A program made the translations under genes and the position numbers. Below are positions 1-51,580 of a stretch of 51,580 nt of DNA, piece after piece; position 1 is the first letter of the stretch, and each line of letters starts with the position of its first letter. Source of the stretch: Gammaproteobacteria bacterium (lineage in GTDB: Bacteria > Pseudomonadota > Gammaproteobacteria > SURF-13). Location of the stretch: contig JACPZD010000013.1 in assembly GCA_016195665.1 (NCBI GenBank), positions 1-51,580 of the forward strand, read 5' to 3'. The notes under the pieces were generated by a model that was given only the letters and a program-made list of their open reading frames with translations, did no database searches and was not told the DNA's origin.

Positions 1-426
<426 letters not shown>

Positions 427-551
427 TATAACACCCAAGCAGTCTAACCAGACTGGATGAAGTGTTAGAAGGTTGAATATGTGTATATACCCAAAGCCTT
501 GCAACAACTTCCCGATTTTTTACTGACAGTGAGCGCTGTCGGTAGCCAGTT

Positions 552-668
552 TGCCTGGCGGCAATAGCGAGCGTGAACCACCCGATCCCATCCCGAACTC
601 GGAAGTGAAAGCGTTCAGCGCCGATGATAGTGTGGGAGGTCCCATGCGAAAGTAGGTCACTGCCAGGT
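552..668 (+). rRNA. 5S ribosomal RNA
   Basis: The sequence begins TGCCTGGCGGC and ends ACTGCCAGG, so the two ends pair as the 5S helix I. The interior holds the conserved CCCATCCCGAACTCGGAAGTG segment and GCGCCGATGATAGTGTGGG. It lies about 125 bp after the 23S end, as the last gene of an rRNA operon. Ends are placed by the helix and are good to a few bases. Confidence 0.97.
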
Positions 669-680
669 TTTATATCCGAA

Positions 681-710
681 CCCCGATGGCTTAAACCATC
701 GGGGTTTTTT
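681..710 (+). terminator. Rho-independent terminator of the rRNA operon
   Basis: A perfect 9-bp stem, CCCCGATGG with CCATCGGGG, encloses a six-base loop (CTTAAA) and is followed directly by six T residues. It lies 13 bp after the 5S gene. Confidence 0.95.
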
Positions 711-858
711 ATTGCTCGTTGTTTTTAAGGCATCTCAAGTAACCTTTCCTGGCGCGGCGTTCGCTGCTCACCCCCTGGAATCATGCGACAGTTTTGAGTA
801 TCCTGAGTCATCCTTTCAAACCATTACGACCTCAACTTCTAATCTTAAGGGGAGAAAA

Positions 859-1407
859 ATGACCAAAACCTACCGACTCTTGTTACTGCTTCCAATGATA
901 ACCGCGCTAAGTGCTTGCGCAGGCACAGTTAAACGATCGGAAAATGATCCCAAGCCCACAATGGTACAAGCCTACGCAACGCAGAAATTCAGCAGCGTGA
1001 CGCTGGATCTAACACCGGAGGTAAAAGGCAAGCTGGATGAGAATATAAAATTCAGCCCCGATGCGCTGAGTACCATGGTGAAGCGCCGTTTGGAGAATAA
1101 GGGTTTGATGAGCAATTCCGCTCAGAGCAATTTGAAAGTGACTATTACGGATGTGCGGGTACGTTCGACATTTAATGCAATCATGTGGGGCTTTATGGCC
1201 GGTGATGACAGAATCGTTGGGAATGTAGAGGTCCAGGGCCCGGGGAATAAACCGGTCAACCACTTTGAGGTGTCAGCCTCTTATGCCTTGGGTGGATTCG
1301 GTGGAGGGCAAGACGACACCCGGATGAACTGGCTTTATGAAAAATTCTCAGAACTGCTCGTCGCAGAGCTCACTGGCGAAAATAAAGCCGCTTCTATTGG
1401 GCATTGA
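859..1407 (+). CDS. Predicted outer-membrane lipoprotein (DUF4410-like)
   Basis: This encodes about 182 residues. The ATG at 859 is chosen because it follows an AAGGGGAG ribosome-binding site and begins a clean lipoprotein signal: MTKTYR, a hydrophobic LLLLLPMITA stretch, then the lipobox LSAC with the lipidated Cys near residue 19. The open frame reaches back to 712 but that part looks non-coding. The mature protein is a small alpha/beta domain with an alternating pattern like DUF4410 lipoproteins, ending with a glycine-rich turn (GGFGGGQDD). Family assignment is tentative and the function is unknown. It stands alone after the rRNA operon and faces a converging gene across a shared terminator. 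Confidence 0.75.
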   Translation: MTKTYRLLLLLPMITALSACAGTVKRSENDPKPTMVQAYATQKFSSVTLDLTPEVKGKLDENIKFSPDALSTMVKRRLENKGLMSNSAQSNLKVTITDVRVRSTFNAIMWGFMAGDDRIVGNVEVQGPGNKPVNHFEVSASYALGGFGGGQDDTRMNWLYEKFSELLVAELTGENKAASIGH

Positions 1408-1428
1408 AGACCAGGAGAGAATCGATAG

Positions 1429-1459
1429 CCCCTGCAAGAAGTGCCTTGCAGGGGTTTTA
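1429..1459 (+). terminator. Rho-independent terminator between converging genes
   Basis: A 10-bp perfect stem, CCCCTGCAAG with CTTGCAGGGG, with a six-base loop is followed by TTTTA. It lies 21 bp after the lipoprotein stop and overlaps the stop codon of the minus-strand gene, so it may serve both directions. Confidence 0.85.
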
Positions 1460-1888
1460 GTAATGAAACGTTTCGTTCAAGGTCTTGCCAATGGTTTCCG
1501 CATCCTGCTGTCCATAAAGAGTAGTTAGCTTTTCGCCGTTGGGGGCGAAGAAAACCAGTGCCGCGCTGTGAATATTCTGTTTATCGGCAAATGCCTTACC
1601 CTCCGCTGTGTATACATCCGCCACCAGAAAGGTCACACGCCCTTCGTAGTTACTCCTCACTTTATTGATTTCATCCATGAGTAATTGACTGGAGACCTGG
1701 TTGTGGTCGTGGATCTGCACCACCACATTGCCACCCTTGCCGATCAGGGATAGATCGCGTGAATAGCCGCGCGGCAGCAGGCTAATTAGAATGCCGGCGG
1801 CCCCCAGTATGAGCGCAATGATCAATACTCTTCGCCAGAGGCGGGTTTTCTGCCTGAAGGATTGAGTGGTGCGGCCGGCGGGTTTCAT
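1457..1888 (-). CDS. Membrane-anchored thioredoxin-fold protein without catalytic cysteines
   Basis: This encodes 143 residues. A basic N-terminus (residues 1-20) is followed by one membrane segment (about 21-40: VLIIALILGAAGILISLL), placing the rest in the periplasm. The remainder follows a thioredoxin plan: strand VVVQIHD, helix, strand VTFLVADV, then AALVFFAPNGEKL, the usual position of the cis-Pro strand and final hairpin, and a closing helix. The usual CxxC site is replaced by HDHNQ and there is no cysteine at all, so redox activity is not expected. A binding or chaperone role is possible but not shown. It has no operon partner. Confidence 0.7.
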   Translation of the reverse strand: MKPAGRTTQSFRQKTRLWRRVLIIALILGAAGILISLLPRGYSRDLSLIGKGGNVVVQIHDHNQVSSQLLMDEINKVRSNYEGRVTFLVADVYTAEGKAFADKQNIHSAALVFFAPNGEKLTTLYGQQDAETIGKTLNETFHY

Positions 1889-2051
1889 GGGAATCCTAAC
1901 GGTTGAAAGGTAATACCGGGCCCTCTAAGAATGCGTCACTATTTCTAGAGGTACTCTACCGTCATTATACTGATTCCACAATTCGTTTGTGTTTTGGCCG
2001 CTATTGGAGTTAGATAAGGCCTTTGGGATCAAACGAAGGTTTGATGCGCCT

Positions 2052-2828
2052 ATGGAGCGGATAGAAAGCGGTTCTCAAGGGCAGCATACACCATACCGGT
2101 ACGTAGCCATCGCAGCTTTTTGGCTCGCCGCGAGTGGCGCGCTGACGGCGCTGTTGTCCGGGCTGGGATCGCGATGGAAGTGGTGGGAATTTGGAACCGG
2201 TTTTGTATTTCTTAAGTGGGCGGTCTATGCCGGTATTGCGGCCATTTTGCTGTCACTCGTGGGTCTCTTGCTGGGGTATAAGGCAGGCCGCCGGCGTGGG
2301 CTGGTCTGGGCGGGGGCTGGACTGGTGATCGCCCTTGTGGTTGTTCTGGCGCCGCTTAACTGGTTGCGTACCGCGAGCCAGGCGCCGCCCATCCACGATA
2401 TTACGACGGATACGCAAAATCCTCCGCAGTTTGTGGCGGTGTTGCCGCTACGTAAAAATGCGCGGAATTCGGCGCAGTATGCCGGACCGGAAGTTGCCGC
2501 CTTACAGGCCAAGGCCTATCCGTACATCGTGCCGATGTTGCTGAGTATACCGCCCGGCCAAGCCTTTCAGCATGCCTTGAGCGCCGCACGGGAGATGGGT
2601 TGGTTCATCGTGGACGAAAATCCCAGCGAAGGCCGTATCGAGGCGACCGCCACTACGCGCTGGTTCGGGTTCAAGGATGACGTGGTGATACGCATCACCC
2701 CGGCGGAGCAGGGCAGCCGGGTGGATGTGCGTTCCGTGTCGCGTGTCGGGGTGAGCGACTTGGGCACGAATGCCAGAAGGATCGAAGCCTACCTGAAAAA
2801 GCTGAAGGAAGCGGCGGCTTCGGGGTGA
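2052..2828 (+). CDS. DUF1499 family membrane protein
   Basis: This encodes about 258 residues from ATG 2052; a GTG at 1989 would add 21 residues and cannot be excluded because neither start has a strong ribosome-binding site. Residues about 20-110 hold three hydrophobic segments (AAFWLAASGALTALL; a second near FLKWAVYAGIAAILLSLVG; a third near GLVIALVVVLAPL). The C-terminal half matches the DUF1499 domain, with a conserved core of PYIVPMLL, a helix with MGWFIVDENPSEGRIEATATT and a WFGFKDDVVIRI strand. DUF1499 proteins are widespread and uncharacterised. The gene is single, with no evident operon. Confidence 0.8.
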   Translation: MERIESGSQGQHTPYRYVAIAAFWLAASGALTALLSGLGSRWKWWEFGTGFVFLKWAVYAGIAAILLSLVGLLLGYKAGRRRGLVWAGAGLVIALVVVLAPLNWLRTASQAPPIHDITTDTQNPPQFVAVLPLRKNARNSAQYAGPEVAALQAKAYPYIVPMLLSIPPGQAFQHALSAAREMGWFIVDENPSEGRIEATATTRWFGFKDDVVIRITPAEQGSRVDVRSVSRVGVSDLGTNARRIEAYLKKLKEAAASG

Positions 2829-2877
2829 TTCAGGCCGAGACCGGGCACAGCTCGCTGGGGCCAGCGAACCCTGTGAT

Positions 2878-3147
2878 CTAACCCGCGGCTAGAGTACGAA
2901 TGCGGCTGTTTAATCTGCTCTTGTGACGGGCAGCCTTGTTTTTGGAGATGAGACCCTTGCGCGCCATGCTGTCGATGGAGGGTACGGAGGCTTGGTAAGC
3001 GGCCGTGGCCTGTACCTTGTCGCCGGCGGCGATGGCATTGACGACCTTTTTGATGGTGGTGCGTACCATGGAGCGCATGGCCACGTTATGTTGGCGGTGC
3101 TTTTCCGCCTGACGCGCGCGCTTTTTTGCTTGTGGTGTGTTAGCCAA
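2878..3147 (-). CDS. rpsT: 30S ribosomal protein S20
   Basis: This encodes 89 residues, beginning [17 protein letters not shown] after the initiator and ending [14 protein letters not shown], the typical basic helical-bundle S20 of the 30S subunit body. I place the start at TTG (3145-3147): it follows GGGAG with suitable spacing, gives the family length (E. coli 87 residues), and E. coli rpsT also starts at UUG, where the weak codon is part of translational autoregulation. The frame reaches an ATG at 3213, but that lies inside the promoter. The gene is divergent from murJ, a common gammaproteobacterial order. Confidence 0.95.
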
Positions 3148-3184
3148 GATGTAACTCCCAAAATTGCTTACCAGAAAGCCGGTT

Positions 3185-3213
3185 ATTATCCCAATTTTGG
3201 CCTTCCCTGTCAA
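3185..3213 (-). promoter_or_regulatory. Sigma-70 promoter of rpsT
   Basis: On the minus strand there is a consensus -35 TTGACA (3208-3213), a 17-bp spacer and a -10 GATAAT (3185-3190). This would start transcription about 30 nt before the TTG start of S20. Confidence 0.8.
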
Positions 3214-3365
3214 AGTTAGAGTAATCTATGGCAACCGTGCCCTCACGCGCATTAAGGCCGCGCGGGGGCAGGCTAAATTCTGAGATAATAATGACTTAGC
3301 CAAGATTAGATAGAGATGACCTGCCGAACTGCCTGCATCAGTAGCCCTTTCGATGGAGTATTACG

Positions 3366-4928
3366 CTGAGCCGACACCTCCTTAAGTCCACCGCTGTAGT
3401 GGGTTCCATGACCATGATCTCGCGTGTGCTGGGCTTTGTCCGCGACATGGTTATCGCGCGCCTGTTCGGCGCGGGGAGCGGCGCGGACGCCTTTTTTGTC
3501 GCGTTTCGCATCCCCAATTTCTGGCGGCGGCTGTTCGCCGAGGGCGCGTTTTCGCAGGCTTTTGTGCCGGTGCTGGCGGAATATAAGGAACAGCGCGCCC
3601 ATGAGGAGGTGCGCTTGCTGGCCGATCATGTCACGGGTGCGCTGGGCCTGGTTTTGTTCGGCGTCACCCTGTTCGGGGTGATCGCCGCGCCGTTGCTGGT
3701 GGTGATCTTCGCCCCCGGTTTTCTGGATGAGGCGGATCGCTATGATTTAACGGTGACGATGCTGCGTATCACCTTTCCCTATCTGTTGTTTGTTTCTCTG
3801 GCGGCGATGAGCGGTGCGATATTAAACACGTATGGCCGCTTCGGGGTGCCGGCCTTTACTCCGGTGTTCTTGAATCTCGCCATGATCGGTTGCGCGATCT
3901 GGCTGGCGCCGCGCCTCGAACACCCGGTGACCGCGCTCGCTTGGGGTGTATTTCTTGGCGGCTTGATGCAGCTCTTGTTTCAGTTGCCGTATCTCAAGCG
4001 TCTGCGGTTATTGCCACGTTTGCGTTGGGGCTGGCGAGACGACGGTGTGCGGCGCATTATCAAGCTGATGTTGCCCGCGATCTTCGGCGTGTCGGTGACG
4101 CAGATTAATCTGCTGTTTGATACGTTGATCGCCTCGTTTCTGGTGGCTGGCAGCGTATCGTGGTTGTACTACTCTGATAGGTTGGTGGAGTTTCCGCTCG
4201 GTGTGTTCGGCATTGCGCTCGCCACTGTGATGCTGCCGAATCTTTCGCGGGAGCACGCGCAGGCCTCGACGGAGAAATTCTCGCAGAGCTTGGACTGGGC
4301 GATGCGCTGGGTATTACTGATCAGTACGCCCGCTACCATAGGGCTGGTGCTATTGGCGGGGCCGTTGCTCACAACGCTGTTTCGTTACGGCGAATTCGAT
4401 GCGCACGATGTGCTAATGTCGAGCTACAGCTTGATGGCCTTCGGCGTGGGATTGCCCGGTTATATCTTTATCAAAATACTCGCGCCCGCGTTTTACGCGC
4501 GGCAGGACACGCGCACGCCGGTGCGCATCGGCGTGATTGCCATGCTGACCAATATGCTGCTCAACGTGCTGTTTGTGATTCCGCTTGCCAAATTCGGCGT
4601 GGGCCATGCGGGTATCGCCCTGGCCACGGCGCTCGCCGCGTTTCTCAATGCCGGGCTGTTGTATGGCGCGCTCCGTAAGACCGGCGCTTATCAGGCCGCG
4701 CCGGGCTGGAGGGCGTTTGCGGCGCGCATCGCGGGGGCCAGTCTGATCATGGCGGCCGTACTGTGGGTGGCGATGGGGGATTTATCACAGTGGTTGCAAT
4801 GGCCAGCCGTGACGCGCGGCGGGCGCTTGGTTTTACTCATTGCCGCCGCCGCCTTGGCGTACCTCGTCAGCTTATGGATGTTCGGGTTGCGCTTAAAGGC
4901 CTTGGTGTTGAAACCAGGAAGTCGGTGA
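3366..4928 (+). CDS. murJ: Lipid II flippase MurJ
   Basis: This encodes about 520 residues (E. coli 511), a 14-helix MOP-superfamily flippase that moves lipid II across the inner membrane for peptidoglycan synthesis. Diagnostic sequence is SMTMISRVLGFVRDMVIARLFGAG, DAFFVAFRIPNFWRRLFAEGAF, SQAFVPVLAEYK and the SREHAQ loop. Homologues begin a few residues after the start with a LLKS-like stretch, and the frame here contains SRHLLKSTAVVGSMT upstream of the first GTG (3399). Between the in-frame TAG at 3342 and 3399 there is no ATG, GTG or TTG. A CTG at 3366, 7 nt after GGAG, fits best and is used here. The gene leads a cluster with ribF, ileS and lspA. Confidence 0.93.
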   Translation: MSRHLLKSTAVVGSMTMISRVLGFVRDMVIARLFGAGSGADAFFVAFRIPNFWRRLFAEGAFSQAFVPVLAEYKEQRAHEEVRLLADHVTGALGLVLFGVTLFGVIAAPLLVVIFAPGFLDEADRYDLTVTMLRITFPYLLFVSLAAMSGAILNTYGRFGVPAFTPVFLNLAMIGCAIWLAPRLEHPVTALAWGVFLGGLMQLLFQLPYLKRLRLLPRLRWGWRDDGVRRIIKLMLPAIFGVSVTQINLLFDTLIASFLVAGSVSWLYYSDRLVEFPLGVFGIALATVMLPNLSREHAQASTEKFSQSLDWAMRWVLLISTPATIGLVLLAGPLLTTLFRYGEFDAHDVLMSSYSLMAFGVGLPGYIFIKILAPAFYARQDTRTPVRIGVIAMLTNMLLNVLFVIPLAKFGVGHAGIALATALAAFLNAGLLYGALRKTGAYQAAPGWRAFAARIAGASLIMAAVLWVAMGDLSQWLQWPAVTRGGRLVLLIAAAALAYLVSLWMFGLRLKALVLKPGSR

Positions 4929-4981
4929 TGAATACAGGATGTCCGTTACAATAAGCGTTTTATAAATGCATGCGTGGCCAC

Positions 4982-5920
4982 ATGGAGCTTATCCGGGGTC
5001 TTTACAATCTGCGCCCTCGCCACCACGGTTGTGTGGCGACCATCGGCAACTTTGACGGAGTGCATCTCGGTCATCAGGCGGTATTAGGTCAGTTAGCCGG
5101 GAAATCGGCCGAGCTTGGGTTACCTTCCGTGGTAGTGACCTTTGAGCCGCAGCCGCGGGAGTTTTTCGCCCATAGCCAGAGCCCGGCCCGGTTGACCCGG
5201 TTCCGGGAGAAAATGCAGGCCTTGCGGCGCTACTCGGTGGATCGGGTGGTGTGTCTGCGCTTCGATGAGAAACTGGCCAGTATGGAGGCACAGGATTTCA
5301 TACAAAGACTGCTGGTGGAGGGACTAGGGGTGCGCTATCTGGTGGCCGGCGATGATTTTCGTTTCGGGCATGACCGCCGGGGAGATTTCGCCATGTTGCA
5401 AACGGCGGGTGCGCGATATGGATTCCAAGTCGTGAACATGCATGCCTTTAGTGTGGACAACATCCGCGTGAGCAGCACGCGCATTCGTGAGGCGCTTGCA
5501 GCGGGTGACTTCACTACTGCGGAAAAATTATTGGGACGGCCGTACCGCATGTCAGGACGTGTGGCGCACGGTGATAAGCTGGGGAGCAGGCTTGGTTTTC
5601 CGACGGCGAACATTCATTTGCACCGCAAGACGGCGCCCCTGCAAGGCGTGTTTGTAGTGGAGATGTTCGGCCTCAGCCGGGAGCCTGTTTCGGGGGCCGC
5701 CAACGTCGGGACCCGGCCCACCCTCAAGGGGACGCGCTGCCTGCTGGAGGTCCACCTGCTGGATTTTAATGAGGACATCTACGGGCGCTATGTGCAAGTG
5801 GAGTTTTTACACAAGTTGCGCGATGAGGTGCGCTATGATTCGTTGGACGAATTGAAAGATGCGATAGCCAAGGATTGCGAACAGACGCGTGAGTTTTTTC
5901 TGAATTATCACGCACGTTAG
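4982..5920 (+). CDS. ribF: Bifunctional riboflavin kinase / FAD synthetase
   Basis: This encodes 312 residues, making FMN then FAD from riboflavin in the cytoplasm. The N-terminal adenylyltransferase domain (about 1-185) has the nucleotide-binding TIGNFDGVHLGHQAV, FEPQPREFF and the ISSTR-like VSSTRIREAL. The C-terminal kinase domain (about 186-310) has GFPTANIHL, with the PTAN motif, and the VANxGTRPT-like AANVGTRPTLKG. The start MELIRGLYNL is chosen by similarity to E. coli (MKLIRGIHNL); an ATG at 4970 would add four residues. It follows murJ by 53 bp and precedes ileS, the standard order. Confidence 0.96.
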   Translation: MELIRGLYNLRPRHHGCVATIGNFDGVHLGHQAVLGQLAGKSAELGLPSVVVTFEPQPREFFAHSQSPARLTRFREKMQALRRYSVDRVVCLRFDEKLASMEAQDFIQRLLVEGLGVRYLVAGDDFRFGHDRRGDFAMLQTAGARYGFQVVNMHAFSVDNIRVSSTRIREALAAGDFTTAEKLLGRPYRMSGRVAHGDKLGSRLGFPTANIHLHRKTAPLQGVFVVEMFGLSREPVSGAANVGTRPTLKGTRCLLEVHLLDFNEDIYGRYVQVEFLHKLRDEVRYDSLDELKDAIAKDCEQTREFFLNYHAR

Positions 5921-5934
5921 AATAAAAAATGCAG

Positions 5935-5979
5935 AACGCAAAGTCGCAAAGATTTTTAGCGTCTTTGCAACTTTGCGTT
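5935..5979. repeat. Intergenic hairpin of iterated 8-mers (CGCAAAG class)
   Basis: The left arm is AACGCAAAGTCGCAAAGA (5935-5952) and the right arm TCTTTGCAACTTTGCGTT (5962-5979): 18 bp with one mismatch and a nine-base loop. Each arm is two copies of a CGCAAAGW-type unit. It fills most of the ribF-ileS gap. It lacks a tail of Ts at the 3' side, so it is a poor terminator candidate and more like a dispersed repeat. Confidence 0.8.
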
Positions 5980-6010
5980 GGGCTTTTAGAGTTTAGGTGA
6001 GAGGCTGGTA

Positions 6011-8851
6011 GTGATTGATTACAAAGATACCTTGAATTTGCCGCAGACTGATTTTCCGATGAAGGCGAACTTGCCTGTGCGCGAGTTGGAGATTTTACAC
6101 CATTGGGATGAGATCGGGCTGTATGGCAAATTGCGTGAAACCGGGCGGGGGCGGGAAAAGTTTGTCCTGCACGACGGTCCACCCTACGCCAATGGTGAGA
6201 TCCACATTGGCCACGCCGTCAACAAGGTGCTCAAGGATATTATCGTCAAGGCCAAGACCTTGAGCGGTTTTGACGCGCCTTATGTGCCGGGCTGGGATTG
6301 CCACGGCCTGCCCATCGAGCTGATGGTCGAGAAAAAGATCGGCAAGGCGGGTGTTAAGGTGGACGCCAAGACCTTTCGCAAGGCCTGCCGTGAATATGCG
6401 ACCACTCAGGTCAACAGTCAGCGCGAAGACTTCAAACGTTTGGGTGTGGTGGGCGATTGGAAGCATCCTTATCTCACCATGGACTTCAAGTTCGAGGCCG
6501 ACATCATTCGTTCACTCGGGCGTGTAGTTAAGAGTGGTCATGTCTACAAAGGCTTTAAGCCGGTGCACTGGTGCGTGGACTGCGGTTCGGCGCTGGCCGA
6601 GGCTGAGGTCGAATACGAGGACAAGACTTCGCCCGCCATAGATGTGCGCTTTGCCGTGTGTGACGAAGCGGCGTTGTTGAGCCGCTGCCGCGTGGCGCCG
6701 GAGCATGAAGGGAAAGGACCTATCTCGGTGGTCATCTGGACCACGACGCCGTGGACCTTGCCGGCGAATCACGCTGTGGCGCTCAATCCGGAGTTCGATT
6801 ATGTCGTCGTGCAATGCTCGGGTGAACTCGGCCCTGAGCGCTTGGTGTTGGCGGAGCGACTGATGAAAGATGTCATGATGCGCTACGGGATGGATGACTA
6901 TCATGTGGTTGCCTATGCACGCGGCCTCGATCTTGAAGGCGTCAAGTTGCAACACCCGTTTTATGATCGGGAAGTGCCGGTCATTCTGGGCGATCATGTC
7001 ACGGCCGAGGCCGGCACCGGCGCCGTGCATACCGCGCCGGGGCATGGTCAGGATGACTACGTCGTCGGTCAGCGTTACGGTCTGCCCGTGGACAACCCGG
7101 TGGGCGGTGACGGCAAGTTTTTACCCAGCACGCAGCACTTCGCCGGCCTGCATGTCTGGCAGGCCAATGATGCGGTGATCGAAATGCTAAAGACACGCGG
7201 CGCGCTGCTGCACAACCAAGCGCTGCGGCATAGCTATCCGCACTGTTGGCGCCACAAGACCCCGATTATCTTTCGTGCCACGCCGCAGTGGTTTATCGGC
7301 ATGGAACAAAAAGGTCTGCGCAGTGCCGCCTTATATGCGATTGAGCAGACAAAATGGGTGCCGGATTGGGGCCGGGCGCGCATCGAGGGCATGGTGGCAG
7401 GACGTCCCGATTGGTGTATCTCGCGTCAGCGTACCTGGGGTGTGCCGATTGCGCTGTTTGTCCATAAAGAGAGCGGTGAACTGCACCCTGACACCGAGAA
7501 GCTCATCGAACAGGCCGCTAAATGGGTCGAGCGAGAAGGCATTGACGCCTGGTTTGATTTCATTCCTAACGAGGTGTTGGGAGACGAAGCGGCGCACTAT
7601 GATAAGGTCACGGATACGCTGGATGTGTGGTTTGATTCCGGCGTTACGCACGCCTGCGTGCTGGAACAGCGTGCCGAGTTGAATGGCGTGCCTGCCGATT
7701 TATATCTGGAAGGCTCCGATCAGCATCGAGGCTGGTTCCAGTCGTCCTTGTTAACCTCGGTTGCCATGCGCGGCGATGCGCCTTATAAATCCCTGCTCAC
7801 ACACGGCTTTGCCGTGGATGCCAAGGGCGAGAAGATGTCCAAGTCCAAGGGCAACGTGGTGGCGCCACAGAAGGTCATCGGCGCCTTGGGGGCGGACATT
7901 TTGCGCCTGTGGATCGCCTCCGCCGATTATCGTTACGAGATGAACGTATCGGACGAAATATTAAAGCGCACGGCCGATTCCTATCGGCGCATCCGGAATA
8001 CTGTGCGCTTTTTGCTGGCCAACCTACACGGCTTTGATCCGGCCAAGGACAAGGTTGAGGCAGTTGATATGGTGGCCCTAGACCGTTGGGCGGTGGCGTG
8101 CGCCGACGCGCTGCAAGTCAATATCAAACAGGCTTATGATGTTTTTGAGTTTCACCGGATCTATCAGGAGTTGCACAGTTTCTGCGTGCTCGATTTGGGT
8201 GGCTTTTATCTCGACATCATCAAAGACCGCCAATACACCACGCAGAAAAACAGCAAGCCGCGGCGATCCGCGCAAACCGCAATCTATTACATGTTGGAGG
8301 CGATGGTGCGCTGGCTTGCGCCCATTATGAGCTTTACCGCGGAGGAAATCTGGCGTCATGCGCCGGGGGACAGAGGCGCGTCGGTCTTTTTGGGAGGCTG
8401 GTACGAACTGCCCGGCGTTTATTCTACGAAGGAAGCGGAAAGACACATGAATCTCTGGGAACAAATCCGCGCCGTGCGTGAGGATGTCGGCCGTGAGCTT
8501 GAAAAGCTGCGCGCCGCGGGTAGTATCGGCTCTTCGCTGGACGCGGAAGTGGATCTTTACTGCGACGAGAAACTAAGCGATGTGTTGACCCGTCTCGATG
8601 ACGAATTGCGCTTTGTATTGATTACCTCTTATGCCCGTGTACACTCTGCTCAAGAACGCCCCGCTGATGCCGAACCGGCCTTAAGTCTCAACGGCAGGCT
8701 GTGGATCAGGGCGATGCCTTCCAAACATAAAAAATGTATCCGCTGCTGGCACCATCGCGAGGATGTCGGTACTCACCCTGCGCATCCCGATATTTGCGCA
8801 AGATGTGTCACCAATGTTACAGGCCACGGCGAAGTCAGGTATTATGCTTAA
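6011..8851 (+). CDS. ileS: Isoleucyl-tRNA synthetase
   Basis: This encodes 946 residues (E. coli 938), a class I synthetase that charges tRNA-Ile. The HIGH motif is at residues 65-68 ([11 protein letters not shown]) and KMSKS at about 608-612 ([11 protein letters not shown]). Between them is the editing domain, with [13 protein letters not shown] and a [16 protein letters not shown] segment. The C-terminus has the zinc site [10 protein letters not shown]...CARC, typical of bacterial IleRS. The start is GTG at 6011, preceded by GTGAGAGG with a 6-nt spacing. The last 8 bp overlap the lspA start, indicating translational coupling. Confidence 0.98.
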
Positions 8852-9311
8852 GTGGTTGTGGCTGTCGTTGCTGGTGATCGTTCTCGATCAACTCAGCAAA
8901 TATGTGGTCAGCAATTTTCTGCGTCTCTACGAGACGGTGGCCGTGTTGCCTTTTTTCAGCATCACGTTGCTACATAATCCCGGCGCGGCGTTCAGCTTTT
9001 TGGCCGGTGCCGGCGGCTGGCAACGCTGGCTGTTCACCCTCATCGCGCTTGTGGTGAGTATCGCCATTATTGTGTGGCTGGAGCGTCTGCCGGCGGCGGA
9101 TAAGTGGCAGGCAGCGGCGCTCTCGCTCATACTCGGTGGCGCGCTAGGTAACGTGATGGATCGCCTACGCCTCGGCTATGTCGTGGATTTTCTCGATTTC
9201 TATTATCAACAGTGGCACTGGCCGCCGTTTAATGTCGCGGATTCGGCAATAACAGTCGGGGTAGCGATATTACTGATGACGACCTTGAGAGGGGATAAAC
9301 ACCCTCGTTAG
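8844..9311 (+). CDS. lspA: Prolipoprotein signal peptidase (signal peptidase II)
   Basis: This encodes 155 residues (E. coli 164), an inner-membrane aspartyl protease that removes signal peptides from diacylated prolipoproteins. Four hydrophobic segments are visible. Conserved motifs are [16 protein letters not shown], and the two catalytic aspartates in [15 protein letters not shown] and [11 protein letters not shown]. The ATG at 8844 overlaps the end of ileS by 8 bp, the normal arrangement; the open frame extends further upstream inside ileS, but that part is a shadow. Confidence 0.96.
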
Positions 9312-9406
9312 GCGTAGTCTAAGGAGGTGGTATGATTATAAATCGAAGTTGATGTGTGCATCTGGGTTTTGTCCTTAAGACTGATTAGTCATTAATGGAG
9401 GTAACC

Positions 9407-9553
9407 ATGAGCAAGATAATCAAATTCATCCACCGAGTAACACATGCAATCCTGGCTGCGTGCAACGCCGTCTGCCCCACGTGTGGTTCACCCTGCGCGA
9501 ATACCTTCAATCATCAAGACGGTCAACACAGTTGTGGTGATCATTCCTGGTAA
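9407..9553 (+). CDS. Small Cys-rich protein of unknown function (48 residues)
   Basis: The ATG at 9407 follows an excellent ribosome-binding site, TGGAGG, 6 nt away. The product has a basic amphipathic N-terminus (MSKIIKFIHRVTHAILAA) followed by a cysteine- and histidine-rich tail with Cys spaced as C-x3-C-x2-C-x3-C and a final HSCGDHSW. That makes five Cys within about 26 residues plus several His in the tail, suggesting a bound metal or disulfides. I do not recognise the family. It lies 95 bp after lspA. A shorter frame upstream at 9332, also behind AAGGAGG, codes only MIINRS. The expressed status is inferred from the start signal and the Cys pattern. Confidence 0.6.
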   Translation: MSKIIKFIHRVTHAILAACNAVCPTCGSPCANTFNHQDGQHSCGDHSW

Positions 9554-9600
9554 GTGGGGAATAAGGATCACATCTTGTGATGAGATTGTTATTGAATCCT

Positions 9601-9632
9601 GGGTAGGCAAACAAAAAATCGTTTGCCTACCC
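9601..9632. repeat. Perfect 12-bp stem-loop upstream of the VOC gene
   Basis: GGGTAGGCAAAC (9601-9612) pairs exactly with GTTTGCCTACCC (9621-9632) around an eight-base loop AAAAAATC. No T-tract follows on either strand beyond the loop, so termination is unlikely. It may be a REP-like repeat or a regulatory hairpin in the leader of the VOC gene 41 bp downstream. Confidence 0.7.
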
Positions 9633-9673
9633 ACGGAGGACTATATACCCATCAGAACGTATGGCAAGCTCCG

Positions 9674-10120
9674 ATGAGTCTGCGTGGCGTTAATCACATA
9701 GTACTCAAGGTAAAGGATCTGAGCACCTCGGATCATTTTTACCGTGACGTGCTCGGCATGCAGCGCGTCGGCGAGCGGCCTGGCATGTGGTTTTACCACG
9801 CCGGTGGCCACCATCACGACCTCGCGCTGGTTGAGGTCGGGCCAGAGGCACAACCACCCAATCGGATGGATACCGGCCTGTTTCATTTTTGTCTGGATGT
9901 CAGCGACGAACAGGCGTTAGCGGAACTCCATAAACGTTGCGAGGCCGCCGGTGTGAGCATCCTCGGCGCGGTGGATCACACTATCTCGAGAGGGTTTTAT
10001 GTTCAGGATCCCGATGGGCATGTAGTGGAGCTGGGCGTGGATGTACCGGCTCACGAATGGGCGGGCGTGAATAACCCATTTGCGCATGATCGGGGATACA
10101 ATTTGCCAGACAAAAAATAG
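9674..10120 (+). CDS. VOC family protein (glyoxalase/dioxygenase fold)
   Basis: This encodes 148 residues forming the paired beta-alpha-beta-beta-beta modules of the vicinal oxygen chelate fold. Metal-ligand candidates are His in VNHIVLKV (near residue 8), His in GLFHFCLDV and Glu in GHVVELGVD. The segment FYRDVLGMQRV and the FYVQDPDGHVVELG signature are typical. Such proteins include glyoxalase I, extradiol dioxygenases and fosfomycin or bleomycin resistance proteins; the substrate cannot be told from sequence. The start MSLRGVNH is taken because the domain begins there; no strong ribosome-binding site is seen, and the frame runs back to a TTG at 9623. Confidence 0.85.
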   Translation: MSLRGVNHIVLKVKDLSTSDHFYRDVLGMQRVGERPGMWFYHAGGHHHDLALVEVGPEAQPPNRMDTGLFHFCLDVSDEQALAELHKRCEAAGVSILGAVDHTISRGFYVQDPDGHVVELGVDVPAHEWAGVNNPFAHDRGYNLPDKK

Positions 10121-10150
10121 GTAGCTTACAGCGTCCGCTATATGAAAGCG

Positions 10151-10453
10151 TCAAAAAGTCTGGCGCGCAAGTTTGCCGTCCGTCCGGCTCATGACCAAGC
10201 GTGCGCCTACCACCAGCGCCTCGATCTCCTCGCGCGTGAACATCAAGGGCGGCAAATCAAAACCGCGCCGCAGCACATAGCCCACACCCGTTGCGCCGTC
10301 TATCGGCACGCCGGAAGCCATCAGGTCACGAATGTCCCGGTAGACGCTGCGCTCGGAAATTTCCAGGCGCCCGGCTAGATCATGCGCCGTGATCGCCATG
10401 CGGCGCGTGCGCAGGATCTGGATGATTTGGAACAGGCGATCCGCGCGGCGCAT
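10151..10453 (-). pseudogene. Truncated YafY-type (HTH_11/WYL) transcription regulator
   Basis: This encodes 100 residues. Residues 1-60 are a winged helix DNA-binding domain typical of YafY regulators: MRRADRLFQIIQILR, the recognition helix ISERSVYRDIRDL and the wing GVPIDGATGVGYVLR. The linker FDLPPLMFTREEIEALVVGAR then begins the second half, but the protein stops at residue 100, where family members run to about 230 with a WYL effector domain. Only 30 bp separate its stop from the end of the VOC gene, so the missing 3' part is deleted, not just frameshifted. It may survive as a stand-alone DNA-binding protein. Confidence 0.7.
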
Positions 10454-10474
10454 GGCGTATAACTACACGTCAGG

Positions 10475-11002
10475 CTATGCCGTTTTTTCTTCGGTAAATC
10501 GCGCCATGACCAAACCCGCTAGCGTCCAGCCTATGACAGTATCCAGAATAATTACGATGACGTAAGGGGTGGAAAACCCAAACCAGTTCCAATACGGGGC
10601 ATGGCTTACAAAACCGATAATAAGGCCGACGAGAGCAATAAACATCACTTTGCTCAGGTAATTCAAACCTCGTGTCTGGCGCAGCAACACAAATACCAGA
10701 AAGGCCGATATGATTTGCGTTATCAGTCCGATGCCCATCAATTTGCCCATGTTCATATCGAAGCCTTGCGGCAAGACATTGACAAACGCCGCCGTCTCAC
10801 CCGGTTTGTGATCTTCCTCTGCAAAGGGCAGATAATAAACGCCTTGTTCCGGCGCATTGGCTTTGAGCACTTGGGCGACCGCCGCCTCATCGCTGAACTT
10901 GTGCGCGACACTTTCATGCCAAGGCAATACGGCCCAGGAAACAAAGCCCCACAGGAATAACACCAACCCACCCAACACTACGGCTAATGCGGATCTTTTC
11001 AT
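10475..11002 (-). CDS. Small integral membrane protein of unknown function
   Basis: This encodes 175 residues with four predicted membrane segments: residues about 5-25 (AVVLGGLVLFLWGFVSWAVL), 85-108, 113-136 and 145-167. A soluble loop of about 55 residues lies between the first two, with HESVAHKFSDEAAVAQVL. The ATG follows AGAGGAGAGCTCT, a good ribosome-binding site. I do not recognise the family. It is 21 bp upstream of the truncated YafY-type regulator on the same strand and could be cotranscribed with it. Confidence 0.7.
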   Translation of the reverse strand: MKRSALAVVLGGLVLFLWGFVSWAVLPWHESVAHKFSDEAAVAQVLKANAPEQGVYYLPFAEEDHKPGETAAFVNVLPQGFDMNMGKLMGIGLITQIISAFLVFVLLRQTRGLNYLSKVMFIALVGLIIGFVSHAPYWNWFGFSTPYVIVIILDTVIGWTLAGLVMARFTEEKTA

Positions 11003-11169
11003 AGAGCTCTCCTCTGGGCGTTTTTAAAAAGGGTGCGAAGTACTGCTATTATTATGCGGCTTGGCTGGTTTTACATCCAATTGGGAAATAAATCTCCCTG
11101 GCAAAAAGCCTGATGTCGTATCCTTTACTGTCCGTGCTGATGCTTTTGTTAGCCGCTTTCATTTTATGT

Positions 11170-11478
11170 CTACCGCTTTTCAGGAGGTAAACCGCCAATT
11201 GAGGCTGCAAGCTTCGCATGAGCTTCTCGATCAACTGGCCGGTGTTTAATATGGCTACTCGCTGGCTGTGTGCCAAGGAAGTTACCGCCTTTCCAGTTTT
11301 TCGACGGTCTGATTGGTCTGGGAACAAAGCCACCACCGCAGTTTGGACAGACGTTGCCCAAAACGCTATCAACACAGGCGGCACAGAACGTACACTCATA
11401 AGAACAAATGCGTGCCTCCAGTGAGTCGGGTGGCAGGAGTTTGTTGCAGTGTTCGCAGGTTGGTCTGAGTTCGAGCAT
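11170..11478 (-). CDS. DUF1272 domain protein (zinc-ribbon-like)
   Basis: This encodes 102 residues. The N-terminal 60 residues match DUF1272: MLELRPTCEHCNKLLPPDS, ICSYECTFCAACV and a VCPNCGGGFVPRPIRPSK run, with Cys pairs arranged as likely zinc ligands (CEHC, CTFCAAC, CPNC). The tail from about residue 62 is longer than usual and unremarkable. The ATG follows AAAGGAGACATT, a strong ribosome-binding site. The role of the family is unknown. Confidence 0.85.
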   Translation of the reverse strand: MLELRPTCEHCNKLLPPDSLEARICSYECTFCAACVDSVLGNVCPNCGGGFVPRPIRPSKNWKGGNFLGTQPASSHIKHRPVDREAHAKLAASIGGLPPEKR

Positions 11479-11552
11479 AATGTCTCCTTTCTGTGACGGC
11501 TAACGCCCCAGTTCGCCGGCGCGTCATTTTTGCGCTTCGGTGGGACGATATG

Positions 11553-12116
11553 TTAGACCTGCTGCGCCGTAAGCCATGCAATGACTTCACGCGCATTTTC
11601 GTCAGGCGGAAACACCGGATAGAAAACCTTTCGGATAACGCCATCTATAGCAACGACTGTTAACCGCTTTATTAGGCATGAGCCCGCATACTCAAATGTG
11701 GGTAGTTGCAGCGCATGGGTTAAAGCGAGATGCCTATCATTGAGTGACTCAAAGGGCAGATGCAGTCTTGCATAGGCATATTGTTGGTCCTCCAGGGCTT
11801 GTGCGCTTACGCCGAATACCTCGACGCCGAGTTGTTTCAGCGCGGCATGGTGATCCCGGAACGCACATGTTTGAGGTGTGCATCCCCTAGCGCCGGGAAT
11901 CTCGTTCCAGCCGACGAGAGGCGGACTATCGGGACGACCCAGCATGGGGTAGAAATAACAGACCAGCGTACCAGTATAGGCACTGAGATCCACGATTCTG
12001 CCCGCAGTGCTGGTCAGTGGAAGCGAGGGTAGAGCGCTTCCCATAAGGTGATCGCACGCGCCGTCATCTACAGGCACAGGCAGATTATTCGGCAATGTGT
12101 ACAGGTCTTTTATCAT
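11553..12116 (-). CDS. Peroxiredoxin-like protein (AhpC/TSA family)
   Basis: This encodes about 187 residues from ATG 12116; the frame extends to 12164 but MIKDLYTLPNNLPVPVDDGACDH is the familiar N-terminus of this subfamily. The thioredoxin-like core has LPSLPLTSTAGRIVDLS, the strand TLVCYFYPMLGRPD, then GARGCTPQTCAFRDHHAAL, where the two cysteines of GCTPQTC are the probable peroxidatic site. FPPDENAREVIAWL closes the fold. It likely reduces peroxides in the cytoplasm. The ribosome-binding site is weak for either start. Confidence 0.85.
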   Translation of the reverse strand: MIKDLYTLPNNLPVPVDDGACDHLMGSALPSLPLTSTAGRIVDLSAYTGTLVCYFYPMLGRPDSPPLVGWNEIPGARGCTPQTCAFRDHHAALKQLGVEVFGVSAQALEDQQYAYARLHLPFESLNDRHLALTHALQLPTFEYAGSCLIKRLTVVAIDGVIRKVFYPVFPPDENAREVIAWLTAQQV

Positions 12117-12317
12117 GTCTCTATCCGGGGCCGATCCTTTGCAGGTCAAACTAAAAATAGCCATTCTATATGACGTGTAATGTTACATCATCTTTCAAAC
12201 GCGAAACGCCAGTAAGCAGGTGGAGCAGCGTGCCAGGAGTGTGCTCGCGCGGGGCTGATAAGTGACGCGTTTTGTGCAATGGCGAAGCGGACGGTGGTTT
12301 GGATACGGGGCAGTCCC

Positions 12318-12692
12318 TCACCTCAACCCTCTCCCGAAGGGAGAGGGAGTAACCTTTGTTTTCTTGGCTTTTAGCGCAGCCCCGTAGGCCTTTTGCGCCC
12401 AATCTCGCATGGCCTCCGGTTCTTCGAAGACTTCTGGCGGGGCTTCGAAGTATTGCAGGGTGACGGTTTTTCTGCGCGCAATGTAGGTAAACGGACTCAA
12501 GCCTTTAGCCTCAAATTCAGCGCGAGTCGTGGAGTCTGCTTTGAAGTACAGTCTATCGTCAACGACGATGGCAAACATGCAGTCGTCTTGATAGATGCCG
12601 TGTCCGCCAAACATGGCGCGTGCGTGCACTCTGCCGAGAGGTGCCATGTGTTCGATGACAAACTCCACAAACTCGCTGTGCCGAGGCATCAC
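12318..12692 (-). CDS. TfoX/Sxy N-terminal domain protein
   Basis: This encodes about 124 residues. The TfoX-N domain fills residues 1-105: HARAMFGGHGIYQDDCMFAI, DDRLYFKAD, and the FTYIARRKTVTLQYFEAPPEVFEE segment. Stand-alone TfoX-N proteins are common and mostly uncharacterised; in Haemophilus and Escherichia the full TfoX/Sxy regulates competence. GTG 12692 or the adjacent ATG 12689 starts the gene in a TAGTGATG junction with the upstream gene, implying coupling. The last residues, TPSPFGRGLR, are encoded by an intergenic palindrome rather than by the domain. Confidence 0.85.
   Translation of the reverse strand: MMPRHSEFVEFVIEHMAPLGRVHARAMFGGHGIYQDDCMFAIVVDDRLYFKADSTTRAEFEAKGLSPFTYIARRKTVTLQYFEAPPEVFEEPEAMRDWAQKAYGAALKAKKTKVTPSPFGRGLR
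12327..12347. repeat. Palindromic repeat CCCTCTCCC-GAA-GGGAGAGGG
   Basis: A perfect 9-bp inverted repeat with a three-base GAA loop, next to CCTCACCTCAA. This GGGAGAGGG type of palindrome is frequent between genes in proteobacteria. Here it has been read into the 3' end of the TfoX-N gene. Confidence 0.8.
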
Positions 12693-13075
12693 TAGGCTAG
12701 TATCTCCGCACCGAAAGGATTATCGAGCGCGATGAGCCAGTTGCCATCGGGCTGACGCCGGAAGACGTCTGAGGAGAGGCCACCCAGTTGCACGGGGTTT
12801 CCGGTGGGGTCTGTTCCGCGCATAGTCCAACGCGAGGAGTAAAGTGCCACACCGTCAGCCTCCATGATTTTATACGCTTCGGTCGTAATCGCCGGCTTTA
12901 ATGCTGCGAATCCCGCGAGTGCTTCGCGTAGTGCCTGAGTTCCCGTTGCCACTACGCCGGGTTGGATGACGAGGGATGCCTCCGGTTCATACATGCTCAG
13001 CGCCGTTTCAAGGTCGCCCCGGTTCATGGCGTTGACGAAGTGGGTGACGGCATCCAGCGGGCTGGAAATTTTCAT
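12692..13075 (-). CDS. NTF2-like (SnoaL/DUF4440-type) protein
   Basis: This encodes 127 residues with the cone-shaped NTF2-like fold plan: an N-terminal helix (DAVTHFVNAMNRGDLETALSMY), PEASLVIQPGVVATGTQALREALAGF, and later strands YSSRWTMRGTDPTG and SSDVFRRQPDGNWLIALDNPFGA. Members act as enzymes on small hydrophobic substrates or as binding proteins; the substrate is not evident. A GAGGA ribosome-binding site lies 6 nt before the ATG. Its stop overlaps the start of the TfoX-N gene, so the two form an operon. Confidence 0.85.
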   Translation of the reverse strand: MKISSPLDAVTHFVNAMNRGDLETALSMYEPEASLVIQPGVVATGTQALREALAGFAALKPAITTEAYKIMEADGVALYSSRWTMRGTDPTGNPVQLGGLSSDVFRRQPDGNWLIALDNPFGAEILA

Positions 13076-13199
13076 GTTGGTTCCTCATGGTGGTTGATAG
13101 ATGTGTACAGTCTATCTGCCTGCTCCTGTCAGCATACCGGCAGGAGCGTGGTGATTGCCACTACTTGCATTCCTGAACGTACACTGTAACCTAGCGAGC

Positions 13200-14030
13200 A
13201 TGTTAGTCAAGTTCACCAAAATGCACGGCCTGGGCAATGATTTTGTGGTGATAGACGCCATCAATCAGTCCATCTCCCTTACTCCTGAGCAGGCGCGCTT
13301 TATCGCCGATCGGCATTTCGGCGTGGGTTGCGATCAGGTGTTGTTGATTGAACGGCCACGCACGCCGGGAGTGGATTTCGCCTACCGTATTTATAACGCC
13401 GATGGCGGCGAGGTGGAGCAGTGCGGCAATGGCGCACGCTGTTTTGCGCGTTTCGTGCGTGACCAGGGATTGACCGCCAAAAACGAACTCGTTGTGGAGA
13501 CGATGTGCGGCGTGATCCGGCCCCGCATCGAAACCGATGGACAGGTGAGTGTGGAGATGGGCGTGCCACGTACCCATCCAAAAGACATTCCCTTTGTGGC
13601 GGAAGCTGAATCATTGAGCTATGCTGTTATAGCGAATGGTTGTAGCGTCGAGTTGAGCGTGGTGTCCATGGGCAATCCGCATGCGGTGTTGCGGGTAGAG
13701 GATGTGAGCCGTGCACCGGTGGCCGAGTTGGGGCCGTTACTGGAATCCCACGCCCGGTTTCCCGCGCGGATCAATGTGGGGTTTATGGAGGTGGTGGATA
13801 GCTCGCATATCCGTCTGCGCGTTTACGAGCGCGGCGTGGGTGAGACGCTGGCCTGCGGAACCGGCGCCTGCGCCGCGGTGGTGGCGGGCCGGCGGCAAGG
13901 GTGGTTAGATGAAAAGGTGGCGGTTGATTTACCTGGAGGGAGGCTTCAGGTGAGTTGGCAGGGACCGAATGAGCCGGTATGGATGACCGGGCCGGCGGCC
14001 CGCGTATTTGAGGGGAGTCTCGAACTGTGA
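13200..14030 (+). CDS. dapF: Diaminopimelate epimerase
   Basis: This encodes 276 residues (E. coli 274) and interconverts LL- and meso-diaminopimelate for lysine and peptidoglycan synthesis, without a cofactor. The start [19 protein letters not shown] is the family N-terminus. The two catalytic cysteines sit in [11 protein letters not shown] and [10 protein letters not shown], and substrate contacts lie in MGNPHAV and the [10 protein letters not shown] segment. The frame upstream of 13200 is not coding. It overlaps the next gene by 4 bp (GTGA), and dapF-DUF484-xerC is a characteristic gammaproteobacterial operon. Confidence 0.97.
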
Positions 14031-14752
14031 CCACACAACAAAGACACGGGTTGGCGGGGGGGTTGAGCGACAAGGAGGTGATTGAATATCTGCAGGCGCA
14101 TCCCGATTTCTTCATCACTCATACCCACCTATTGGCGGATCTGGTGGTGCCGCACGAAAGCGGAGGCGCGGTTTCGCTGATCGAGCGTCAGGTAGCGGTA
14201 TTGCGCGATCAGAACCGTCAGGTACGCCGCGAGATGGCCGATCTGGTGCAGATCGCACGCGACAATGATCGTCTCAATGAATGTCTGCAACGCTTTGCGC
14301 TGGCCGTGATGGGGTGCGCCACGCTGAGTGAAATCTTCAACACGTTGTACGACACGCTGCGGAGCGATCTGAACGCAGACGCTGTGGACTTGCGCCTGTT
14401 CGGGAATGGTGCGGCCGAACTGGAAGACGCCGAACTGGTGAATGCCGCCTGGGTGGCGCGTGATGCGGCGGAACTGGAGATATTCAGAAAAATACTGGAA
14501 GCCGGAAAACCGGTATGCGGCAGACTCTCTCCTGCGCAATTGCATTATCTATTCGCATCCCAGGCCAAGGATATCGCCTCTGCCGCCCTTTTGCCGCTGC
14601 ATCCGGGGGGGCAAGAGGGTTCTCCACTCAGTTACGGCTTACTTGCCATCGGCAGTTACAACGGCGAGCGCTTTCACCCGGCGATGGGGACGGTATTTCT
14701 CAGCTATCTGTCCGCGCTGCTCAGCCGGGCTTTGCAACCACACCTAGCGTAG
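14027..14752 (+). CDS. DUF484 family protein (GAF-like)
   Basis: This encodes 241 residues from GTG 14027, which overlaps the dapF stop. The N-terminal region has the DUF484 hallmark [19 protein letters not shown] and [14 protein letters not shown], with a predicted coiled segment over residues 45-85 ([20 protein letters not shown]). The second half resembles a GAF domain, ending [18 protein letters not shown]-like. The role is unknown. Its fixed position between dapF and xerC suggests a link with cell-cycle or envelope functions, which is inference only. Confidence 0.92.
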
Positions 14753-14756
14753 TCAC

Positions 14757-15692
14757 ATGCAGGACGCTGAACAAGTTTGGCTGGAGCGTTTTTTCAACCA
14801 TCTCATCCACGAGCGGAATCTCTCGCCTCACACAGTAACGGCCTACCGTCACGATCTGGAAAGGCTGGTTGAATTTTGCGATGCCGGAAATATTTCCGAG
14901 TGGCGTGCATTGAACGGCCGCCAGGTGCGCGGTTTTGTGAGCAGCGGTCAGCGCAGCGGTTTGGGCGGCCGCAGTCTGCGGCGGCGATTGTCCGCGGTGC
15001 GCGCATTCTACAACTACTTGATGCGTGAAGCAGCGCTTACCAACAATCCGGCGCTGGGCATCCTCGCGCCCAAGTCGGGGCGCCGGCTGCCGGCTACCCT
15101 GGATGTAGATCAAATGGCGCGCTTGTTGGATATCAAAATGACGGAAGGACTGGCGTGCCGCGATCGCGCGCTGATGGAGTTGTGTTATTCCTCGGGCCTG
15201 CGTCTGGCCGAGCTGGTCGGGTTGGATGTGCGGGATATTGATCTCACCGACGCCACGGCACGCATCACCGGCAAGGGCAATAAAGTGCGTGTCGTGCCAA
15301 TTGGCCGCTATGCCCGTAGCGCGCTGCAGACTTGGCTTAAGGAGCGCATCAAGTCCGCGAAAGAAGACGAGCCCGCGCTGTTCGTCGGCCGGCGCGGGAA
15401 ACGCTTGACCGCGCGCGCAGTCCAGTTGCGGGTGCGCGAGTGGTCCCAACGGCAGGGGATGGACGCGCCGGTTCATCCGCATCAGTTGCGACATTCTTTT
15501 GCGAGCCACCTGCTGGAATCGTCCGGCGACCTGCGCGCAGTGCAGGAACTGCTCGGCCATGCCGACATCAGCACCACCCAGATCTACACCCACCTCGACT
15601 TTCAGCACCTGGCCAAGGTGTATGATAAGGCGCACCCTCGCGCTCGTAAAAGCAGAGAAAAGATACAAGATACAAGAGAAAAGAAAATATGA
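14757..15692 (+). CDS. xerC: Tyrosine recombinase XerC
   Basis: This encodes 311 residues, with XerD resolving chromosome dimers at dif. The N-terminal SAM-like domain (about 1-95) has ERNLSPHTVTAYRHDLERL. The catalytic domain has the Arg in YSSGLRLAELVGLD, Lys in GKGNKVRVVP, His-x-x-Arg in HPHQLRHSFASHLL, and His with the Tyr nucleophile in LGHADISTTQIYTHLDF. Family members end near KAHPRA. The extra tail KSREKIQDTREKKI is encoded by the left arm of an intergenic hairpin, so the native stop was probably lost on its insertion. The gene follows DUF484 by 4 bp. It is the housekeeping recombinase, not a mobile integrase. Confidence 0.96.
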   Translation: MQDAEQVWLERFFNHLIHERNLSPHTVTAYRHDLERLVEFCDAGNISEWRALNGRQVRGFVSSGQRSGLGGRSLRRRLSAVRAFYNYLMREAALTNNPALGILAPKSGRRLPATLDVDQMARLLDIKMTEGLACRDRALMELCYSSGLRLAELVGLDVRDIDLTDATARITGKGNKVRVVPIGRYARSALQTWLKERIKSAKEDEPALFVGRRGKRLTARAVQLRVREWSQRQGMDAPVHPHQLRHSFASHLLESSGDLRAVQELLGHADISTTQIYTHLDFQHLAKVYDKAHPRARKSREKIQDTREKKI

Positions 15693-15760
15693 GATAACCA
15701 AAAAGGCCTACGGTTTTTTTACCTTGTACCTTGTACCTTGTATCTTTTCCCTTGTATCTG
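15656..15760. repeat. Long hairpin of iterated GATACAAG/GGTACAAG units
   Basis: The left arm (about 15656-15683) contains AAAAGATACAAGATACAAG. The right arm (about 15722-15760) contains its near-complement, CTTGTACCTTGTATCTTTT, differing at one wobble position, and has an extra unit. The loop is about 38 nt. It bridges the xerC 3' end and the MFS gene and is closely related to the hairpin at 44225-44292. Confidence 0.8.
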
Positions 15761-15767
15761 TTTTTAT

Positions 15768-16937
15768 ATGCGCAAACTTCCCTCCGCCGTTATCCTGTTG
15801 GGCACGGTCAGTCTATTGAACGACATGGCCAGCGACATGATTATGCCGCTGCTGCCCGTGTTTTTGACGGCCACACTGGGTGCGGGTCCGGCGATTCTTG
15901 GCTTGATTGAGGGGGTCGCCGAGTCTACCGCAAGCCTGCTTAAGCTATGGGCCGGCCGGCTCGGCGACGGCGGCGTGGGGCATAAGCCACTGGCGGTGAC
16001 CGGCTATGCGTTATCGAATCTGGTGCGACCTCTGCTAAGTGTGGCGGGCAGCTGGGGTGTAGTGATGGCGGTGCGCTTCGCAGATCGTGCCGGTAAAGGG
16101 CTGCGCACCTCGCCGCGTGACGCGCTGGTGTCGGGTTCGGTCAATGCCGATCAGCGTGGACAGGCATTCGGCCTGCATCGCGCCATGGACCATACGGGCG
16201 CGTTCATCGGACCGCTGTTGGCGAGCGGCCTGCTCGCATACGGACTCACTATGCAACAGGTTTTTTTGGCCTCAGTAGTCCCTGGGGTATTGGCGGTCGT
16301 CTTGCTGGTGTTTGGATTGCGCACCGCGCGCGCAGTAAAACAGCGTATTACACCGCCCCCGTTGCAGTGGTCTTTGTTGCACCCCAGGCTGCGCGCGATG
16401 GTCATCACGGCCGGCAGCCTCGCCCTGGTGGCCGTGCCGGATGCGTTTCTCATCCTATGGTTGGGCCAGCAGGGCGTTACCCTGTTTTGGATTCCCATCC
16501 TGTGGGCTTTTGCCCATGCGGTGCGCGCCCTGGTCGCCTTACCCACGGGACATTGGTCTGACCATCATGGGCGCGTTCCCGTGGTGTTGGTAGGTTGGAG
16601 CGTGCGCGCGCTGTTGCTGATAGGTCTGCCCTTCGTCAGTCATCCGGCGGCTGTGATCACCTTGTTTTTTCTCTACGCCGCCTCGACTGCCGCTACGGAA
16701 GGCGCGGAGCGCGCGATCATTGGCGATTTCGCCGGGAAGGGGGCTCAAGGCACTGCGTTTGGGCTTTATAATATGATGGTCGGCCTGTTGGCCCTGCCGG
16801 GTGCGCTGTGGTTTGGGGCGGTGTGGGAGTTCTTCGGGATGACTATGGCGTTCGTCATTTCCGGCGCGCTGACGGTGTGCGTGGCCTTTGCTCTCTATTT
16901 GCTGACGCGCACGCCACAGCCCATTAACAATTCATAA
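15768..16937 (+). CDS. MFS transporter
   Basis: This encodes about 389 residues with about twelve hydrophobic segments. The N-terminus MRKLPSAVILLGTVSLLNDMASDM starts TM1. The loop between TM2 and TM3 reads LWAGRLGDGG, the MFS motif A position, and the ADRAGKGLRTSPRDALV segment follows TM4. The first half, with SDMIMPLLPVFLTATLGAGPAI and GLIEGVAESTASLLKL, identifies a family of small-molecule exporters of unknown substrate. An ATG at 15768 is used; the frame extends back through the hairpin. It is 6 bp upstream of the DedA fusion gene, so they are probably cotranscribed. Confidence 0.85.
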   Translation: MRKLPSAVILLGTVSLLNDMASDMIMPLLPVFLTATLGAGPAILGLIEGVAESTASLLKLWAGRLGDGGVGHKPLAVTGYALSNLVRPLLSVAGSWGVVMAVRFADRAGKGLRTSPRDALVSGSVNADQRGQAFGLHRAMDHTGAFIGPLLASGLLAYGLTMQQVFLASVVPGVLAVVLLVFGLRTARAVKQRITPPPLQWSLLHPRLRAMVITAGSLALVAVPDAFLILWLGQQGVTLFWIPILWAFAHAVRALVALPTGHWSDHHGRVPVVLVGWSVRALLLIGLPFVSHPAAVITLFFLYAASTAATEGAERAIIGDFAGKGAQGTAFGLYNMMVGLLALPGALWFGAVWEFFGMTMAFVISGALTVCVAFALYLLTRTPQPINNS

Positions 16938-16942
16938 GCACT

Positions 16943-18991
16943 ATGGATTTCCTTAATCTCGCCCCACTCCTGGACTGGATCGCCCTGCACCCGCACTGGG
17001 CCGGGGCGGCGGTCTTCCTGATCTCGCTGGCCGAGTCCCTGGCCTTCGTTGGCCTCTTTATTCCAGGCACTATCGTGATGTTTGGCGTGGGCGCGTTGAT
17101 CGCCGCCGGAGCGTTGGAGCTTTGGACGACGCTGGGGCTCGCCGCGGCAGGGGCCGTGGTGGGTGACGGGATCAGCTATTGGCTCGGTCATCACTATCAT
17201 GAACAGTTGCGGATGATGTGGCCGTTCAGCCGCTATCCGAAGATGCTGACCCGCGGCGAAACCTTTTTTCATAGGCATGGCGGGAAGAGCGTGCTGCTCG
17301 GCCGCTTCGTGGGGCCGGTGCGCCCCGTGATTCCGGTGGTGGCCGGCATGCTGGGAATGCCTCCGGCACGCTTCTTCGTGGTCAATGTCCTTTCGGCGTT
17401 GGCCTGGGCGCCGGGCTATATATTACCCGGCGTGATCTTCGGCGCCTCGCTCAGTCTCGCCTCGGCGGTGGCCACGCGCTTGGCGGTGCTGGTCGTGATC
17501 GTGCTGCTGCTGCTGTGGTTTACCGTGTGGCTGGTACGGCGGATGGTGAGTTTGCTGCAGCCACGCGCCGAGGTGATGGCGATACGGTTGATGGCCTGGA
17601 GCCGCTCGCACCCCGTGTTAGGCGGAATCACCGCTGTACTGGTGGACCCGCAGCGGCCGGAGGCGCGCGGCATGCTGATATGGGCAGCGCTGCTGATTCT
17701 GTTGGTAACGGGTATCCTCGCTCTGCTTGAGACGCAATGGATGGGCGCGCCGCTGGCGCATGCGGATACCGCCGTGTTCTACATCATGCAGGGACTGCGT
17801 ACACCGTGGGCCGATGAGGTGATGGTGTTGCTCGGTGAGCTGGGGAGCGGCCGTGCGCTAGGGGCTGTCGTGGTGTTCGTATTAGTCGGCTTGGTTGCGC
17901 AGCGTCACTGGCACGCCGCCGCGCATTGGCTCGCCGCCGGGGCGTTCGGGGCGGTGTTGATTACGGTGCTCGAACTCGCTCTGCAAGTGCCGCGTGGCAA
18001 CGGCTTCTCCGTGGCAGCAACGGCGACTCCATTCTCGCATGCCCACATGAGCGTGGTCGTGTACGGGTTCCTGGCGGTGCTGCTTGCGCGCGAGTTGCCG
18101 CGACCGCGGCGCTGGATCCCTTACACCCTGGCCAGCGTGATGGTGATTGCGGTGGCGCTGTCGCGTCTTTATCTCGGTACGCAGGGATTAACAGAATTGT
18201 TGGCTGGTGTGGTCGTGGCGTTCATCTGGTCGGCGTTGCTGGGGGTAAGTTACCGGCGTCACCCAGGCGCTCCGATACGCACATCGGCGATCATCACCGC
18301 CGCGGCCGGGGCATTGTTTATCAGCGCCGGCTGGTACATCACTCAACAGTATGAGCACGACCTGCAGAACTATGCTCCGCGGCACCCGGTCCGCGCGCTC
18401 AGCACACAGGCTTGGTGGGAGCGCGACTGGCAAGAGCTGCCCGCCTATCGTATAGATTTAAGAGGTGAACCGAGCCAGCCCCTGACCTTGCAATGGGCGG
18501 GATCGTTGACCGACTTGCAGGCTCGCCTGGAGACACAAGGGTGGAGCGTGCCTCCCGCATCCGGCCCCGCGACATTTTTGCTGTGGTTGTCGCCCAGCCC
18601 CGAACTCGCGCAACTCCCGGTGTTGCCGAAGGTGCATGATGGGCGTCATGAGTCCTTGCTGATGATTAAACCTGCACAGGAGGCGAACAGGCGGTTGGTG
18701 TTACGGTTGTGGAATGCCGATACGGTATTGCGAGAAGGCGGCGCGGGGATATGGGTAGGCAATGTGACGCGCGAGCATCTCAGCTCGCCGCTCCCCTTAT
18801 TCACCGTCGCTCGCGCCGAGCCGGAGATTAATGGCTTGCTTGATGAGTTACAGGGTGCGCTCGGCGATCTCTCTTGGCAGAAGGTGCAGCGCACGCCGCT
18901 GAGTACGATTTCTGCGCGCGGGTGGAATGGCGAGGTACTGTTGGTACGGTCTCAACAGCCAGAGGTCCTGCGAGCGAGTAAGAAAAAGTAA
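16943..18991 (+). CDS. DedA / PAP2-like / LssY-C fusion membrane protein
   Basis: This encodes 682 residues in three parts. Residues about 10-205 are a DedA (SNARE-associated) domain: SLAFVGLFIPGTIVMFGVG, GDGISYWLGHHYHE, FFHRHGGKSVLLGRFVGPVRPVIPVVAG. DedA proteins are linked to polyprenyl phosphate or phospholipid flipping. Residues about 240-450 form a PAP2-like membrane domain. Residues about 475-670 are a soluble LssY-type C-terminal domain. In the PAP2 part the phosphatase signature is changed: PSGH is PFSH (363-366), and in the motif SR-x5-H-x3-D the His is Gln414 and the Asp is Glu418. Loss of the nucleophile argues against phosphatase activity, so this part may only bind lipid. Confidence 0.88.
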   Translation: MDFLNLAPLLDWIALHPHWAGAAVFLISLAESLAFVGLFIPGTIVMFGVGALIAAGALELWTTLGLAAAGAVVGDGISYWLGHHYHEQLRMMWPFSRYPKMLTRGETFFHRHGGKSVLLGRFVGPVRPVIPVVAGMLGMPPARFFVVNVLSALAWAPGYILPGVIFGASLSLASAVATRLAVLVVIVLLLLWFTVWLVRRMVSLLQPRAEVMAIRLMAWSRSHPVLGGITAVLVDPQRPEARGMLIWAALLILLVTGILALLETQWMGAPLAHADTAVFYIMQGLRTPWADEVMVLLGELGSGRALGAVVVFVLVGLVAQRHWHAAAHWLAAGAFGAVLITVLELALQVPRGNGFSVAATATPFSHAHMSVVVYGFLAVLLARELPRPRRWIPYTLASVMVIAVALSRLYLGTQGLTELLAGVVVAFIWSALLGVSYRRHPGAPIRTSAIITAAAGALFISAGWYITQQYEHDLQNYAPRHPVRALSTQAWWERDWQELPAYRIDLRGEPSQPLTLQWAGSLTDLQARLETQGWSVPPASGPATFLLWLSPSPELAQLPVLPKVHDGRHESLLMIKPAQEANRRLVLRLWNADTVLREGGAGIWVGNVTREHLSSPLPLFTVARAEPEINGLLDELQGALGDLSWQKVQRTPLSTISARGWNGEVLLVRSQQPEVLRASKKK

Positions 18992-19053
18992 GGGTAAGGT
19001 ACTGATGGGCGGTGCTAACAATTATGCGCGGCGGTTCAGCCCGACAAAACCGT

Positions 19054-19119
19054 CGCCACGAAGGACGCCGAGGGAAATAAACTGTTTTGATCTTATTCCT
19101 CTGCGTTCTCTGTGGTGCG
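19054..19119. repeat. Imperfect hairpin of CACAGAGAACGCAGAGG type
   Basis: The left arm (19054-19075) reads CGCCACGAAGGACGCCGAGGGA and the right arm (19097-19119) contains TCCTCTGCGTTCTCTGTGG. They pair with several mismatches. The right arm codes the last residues, RTTENAEE, of the minus-strand LON-domain protein. Same general class as the hairpins at 5935 and 39635. Confidence 0.6.
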
Positions 19120-19701
19120 ATTGCCGGCACTGCCCAAAATCGTCGCGATGAGATCCAAGCGTTGCAGCTCATCGTCTAGCTCCAACAACATTGGCTTCTC
19201 CGGTAAATCAACGGGCAACAGTTCCGTGAGGCGATAACTCAGCCAATTCGCCTGTGTGGCTTTTTGCATCGTGGCGGAAGAACTGTAGCCCGTCCGCTCG
19301 TTCGATTCCTTGAATAGGGCGACCAGCATTTGCAACCGCGACGGTACTGGCTGCTCGGGTGCATCGGCCAGCAGTTCCACATCGCCTGTCAAAAGCCGAT
19401 TCGGCATCAAGGCCCGGGAGCGGATACGAAATCGCCGCTCGCCCCGGCAGGTAATGCCCAGCAAGCCGTCCTCACACTGAGTCCAGTCGGTAATTTTCGC
19501 CAGCGTCCCGACCTCATAGATGTCGGCCGCCTGGCCTACCTCCGCGCCGGAACGGATCAGGCACACGCCAAATCCGCTGTCCTGTTTCAGGCAGGCGCTC
19601 ACCATGTCCAAATAGCGGGCTTCAAAGATGCGCAGCGTCAAGACGCCGCCGGGAAACAACACGGTGTTCAGGGGAAATAACGGAAGCGCGATTTCACTCA
19701 C
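19093..19701 (-). CDS. LON substrate-binding domain protein
   Basis: This encodes about 202 residues that match the N-terminal domain of Lon protease without the ATPase or protease parts: [30 protein letters not shown], and the central YEVGTLAKI and [12 protein letters not shown] strands, followed by a helical bundle (residues about 115-195). Stand-alone members are common and poorly understood. GTG 19701 is used; GTG 19722 would add seven residues and a longer overlap with ubiX. The last eight residues come from an intergenic repeat arm. Confidence 0.87.
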
Positions 19702-20320
19702 CCGAGTCGGGAGGAGATTCACCCCAGCGTGGTGTCAGGGTGTGCGCAATCTCCAGATGATCGAGGATACGGGCGACCACGAAATCCACCAGGTCTTCGA
19801 TGCGCTGCGGGTTATGATAAAAGCCGGGGTTGGCGGGCAGAATCAACGCGCCCGCACGCGCGAGGCGCAGCATGTTTTCGAGGTGAATCACCGAATAGGG
19901 CGTCTCGCGCGGCACCAGAATCAGTTTGCGTCGCTCCTTGAGCATCACGTCGGCAGCGCGGTCTATGAGATTGTTGCTGATGCCATTGGCAATCGCGGCC
20001 AGGGTGCCCGCGGTACACGGGCAGACCACCATCGCCGCCGGGGCGTTCGAGCCGCTCGCCACCGGCGCCATCCAGTCCTCCTTGCCGAACACCTGCAATT
20101 GCCCCGGTTGCGCCGCATAACGCGCGCTGAGCAGCGCGGCCATTTCAGTGGGTTTGCTAGGAAGTTTGAGACCGGTCTCCATGGCGATGACCATCTGCCC
20201 CGGCGCGGAGACCATAAGGTACACTTGCTTGCCCGCCCCAAGCAGGCACTCGAGCAGACGCAAACCATACACTGCGCCGGAGGCGCCGGTGATGGCAAGG
20301 CTGATGGCTGCGGCAGTCAT
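19694..20320 (-). CDS. ubiX: Flavin prenyltransferase UbiX
   Basis: This encodes 208 residues that make prenylated FMN, the cofactor of the UbiD decarboxylase in ubiquinone synthesis. Signatures are [16 protein letters not shown] at the N-terminus, [28 protein letters not shown], and the [22 protein letters not shown] segment with the phosphate-binding residues. It lies in a minus-strand run with the LON gene, whose start overlaps its end. No ubiD is in the window, but ubiH is at 26867. Confidence 0.96.
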
Positions 20321-20344
20321 ATCAGAAACTCTTCAATCTGGTAC

Positions 20345-20737
20345 TCAAGATGCCAGCATACGGAATGACCAAACGGCAATTAAGACCGCTGTTGCTAACC
20401 AAATAGAAACGATCACTACAGCAGCAACGTAGTTTACGGGCTTGCCTTGTGTCATCACAATATGCGCTTGTGCTCTGCACTCGGCTAAAACATCGGGAGG
20501 AACTAATCTTATTGCTGCCATAATACCCAGAGGCACTAACACCAGATCATCAAGGTATCCAAGTATAGGAATGAAATCTGGAATGAGATCGATGGGGCTG
20601 AGCGCATAGGCCACAACGAATGCGACCATAAGTTTTGCATACCACGGCGTTCTAGGATCTTTGGCAGCGAGATAAAGGACATAAATCTCTTGCTTAAGCC
20701 GTTTAGTCTGCTGCTTTAGCTTTTCAAGAACACGCAT
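20345..20737 (-). CDS. YkvA family (DUF1232) membrane protein
   Basis: This encodes 130 residues. The DUF1232 core is [22 protein letters not shown] and [23 protein letters not shown], near residues 28-75, in which the SPIDLIPD motif is diagnostic. A second hydrophobic segment occupies about residues 103-123 ([20 protein letters not shown]). The function is unknown. It is 24 bp upstream of ubiX. Confidence 0.9.
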
Positions 20738-20792
20738 TTAACTCTCTGAAGTAAATCCTGCATGAAATATGTGAATGGCGGCCTTATGCGAT

Positions 20793-22148
20793 TTAGCCGG
20801 CAGCGGCTAGGGCACTCATCAATTTTTCATGTAGGCCGTTAAAGCCGCCGTTGCTCATGATGACGACATGGTCGCCCGCGCGCGCGGAGCTGGCAAGATA
20901 ATTCGCGATGGCGGGTGTGGAGTCGAATACCTGCGCTTTGGAACCTAGGGCGGCTGCGACGGAGCCCAAATCCCAGCCGAGATTCTTGGGCTGATAGAGC
21001 ACCACGCTGTCGGCGAGACCGAGAGCGGGCGCGAGGGTGTGCCGGTGCACACCCATACGCATGGTGTTGGAGCGCGGTTCGAGTACGGCGATGATGCGCG
21101 CCTCGCCTACGCGGCGGCGCAGGCCCTCTAAGGTCGTGGCAATCGCCGTGGGGTGGTGGGCGAAGTCGTCGTACAGAGTGATGCCTTTCACAACGGCCCG
21201 CACCTCCATGCGGCGCTTTACGTTCTTAAATTCCCCCAGCGCCGCGATGGCCTGTGTGGGAGGAACGCCCACGTGCCGGGCGGCGGCGATTGCGGCGAGG
21301 GCATTATACTGGTTGTGTTCGCCGAGCAATTCCCACGTTACTTTCCCTAGAACCTTGCCCTGCCAGGCGGTCTCAAAACCGCCATCCGCGGCTTGTGGCC
21401 CGCAGCTCCAGCCCTGTTCACTGGCAAAGGGCTCGACCGGCGTCCAGCAGCCGCGCGCCAGTACCCGCTTGATGGCCTCGTCCCGGTCATTGGCGACGAT
21501 CAAGCCGGTACCCGGAATAGTCCGCACGAAATGGTGAAATTGCTATTCAATGGCTGCAAGATCGGAGAAGATGTCGGCATGATCGAACTCAAGATTGTTC
21601 AGAATGGCGGTGCGTGGGCGATAATGGACAAATTTCGAGCGCTTGTCGAAGAAGGCGGTGTCGTATTCATCGGCCTCGACCACAAAGAACGGCGTCCGGC
21701 CCAGCCGAGACGAGACGTCGAAGTTGTTGGGCACCCCGCCAGTCAAAAACCCGGGATTCAGCCCCGCATACTCCAATATCCACGCCAGCATCGCCGAGGT
21801 GGTGGTCTTGCCGTGGGTGCCCGCGACGGCCAGCACCCAACGGTCACTTAACACGTGCTCCGCCAGCCATTGTGCGCCCGAAGTGTAGGGCAAGCCCTGA
21901 TCGAGCACGTATTCGACCGCAGGATTGCCGCGCGATAAGGCATTGCCAATTACCACGCAATCCGGGTGCGGCTGAAGATGCGCGGGTTCGTAACCCTGCA
22001 TGAGGGTGATGCCCATGTCCGCAAGCTGCGTGCTCATGGGCGGATAGATGCCGGTGTCCGAGCCGCTGACCTCATGGCCCAGCTCCTGGGCCAGCCGCGC
22101 GATGCCGCCCATGAAGGTGCCGCAGATGCCCAGGATGTGCAGGCGCAT
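20793..22148 (-). pseudogene. mpl: UDP-N-acetylmuramate:tripeptide ligase, interrupted by in-frame TAG
   Basis: Taken across the stop, this is 451 codons (E. coli Mpl 457), the recycling ligase that joins L-Ala-gamma-D-Glu-meso-DAP to UDP-MurNAc. The N-terminal part has MRLHILGICGTFMGGIA, the ATP loop AGTHGKTTTSAML and VEADEYDTAFFDKRSKF. After NLEFDHADIFSDLAAIE comes TAG (21543-21545 on the plus strand), and the frame continues with QFHHFVRTIPGTGLIV, the expected sequence, through GEHNQYNALAA and a DDFAHHPTAI motif to the end. No base is inserted or lost. Homologues have Lys or Arg at the stop. It may be a recent nonsense mutation, a sequencing error, or a read-through codon. Confidence 0.9.
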
Positions 22149-22150
22149 AG

Positions 22151-22642
22151 CTACAGGCCCGAAGGGGCCAACAGCGACGCCAGCGCGAGCGAGGCCAGCA
22201 GATAGCCCATGCTGGCGAGGATACCCATCGGCAGAGACACATTCAGCGCGTGACGCAAGATGTGGCCTATCACCGTCAAGCTCCAAACCGTGATCAGCAA
22301 CAGCAGCAACGGCGGGGCGTTTTGGATGAGCACGAGCGGCAGGGCGAACAGTCCGATCACCACCCCCGTTCCCGCGAGGGCGGAGAGGGTTTGCGTCAGA
22401 CGCTGGGGAAGACGGCGCACCATCAGCAGGGTATAAGTAAGCGCCGCGAGGGTCAAGGTATCCGCGAGTCCGTATACTACGGCGCTCCCGAACGACTGTG
22501 TCGTGACGCTGAGCACGATGCTCGTGGCGGTGTAGGCGAGCAACGATAACGTGAGCGCGGATTGAGTAGCGGGGAGGTCTTGCGGGCCGGCGCGCAGCAA
22601 ACAGATGTCCATATACAGCTTAAATATGTTCAGCAAGCGCAT
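22151..22642 (-). CDS. Small polytopic membrane protein of unknown function
   Basis: This encodes 163 residues with about four or five hydrophobic segments after a short cytoplasmic start (MRLLNIFKLYMDICLLRAGPQ). Segments are near residues 28-45, 52-72, 85-105, 108-128 and 140-160. I do not recognise a named family. Its stop is two bases from the mpl start, so the two genes form an operon, which hints at an envelope role. Confidence 0.75.
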   Translation of the reverse strand: MRLLNIFKLYMDICLLRAGPQDLPATQSALTLSLLAYTATSIVLSVTTQSFGSAVVYGLADTLTLAALTYTLLMVRRLPQRLTQTLSALAGTGVVIGLFALPLVLIQNAPPLLLLLITVWSLTVIGHILRHALNVSLPMGILASMGYLLASLALASLLAPSGL

Positions 22643-22749
22643 GACCTTCTGGCGGGTGCGTCCGTGACTCTCGGGGCATAACAGCTTATTCTATACCATG
22701 GCGGCGCAATTGCACGCCCCGGAACCCCTACTTATCACGCAATAATTTC

Positions 22750-23892
22750 ATGCAAGAATTTTACGTTAACACACCGCAACAACTGATTACGTTGTGTCAG
22801 GCGTTGCAGGATAGCCGCTGGCTTGCAATAGACACGGAGTTTATGCGCGAGAAGACCTATTACGCGCAACTGTGTCTGTTGCAGGTGGCGAGCGAGGACA
22901 TTATCGCCTGCGTGGACCCGCTCGCTTTGGCTGATATGAACCCGCTGCTGGAGCTGATTCATGATCCCGTGATCGTCAAGGTCATGCACTCGGCGCGGCA
23001 GGATTTGGAGATTTTCTACGATCTGCGCGGCGAATTGCCGCGGCCCGTGTTCGATACGCAGATCGCCGCGACCCTGTTGGGTCACGGCGATCAGGTCGGA
23101 TACGGGGCGCTGGTGCGTGCGATGTGCGGCGTGCAACTCGACAAGGCGCACACCCGCACCGATTGGTGCCGGCGGCCGCTCGACCCCGAGCAGGTGCACT
23201 ACGCCGCCGATGACGTGCGCTATTTGGGTCACATCTATCATGCCCAGCACGATGAACTGTCCCGCATGGGGCGGCTGGACTGGCTGAGCGAGGACTTTGC
23301 CGGACTCACCGACAGCCGCCGTTACGCCGGTTCCCCGGAATTGGCCTGGCGTAAAGTTCATCATGCGCATCTCTTGAAAGGCGTCCAGATGGCGATCTTG
23401 CAGGCCTTGACCGCCTGGCGTGAGGAACGCGCCAAGGCGGCCAATAAACCGCGTAAGTGGTTGCTTGCCGATGAAGTCCTGTTTGAATTGGCGCGCCAGA
23501 TGCCGAAGGATGACGCGGGGCTCGCCAAGATACGCGGACTGGAGGCGGGCGCCGCTAAGCGCCATGGGGCCGACCTTCTGGAGTTGATCGCGCGCGCGGC
23601 GCAGTTACCCAAAGAGCAATGGCCGGAACCCCAGGTACCGCCGCGGCTGGACAGCAGTCAAGCGGCCCTGGCCGATGTGCTGATGGCGGTAGTGCGTCTG
23701 CGCGGCGAGGAGAGCAGGGTAAGTTCCACCAGCCTTGCGACACGCAAGGATCTCGAACACATTGTGTTGGGGCGGCGCGACGTCGCACCGTTGCACGGCT
23801 GGCGTCGCGCGCTGGTCGGCGATGATCTGCTGGGCATCGTGGAGGGACGGCTCAGTTTACAGGTGAGCGGTAGCGGGCTGAAGGTTGGGTAG
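22750..23892 (+). CDS. rnd: Ribonuclease D
   Basis: This encodes 380 residues, a 3'-5' exoribonuclease for tRNA and small RNA maturation. The DEDD catalytic motifs are clear: Exo I in AIDTEFMREKTYY, Exo II in HSARQDLEIFYDL, and Exo III in HYAADDVRYLGHIY. One HRDC domain is seen at about residues 210-290 (REERAKAANKPRKWLLADEVLFELAR); a second, shorter helical region follows. The start is ATG 22750, at the beginning of the exonuclease domain. It is divergent from the mpl group. Confidence 0.95.
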   Translation: MQEFYVNTPQQLITLCQALQDSRWLAIDTEFMREKTYYAQLCLLQVASEDIIACVDPLALADMNPLLELIHDPVIVKVMHSARQDLEIFYDLRGELPRPVFDTQIAATLLGHGDQVGYGALVRAMCGVQLDKAHTRTDWCRRPLDPEQVHYAADDVRYLGHIYHAQHDELSRMGRLDWLSEDFAGLTDSRRYAGSPELAWRKVHHAHLLKGVQMAILQALTAWREERAKAANKPRKWLLADEVLFELARQMPKDDAGLAKIRGLEAGAAKRHGADLLELIARAAQLPKEQWPEPQVPPRLDSSQAALADVLMAVVRLRGEESRVSSTSLATRKDLEHIVLGRRDVAPLHGWRRALVGDDLLGIVEGRLSLQVSGSGLKVG

Positions 23893-23982
23893 GGCCGAAT
23901 TCATTCGGCCAGCGCACCAGTGGTTGACGCTGCATGAATGCCGTTCTATATTGGTACCTATATTCACCGAATGACATTGCAG

Positions 23983-24225
23983 ATGTCGGACATGAAAAGC
24001 AACGCAAAGATCAGCATGGCGGAATCGGAACTCAAAAAACTGGAGACGCGCATAGACGAGATGCTTCGCGCCTGTGCGCGGCTCAGTGAGGAGAATGCAT
24101 CGCTGCGCAAGCAGCAGCGTACGCTGATGGCCGAGCGGGCCAAGCTGCTGGAGAAGACGACGCTGAGCCAGACGCGCGTCGAGACCATGATCCAACGGCT
24201 CAAGCTGCTGGAGCAGCGGGCATGA
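23983..24225 (+). CDS. ZapB-like coiled-coil protein (TIGR02449 type)
   Basis: This encodes about 80 residues, nearly all a predicted coiled coil: ELKKLETRIDEMLRACARL, SEENASLRKQQRTLMAER, then KTTLSQTRVETMIQRLKLLEQ. Its place directly before zapA with a 4-bp ATGA overlap and its leucine heptads match the TIGR02449 family. Those proteins are thought to act with ZapA at the division ring, which is inference from context. The start is uncertain; ATGs at 23938, 23983 and 23992 are all open. Confidence 0.8.
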   Translation: MSDMKSNAKISMAESELKKLETRIDEMLRACARLSEENASLRKQQRTLMAERAKLLEKTTLSQTRVETMIQRLKLLEQRA

Positions 24226-24536
24226 GCCGCGACGCCGCGCCGGTCACGGTGTATATTCTGGAAAAGGAATACCATGTGGTGTGTGCCGAGAACGAGAAGG
24301 AGGCGTTGCTCGATTCGGCCCACTACTTGCATAGCAAGATGAAAGAGATCCGCGACAGTGGTAAAGTAATAGGAACGGAGCGCATCGCGGTGATGGCGGC
24401 CTTGAACATGGCGCATGAATTGCTGCAGCAGCGTGGGCGCAAAGAGGATTATTCTCAGGTCTTCGGGAATAAGATCCGCGCCTTGCAGGACAAGATTGAG
24501 GTTGCGCTGCATAAGAGTAAGCAGATGGAGTTTTGA
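24222..24536 (+). CDS. zapA: Cell division protein ZapA
   Basis: This encodes 104 residues. The ZapA N-terminal domain (VTVYILEKEYHVVCAENEKEALLDSAHYL) is followed by a helix and coiled coil with ERIAVMAALNMAHELL. ZapA cross-links FtsZ filaments at the septum. It overlaps the preceding coiled-coil gene by 4 bp and sits upstream of 6S RNA, as in many gammaproteobacteria. Confidence 0.93.
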   Translation: MSRDAAPVTVYILEKEYHVVCAENEKEALLDSAHYLHSKMKEIRDSGKVIGTERIAVMAALNMAHELLQQRGRKEDYSQVFGNKIRALQDKIEVALHKSKQMEF

Positions 24537-24576
24537 ACGGCTGTTGGGCGCGTTGCCCCGGCCGTTGACAGTTTGG

Positions 24577-24761
24577 GCGTCCCCTGCGGTGTTTGTTAGT
24601 AGATTGGGTATTTTCTTGAGCCTAATTCAATGCCCCGGGGCCCTACATTAACGATGTTGTTGTGCATGTCCGCGCGACGGAAAGCCTGATACATCGCATA
24701 GGGTCCCACCTGAACCGTTGGTTCAAGGACGAAAATCTACGACGGCACATGCGGAGGGCGC
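24577..24761 (+). ncRNA. ssrS: 6S RNA
   Basis: The segment between zapA and the 5-formyltetrahydrofolate cyclo-ligase gene is the conserved place of 6S RNA, which mimics an open promoter and holds sigma-70 RNA polymerase in stationary phase. The 3' half has the diagnostic TGAACC...TTGGTTCAAGG hairpin, then CGACGGCACATGCGGAGGG, close to the E. coli 3' half. The 5' stretch CGTCCCCTGCGGTGT pairs with that 3' end to close the long rod, giving about 185 nt (E. coli 184). A TTGACA lies at 24565. Exact ends are estimates. Confidence 0.85.
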
Positions 24762-24823
24762 CCCCTACCTTTTCTATGGGGCGCCTCTAAAAATAGTGGA
24801 AAGACGCATTTTTAGAGGCGCCC
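24757..24823 (+). promoter_or_regulatory. Two mutually exclusive hairpins before folate cyclo-ligase
   Basis: Hairpin A pairs GGCGCCCC (24757-24764) with GGGGCGCC (24778-24785). Hairpin B pairs GGGCGCCTCTAAAAAT (24779-24794) exactly with ATTTTTAGAGGCGCCC (24808-24823). They share 24779-24785, so only one can form at a time. Hairpin B holds AGAGG, the likely ribosome-binding site of the gene starting at 24825. Hairpin A also overlaps the 3' end of 6S RNA. No T-tract follows B, so translational control is more likely than termination. Confidence 0.6.
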
Positions 24824-24824
24824 T

Positions 24825-25424
24825 ATGAATGATCGCAACCGCTTACGTGCCCGGATGCGCGCGCAACGCCGTGCGTTGCCACTCCGGGACCGCGCCGCAG
24901 CCGCTCTCGCCGTTGCCCGGCGGCTGACGAGGTTACGGGTATTTCGCACCGGCCGCCGTATCGCGTGTTACTGGCCGTATCAGGGCGAGCTGGATCTTCA
25001 CCCCTTTATGCAGCGCATCTGGGAGCTGCGCAAGCAGTGTTATTTACCCCTTGTATCCAGCCGCTATCCCCGAACTCTGCGCTTCGCCCGTCACGAACCC
25101 GATGCGGTGCTGCGCCTGAATCACTTGGGTATAGCCGAGCCCCGTGCGCCGGGTAATAAGCGTGTCGCTGCGGCGGCGCTTGACCTCATCATCGTTCCGC
25201 TGGTTGCGTTCGATGCGGCGGGGAATCGTCTTGGCTGGGGCGCAGGGCACTATGACCGGACGCTCGCCTTTCTTAACCGCCGCCGTCATTGGCGCCGGCC
25301 GCGGTTAATTGGCGTGGGTTATGATTTCCAGCGGGTGGATAACATTGAGTCCGCGCCGTGGGATGTGCCCTTGGATGCTGTGGTGACGGAACGGGCCGTG
25401 TATGGCAGAAATGTGAGGCGTTAG
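24825..25424 (+). CDS. 5-formyltetrahydrofolate cyclo-ligase
   Basis: This encodes 199 residues, which convert 5-formyl-THF to 5,10-methenyl-THF with ATP. The N-terminus has the basic RNRLRARMRAQRRAL helix. IACYWPYQGELDLHPFM and DLIIVPLVAFDAAGNRLGWGAGHYDRTLAFL hold the ATP and folate contacts; the usual GGGYYDR is GWGAGHYDR. Its place after zapA and 6S RNA is conserved (E. coli ygfA, also called fau). The ATG at 24825 follows AGAGG inside a hairpin arm. The C-terminal NVRR is encoded by the edge of the following repeat. Confidence 0.93.
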   Translation: MNDRNRLRARMRAQRRALPLRDRAAAALAVARRLTRLRVFRTGRRIACYWPYQGELDLHPFMQRIWELRKQCYLPLVSSRYPRTLRFARHEPDAVLRLNHLGIAEPRAPGNKRVAAAALDLIIVPLVAFDAAGNRLGWGAGHYDRTLAFLNRRRHWRRPRLIGVGYDFQRVDNIESAPWDVPLDAVVTERAVYGRNVRR

Positions 25425-25517
25425 AAAAAGGTGAGGCGTGAGGAGTAATGCGTGAGGCGTAAAAAAGCGCCACGCTGCAAAGCAGCGTAACTCACCCCTC
25501 ACGCCTTACGCCTTACG
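25411..25517. repeat. Iterated GTGAGGCGT hairpin between cyclo-ligase and pepP
   Basis: The left arm (from 25411) repeats GTGAGGCG units, including GGTGAGGCGTGAGG and CGTGAGGCGTAA. The right arm (25491-25517) carries the complementary CTCACCCCTCACGCC and TTACGCCTTACG. A small perfect hairpin, ACGCTGC-AAA-GCAGCGT (25472-25488), occupies the loop. Same class as the other hairpins with iterated arms. Confidence 0.75.
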
Positions 25518-25540
25518 AGCCAGTGAGGCATAATAGGGCG

Positions 25541-26857
25541 ATGCAGCAAACAGAATTCACCAACCGCCGCAAACGCCTGATGCAGATGATGGGCGCCGGC
25601 GCGATCGCCATCTTGCCCGCTGCGCCGGTGCGCCTGCGTAACCGTGATGCGGAGTATCCGTACCGCGCGGACAGCGATTTCTACTATCTGACCGGATTCC
25701 CGGAGCCCGAAGCGGTGGCGGTGTTCATCCCCGGCCGCAAGCAGGGTGAGTACATCCTGTTTTGCCGCGAGCGCGATCTGCAACAGGAGACATGGCACGG
25801 CCGGCGCGCGGGAACTGAAGGCGCGACCGCGCTACATGGCGCCGATGACGCCTTCCCCATCAGCGATATCAATGAAATCCTCCCGGGCCTGCTGGAAAAA
25901 TGCGAGCGGGTGTACTACACCATGGGCCTCTATCCCGACTTCGATCAACGTGTCATGGAGTGGGTAAATCAGATCCGCAACAAGTCACGCGCGGGCACCC
26001 ACGCGCCCCATGAATTTGTGGCGCTCGATCATGTGTTACATGAGATGCGGTTGTTCAAGAGCCGCGCCGAGATCGAGGCCATGCGCCGCGCGGCGCAGAT
26101 CTCCTCCGCCGGTCACCGGCGCGCCATGCAGGCCTGCCGGCCGGGCATGATGGAGTATCAGATCGAGGCCGAATTGCGTTATGAGTTTACCCGCTCCGGT
26201 AGCGCCGCCCCGGCCTATAATCCCATCGTGGGCGGCGGCGCCAATGCGTGCATCCTGCACTACACCGGGAACAATGAACCGCTTAACGACGGCGATCTGC
26301 TGCTGGTGGATGCCGGCGCCGAGTTCGATTGCTATGCCGGGGACATCACCCGCACCTATCCGGTCAATGGCCGGTTCACCCCTGCGCAACGCGCGCTGTA
26401 TGAGGTGGTGCTTGCCGCCCAACTCGCGGCGCTGGACAAGGTGCGGCCCGGTAATCACTGGAATGATCCGCACGCGGCGGCGGTGCGTGTGTTGACGCAA
26501 GGCCTGATTAAGCTGGGCCTGCTCAAGGGCCGGTTGAACACGCTTATAAAAGATGAAGCCTACCGGCGTTTTTACATGCACCGCACCGGTCATTGGCTGG
26601 GGATGGACGTGCATGATGTCGGCGACTACAAGATCGGGGACGAGTGGCGTGTGCTGGAACCCGGCATGGCGCTGACCGTAGAGCCCGGCCTGTACATCCC
26701 GGCAGGGAGCAAGGGCGTTGCGAAAAAGTGGTGGAACATCGGTATCCGCATCGAAGACGATGTGCGGGTCACTCGCAGCGGCCATGAAGTGCTTAGTGCC
26801 GGTGCTCCCAAGACCGTCGCGGAGATCGAAAGCTGGATGGCTAAAGGCCGGGTATAG
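25541..26857 (+). CDS. pepP: Xaa-Pro aminopeptidase (aminopeptidase P)
   Basis: This encodes 438 residues (E. coli 441) that release N-terminal residues from peptides with proline second. The N-terminal domain has [20 protein letters not shown] and [16 protein letters not shown]. The pita-bread catalytic domain has the metal ligands: Asp in [20 protein letters not shown], His in [15 protein letters not shown], Glu in [10 protein letters not shown] and Glu in [15 protein letters not shown] 25541 is used because the domain starts there and AGGG precedes it; ATG 25523 would add six residues. It lies 9 bp before ubiH, the usual pairing. Confidence 0.96.
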
Positions 26858-26866
26858 TAGCAAAAC

Positions 26867-28090
26867 GTGGACACCGACTACGATATCCTGATTGTCGGCG
26901 CCGGCATGGTGGGCGCGAGCCTGGCCTGTGCGCTGCGCGGTCAGCCGCTCCGTATCGGCGTCATCGAGGCCGTCCCGTTCCGCTCCGGCCGCCAACCCAG
27001 TTATGACGATCGCACTATCGCCTTGTCTTATGGCTCGCGCCGCATCTTCGCGGGCATGGATTTGTGGGGGCGTATCGTGGAGCACGTCACCCCGATCAAG
27101 CAAATACACGTCTCCGAACAGGGCAGGCCCGGTTTTTTGCGCATGGACAGCGTTGAGCAAGGCGTGGAGGCGCTGGGTTACGTTATCGAGAACCGGCGCA
27201 TGGGTCAGCTATTTTCCGAGACCTTAAATTCAGCAAATAATATTCAACTTATCTGCCCGGCGCGCGTGAGCGGGTTAAACATCGAAACAGAACACGTAAC
27301 GGTAACGGCAGAGCATGAGCATGGCGGAGTAGTGCGTTTGACCGCGCGACTGCTGGTGGTGGCGGATGGGCGCAACTCCGCCGCGCGTGAATTGCTCGGC
27401 ATATCCAGCAGCGAACACGACTACCTGCAGACTGCGATCATCACCAACATTACTCCGGAACGACACCACGCCAATACGGCCTATGAACGATTTACCCCGC
27501 GCGGCCCCCTCGCGTTGTTGCCGATGAGTGAAGAACGCTGCGCCGTGGTGTGGTCGCTCAACAATGAACACCTCGATGCGGTGATGGCCCTCGATGATGC
27601 TGCCTTTCCCGATCTGCTGCAAGCCCACTTCGGCGAACGCCTGGGACGTTTGCAAAAGGCGGGGGAACGTCATGCCTATCCGCTGGTCCTCTCACGGGCG
27701 CAGGAACTGGTGCGGCCGCGTGTCGCTCTGTTAGGCAACGCCGCCTGTACTCATCACCCGATTGCGGCACAGAGTTTCAACCTGGGGTTGCGCGATGTGG
27801 CGGCGTTTGCGGAGATACTGATGAGTGCAAGGCGTGCAGGTAGAGATCCGGGTGACTATCAAGTTCTGCAGGATTACGCGCGCTCGCGGCGCGCAGACCA
27901 TCTCGCCGTCACCGCGCTCACCGATACGCCCGTTCGCCTTTTCTCAAAGAGCTTTGCACCGCTTTCGATGGCGCGCAGCGCGGGCATGGTGCTGGCCGGC
28001 CTGTTTCCGCCGCTCAAGCAGGCGCTGATGCGCCGCAGCATGGGCATCGCCGGTTGGCAATCGCGTCTGGCGCGGGGCTTGGTCTTGTGA
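26867..28090 (+). CDS. ubiH: 2-octaprenyl-6-methoxyphenyl hydroxylase
   Basis: This encodes 407 residues, an FAD monooxygenase of ubiquinone synthesis. The FAD-binding [17 protein letters not shown] is at the N-terminus, with the DG motif [18 protein letters not shown] in the middle and the GD-like [25 protein letters not shown] near residue 290, where the common GDAAH is GNAAC. UbiH, UbiF and UbiI are close relatives, so the exact hydroxylation position is inferred from the pepP-ubiH context. It starts at GTG 26867. Confidence 0.9.
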
Positions 28091-28109
28091 TGCGTCTGGC
28101 TACCCCCCG

Positions 28110-28565
28110 ATGATAGACAGCCCTCGGATTGAGCTCGTCAAAAACAGCTTTGACGTGGACGATATCGTGTTTCACGGCCTCATGGCGCTAGGCGTATTGA
28201 AGGAACTGGGTATCAAATCGAGTGGTCCGCAGCACAAACGCTGGTTCAAGTTCATGCAGCGCACCGGGCGGTTCAGCGAAGCCCCGGATTATCCCGCCTG
28301 GACTAAAGACGAATTTCTGGAATATACCGCGATCGTTTTGGCAATGAGCGACCCTGATGTACAGGGAAGAGCGGCAGCGAAGGGTTCTACTAATGTCGCG
28401 GGAGGCGGGATGCCGGGAGCGACCGCCCACCCTCTGTTCCCCTATGCGCGCGACGGGGTGGCGGCCATCACTGAATTTACATTAGAACACTTGCGCGATT
28501 ACGAGCATCTCATCAACGTCGGCGCCAGCATCAACCGTCCGCCTTACGAAATAATAAGGATATAA
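28110..28565 (+). CDS. Unrecognised protein carrying a 23-codon inserted element
   Basis: This encodes 151 residues, or 128 without the element at residues 83-105. The sequence before it ([41 protein letters not shown]) and after it ([23 protein letters not shown]) looks like a small soluble alpha-helical protein. I do not know the family. It sits 19 bp after ubiH and 5 bp before aroC, so it belongs to the same transcription unit. No membrane segment or signal is seen. The element lies between two helices, where an insertion could be tolerated. Confidence 0.75.
28356..28424 (+). repeat. Protein-coding repeat element, copy 1 (69 nt, 23 codons)
   Basis: The segment encodes [11 protein letters not shown] then [12 protein letters not shown]. 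It is read in the same frame as the copies in trpA and dedD. Its last 29 bases (GTCGCGGGAGG through GGGAGCGAC) form an inverted repeat with GGGA on both sides of an inner stem. Compared with the 51-nt form it has an extra 18 nt, AAGAGCGGCAGCGAAGGG. Confidence 0.85.
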
Positions 28566-28570
28566 AGAAT

Positions 28571-29668
28571 ATGTCCGGTAATAGCTTTGGAAAACTGTTC
28601 GTGGTAACTACTTTTGGTGAAAGCCACGGGCCCGCGCTCGGCTGCATCGTAGATGGCTGTCCTCCCGGTATGGAATTATCCGAAGCCGATATTCAGCCCG
28701 ACCTGGACAGGCGCAAGCCGGGTCAGTCACGCCATGTGAGTCAACGGCGCGAGGAAGATCAGGTGCAAATCATGTCGGGCGTATTCGAAGGCAAGACCAC
28801 CGGCACGCCGATTGGTCTGCTGATACATAACACCGACCAGCGCCCCAAGGATTACTCCAACATCGGCCAGACCTTCCGCCCCGGCCATGCGGATTACACC
28901 TACACGCAAAAATACGGCTTTCGTGATTATCGTGGCGGCGGACGCTCTTCCGCGCGGGAGACCGCGATGCGCGTCGCCGCGGGCGCGATCGCCAAAAAAT
29001 ATCTGCATGAGCGTTACGGCGTTGTGATACGCGGCTACCTCGCGCAATTGGGGCCGGTCAAAATCGAAAGCTTCGACTGGAATGAAGTCGGAAATAATCC
29101 ATTCTTTTGTCCTGATAAAAGCAAAGTCGCCGCGATGGAGGAATTCATGGATCGCCTGCGCAAAGAAGGCGACTCCATAGGCGCACGTATCAACGTGGTG
29201 GCGAGCCACATGCCGGCAGGCTTGGGCGAACCGGTATTCGACAAGCTCGATGCCGACATTGCGCACGCCATGATGGGCATCAACGCCGTAAAAGGCGTCG
29301 AGATCGGCGCGGGTTTTGCCAGCATCGAACAAAAAGGCGCCGAGCACCGTGATGAGATCACGCCCAAGGGATTCTTAAGTAACAACGCGGGCGGCATCCT
29401 GGGCGGCATTTCATCGGGGCAGGATATTTTGGTGAGCATCGCACTCAAGCCCACCTCCAGCCTGCGCCTGCCTGCGCGCAGCATCAATTTACAAGGTGAG
29501 CCGATGGAGATGGTCACCCACGGCCGCCACGACCCCTGCGTCGGCATACGCGCCACGCCCATCGCCGAGGCCATGCTGGCGCTGGTGCTGATGGATCACG
29601 CCTTGCGCCATCGCGCGCAGAATATGGATGTGACGCGGACTACGCCCATAATACCAGGGTCTGGTTGA
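28571..29668 (+). CDS. aroC: Chorismate synthase
   Basis: This encodes 365 residues (E. coli 361) that make chorismate from EPSP with reduced FMN, the last shikimate step. Signatures are [18 protein letters not shown], the [19 protein letters not shown] region, RPGHADYTY, and [26 protein letters not shown], with [17 protein letters not shown] near the end. The start [20 protein letters not shown] is the family N-terminus. Chorismate feeds the trp genes further along. Confidence 0.98.
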
Positions 29669-29729
29669 CCGTCGTGCCGCGTTGCGCTAATATAGACCGA
29701 ATTATGGTTAACCTGAAAGGAGCCCATCC

Positions 29730-29990
29730 ATGATTACCCTGCCGCTGTCCGAGGTCAAGATGAAGCTGAGCGCGCTGGTGGAAAAAATAGGGGGCAGCGA
29801 CGAAGAGGTGGTCATCACCAAGAACGGCCGGCCTGCCGCGGTGCTGGTGAGCCCGGAAGAGTTCGACAGCTGGAAAGAAACGGTTGCCGTGCGCGGTGAC
29901 GAAGCCTTGCGGCGCGAAATCAGGGCCGGGCTGGCTGCGCTAAAGGGGAAAAAGGCGAAGCTCTATACCCTGGAGCAGCTATTCAAGTAA
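29730..29990 (+). CDS. Phd/YefM-type antitoxin
   Basis: This encodes 86 residues. Residues 1-55 form the Phd/YefM fold: MITLPLSEVKMKLSALVEKI, EEVVITKNGRPAAVLVSPEEFDSWKET. The C-terminal part, charged and probably disordered until bound, would wrap the toxin. AAAGGAGCCC precedes the ATG. A short palindrome GGTTAACC (29706-29713) upstream may be part of the operator bound by the antitoxin. It is paired with the RelE-like gene 35 bp downstream. Confidence 0.9.
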   Translation: MITLPLSEVKMKLSALVEKIGGSDEEVVITKNGRPAAVLVSPEEFDSWKETVAVRGDEALRREIRAGLAALKGKKAKLYTLEQLFK

Positions 29991-30025
29991 CTGTCTAGCC
30001 GTTTGCCCATCCTACCGGATCACGG

Positions 30026-30322
30026 ATGAATCAGCGCTCTTACCGCCTCAAGCTTCCTGACGAGGTGGCAGGATTGATCCGTAGCCTGCATCCGCATTTA
30101 GAGAAAAAACTCAGGGCTTCCTTACAGGCCATACTGTCCGACCTCTCTTCCGGCAAGGCATTGAAAGAAGAGCTTAGCGGATTATGGAGCTTCAGGGTCA
30201 GCCGCTTCCGAATTATTTACCGGATGCGCGGCGCGCAACAGATCGAGATCATCGCCGTCGGCCCGCGCGAGCGTATCTATGAAGAAACCTTCAAGCTGAT
30301 ACGAAAAGAACAGCGCAGGTAA
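30026..30322 (+). CDS. RelE/ParE-family toxin
   Basis: This encodes 98 residues of the RelE superfamily: YRLKLPDEVAGLIRSLHPHLEKKLRASLQAIL, then GLWSFRVSRFRIIYRMRGAQQIEIIAVGPRERIYEET. The central RFRIIYR strand is typical. In RelE the basic and aromatic residues cleave mRNA on the ribosome; ParE members poison gyrase, and the sequence alone does not decide. The antitoxin gene comes first, the usual order for Phd/YefM pairs. Confidence 0.88.
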   Translation: MNQRSYRLKLPDEVAGLIRSLHPHLEKKLRASLQAILSDLSSGKALKEELSGLWSFRVSRFRIIYRMRGAQQIEIIAVGPRERIYEETFKLIRKEQRR

Positions 30323-30354
30323 GACAACATGATGAATTTACACTTCCGCCCATA

Positions 30355-30379
30355 CAAGAATGAGCGGTTCCCATTCTTG
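30355..30379. repeat. Short hairpin CAAGAATG/CATTCTTG
   Basis: An 8-bp perfect stem with a nine-base loop lies between the toxin and the MFS gene. The flanking ACTCGCCACTTGTAAC resembles the iterated-repeat class but has no partner arm. A terminator role is doubtful because no T-run follows. Confidence 0.45.
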
Positions 30380-30411
30380 CCGTTTGCAACTCGCCACTTG
30401 TAACCGTCCCT

Positions 30412-31545
30412 ATGCCCTACTGGCGCCTCTCCGGTTTTTATCTGTTTTATTTCGCCGTGTTGGGCGCGCTGGTGCCGTATTGGGGACTTTACCTTAAGTC
30501 CGTCGGCTACAGTGCGGTGGATATCGGGCACCTGATGTCGCTGCTGATGATCTCGCGCATCGTCGCGCCCAACATCTGGGCGTGGATTGCCGATCACCGC
30601 GAGAGCCGCATGCGCATGGTGCGGCTCACCACCTTACTTACCATTGTTTTTTTCGCCGGTGTATTCTTTGGCGCGAGCTTCTGGTGGCTCGGCTTGGTGA
30701 TGCTGGTGTTCAGCTTTTTCTGGAACGCCTCGCTGCCGCTGCTTGAAGTTACCACCATGCGTCACTTGGGTGAGCGCGCCGGCGCTTATGGGCGCGTGCG
30801 TTTGTGGGGCTCCATCGGTTTTATCTTGAGCGTGTCGGCGCTAGGGCCGGTGATAGACGCCTACGGGCCGTGGTGGGTGCTGCCGAGTTTGCTGGTATTC
30901 ATGTCCGGCATTTGGGTGTTCAGTCTGGTCTTACCGGAATCGGAAGTAGGCGGGCGTGCGGAGCACCCCTCGCCGTTCCTGAAAACAATTCTGCGCCCGG
31001 AAGTTGCGCTTTTTTTGCTCGCCTGTTTTCTGATGCAGGCGAGCCACGGCCCCTATTACACCTTTTATTCCATTTATCTGGTAGACCACGGCTACAGCAA
31101 AACGGTGATAGGCGCGCTGTGGGCGTTCGCCGTGTTGTGCGAGATCGGCGTCTTCCTGTTGATGCAGCGGCTGATGACGCGCGTGTCACTGCGCAAAGTC
31201 TTGATGGCAAGCTTCGCACTCGCCACCGTGCGCTGGTTATTGATCGGGCATTTCCCCGACAGCCTGCTGATGCTCGTCATTGCACAGACACTGCACGCGG
31301 CGACCTTCGGCACCTTTCATGCCGCCGGTATGCAGGTGGTGTACCGCTTCTTCACCGGGCGCCACCAGTTCCGCGGCCAGGCCATCTACAGCAGTCTGAG
31401 CTTCGGCGGCGGCGGCGCGGCGGGGAGCCTGTATAGCGGCTATCTGTGGGAGTCCGCCGGGCCTACGTTCACCTTTTCCGTCGCCGCTCTCCTCAGTCTG
31501 GGCTCGTTTCTGATTGCATGGCGCCTGTTGCGCGAGCACGTTTAA
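30412..31545 (+). CDS. MFS transporter (MFS_1_like/HcaT-type)
   Basis: This encodes 377 residues with about twelve hydrophobic segments. MPYWRLSGFYLFYFAVLGALVPYW begins TM1, followed by LYLKSVGYSAVDIGHLMSLL and ISRIVAPNIWAWIADHRESR. A central GAYGRVRLWGSIGFILSV matches the family that includes E. coli HcaT. Substrate unknown; the name by similarity only. It is alone, between the toxin-antitoxin pair and the leu operon. Confidence 0.88.
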   Translation: MPYWRLSGFYLFYFAVLGALVPYWGLYLKSVGYSAVDIGHLMSLLMISRIVAPNIWAWIADHRESRMRMVRLTTLLTIVFFAGVFFGASFWWLGLVMLVFSFFWNASLPLLEVTTMRHLGERAGAYGRVRLWGSIGFILSVSALGPVIDAYGPWWVLPSLLVFMSGIWVFSLVLPESEVGGRAEHPSPFLKTILRPEVALFLLACFLMQASHGPYYTFYSIYLVDHGYSKTVIGALWAFAVLCEIGVFLLMQRLMTRVSLRKVLMASFALATVRWLLIGHFPDSLLMLVIAQTLHAATFGTFHAAGMQVVYRFFTGRHQFRGQAIYSSLSFGGGGAAGSLYSGYLWESAGPTFTFSVAALLSLGSFLIAWRLLREHV

Positions 31546-31629
31546 AGCCTGCTGTTTCGCGCCAAGCGTAATCGGCGTAAAATACCGACTTCTCTTGAAA
31601 TTCTCCTGACTGAACGTCATTAAAGCAAC

Positions 31630-33033
31630 ATGGCCGGCAAAACTCTCTACGACAAACTCTGGGACGCCCACGTGGTGCACGCCGAGCCCGACGGCACGAC
31701 GCTGCTCTACATAGATCGTCACCTGGTGCACGAAGTTACCTCGCCGCAGGCGTTTGAAGGCCTGCGCCTCGCTGGGCGAAAACCATGGCGCACGGAAAGC
31801 ATCCTTGCCGTGCCCGATCACAATGTGCCGACCACGGGGCTGGAGCATGGTGTGACCGATCCCGTTTCGCGCATACAGATCGAAACGCTGGATGAAAACT
31901 GCTCGGAGTTTGGCATCACCGAATTCAAGATGAGCGACGTGCGCCAGGGCATCGTGCACGTGATCGGTCCGGAACAGGGCGCGACACTCCCCGGTATGAC
32001 GGTGGTGTGCGGCGACTCGCACACCTCCACGCACGGCGCCTTCGCCGCGCTTGCGCAAGGCATCGGTACCTCTGAGGTCGAGCATGTGCTCGCCACGCAG
32101 TGCCTGTTGCAGAAAAAGGCGAAAAACATGCGCATCAGCGTGGATGGCGTGCTCGCACCGGGCATCACCGCCAAGGACATCGTGCTCGCCATCATCGGAA
32201 AGATCGGCACCGCGGGTGGCGCCGGTTACGCCATCGAATACACAGGCCCCGCGATCCGCGCGCTCTCCATGGCCGGGCGCATGACGGTGTGCAACATGAG
32301 CATCGAGGCGGGTGCGCGCTGCGGCATGGTGGCGGTGGACGACACCACCATTGCCTATCTGAAAGATCGTCCCTATGCGCCGAAAGGAAAATTGTGGGAG
32401 CAGGCCGTCGTGGCGTGGCGCGAGTTAAAGAGCGATAACGATGCGGTGTTTGACAAAGAGGTGCGGCTCAACGCCGCCGAGATCAAGCCACAAGTCACGT
32501 GGGGTACGTCGCCGGAGATGGTGACGACCGTAGACGGCCGCGTGCCCGATCCCGCGCAGGAAAAAGACAGCGTGAAGCGCGGCGGCATGGAGCGCGCGCT
32601 GAGTTACATGGACTTGAAACCAGGCACCGCCATCACCGATATCGCGCTCGACAAAATCTTCATCGGCTCCTGTACCAACGCGCGCATCGAAGACTTGCGC
32701 GCAGCGGCGGCCGTGGTGCGCGGTAAGAAAGTGGCTAGGAGCATCAAGCTCGCCATGGTGGTGCCGGGCTCCGGCCTGGTGAAGCAGCAGGCGGAGAAGG
32801 AAGGTCTCGACAAAATTTTTGTCTCCGCCGGTTTTGAATGGCGTGCTCCAGGTTGCTCGATGTGTCTCGCCATGAATGCGGATCGGCTGGAGCCGGGCGA
32901 GCGTTGCGCCTCGACTTCGAACCGCAACTTTGAAGGCCGCCAGGGTCAGGGAGGCCGCACGCACCTGGTCAGCCCCGCCATGGCCGCCGCCGCAGCGATT
33001 GCCGGACATTTTGTGGATGTGAGACTACAGTAG
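31630..33033 (+). CDS. leuC: 3-isopropylmalate dehydratase large subunit
   Basis: This encodes 467 residues (E. coli 466), an aconitase-type enzyme isomerising 2- to 3-isopropylmalate with LeuD. The three Fe-S cysteines are expected in [17 protein letters not shown] (Cys346-type region differs), [15 protein letters not shown] and [13 protein letters not shown]; the latter two clearly show CTN and [20 protein letters not shown] starts the protein. It begins the leuCDB-asd run; leuA is not in the window. Confidence 0.98.
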
Positions 33034-33039
33034 CGACTA

Positions 33040-33678
33040 ATGCGAAAATTTGAGAAATTGACCGGCCTCGTCGCGCCGCTGGATCGCGCCAACGTTGACA
33101 CCGACGCCATCATCCCCAAACAGTTCCTGAAATCGATCAAGCGCACGGGGTTCGGGCCGAATCTGTTTGACGAGTGGCGTTATCTCGATCACGGCGAGCC
33201 GGGCGGGGACAACGGCAAGCGCCCGCTTAACTCCGACTTCGTGCTCAATCAGCCGCGCTATCAGGGCGCGAGCATCTTGCTCGCGCGCGACAATTTCGGC
33301 TGCGGCTCGTCGCGCGAGCACGCGCCCTGGGCCTTGGAGGATTATGGCTTTCGCGCACTGATTGCGCCGAGCTATGCCGACATCTTTTATAACAACTGTT
33401 TCAAAAACGGCCTGTTGCCTATTGTGCTCGATAGTAAAACTGTTGACCGTTTATTCGAGGAAGTGGAAACCGCGCCGGGTTATCAACTTACCATTGACCT
33501 GCCTGCGCAGCGCATCACTACACCCAAAGGCGAAACTATTTCTTTTGAAGTGGATGCCTTTCGCAAGCACTGTTTGATGAACGGCCTGGATGACATCGGC
33601 CTTACCTTGAAACACATGGACGAAATCAAAGCCTACGAAGCGCGGAGACGTGCGGAAATTCCCTGGTTATTTAGCTAA
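33040..33678 (+). CDS. leuD: 3-isopropylmalate dehydratase small subunit
   Basis: This encodes 212 residues, forming the swivel domain that completes the LeuC active site. Typical sequence: [22 protein letters not shown], the [16 protein letters not shown] motif, then [17 protein letters not shown]. It begins 6 bp after leuC and ends 3 bp before leuB. Confidence 0.98.
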
Positions 33679-33681
33679 AAA

Positions 33682-34758
33682 ATGGCAAAAAAAATTGCAG
33701 TTTTGCCCGGCGACGGTATTGGTGTAGAAATCATTGCCGAGGCGGTGAAGCTTTTGGAATGTCTGCGCCGCGACTTTGGTCTCCGGATTGAAATGGAACA
33801 GGCGCTGGTGGGCGGCGCAGCGATAGACGTCAGCGGTTATCCGCTGCCGGAGAAAACGCTCGCGCTCGCCAAGCAGGCCGATGCGGTGTTGCTCGGCGCG
33901 GTGGGCGGGCCGAAGTGGGAGACGCTCGATATTTCCGTGCGGCCGGAAAAGGGTCTGCTTGGATTACGCAAGGAATTAAATCTGTTCGCCAATTTACGCC
34001 CGGCCATTTTGTACCCGCAGCTTGCCTCCGCCTCCACACTCAAGCCCGAAGTTGTCGCGGGGCTCGACATCATGATAGTCCGCGAATTGACCGGCGACAT
34101 TTACTTCGGCCAACCGCGCGGCGTACGCAATTTGCCGAGTGGCGAGCGCGAAGGTTTCAACACGATGGTGTACAGAGAATCGGAGATCGAGCGCATCGGA
34201 CGTGTCGCATTTGATATTGCGCGCAAGCGTAACAAAAAGCTCTGCTCGGTGGACAAGGCGAACGTGTTGGAATGCACGGAACTGTGGCGCGAGGTCATGA
34301 CGCGCCTCGCCAGGGATTATCCTGACGTTACGCTTACCCACATGTACGTGGACAACGCCGCGATGCAACTGGTGCGCGCGCCCAGGCAATTCGACGTGAT
34401 GGTGACCGGTAATATGTTCGGAGATATTTTGTCCGACGAGGCTTCGATGCTCACCGGCTCCATCGGTATGCTGCCCTCGGCTTCGCTCGACGCCAACGGC
34501 AAGGGCATGTACGAGCCGATACACGGTTCGGCGCCGGACATCGCGGGCAAGAACATCGCCAATCCCCTCGCCACGCTGCTGTCAGTGGCGATGATGTTGC
34601 GTTACACTTTGCATGAGACCGAGCTGGCCGCGCGCGTGGAACGGGCGGTGAGCCGCGTGCTGGATGAAGGCTGTCGTACCGCCGATATTTACACCGACGG
34701 TATGCGTAAGGTGGGTACGAAGGAAATGGGCGATGCGGTGATTGCCGCATTGCATTAA
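33682..34758 (+). CDS. leuB: 3-isopropylmalate dehydrogenase
   Basis: This encodes 358 residues that oxidise 3-isopropylmalate with NAD+. It has [48 protein letters not shown]-like ADKANVLE (here [18 protein letters not shown]) with [17 protein letters not shown] and the metal-binding [19 protein letters not shown] segment. It is the third gene of the leuCDB operon. Confidence 0.98.
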
Positions 34759-34783
34759 ATTTTATTTTTCAGGATAGCTGAAC

Positions 34784-35806
34784 ATGAGTAAGTTATTTGA
34801 CGTCGCCGTGGTCGGCGCCACCGGCGCGGTGGGCGAGACCATGATTGAGATACTGGAAGAGCGCGATTTTCCGGTGCGCAATCTTTACCCCTTGGCGAGC
34901 AGCCGCTCGGCGGGCACGCTGGTGCAGTTCAAGGGCAAGCATTACAAGGTCGAAGACCTCGCCAGCTTTGATTTTTCCAAGGTGCAGATCGGGCTGTTTT
35001 CGGCCGGCGCCGAGGTGTCGGCCATCTATGCGCCCAAGGCCGCTGCGGCGGGTTGCGTCGTGATTGATAACACCTCGCAGTTCCGTTACGACAATGACAT
35101 TCCGCTCGTGGTGCCGGAGGTGAATCCACACGCGATCGCGCAGTACAAAAAACGCGGTATCATCGCCAATCCGAACTGTTCGACTATTCAAATGCTGGTG
35201 GCGCTGAAACCCATTCACGATAAGGTCGGCATTGAGCGTATCAACGTGTGTACTTATCAATCGGTTTCCGGCACCGGCAAGGAAGCGATTGAAGAGTTGG
35301 CCGTACAGAGCGCAGCGTTGTTAAGCGGTAAAGAGTCGGCGCCGCATGTCTATCCCAAGCAGATCGCCTTCAACGTGCTGCCGCAGATTGACGTGTTTCA
35401 GGACAACGGCTATACCAAGGAAGAAATGAAGATGGTGTGGGAGACACACAAGATCATGGAAGACGAGGGCATACTCGTCAATCCCACCGCGGTGCGCGTG
35501 CCGGTGTTTTATAGCCACTCCGAGGCGGTGCACATCGAGACCAAAAAGAAGATCAGCGCCAAACAGGCGCGCGATCTGTTGGAGCATGCCCCCGGCGTGG
35601 TGGTCTACGACGAACACAAACCGGGCGGCTACCCCACCGCGGTGACCGAGTCGGCAGGGCATGACCCCGTGTTTGTCGGACGCATCCGCGAGGATATCTC
35701 TCATCCGCGCGGATTGGACCTCTGGGTGGTGTCGGACAACGTGCGCAAGGGGGCGGCCCTGAACAGTATCCAAATCGCCGAAATTCTGGTAAAAGACTAT
35801 TTATAG
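34784..35806 (+). CDS. asd: Aspartate-semialdehyde dehydrogenase
   Basis: This encodes 340 residues making aspartate semialdehyde for lysine, threonine and methionine synthesis. FDVAVVGATGAVGETMIEIL binds NADP; the nucleophile is Cys132 in ANPNCSTIQMLVAL; QSVSGTGKEAIEEL and the YSHSEAVHIE region are typical of the second, Pseudomonas-like class. It is 25 bp after leuB. The gene product supports both dapF and metZ pathways in this window. Confidence 0.97.
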   Translation: MSKLFDVAVVGATGAVGETMIEILEERDFPVRNLYPLASSRSAGTLVQFKGKHYKVEDLASFDFSKVQIGLFSAGAEVSAIYAPKAAAAGCVVIDNTSQFRYDNDIPLVVPEVNPHAIAQYKKRGIIANPNCSTIQMLVALKPIHDKVGIERINVCTYQSVSGTGKEAIEELAVQSAALLSGKESAPHVYPKQIAFNVLPQIDVFQDNGYTKEEMKMVWETHKIMEDEGILVNPTAVRVPVFYSHSEAVHIETKKKISAKQARDLLEHAPGVVVYDEHKPGGYPTAVTESAGHDPVFVGRIREDISHPRGLDLWVVSDNVRKGAALNSIQIAEILVKDYL

Positions 35807-35914
35807 ACTATATACTTAGCCGATATAAATAAAGGTGATTCGAGATATCATTGCCTATCTTACTTGTCCCAGAAGCAGGATACCCAGCGACTATGGCTGG
35901 CAAGGGGTGTACAC

Positions 35915-38419
35915 ATGATCCGTAGAATGTTTGTGATGACGCTGCTGGCGATGCCCATGAGTGTTTTGGCTCTGGGGCTGGGGGATATCAATGTGCGCTC
36001 CGGGCTGAATCAGCCCTTAGAGGCCGAGATCCCACTGCTGTCGGTGGCTAGCGACGAGATTGATACCCTGAATGTAGGGCTCGCTTCGCCCGAGGCGTTT
36101 GAGCAGGCCGGGGTGGAGCGCCCCTTCCACCTCACGCAGTTGCGCTTTAAGGTCGAGCAAAAGGGCGGTAAGCCTTATATACACGCATACAGTCAGGAGC
36201 CCATCAAGGAACCTTATCTACAGTATCTGCTTGAGGTGAATTGGCGGGGCGGACGCCTGGTGAAAGAGTTCACCGTCCTGCTGGATCCTCCCACGCTGGC
36301 CGAGATTGCTCCGCCTCCCATCCGGGCGCCCAAGGCGGCAGTGGCGACTCCCGCGCCAGTCACGCCGGCTGAACCGGCGCCGAGCCCAGTGCAGGAAGCG
36401 CCCATCGAGATAAGCCCTCCGGCTGCGGTAGCTCCAGAATCAACTATCCCGCCTGTGAGCGGGTCGCGAGCGAGCGAACCGCGCGAGGACTACACCGTCA
36501 AGCCGGGTGAAACGCTGTGGTCCATCGCCCAAAGGCTGAAACCGGATGATACGGTCAGCGCCCAGCAGATCATGCTGGCCATCTTAAAGCAAAATCCTGA
36601 CGCCTTTTTGAATAAGAACGTCAACACCCTCAAGGCCCACGCCGTACTGACTATCCCGGATTTCGACGCGATCATCGCCCTGACCAAGGATGAGGCGAAG
36701 GGCATCGTCAAGGAACATAACGCGGGTTGGAGGAGCTCGAATCAAAAGCCCGCCGCGGCTGAGGCTAAACCCGCCGAGCCGCAGATTGAATCTGCGCCGC
36801 AGCAAGAGTCGGGGGCCAAATTAAAGCTGGTCGCGCCGGCGGAGGAGGTCAAGCCAGCCCCGCCGGCCGCGGTTGCGGGGACGCCTGCAAACGGTTCTCC
36901 CAGCCCGCCCGCTGCGACGTCTACGCAGCCGCCCGCTACAGCAACCACGGCAAGCCCATCCGCCACTGTCTCCACTCCGCCTCCGTCCGCAGCAACGCCT
37001 AATGCGGCCTCTACGACCGATACCACCGCCATGCAGGCCGCTGAGTTGGACAGGGTACACAAAGAGCTTACGCTCGCGAACGAAGCGGTGGAGGCCAGGC
37101 GCCAGGAGAATGACGAGTTGCGCTCACGGCTCGCGGCGCTTGAAGAACAGACCGCCTCTACTCAGCGGCTGATTAAACTCAAGGACGAGGAACTCGCCAC
37201 CCTGCAGGCCAAGATGAAGGAGATCGAGCAGGGCCGGCAATCCTCGGCAACGAAGACCGCCGCAAATGCGGGTTCCGGAGCGGAAAAGCCGCAGCTCGCC
37301 GCGGATGCCGCCGGCGAGTCCAGCCTGGAGGCGATGTGGTCGGCCCTGATCGGCAATCCCCTGGGTCAAGGCATGGTGGCGGCGGTGGGTTTGTTGCTCG
37401 TGAGCATGCTCTGGCTCATCAAACGGCGTCACGAAGCGAATACCTTCGTAGCCGAGGAGAGGGTCGAGCCCAGGGTCGCGGCTCAGACCTTTACTACTGA
37501 GGCGCCGGCCTTGGCTGTCATAGCGCCTGCTCCAGAGGTGACTGATCCGCTTGACGAGGCCGAAGCGTATATCCACCATCAGCGTTATGCTGAAGCGGAG
37601 ACCGTGCTGAGGCAAGCCATCGCCAACGAACCGGAGCGCAATGAACTCCGTCTCAAATTGCTCGAAGTGTATTCCCGCACTAAAGATGTCGAGGCATTTA
37701 CCTCGCAGGCGCGAGATCTGCACGACCACTTACGCGGCCATGACGGGCCTTTGTGGGACAAGGTCTTGGCCATGGGCAAGGAACTCGATCCCAACGAGCC
37801 CTTGTTCGGCGGTCAGACCCCGGTGGTAACCAGTATGGCGGGCGCTACCGGCTTTGCCGCCAATGAAACGCTGGAGGTCCCGCCGTCTCCCCCTCCTGCC
37901 GTGGAGACCGGCGGCTCCTGGCTCGACCGCGAACATACCGGCCACGTCATCGAGTTCGATCAGACCTCCCTAACCCCGCCCGCGGTGGAGCAGGCCGCCT
38001 CGGCCGCCAGCCAGCCCGAACCGAACCTTCTGGAGGGTTCGCCGGCGCAAACCGAAGCCAGTCCACTCCAGCCTTTTGAACCGCAACCCAGCTCAGAACA
38101 GACCCCGACGTGGTCTTTCGATACCGCTCAGGACAAGGGCCGGGACTATCCGCTCGATCTCGATCTGGAGAAGGAGGCCGAGAGATTGGCCGATGCCGGC
38201 GCCGAGTCGGCCCCGCTTCCAGACGTAGACAGGCCTTCTTATCTCGAATCCGATGATCTCACGGCGGAGGACGAGGTGGCGACCAAGCTCGATCTCGCGC
38301 GTGCCTATATGGATATGGGCGATCCCGACGGCGCGCAAGGCATCCTGGATGAGGTCATGAAAGAGGGTAACGAGCCTCAACGTCGAGAGGCCGAGGAATT
38401 GCTCCGCAAGATCGGCTAG
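35915..38419 (+). CDS. fimV: FimV/HubP-type polar landmark protein
   Basis: This encodes about 834 residues. A signal peptide (MIRRMFVMTLLAMPMSVLALG) is followed by the conserved FimV N-domain, LGLGDINVRSGLNQPLEAEI. A LysM peptidoglycan-binding motif starts near residue 190 (DYTVKPGETLWSIAQRL). Then come a Pro/Ala-rich linker, a coiled coil (ELDRVHKELTLANEAVEARR), one membrane segment near 490 (GMVAAVGLLLVSMLWLI), an acidic cytoplasmic region with TPR-like AEAYIHHQRYAEAETVLRQAI, and the FimV C-terminal repeat ending DPDGAQGILDEVMKEG. It organises cell poles and type IV pili in relatives. ATG 35915 is chosen for the signal and AGGGGTG upstream. Confidence 0.93.
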   Translation: MIRRMFVMTLLAMPMSVLALGLGDINVRSGLNQPLEAEIPLLSVASDEIDTLNVGLASPEAFEQAGVERPFHLTQLRFKVEQKGGKPYIHAYSQEPIKEPYLQYLLEVNWRGGRLVKEFTVLLDPPTLAEIAPPPIRAPKAAVATPAPVTPAEPAPSPVQEAPIEISPPAAVAPESTIPPVSGSRASEPREDYTVKPGETLWSIAQRLKPDDTVSAQQIMLAILKQNPDAFLNKNVNTLKAHAVLTIPDFDAIIALTKDEAKGIVKEHNAGWRSSNQKPAAAEAKPAEPQIESAPQQESGAKLKLVAPAEEVKPAPPAAVAGTPANGSPSPPAATSTQPPATATTASPSATVSTPPPSAATPNAASTTDTTAMQAAELDRVHKELTLANEAVEARRQENDELRSRLAALEEQTASTQRLIKLKDEELATLQAKMKEIEQGRQSSATKTAANAGSGAEKPQLAADAAGESSLEAMWSALIGNPLGQGMVAAVGLLLVSMLWLIKRRHEANTFVAEERVEPRVAAQTFTTEAPALAVIAPAPEVTDPLDEAEAYIHHQRYAEAETVLRQAIANEPERNELRLKLLEVYSRTKDVEAFTSQARDLHDHLRGHDGPLWDKVLAMGKELDPNEPLFGGQTPVVTSMAGATGFAANETLEVPPSPPPAVETGGSWLDREHTGHVIEFDQTSLTPPAVEQAASAASQPEPNLLEGSPAQTEASPLQPFEPQPSSEQTPTWSFDTAQDKGRDYPLDLDLEKEAERLADAGAESAPLPDVDRPSYLESDDLTAEDEVATKLDLARAYMDMGDPDGAQGILDEVMKEGNEPQRREAEELLRKIG

Positions 38420-38425
38420 CCGGCC

Positions 38426-39085
38426 ATGCATCCGGTAATACGCCTCATTGGGTTCATGGTGTTAGGGGCTGGGCTGATGGCAGGCGGAGTGAAAGAAATA
38501 GCGGTGCTTGCGTTGCTGGTGGCGGCGCTCTATCTCGGTAGCCGCACTTCACCCGCCGGCGCCTGGCCACTGCTGCGGCGCGCACGCTGGCTGTTCCTTT
38601 CCTTGTTGATCCTCTACTTTTGGTTTTCCCCCGGACGAGCGGTGTTACCGTATTACGGCATGCCCACCGTAGAAGGCGTCGAGGACGGCGCACTCCGCAT
38701 CGCCGCGTTAATCCTGCTCGTCTTCGCGGTGCATCTGCTGTTGCAGACCACAGGGCGCGCGCAATGGGTGGCGGCGCTATGCTGGTTAGCCAAGCCCCTC
38801 AATATCTTCAGCGGCGCCGGCGACCGCTTCGCGGTACGTGCGGTGCTGACGTTGGAGACCGTCACTCACGCCCGGCGTATATTTATCCAAGAACGCTTAA
38901 AAGAAGAAAGGTCTTCGCGCTGGCGGCGCATCACGGATACCGCCGGAACGCTTTTCCAAACGGCCGTCGCCCGGGCCGAGTCCATGACGGCGCAGGTCAT
39001 TGTGCTGCCGGAGAGTTATCACCCGCCACTGTATCAATGGCTCTACCCCCTCGCGCTGGCTTTCGTGATTTGGAGGATGGGGTAG
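38426..39085 (+). CDS. EcfT/CbiQ-like membrane protein
   Basis: This encodes 219 residues with about five hydrophobic segments (IRLIGFMVLGAGLMAGGVKEI; AVLALLVAALYLGS; LFLSLLILYFWFS; a segment near IAALILLVFAVHLLLQTT). The cytoplasmic loop with TVTHARRIFIQERLKE and the helix IRLEGA-like TDTAGTLFQTAVARAESM resemble the coupling helices of ECF transporter T subunits, where Ala-Arg motifs contact ATPases. No ATPase or S-component gene is nearby. It lies 6 bp after fimV in the same orientation. Assignment is by pattern and moderately sure. Confidence 0.7.
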   Translation: MHPVIRLIGFMVLGAGLMAGGVKEIAVLALLVAALYLGSRTSPAGAWPLLRRARWLFLSLLILYFWFSPGRAVLPYYGMPTVEGVEDGALRIAALILLVFAVHLLLQTTGRAQWVAALCWLAKPLNIFSGAGDRFAVRAVLTLETVTHARRIFIQERLKEERSSRWRRITDTAGTLFQTAVARAESMTAQVIVLPESYHPPLYQWLYPLALAFVIWRMG

Positions 39086-39109
39086 AAGACCCTTCGCCCT
39101 CGAGCCGCT

Positions 39110-39622
39110 ATGCAGCAATGGGATGAATTCATGCTAGGGCGCGATGCGGATCCGATAGAGGTCAGCACCAGCGCAGACCAGCGCAACGCTGCACTTTCCT
39201 CAATCAATCAGAGCAAGCGTGCTCTTACTATCTACAGCCGCGATCTCGACCACGCCGTGTATGACAACCCCGAATTGGTTGAAGCAGTCCGGCAGTTGGC
39301 CATCCGCAGCCGGGTTTCGGAGATCAAGATCCTGGTGCAGAATTCGGAGCGCATCGTGCAACAAGGGCATCGTCTCATCGAACTCAGCCGCCGCCTGGAG
39401 AGTCTAATCAAGATTCGTAAAGTTACTGAAGAATACCACCACTACAACGGCTCTTTTCTAGTGGTGGACCGGCGTGGGGTAATACATAACAAGACCGGCG
39501 AGAGTTACCGCGCGATTGTGAATTTCAATGCGCCGTCAGAGGCCGCCCTGCTGCTGAATTTTTTTGATGAGGTCTGGGAGCGCAGCGAGCCGGATCCGGA
39601 ACTGCGCGCGTTGGGCGTATGA
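39110..39622 (+). CDS. DUF7931-type protein (PLD-like fold)
   Basis: This encodes 170 residues: SKRALTIYSRDLDHAVYDN, VRQLAIRSRVSEIKILVQNSERIVQQGHRLIEL, a EEYHHYNGSFLVVDRRGVI strand pair, and the closing NFFDEVWERSEPDPELRALGV. The same domain is found in other proteobacteria fused after an acetyltransferase domain; here it stands alone. The fold resembles phospholipase D-type strands but no HKD motif is present, so it is probably not a nuclease. Function unknown. Confidence 0.75.
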   Translation: MQQWDEFMLGRDADPIEVSTSADQRNAALSSINQSKRALTIYSRDLDHAVYDNPELVEAVRQLAIRSRVSEIKILVQNSERIVQQGHRLIELSRRLESLIKIRKVTEEYHHYNGSFLVVDRRGVIHNKTGESYRAIVNFNAPSEAALLLNFFDEVWERSEPDPELRALGV

Positions 39623-39634
39623 CTTCTAATGTTG

Positions 39635-39713
39635 AACCGCCAAGACGCCAAGAACGCCAAGATTTTTACTTACAATTCAAGCTTTTTTTGGTGACCTTGG
39701 CGTCTTGGCGGTT
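39635..39713. repeat. Perfect 18-bp inverted repeat of CGCCAAGA units
   Basis: AACCGCCAAGACGCCAAG (39635-39652) is exactly complementary to CTTGGCGTCTTGGCGGTT (39696-39713), and a further AACGCCAAGA unit extends the left arm. The loop is 43 nt. It fills the gap before truA. Same class as 5935-5979, with C for A in the unit. Confidence 0.85.
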
Positions 39714-39739
39714 GGCGATATATCTTCCAGAGCTTCCTT

Positions 39740-40516
39740 ATGAGAATCGCCCTCGGAGTGGAATACGACGGTACGGATTTCTGCGGCTGGCAGGTGCAAG
39801 AGGGTGTCCGCACTGTGCAGGCGTGTATAGAGCAGGCTCTTGCCAAGGTCGCCGATCATCCTGTGCGCGTGATCTGCGCGGGACGCACCGACACGGGTGT
39901 GCATGCGCTGGGCCAGGTAATCCATTTTGATAGCGAGGCCGTGCGCAACGAACGCGGATGGGTGTTCGGCGCGAATACCCATCTCCCCAAGGATTGCAGC
40001 GTGATCTGGGCACGTGTAGTGAGCGATGATTTTCATGCGCGTTATTCGGCGGTCTCCCGTTACTACCGTTACGTGATTTTCAACAGGACGGTGCGCTCCG
40101 GCGTCTTTGCAAATAGGGTGAGCTGGTGTTATCGGCCGCTCGACGAAGGCCGCATGAGTGAGGCCGCGCGCTATTTGATCGGCGAACATGATTTTTCCTC
40201 CTATCGCGCAGTGGCCTGTCAGGCGAAACATGCGGTGCGCACGGTTCACCGGCTGGACGTTGCCCGCCACGGGGAGAGGGTCGTCATTGACATTGTCGCC
40301 AATGCCTTCCTGCATCACATGGTGCGCAACATCGCCGGTGTGCTGATGACGATAGGGAGCGGTGAGCGCGAACCGGTTTGGGCAAAAGAGGTGCTGGAGG
40401 CGCGTGATCGCACGCTGGGCGGCGTCACCGCGCCGCCCCAGGGGTTGACCCTGATGGCTGTTGAATACCCTGAAACCTTTGCCCTGCCCGCGCCCGGCGC
40501 AGAACCGTTTTTTTGA
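39740..40516 (+). CDS. truA: tRNA pseudouridine38-40 synthase
   Basis: This encodes 258 residues (E. coli 270). MRIALGVEYDGTDFCGWQVQ opens the RNA-binding domain; the catalytic Asp lies in CAGRTDTGVHALGQVIHFD. HARYSAVSRYYRYVI and the FLHHMVRNIAGVLMTIG motif follow. It modifies the anticodon stem-loop. Position between fimV and trpF is conserved in beta- and gammaproteobacteria. Confidence 0.97.
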   Translation: MRIALGVEYDGTDFCGWQVQEGVRTVQACIEQALAKVADHPVRVICAGRTDTGVHALGQVIHFDSEAVRNERGWVFGANTHLPKDCSVIWARVVSDDFHARYSAVSRYYRYVIFNRTVRSGVFANRVSWCYRPLDEGRMSEAARYLIGEHDFSSYRAVACQAKHAVRTVHRLDVARHGERVVIDIVANAFLHHMVRNIAGVLMTIGSGEREPVWAKEVLEARDRTLGGVTAPPQGLTLMAVEYPETFALPAPGAEPFF

Positions 40517-40552
40517 GTTAGAATAATCTATAATAGTGGCGTTTTCTTCCCC

Positions 40553-40580
40553 TTTCTCTTGTATCTTGCACTTTTCTCTG
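40553..40580. repeat. Lone arm of the CTTGTATCTT repeat
   Basis: CTCTTGTATCTTGCACTTTTCTC matches the right arm of the hairpins at 15656-15760 and 44225-44292, but no complementary left arm lies upstream. It stands just before trpF. A TATAAT at 40529-40534 nearby could be a -10 box, but its -35 is poor. Confidence 0.5.
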
Positions 40581-40587
40581 CCTTATT

Positions 40588-41214
40588 ATGCGTACACGGG
40601 TTAAAATCTGTGGCATTACCCGACCTCAAGATGCCCTTGAGGCCGCGAGGCTGGGCGCCGATGCGATCGGCTTGGTGTTTTATCCGTCCAGCCCGCGCGC
40701 GGTAACCGTGGAGCAGGCGCGGGCCATCGTCGCCGCGATGCCGCCTTTTGTCACGGTGGTGGGCCTGTTCGTGGACGCCAAGCCCGCAGAAATTTCCGCA
40801 GTCCTGGATGCAGTGCGTCTCGATACGCTGCAATTTCACGGTAATGAAAAGGCGGCCGAATGCGGTCGCTATGGCAGGCCTTATATTAAGGCCCTGAGGA
40901 TGCGCCAAGGGGTGGATGTAGCCGCTTACGCGCGCGACCATGCCGGCAGTGCCGCGCTGTTATTGGATGCTCATGTCGAAGGGGTCCCAGGCGGTACGGG
41001 CCTGACATTTGACTGGTCGCTGACGCCGGCCGGTTTGGATAAACCGCTGATCCTGGCCGGCGGGCTCAACCCCGAAAATGTGGCGGATGCGATACGCAGG
41101 GTGTGGCCCTACGCCGTGGATGTGAGCGGCGGCGTGGAATCTGAAAAGGGCATTAAGGATCATCGAAAGATGGCGAAATTTATCAACGAGGTCAACCATG
41201 TCAGCATCTCCTAA
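40588..41214 (+). CDS. trpF: Phosphoribosylanthranilate isomerase
   Basis: This encodes 208 residues, a TIM barrel. [25 protein letters not shown] has the catalytic Cys; [22 protein letters not shown], and the [16 protein letters not shown] phosphate site lead to [16 protein letters not shown] at the end. It overlaps trpB by 17 bp. Confidence 0.97.
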
Positions 41215-42427
41215 ATCCATGCAAAGCGCGCCTTTCGGATCATTACCGGACGCCAACGGGCATTTCGGCCCCTACGGCGGACGCTTTGTGGCCGAGACGC
41301 TGATGCAGCCGCTCGAAGAGTTGCGACTAGCCTATGAACGTTACAAAAACGACCCTGATTTCATCGCAGAATTTGAAAATGATTTAAAAAACTACGTAGG
41401 CCGGCCTTCGCCGCTGTATTTCGCCGAACGTTGGAGCCGGCAACTGGGCGGAGCGCGCATTTATCTCAAGCGCGAGGATTTGAATCACACCGGCGCGCAC
41501 AAGATCAACAACACCATCGGCCAGGCGCTGCTCGCCAAGCGCATGGGGAAGACGCGCATCATCGCCGAGACCGGGGCGGGGCAGCATGGCGTCGCCACCG
41601 CCACGGTGGCCGCGCGGCTGGGTTTGGAGTGCGTGGTGTACATGGGCAGCGAAGATATCAAACGCCAGGCGATCAACGTCTTTCGCATGAAGCTGCTGGG
41701 CGCCACCGTGGCGCCGGTCGAATCGGGTTCTAAAACCCTGAAAGACGCACTCAACGAGGCGATGCGCGATTGGGTGACCAACGTGGACAACACCTTTTAC
41801 ATCATCGGCACCGTGGCCGGGCCGCATCCCTATCCGATGCTGGTGCGTGATTTCCAGTCCGTGATCGGCCGCGAGGCGCGCGCGCAGATTCTGGAACAGG
41901 AAGGCAGGCTGCCTGATGCGCTGGTCGCCTGCGTGGGCGGCGGTTCCAACGCCATCGGATTGTTCTATTCATTTTTGGAAGATGTGAACGTCAAACTCTA
42001 CGGCGTCGAGGCAGCGGGCGAGGGTCTCGAAACGGGTCATCATGCGGCGACGCTGTGCAAGGGCCGCCCCGGCGTGCTGCACGGCAATCGTACTTATCTT
42101 ATCGAAGACGACGACGGCCAGATCATCGAGACGCATTCGATTTCCGCCGGTCTCGATTATCCCGGCGTCGGCCCGGAGCATGCGTGGCTGAAGGACAGCG
42201 GACGCGCGAACTATGTCGCCATCACCGACGACGAGGCGCTCCAGGCATTCCATGATCTGACCAGAATAGAAGGCATCATGCCCGCGCTGGAATCGTCCCA
42301 TGCGCTCGCCTATGCCGCCAAGCTCGCGCCCACCATGAAAAATGACCAGATTATCATCGTCAATCTGTCCGGCCGCGGCGATAAAGACATCCACACCGTG
42401 GCGGCGCGCGAGGGCATTAAGGTATGA
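41198..42427 (+). CDS. trpB: Tryptophan synthase beta chain
   Basis: This encodes 409 residues, a PLP enzyme joining indole and serine. The PLP lysine is in [18 protein letters not shown]; the phosphate cup is [30 protein letters not shown] is also typical. The ATG at 41198 has GAGG upstream and lies within the end of trpF; a second ATG at 41219 would remove the overlap. It overlaps trpA by 4 bp. Confidence 0.98.
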
Positions 42428-43364
42428 ACAGCGCCCCGCGCGAGAAAGTCAGGGTCCAGCCTGAACAAGCGGGCAATCGCATCACGCACTGCTTTGACCG
42501 GTTGCGCGCGCAAGGGCGCAAGGCGCTGATCCCGTTTATCACCGCCGGCGATCCGAGTCCGGAAGTGACCGTGCCGTTGCTGCGCGCGATGGTAAGCGCG
42601 GGTGCGGACATCATCGAATTGGGTGTGCCGTTTTCCGATCCGATGGCCGACGGCCCGGTGATTCAGCGCGCCAGCGAACGTGCGCTTAAACATCACATGA
42701 GCCTGCGCCACACGCTCGATTTGGTGCGTGAATTTCGTATCAACGATAACGTCACCCCCATCGTACTCATGGGCTATCTCAATCCCATTGAGGTCATGGG
42801 TTACGATACCTTCGCGCATGCCGCGCGAGAAGCCGGCGTGGATGGCGCGCTTACCGTAGACATGCCGCCCGAAGAGGCGCAGGATTTGATCCACGCGCTG
42901 CGCGCGCAGGGTATCGCGCCCATCTTCCTGCTTGCACCCACCAGCACGCCGGAGCGCATTGTAAAGATCAGTGCGCTGGCGCAGGGCTATCTCTATTACG
43001 TTTCGTTAAAAGGCGTGACCGGCGCGGCGACGCTCGATGTCGAGGACGTCGGGCGCAAGCTTATAGATATCCGGGCGATCACCTCGTTGCCGCTCGGCGT
43101 AGGCTTCGGCATCAAGGACGCCGCCTCCGCCGCGAGCATCGCCGAACTCGCCGACGCCGTCATTGTGGGCAGCGCGCTGGTCCAGAAAATCGAGGCGCTC
43201 ATCGCACAACCCGGCCAGATCCTCTCCGAAATACCCGCGCTGTTGAAAGAGATGCGCGCGGCGATGGACAAGGCGACTTCCGACGCACAAGGAAGAGCGC
43301 TAGCGAAGGATCCTGCTAGTGTCGTGGGAGGCAGGATGCCGGGAGCGACCGGCGCCGCCACGCC

Positions 43365-43368
<4 letters not shown>
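42424..43368 (+). CDS. trpA: Tryptophan synthase alpha chain with C-terminal element
   Basis: This encodes 314 residues, about 45 more than usual. The barrel has the catalytic Glu in [19 protein letters not shown], Asp in the [13 protein letters not shown] segment, and [19 protein letters not shown]. It makes indole for TrpB. The N-terminus has about 20 extra residues before [26 protein letters not shown], but the ATG overlaps the trpB stop, so it is accepted. The native C-terminus would lie near [11 protein letters not shown]; the added part is the 23-codon element (287-309) and GAATP. The TGA overlaps the accD ATG. Confidence 0.96.
43282..43350 (+). repeat. Protein-coding repeat element, copy 2 (69 nt, 23 codons)
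   Basis: Encodes [11 protein letters not shown] then [12 protein letters not shown] at the C-terminus of TrpA, in the same frame as copies 1 and 4. It has the 18-nt extra segment of the long form. The hairpin half reads GTCGTGGGAGG...CGGGAGCGAC, where one C-to-T change leaves a G-U pair. Confidence 0.85.
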
Positions 43369-44222
<854 letters not shown>

Positions 44223-44224
44223 GT

Positions 44225-44292
44225 AAAAGATACAAGGTACAAGATACAAGCAATTAAGGGCTGCTCTTTTTTTCTTGTGTCTTGTATCTTTT
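44225..44292. repeat. Hairpin of iterated GATACAAG units between accD and folC
   Basis: Left arm AAAAGATACAAGG plus TACAAGATACAAG (44225-44250); right arm CTTGTGTCTTGTATCTTTT (44274-44292). Loop about 23 nt. Closely related to the hairpin at 15656-15760. It ends 18 bp before the folC start. Confidence 0.8.
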
Positions 44293-44309
44293 CCCTGTCC
44301 CCTGTATTT

Positions 44310-45638
44310 ATGCGCTTTACTACACTCGCCGACTGGTTGTCCTGGCAAGAGACCTTACACCCCAAAAAGATAGATCCGGGCCTGGAGCGCTCGGGCGAGG
44401 TGTTGCGCCGTATGGGCCTGAAGCCTCAGGCGTATACGGTCATCACCGTCGGCGGCACCAACGGCAAGGGTTCCAGTGTGGCGATGCTGGAGGCCGTCTT
44501 GTTGGCGGCGGGTTACCGGGTGGGCGCTTACAGCTCGCCGCATTTGCTGCGTTACAATGAACGCATTCGTGTTAACGGCATAGAGGCCACCGATGACGAA
44601 CTGTGCGCCGCCTTTGCCCGAATAGACGAGGCGCGCGGCGGGATCTCGCTCAGTTATTTTGAATTCGGTACGCTGGCTGCTTTTGACATTTTTCACCGGG
44701 CGGAACTCGATGTGGCCATACTGGAGGTGGGAATGGGCGGCCGGCTCGACGTGGTCAATCTGTTCGATGCCGACGCCGCGTTGGTGACCACCATCGGATT
44801 GGATCACATGGAGTGGCTGGGCCCGGACCGCGAGAGCATCGCCGCTGAGAAGGCCCGAATCTTTCGCCCAGGACGTCCGGCTATCTATGGTGAAGCCGAT
44901 CCGCCGCAGAGTCTTGTTGCTCATGCCAAAGAGATTGCCGCGCCGCTCTATTGTTTCAAGCGCGACTTTGATTATAAAACTCAGGGTCAAGACTGGTCGT
45001 GGTGGGGGCCGGGCCGTGTCATCGAAGCGCTGCCGATACCGGGATTGCAAGGTGGTTTTCAACTCCAAAATGCCGCAGCCGTGCTGATGACCCTGGAGAC
45101 ACTTGCGACGCACAGGGACGTGCTAGTGTCGCGGGAGGCAGGACACCGGGAGCGACCAGCGCAGTTGTCTGTGTCCGGGCACGACATTAAGCAAGGGCTC
45201 AGCACAGTGAACTTGCCGGGGCGTTTCCAGGTCTCAACGGGCACAGACATGGTCACGCGCATCTTCGACGTGGCGCACAATCCTCACGCCGCCGCCGCGC
45301 TCGCCCGGACCTTGCGCGAGCAGCCGTGCGCGGGCCGCACCCTGGCGGTGTTCAGTATGCTGGCCGATAAAGATATCGCAAGCGTGGTGCGGGAGATGCG
45401 CGATGTGGTGGATGCCTGGTATGCAGCGAGCCTCTCCGTGGAGCGCGGGAGCTCGGCTGAGCGGGTGGCGCAACACGTGCGGGATGTCATCCCCGAGGCC
45501 GAGGTATACAGCAGCCATGAGACGGTGGAACAGGCCTATCACGCCGCGTTGCTTGCGGCGGGGGCGCAAGACCGGATAGTGGTGTTTGGTTCGTTTTATA
45601 CTGTCGCCGAGGCGCTGCGTCAGGACTATAATAAGTAA
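44310..45638 (+). CDS. folC: Bifunctional folylpolyglutamate / dihydrofolate synthase, carrying an element
   Basis: This encodes 442 residues. It adds glutamate to folates and makes dihydrofolate. ATP-loop sequence is VGGTNGKGSSVAMLEAVL; AYSSPHLLRYNERIRVNG, FEFGTLAAFDIF, VAILEVGMGGRLDVVN and TTIGLDHMEWLG follow, with FDVAHNPHAAAALA in the C-domain. Residues about 267-283 (HRDVLVSREAGHRERP) come from the inserted element, read in a different frame from its other copies, in a loop before IKQGLSTVNLPGRFQV. ATG 44310 is used; upstream frame is repeat sequence. Confidence 0.94.
   Translation: MRFTTLADWLSWQETLHPKKIDPGLERSGEVLRRMGLKPQAYTVITVGGTNGKGSSVAMLEAVLLAAGYRVGAYSSPHLLRYNERIRVNGIEATDDELCAAFARIDEARGGISLSYFEFGTLAAFDIFHRAELDVAILEVGMGGRLDVVNLFDADAALVTTIGLDHMEWLGPDRESIAAEKARIFRPGRPAIYGEADPPQSLVAHAKEIAAPLYCFKRDFDYKTQGQDWSWWGPGRVIEALPIPGLQGGFQLQNAAAVLMTLETLATHRDVLVSREAGHRERPAQLSVSGHDIKQGLSTVNLPGRFQVSTGTDMVTRIFDVAHNPHAAAALARTLREQPCAGRTLAVFSMLADKDIASVVREMRDVVDAWYAASLSVERGSSAERVAQHVRDVIPEAEVYSSHETVEQAYHAALLAAGAQDRIVVFGSFYTVAEALRQDYNK
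45107..45157 (+). repeat. Protein-coding repeat element, copy 3 (51 nt), shifted frame
   Basis: Same sequence type as copy 4, length 51 nt. In the common frame it would read DAQGRASVAGGRTPGAT, but folC uses another frame, giving a wholly different peptide. Length divisible by three keeps folC open. Within the core, CAGGACACC replaces CAGGATGCC, weakening the inner stem. Confidence 0.85.
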
Positions 45639-45664
45639 CGGCTTGCAGACCATGAGATCAAGAT

Positions 45665-46480
45665 ATGGAAGGGAATAAATTGAAGCAGCGCCTGGTGGGC
45701 GCGACGGTGCTGGTCGTTCTGGCGATAATCCTTATTCCCATGTTGTTGACGGGGGGGAAGGAAGACGATAGCAGCGTTGCCACTATACCGCCCAAACTGG
45801 ATACCGGCTTCAGCTCCAGGATCACACCGTTGGAACCCGCCCCTGCTCCACCGAAACCTGCCGTCATTGATAGCACGCCGTTGCCCGTGCCTGCTCCGTC
45901 TGCGGACAACTCTGCAGCGCCCGCCAGTGTGTCCCCGCAGATGAGTGAGAAGGCGCCGGGGGCCATCGCTACAGCGCCATCGGCAGATAAAACGGACACC
46001 CAGTCGGCCGCTAAATCCGACGACGTACAGGGACGTACTAGTGTCGCGGGAGGCAGGATGCCGGGAGCGACGTCACCCAAGCCGGATACCCTGCCCCAAT
46101 CCGATAAACCGGTGACCGATAAGCCGGTAGCCGACAAGTCACCCACAGATAAACCCAAGGCCGGTAAACCGGCTCCCAGCAAGCCGCTCGCTTCTGCGGC
46201 GCCAGCGGCAACCGCACCCTCCAATGAACGCATGAATATCACCGCCTGGATTATCCAGCTGGGCAGTTTCAGCAGCGAGCAGAACGCCCTGGCGCTGCGC
46301 GATCAATTGCGCGCCAAGGGCTATACGGCCTTCGTCGAGAAGATCAAGAGCGGCGACAGCCAGTTGTTCCGGGTGCGCGTGGGCCCCGAGCTGGAGCGCG
46401 CCCGCGCCGATGCCCTACGCGACAAGTTGGAAAAGGAAACCAAACAAAAGGGTATCGTTGAGCGCTATCCCTCCCCATGA
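45665..46480 (+). CDS. dedD: SPOR-domain protein DedD
   Basis: This encodes 271 residues. One N-terminal membrane helix (about 9-25: LVGATVLVVLAIILIPMLL) leads to a Pro/Ala/Lys-rich periplasmic linker and a C-terminal SPOR domain (about 190-270: AWIIQLGSFSSEQNALAL, KGYTAFVEKI, SQLFRVRVGPELERARADAL). SPOR domains bind denuded peptidoglycan at the septum. The linker holds the 17-codon element (120-136) and a short DKPVTDKPVADK repeat. Order folC-dedD-cvpA-purF is as in E. coli. Confidence 0.93.
   Translation: MEGNKLKQRLVGATVLVVLAIILIPMLLTGGKEDDSSVATIPPKLDTGFSSRITPLEPAPAPPKPAVIDSTPLPVPAPSADNSAAPASVSPQMSEKAPGAIATAPSADKTDTQSAAKSDDVQGRTSVAGGRMPGATSPKPDTLPQSDKPVTDKPVADKSPTDKPKAGKPAPSKPLASAAPAATAPSNERMNITAWIIQLGSFSSEQNALALRDQLRAKGYTAFVEKIKSGDSQLFRVRVGPELERARADALRDKLEKETKQKGIVERYPSP
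46022..46072 (+). repeat. Protein-coding repeat element, copy 4 (51 nt, 17 codons)
   Basis: Encodes [17 protein letters not shown] in the DedD linker. The first part contains two GACGTAC copies around AGG. The second part is the hairpin GTCGC-GGGA-GGCA-GGA-TGCC-GGGA-GCGAC, in which the two outer and inner stems pair fully and GGGA faces GGGA. The next codons are TCACCC of the host. Confidence 0.9.
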
Positions 46481-46536
46481 TCCTGCGGCCGAAGGCCGCA
46501 CTGCTTTCCTGCGCGGTTTTTGTTTGACCGTTGCAG

Positions 46537-46545
46537 TGTTATAAT
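46537..46545 (+). promoter_or_regulatory. Extended -10 promoter before cvpA-purF
   Basis: TGTTATAAT gives a perfect extended -10 (TGn plus TATAAT). The -35 17 bp upstream is TTTTTG, poor, which extended -10 promoters tolerate. A TGCGGCC-GAA-GGCCGCA hairpin at 46484-46500, just after dedD, may separate the two units. Confidence 0.6.
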
Positions 46546-46579
46546 CACAGTTTGATTTGATGCGCCGGCAAAGGCCGCC

Positions 46580-47077
46580 ATGACCTGGGTTGATTATGCC
46601 ATTATCGGGATTATTGCCCTCTCCGCGCTGATCGGCCTGCTACGCGGCTTTGTGCGAGAGGCCCTGTCGCTCACCGCATGGGTGGTCGCCATTTGGGTCG
46701 CCGTGGAATTTAGCGGCCGGCTCGCGCCGGTGTTGACGCAATACATTCCGGTGCCTTCGCTACGCTTGATTGCCGCCTTTGCGGCCCTGTTTCTAGGCAT
46801 CTTGATCCTGATCGGGATCATCAATTTTCTCATCGTGCGGCTGCTGGCCAAGACCGGCCTGGGCGGCACCGACCAAATGCTCGGAGTCGTATTCGGCATC
46901 GCTCGCGGTGTCGTCGTAATCGCCATCCTGGTGTTATTGGCCGGCGCCACGCCGTTTCCCAAGGACCCGTGGTGGCGTCAGTCTATGCTGATCTTTTACT
47001 TCGAGGATTTGGCCATGGTAGCGCGCAACCTGTTGCCCGCCGACATTGCCAGTCATTTTGCCTACCAGGACTCATGA
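46580..47077 (+). CDS. cvpA: CvpA family membrane protein
   Basis: This encodes 165 residues with four membrane segments: WVDYAIIGIIALSALIGLLR, LTAWVVAIWVAVEF, LIAAFAALFLGILILIGIIN and GVVFGIARGVVVIAILVLL. The GLLRGFVREALSLTAWV segment is diagnostic. CvpA is needed for colicin V export in E. coli and is linked to envelope stress. Located before purF as usual. Confidence 0.93.
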   Translation: MTWVDYAIIGIIALSALIGLLRGFVREALSLTAWVVAIWVAVEFSGRLAPVLTQYIPVPSLRLIAAFAALFLGILILIGIINFLIVRLLAKTGLGGTDQMLGVVFGIARGVVVIAILVLLAGATPFPKDPWWRQSMLIFYFEDLAMVARNLLPADIASHFAYQDS

Positions 47078-47147
47078 AGGGTTTACCAGTACGATCGAGG
47101 GCGCGTTGATGAATGTATATTTTGATGATTTGACGAGGTGGTGGTAG

Positions 47148-48656
47148 ATGTGCGGGATCATCGGAATCGTCGCCAAGTCCGCGGTTAACCAGGCGCTGTA
47201 TGATGGCCTCACCGTACTCCAGCATCGCGGTCAGGATGCGGCCGGGATTGTGACCTGTGACGGCGACCGGCTGTTTATGCGCAAGGACAACGGCATGGTG
47301 CGCGACGTGTTCCATACCCGTCACATGCGCGACCTGCACGGCAGCATGGGTATCGGTCACGCGCGCTACCCCACCGCAGGCTGCTCTACCTCGGCCGAGG
47401 CGCAGCCGTTTTACGTGAACTCGCCCTACGGGATATGTCTCGCGCACAACGGCAACCTCACCAACGCCGATGAGTTAAAAAAAGAAATCTTCCGCGACGA
47501 GCAGCGCCACATCAACACCGACTCCGACTCCGAGGTGCTGCTCAACGTGTTCGCACATGAACTGCAACACCCCGGTAAGTTGCGCATAGATGAAAACGAC
47601 ATCTTCCACGCGGTGACGCGCGTGCATGAGCGCTGCCGAGGCGGCTACGCGGCGATCGTCATGATCAACGGCTACGGCATCGTCGGTTTCCGCGATCCTT
47701 ACGGTATCCGTCCCATCCTGTTCGGAAAGCGCGAAACGGAACAGGGAACGGAGTACATGATCGCCTCTGAGAGCGTAGCCATGAACGTGCTCGACTTTGA
47801 AGTGGTGCGCGACATTGCGCCCGGCGAGGCAGTGTTCATCTCGGTGGATGGTAAGCTCTCCACCCGCCAGTGCGCGCAGCATCCCATATCCTCGCCCTGT
47901 ATTTTTGAATATGTGTATCTGGCGCGCCCGGACTCGGTGATAGACGGCATCTCGGTGTATCAGGCGCGCATTCGCATGGGCGAAAAGCTGGCGCACAAGA
48001 TCGAACGCATCTGGCCGAATCATGACATAGACGTGGTAATCCCCATCCCCGACACCAGCCGCACCGCCGCGTTGCAGCTCTGCCAGGTATTGAATCTTCC
48101 CTACCGCGAAGGCTTCGTAAAGAACCGCTACATCGGCCGCACCTTCATCATGCCAGGACAGAGCCAGCGCAAAAAATCCGTGCGCCAGAAATTGAACGCC
48201 ATCGGCTCGGAATTCAAAAACAAAAACGTGCTGCTGGTGGACGATTCCATTGTGCGCGGCACCACCTCCCAGCAGATCATCCAGATGGCGCGTGAATCCG
48301 GCGCGCGCAAGGTGTATTTCGCCTCCGCCGCGCCACCCGTGCGTTATCCCAACGTGTACGGCATAGATATGCCCTCGGTCAACGAACTCATCGCGCACGG
48401 ACGTAACGAAGAAGAAATCGCACACGCCATAGGCGCGGACAAGCTGGTTTATCAGGACCTCCCGGACCTTATCGAGGCCGTCCGTGAAGGCAATCCGAAG
48501 ATCGGCGGGTTTGATACCTCCTGTTTCAGCGGCGAATACATTACCGGCAGCGTGAGCCAGGATTATCTCGACTATCTGGAGAAAATCCGCTGCGACATGG
48601 CCAAGCCACAACACTCCAACAGCAATGCGGCATTGGATTTGTACAACACTTCTTAA
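47148..48656 (+). CDS. purF: Amidophosphoribosyltransferase
   Basis: This encodes 502 residues (E. coli 505), catalysing the first step of purine synthesis. The N-terminal nucleophile Cys2 lies in [42 protein letters not shown] and [13 protein letters not shown] form the glutaminase. The PRPP site is [28 protein letters not shown] precedes the ATG. No mature propeptide is seen. Confidence 0.97.
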
Positions 48657-48731
48657 GGAGTGGAGAAACAAAAAAACTTGGTATAAAATCGCCATCCCCT
48701 TACTACAGACTTGCGTGTTGTACCCGCTGCC

Positions 48732-49919
48732 ATGCCCTTAGACGACAATGACAATTACGGCTTCGACACACGCGCGGTACGCGCCGGACAGGTACGCACC
48801 CAGGAAGGTGAACAGTCCGAGCCGATCTTCCCCACCGTAAGTTTTGTCGCCGACAGCGCCGCGCAAGCCGCCGCCCGTTTTTCAGGCGCCGAGCCCGGCA
48901 ACATCTATTCGCGCTTCACTAACCCCACGGTGCGCACCTTCGAACAGCGCCTCGCGAGTTTAGAAGGCGGTGAACGCTGTGTCGCCACCGGTTCCGGCAT
49001 GGCCGCGATACTCACCGCGTGTATGGGCTTACTAAAGAACGGCGACCACATCGTCGCCTCGCGCAGCCTGTTTGGGCCGACCGTGATTTTATTCAACACC
49101 ATCCTCGCGCGCTTTGGCGTGCAGACCACGTTTGTATCGCTCACGGATAATACCGCTTGGGAACAGGCGATAAAGCCCAACACGCGCCTGTTGTTTCTGG
49201 AAACGCCGTCCAACCCGCTCAGTGAAATCGCCGACATCAAGGCGCTCGCTGACATCGCACACCGTCACAGATGCCTCTTGGTGGTGGACAATTGCTTTCT
49301 CACCCCCGCGCTGCAGCGGCCGCTTGAGCTGGGGGCCGATATCGTGGTGCATTCGGCGAGTAAATATATAGACGGACAGGGGCGCGCCGTAGGCGGCGCG
49401 GTGGTCGGCAGTCAGCAGTTGGTGGGTGGCGACATCTACAGTTTCTTGCGCACCGCCGGGCCCAGCATGAGCCCGTTCAACGCCTGGATTTATCTCAAGG
49501 GCCTGGAAACCTTGCGTCTGCGCATGGAGGCGCACAGCAAGAATGCACTGCAACTCGCACAATGGCTGGAACAGCAGCCCGCGGTCGCATGCGTCTATTA
49601 TCCCGGCCTCAAGTCCCATCCCCAGCACGCGCTGGCGGCGCGTCAACAGTCCGGCTTCGGCGGCGTGCTGGCGTTTGAGGTCAAGGGTGGACGCGAGGCC
49701 GCATGGAAGGTGATAGACGCCACGCGCCTCCTCTCCATCACCGCCACCTTCGGCGACACCAAGAGCACCATCACCCACCCCGCCACCACCACCCACTGGC
49801 GGCTTACCCCCGAAGCGCGCGCAGCATCGGGCATCACCGACGGCCTGATACGCACCGGCGTGGGGCTGGAAGATATCGAGGACTTAAAGAACGACCTCGC
49901 GCGTGGATTAGGCAGTTAG
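48732..49919 (+). CDS. metZ: O-succinylhomoserine sulfhydrylase
   Basis: This encodes about 395 residues of the Cys/Met PLP family. FDTRAVRAGQVRTQEGEQSEPIF is the typical start; RFTNPTVRTFEQRLASLE, ETPSNPLSEIADI, and the PLP lysine in HSASKYIDGQGRAVGGA follow, with THPATTTHWRLTPEARAASGI near the end. Homologues after purF are called MetZ and make homocysteine from O-succinylhomoserine and sulfide. Substrate (succinyl or acetyl) is inferred from context. The ATG at 48732 is used; 48711 (TTG) would add seven residues. Confidence 0.9.
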   Translation: MPLDDNDNYGFDTRAVRAGQVRTQEGEQSEPIFPTVSFVADSAAQAAARFSGAEPGNIYSRFTNPTVRTFEQRLASLEGGERCVATGSGMAAILTACMGLLKNGDHIVASRSLFGPTVILFNTILARFGVQTTFVSLTDNTAWEQAIKPNTRLLFLETPSNPLSEIADIKALADIAHRHRCLLVVDNCFLTPALQRPLELGADIVVHSASKYIDGQGRAVGGAVVGSQQLVGGDIYSFLRTAGPSMSPFNAWIYLKGLETLRLRMEAHSKNALQLAQWLEQQPAVACVYYPGLKSHPQHALAARQQSGFGGVLAFEVKGGREAAWKVIDATRLLSITATFGDTKSTITHPATTTHWRLTPEARAASGITDGLIRTGVGLEDIEDLKNDLARGLGS

Positions 49920-50071
49920 TTGCTTATATTTAGATGGAGCTGGCGAGCGGAATTGCACCCAATTCGCTGATTACAAATTTATTAAAAAGACTTTTATAAA
50001 CAATAAGATAGTGTGATACTTGGGAAATACCATGACGTAAAATGCTCAAGCTGCCCCCCATATTTGCCGTT

Positions 50072-50093
50072 ATTATATGTAATTGTATATAAT
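50072..50093 (+). promoter_or_regulatory. Candidate operator of the toxin-antitoxin operon
   Basis: ATTATAT (50072-50078) and ATATAAT (50087-50093) form a perfect 7-bp inverted repeat overlapping the toxin start codon. The AT-rich gap 49920-50091 is otherwise empty, with no gene seen. A site here would suit autorepression by the XRE antitoxin. No experiment is implied. Confidence 0.5.
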
Positions 50094-50478
50094 GCATCTT
50101 GATATTCACCAAAACGCCGCCCAGGACCTGCGTGACTTACGGGTGGTCAATCCGGGGGCTGCCGCTGCGGTGACGGTTGCTCTGGAGCAGATTCAAGTAG
50201 ACCCCAAGGCAATTGATAAGCTTACGACTTTCGGTAATAACACTGTTGGTGCAGCACGTCTCAATATCAAGCGATGGGAGAGCGTCCGTGGCCAAGGTAA
50301 CTTATGGCGCTTTAGAGTATTGGACACCCCCGCAACGGTCTACCGCATCGTTTATGGATACCACTGGCAAACACGACAGATTTGCGTCTTGGCCGTAGCG
50401 CATAAGGAGAAATTCGATTATGACGACCTCAACAGCGACCTCGCCCGCAGAATTCTTGCCGATTGGCGCACCCTCTAG
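50092..50478 (+). CDS. RelE/HigB-like toxin
   Basis: This encodes about 128 residues. The pattern MHLDIHQNAAQDLRDL, a helix with AVTVALEQIQVDPKAIDKL, then RLNIKRWESVRGQGNLWRFRVLDT and VYRIVYGYHWQTRQICVLAVAHKEKFDYD is that of RelE-type RNases, with basic residues before the last strands. The toxin gene comes first and the antitoxin second, as in HigBA-like systems. ATG 50092 is used; an alternative start at 50083 adds three residues. Confidence 0.8.
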   Translation: MHLDIHQNAAQDLRDLRVVNPGAAAAVTVALEQIQVDPKAIDKLTTFGNNTVGAARLNIKRWESVRGQGNLWRFRVLDTPATVYRIVYGYHWQTRQICVLAVAHKEKFDYDDLNSDLARRILADWRTL

Positions 50479-50878
50479 TCCCTCGGCTTCCGCTGCGCCA
50501 GTGCTGTATAGGGAGTTTAGCACCTCTAGACCACTACCATTGCCACACACCATTAGTCTCGATTCACTGGTTAGCGAGTTTGAGTCAGACTCCGAAATGG
50601 CTAAGCATATGGTGAAGGCTCGGCGTGATATTGCTGCTACGTTATACGCGGACGAGCCCGAGACACTTAGCGCCTTGCGTCTAGCGGCTGGGCTATCACA
50701 AGCTCAACTGGCGGCTCGTGCTGACACGACTCAACCCTACATTGCTCGGATTGAACGTGGGCAGACAGACCCTGGCACTGACATTATTGCGCGCATCGCG
50801 CAAGCCTTAGGGGCGGACGAAGCGCACACCTTCCGTGCGATTCGAAACCAACTTGCCTCTCGTGGGCAACAGGCATGA
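50420..50878 (+). CDS. XRE-family antitoxin
   Basis: This encodes 152 residues. The first 35 residues are Ser/Pro/Ala-rich and overlap the toxin gene by 59 bp; ATG 50420 has AAGGAG 9 nt upstream, supporting it. The XRE helix-turn-helix is at about 80-132: LSALRLAAGLSQAQLAARAD, TTQPYIARIERGQTDPG, IIARIAQALGADEAH. The middle (LDSLVSEFESDSEMAKHMVKARR) is the likely toxin-binding helix. Its stop overlaps the next gene. Confidence 0.85.
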   Translation: MTTSTATSPAEFLPIGAPSSPSASAAPVLYREFSTSRPLPLPHTISLDSLVSEFESDSEMAKHMVKARRDIAATLYADEPETLSALRLAAGLSQAQLAARADTTQPYIARIERGQTDPGTDIIARIAQALGADEAHTFRAIRNQLASRGQQA

Positions 50879-51321
50879 GCATGAATGAATCGCGCGTTGT
50901 CATCGCGCAGTTCTGCGACGACATCAGGCACGAAGTCGGAAACAAGTACTCGTTGATGGGCTGTTACGGCGGAGAGATGATTATCGACAAGCTTCCAGCA
51001 CTGTTACCAAAACTATGCGTACAGGTTCGGGTGTTCACGCCAATTGACCAGCCGTTCACAAAGTTACTAATACGTGCCGTACTGAACGGTGAGTCCATCG
51101 CGGAAGTTGATGTTCCTGCACAGAAGATGGCGCAATCATACCAAGATCAAGTAGCGCTCTCTGATGCAGAGCAGCATGTAGTGGTGGCGATCATAGCAAT
51201 TTCGCCCCTGCCCGTTTCTGAACCGTGCCAACTAAAAATAGAAGCAGAAACTGAAGATGATGTGCTCCGTGGAAACTCTTTAAGTATCAGGGAGCGCACA
51301 GCGAACGACCCTTCATTTTAG
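50875..51321 (+). CDS. DUF6941-like protein coupled to the toxin-antitoxin pair
   Basis: This encodes 148 residues that resemble DUF6941: RVVIAQFCDDIRHEVGNKYSLMGCYGGEMI near the start, then LPKLCVQVRVFTPIDQPFTKL and a beta-rich rest. No catalytic motif, signal or membrane segment is visible. It overlaps the antitoxin by 4 bp (ATGA), so the three genes are translationally coupled. Family match is from memory of the N-terminal pattern and is moderately sure. Confidence 0.6.
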   Translation: MSMNESRVVIAQFCDDIRHEVGNKYSLMGCYGGEMIIDKLPALLPKLCVQVRVFTPIDQPFTKLLIRAVLNGESIAEVDVPAQKMAQSYQDQVALSDAEQHVVVAIIAISPLPVSEPCQLKIEAETEDDVLRGNSLSIRERTANDPSF

Positions 51322-51382
51322 GTTGGCTGAATTCTACATCAAAGTGCATCACTTGGGGACGGGTAAATTCAAGTTGCAAGAT

Positions 51383-51438
51383 ATAACCCTGAGGGCTGGT
51401 CAGTTTGTTCACAGCGGAGCAAAGCGCTCCAGGGTTAT
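51383..51438. repeat. Inverted repeat after the three-gene unit
   Basis: ATAACCCTG (51383-51391) and CAGGGTTAT (51430-51438) pair exactly; inside is a smaller GGAGC-AAAGC-GCTCC hairpin near 51416-51430. It lies 60 bp after the DUF6941-like gene and 72 bp before the transposase. It may be a terminator, IS end or recombination site; I cannot tell. Otherwise 51322-51510 holds no gene. Confidence 0.5.
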
Positions 51439-51510
51439 CGCTAGAGCATTTTTGATTTAAGTATTTACATTTATGTGTTATAGTGTCCCTGTCATAGGGG
51501 AGGGGCGACT

Positions 51511-51580
51511 ATGTATGCGTATTCAAGAGACTTGCGTGACCGTGTGTTAGGTGCGCTGGAGCGCGGGGAACGTCCGACCG
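51511..51580 (+). mobile_element. IS630-type transposase, 5' end only
   Basis: The frame MYAYSRDLRDRVLGALERGE runs off the window end. This Tyr-Ser-x-Asp-Leu-Arg-x-Arg-Val start is the N-terminal helix-turn-helix of IS630-family transposases. TATAGTGTCCC just upstream could belong to the IS end. GGGGAGGGGCG precedes the ATG. The IS left end is not located. Confidence 0.75.

Follow-up and report, generated by a model that had tools for sequence, protein, structure and literature searches.

The stretch of DNA analysed here (51,580 nt, referred to as the window) carries a short repeat within several of its genes, and the question is what kind of element this is and why its structure is retained. 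A sequence-only reading had placed a symmetric hairpin at 46022-46072. This hairpin is real (its 29-mer, GTCGCGGGAGGCAGGATGCCGGGAGCGAC, was found at 46043-46071) and it forms the 3' half of a longer unit of 51 nt that lies exactly at 46021-46071 on the plus strand and contains two hairpins, the second of which is the one described before. The consensus of the 51-nt unit is YGAC-GUAC-ANGGAN-GUAC-NART-GUCGC-GGGA-GGC-AGGAN-GCC-GGGA-GCGAC. Four copies of the 29-mer with 0-2 mismatches occur in the window, where shuffles predict none, and the corresponding features are located as follows.

46021..46071, plus strand: copy 4, 51-nt form, in frame in a SPOR-domain protein (Pfam SPOR); covariance model score 81.8 bits
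46025..46038, plus strand: hairpin 1 of copy 4, GUAC-AGGGAC-GUAC, with a hexaloop of the ANGGAN type and a C-G closing pair
46043..46071, plus strand: hairpin 2 of copy 4, with a 5-bp outer stem, a GGGA/GGGA internal loop, a 3-bp inner stem and an AGGAU loop
45106..45156, plus strand: copy 3, 51-nt form, translated in a different frame as part of a FolC-like Mur-ligase-family gene (HRDVLVSREAGHRERP)
43281..43349, plus strand: copy 2, 69-nt form, in frame in trpA, close to the 3' end, with an 18-nt insert in hairpin 1
28355..28423, plus strand: copy 1, 69-nt form, in frame in the gene of a 151-aa protein, upstream of an aroC-like gene

A Pfam search with the 151-aa host protein of copy 1 gave no match. 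In the whole source genome (2.38 Mb), the 29-mer was found in 104 copies at up to three mismatches while its reversed control gave none; a pattern search gave at least 103 copies and the covariance model 130 matches (E<=0.01). The 69-nt form, which has 18 extra nucleotides within hairpin 1, makes up about 15 of the roughly 100 copies in this genome, and both lengths are divisible by three. Some copies lie in tandem with a period of 51 nt. At four loci (L159, L151, L019 and L186) tandem head-to-tail and composite inverted arrangements were observed, where larger hairpins are possible. The window also contains another dispersed repeat, exemplified by AGATACAAGGTACAAGATACAAG, with direct and inverted copies at 15653-15767 and 44218-44311.

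The hairpin that had been proposed for copy 4 is reproduced exactly by RNAfold (-16.2 kcal/mol, z -1.9). Across the copies, the inner stem is better described as 3 bp with an AGGA[U/C/A] loop. The supposed fourth inner pair, A-T, does not hold as T is replaced by C or A in 57 of 103 copies; in these close copies the last loop base of hairpin 2 is U in 46, C in 50, A in 7 and never G. It had also been stated, correctly, that copies 1 and 2 vary only by changes that leave G-U pairs and that a change in copy 3 disrupts the inner stem. The further suggestion that a single-stranded structure is maintained is supported by covariation and by the preference for the sense strand described below. For a set of 94 distinct copies, drawn from the window and other genomes, none of 500 shuffles matched the covariation score of hairpin 1 and all slid versions collapsed. 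This set speaks to hairpin 1 only, since it was retrieved with the exact 29-mer and hairpin 2 therefore cannot be judged from it. Stem variants observed in hairpin 1 include GTAC/GTAC, GCAC/GTGC, GTGC/GCAC, GTCC/GGAC and AGCC/GGCT.

A covariance model built from the source genome's own copies and a few from other genomes (R1) identified divergent members in further gammaproteobacterial families. An alignment of 32 diverse members shows 14, 15 and 17 different versions of the respective stems. When pairing partners were shuffled, pairing in the three stems fell from 98, 95 and 100% to 72, 74 and 61% (p = 0.0002 each); the R1 model prefers structure and biases these percentages upward, while the new stems and the hexaloops in hairpin 2 are not imposed by it. 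The two-hairpin architecture is also predicted by RNAfold for unrelated sequences (e.g. L208, L226 and L215). Tandem G-A pairs in the GGGA/GGGA loop had been put forward as the focus of the structure; however, this internal loop is conserved only among close copies. Divergent members carry boxes such as GGUA/GAGA, GG/AGGA and GAG/AAA and keep the stems and the apical GGA loop, and the tandem G-A loop was rejected as the conserved core. Because the stems change completely across lineages and the loops are fixed, it is the fold that is under selection or recognised.

The element is a mobile insertion. The valS gene of the source genome (L160 7024-9915) holds two copies. At site 1 (antisense), the source genome has the 69-nt form and a relative (G398) the 51-nt form, while nine other aligned relatives (e.g. 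G400, G397 and G401) lack the element. At site 2 most relatives are empty and read GACUGC|GG, and G419 has the 69-nt form at the identical position. In the orthologue alignment, excision of exactly 51 or 69 nt recreates the empty sequence with the reading frame kept, and no target duplication was found at either valS site. A MITE, a class with terminal inverted repeats and target-site duplication, was rejected, as both valS sites are exact insertions of 51 or 69 nt with nothing duplicated. Members of the source family carry 16-49 copies per genome. In Sedimenticola hydrogenitrophicus, a cultured element-rich species, 47 copies were counted. As a separate observation, valS was hit at three different sites across the source genome, G419, G398 and G412, and may be a favoured target.

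Phage-borne spread was also rejected: a search of 50,697 phage records gave one partial match of 28 nt, and IMG/VR gave no exact one. A single plasmid copy was found, in Lonsdalea populi (L258 1501-1551), antisense within a DNA primase gene; its stems, GGAC/GUCC and GCGC/GCGC, are compensated. In another genome (G174, L205 1501-1550), a divergent copy lies in an apparently duplicated 5' part of tRNA-Leu, just upstream of the intact tRNA-Leu (1621-1707).

Placement in genes was assessed by a codon-usage test for a frame kept on both flanks, which put 43 copies of the source genome and 54 from other genomes clearly within coding sequence. None of these 97 copies contains a stop; the sense orientation is seen in 74 of them and the antisense in 23 (p 2e-7). 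Four of the six frames of the unit are free of stops. The peptide of the element is DVQGxTSVAGGxMPGAT. In the preferred frame, the element starts at the wobble base of a codon, invariably C or T, and ends with the codon ACN, which suggests that the flanking residues are kept on insertion. Tolerance of a particular peptide may account for part of the sense bias, because one common frame is used by 41 of the 43 sense copies from other genomes. These observations could be explained by neutral selfish DNA that encodes a harmless peptide, with the structure as a by-product of insertion chemistry and the RNA-binding protein CsrA, considered below, uninvolved. The strong frame preference and the kept flanking codons agree with such an explanation, and the Rickettsia palindromic elements (RPEs) behave alike (PMC10969869). 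However, we consider it quite improbable: the stems are wholly replaced among lineages with the loops constant, the element is translated in several frames and present on both strands, and the co-orientation excess persists even in copies with only one coding-scored flank (52:19, p 1e-4).

CsrA/RsmA is a dimeric translational regulator that controls the use of mRNAs. The repeat of CsrB, as reportedly described by Liu et al. in 1997, is CAGGA(U/C/A)G, and the U/C/A letter set of this repeat equals that of hairpin 2 of the element. The SELEX consensus of CsrA is RUACARGGAUGU, mostly in hexaloops on at most four contiguous base pairs, and RsmE binds the ANGGAN hexaloop; a dimer bridges two sites separated by 10-63 nt (PMC7652899). 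RsmN, a protein of the CsrA/RsmA family, binds RsmY at a GGA pentaloop (PMC3791407). The apical loops of the element have the same form, being ANGGAN hexaloops or GGA pentaloops closed by C-G on short stems. Hairpin 1 of copy 4, GUACAGGGACGU, differs from the SELEX consensus by a single change, U to C at the variable last base of the loop. In 94 copies from other genomes that were selected for A.GGA in the loop, the loop is C-ANGGAN-G with all four bases at loop positions 2 and 6 and the C-G closing pair in 93. Without selection on the loop, ANGGAN was observed in hairpin 1 of 72/85 short copies of the source genome and AGGA[A/C/T] in hairpin 2 of 80/85. In divergent members the loop of hairpin 2 is either ANGGAN or AGGAN, and the loops of the 32 diverse members include ATGGAT, AAGGAT, ACGGAT, AGGGAT, AGGAT and AGGAC. 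The variable T/C/A position of hairpin 2 falls where the CsrA motif allows any base. Furthermore, the GGA boxes of the 51-nt form are 22 nt apart, within the published bridging range, and this spacing would suit one CsrA dimer.

We also took a census of C-AN(xyz)N-G hairpins with the element masked. GGA ranked top of the 64 triplets in two independent sets (10 against a mean of 1.2 in the source genome's own loci; 29 against a mean of 4.2 in 835 kb of other loci), and therefore more hairpins of the C-ANGGAN-G class with other stems exist. A family of another class (f44; L199, L200 and L201) keeps the architecture, with AUGGAC or AUGAAC in the loop of hairpin 1 and two csrA matches per genome. 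Its hairpin 2 loop is ACGAC, without GGA, which counts against the CsrA reading. An RNA regulatory element evolved by the host for some other protein, for example in mRNA decay or translational pausing, would equally well account for covariation and sense bias, which suit any RNA ligand. We judge this very improbable, since the element agrees with CsrA sites in its loop, closing pair, stem length and the distance between its sites, csrA co-occurs with it, and in an Rfam scan of the window and nine loci no family, CsrB/RsmZ included, reached its gathering score over the element.

The csrA gene of the source genome is canonical; its 62-aa product has the RNA-contact residues L4 and R44. A second covariance model, R2, was made from the diverse members and searched in a sample of 397 Pseudomonadota genomes. 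It matched in 32 of them, all of which have csrA compared with 211/397 overall (hypergeometric 5e-10); these genomes are related, 19 of the 32 coming from one family and the whole from seven, and counting by family weakens the association. Beyond the 397, another 15 genomes with the element were tested, and 13 of them have csrA. It was not found in G401 (27 copies, 97% complete) or in Nitrosomonas eutropha (one copy); these two count against the CsrA reading. A comparison of the loop pattern with its reversed pattern over the 397 genomes showed strong enrichment in 13 csrA-positive genomes (besides G000) and one csrA-negative genome (G351), a count that is noisy in GC-rich genomes and is used as support only.

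A RAYT/IS200-type Y1 transposase could instead recognise the hairpins as signals in single-stranded DNA, in the manner of REPs, with the likeness to CsrA sites due to chance. Nine Y1_Tnp genes are present in the source genome, and 16 of 17 genomes with the element have one or more; the lack of target duplication recalls IS200/IS605 elements, and ANGGAN hairpins lie next to some of the six inspected Y1_Tnp genes. The element itself, however, is absent from all six loci, G401 has its 27 copies and no Y1_Tnp, there is no GTAG tag, and the flanks show a weak preference with no fixed tetranucleotide. In addition, a DNA signal alone predicts neither the sense-strand bias nor the free N positions of the loops, and we regard this explanation as unlikely. 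A GTAG REP with RAYT was excluded on the missing tag and the six empty loci. Near Y1_Tnp/RAYT-like genes, further hairpins of the C-ANGGAN-G class were noticed (L196 268-326 and L193 1907-2011), and one of them has a stem of 13 bp.

The element is thus read, with a probability of about two in three, as an RPE-like intragenic mobile repeat whose selected part is a predicted CsrA/Rsm-binding RNA. In the proposed mechanism, a 51- or 69-nt repeat inserts into the chromosome, mostly within genes, possibly mobilised by a RAYT-type Y1 transposase. The insertion is tolerated there as it adds a whole number of codons and can be read without a stop in four of the six frames. The transcript would fold into two small hairpins whose ANGGAN or AGGAN loops present GGA at a spacing of 22 nt, and a dimeric CsrA/RsmA should bridge both putative sites. 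We infer that CsrA probably binds the loops and that this binding may be the reason why they are kept. Two other points count against binding: ribosomes crossing the open reading frame would disturb hairpins in the middle of a gene, and in the fold predicted by RNAfold for the 69-nt form hairpin 1 is broken.

Possible roles are an mRNA decoy, masking of SD-like GGAGG boxes inside open reading frames and a part in spreading. As a less certain step, the approximately 120 copies might jointly act as a dispersed CsrA decoy on mRNAs. We put forward only tentatively that CsrA-binding modules spread through the coding genome act as such a decoy, with at least two sites per copy, or that CsrA masks the SD-like boxes and makes the element harmless in open reading frames. 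If the decoy reading is true, the transcription of hundreds of kilobases is tied to a global regulator. If the CsrA reading as a whole is right, this regulator is loaded with hundreds of mobile sites, and predictions of the CsrA regulon would need reinterpretation, as would the "extra" peptides that many proteins of Gammaproteobacteria carry internally or at the C-terminus. For intragenic repeats of the RPE type, we know of no reason for their conserved parts and of no partner. In the element, what is conserved matches the binding site of an RNA-binding protein that has been studied in depth, which makes the proposal directly testable.

The literal sequences of the element were found in no PMC paper, and no prior report connecting CsrA with repeats was found, among mostly open-licence papers. 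Among known repeats, GTAG and CGTC REPs are likewise short hairpin repeats of high copy number that are sometimes intragenic, but in the element the conserved part is the loop. CGTC REPs have a 5' CGTC tag, a stem of 8-9 bp starting with AT, a loop of 4-5 and a CCA tail, and are without a dedicated transposase (PMC3733652). This class was excluded, the element having a 4-bp stem and a hexaloop without the CGTC REP tag.

RPEs are alphaproteobacterial, and to our knowledge no enzyme that spreads them has been described. They are likewise short palindromic repeats in frame in unrelated and often essential genes, and in-frame intragenic insertion with empty orthologous sites was also found for the element. 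RPEs are about 150 bp long and lie in frame in protein genes (PMC10969869). The element, likened to them by description, has in contrast 51 or 69 nt, no target duplication and two hairpins with GGA loops.

CsrB/CsrC and RsmX/Y/Z are dedicated small sponge RNAs, and the target hairpins of CsrA lie in 5' leaders. These RNAs share with the element ANGGAN or CAGGA(U/C/A)G loops that are closed by C-G and occur several per RNA. Unlike the Csr/Rsm sponges, the two-site modules of the element are mobile, dispersed through the genome and located mostly in coding sequence.
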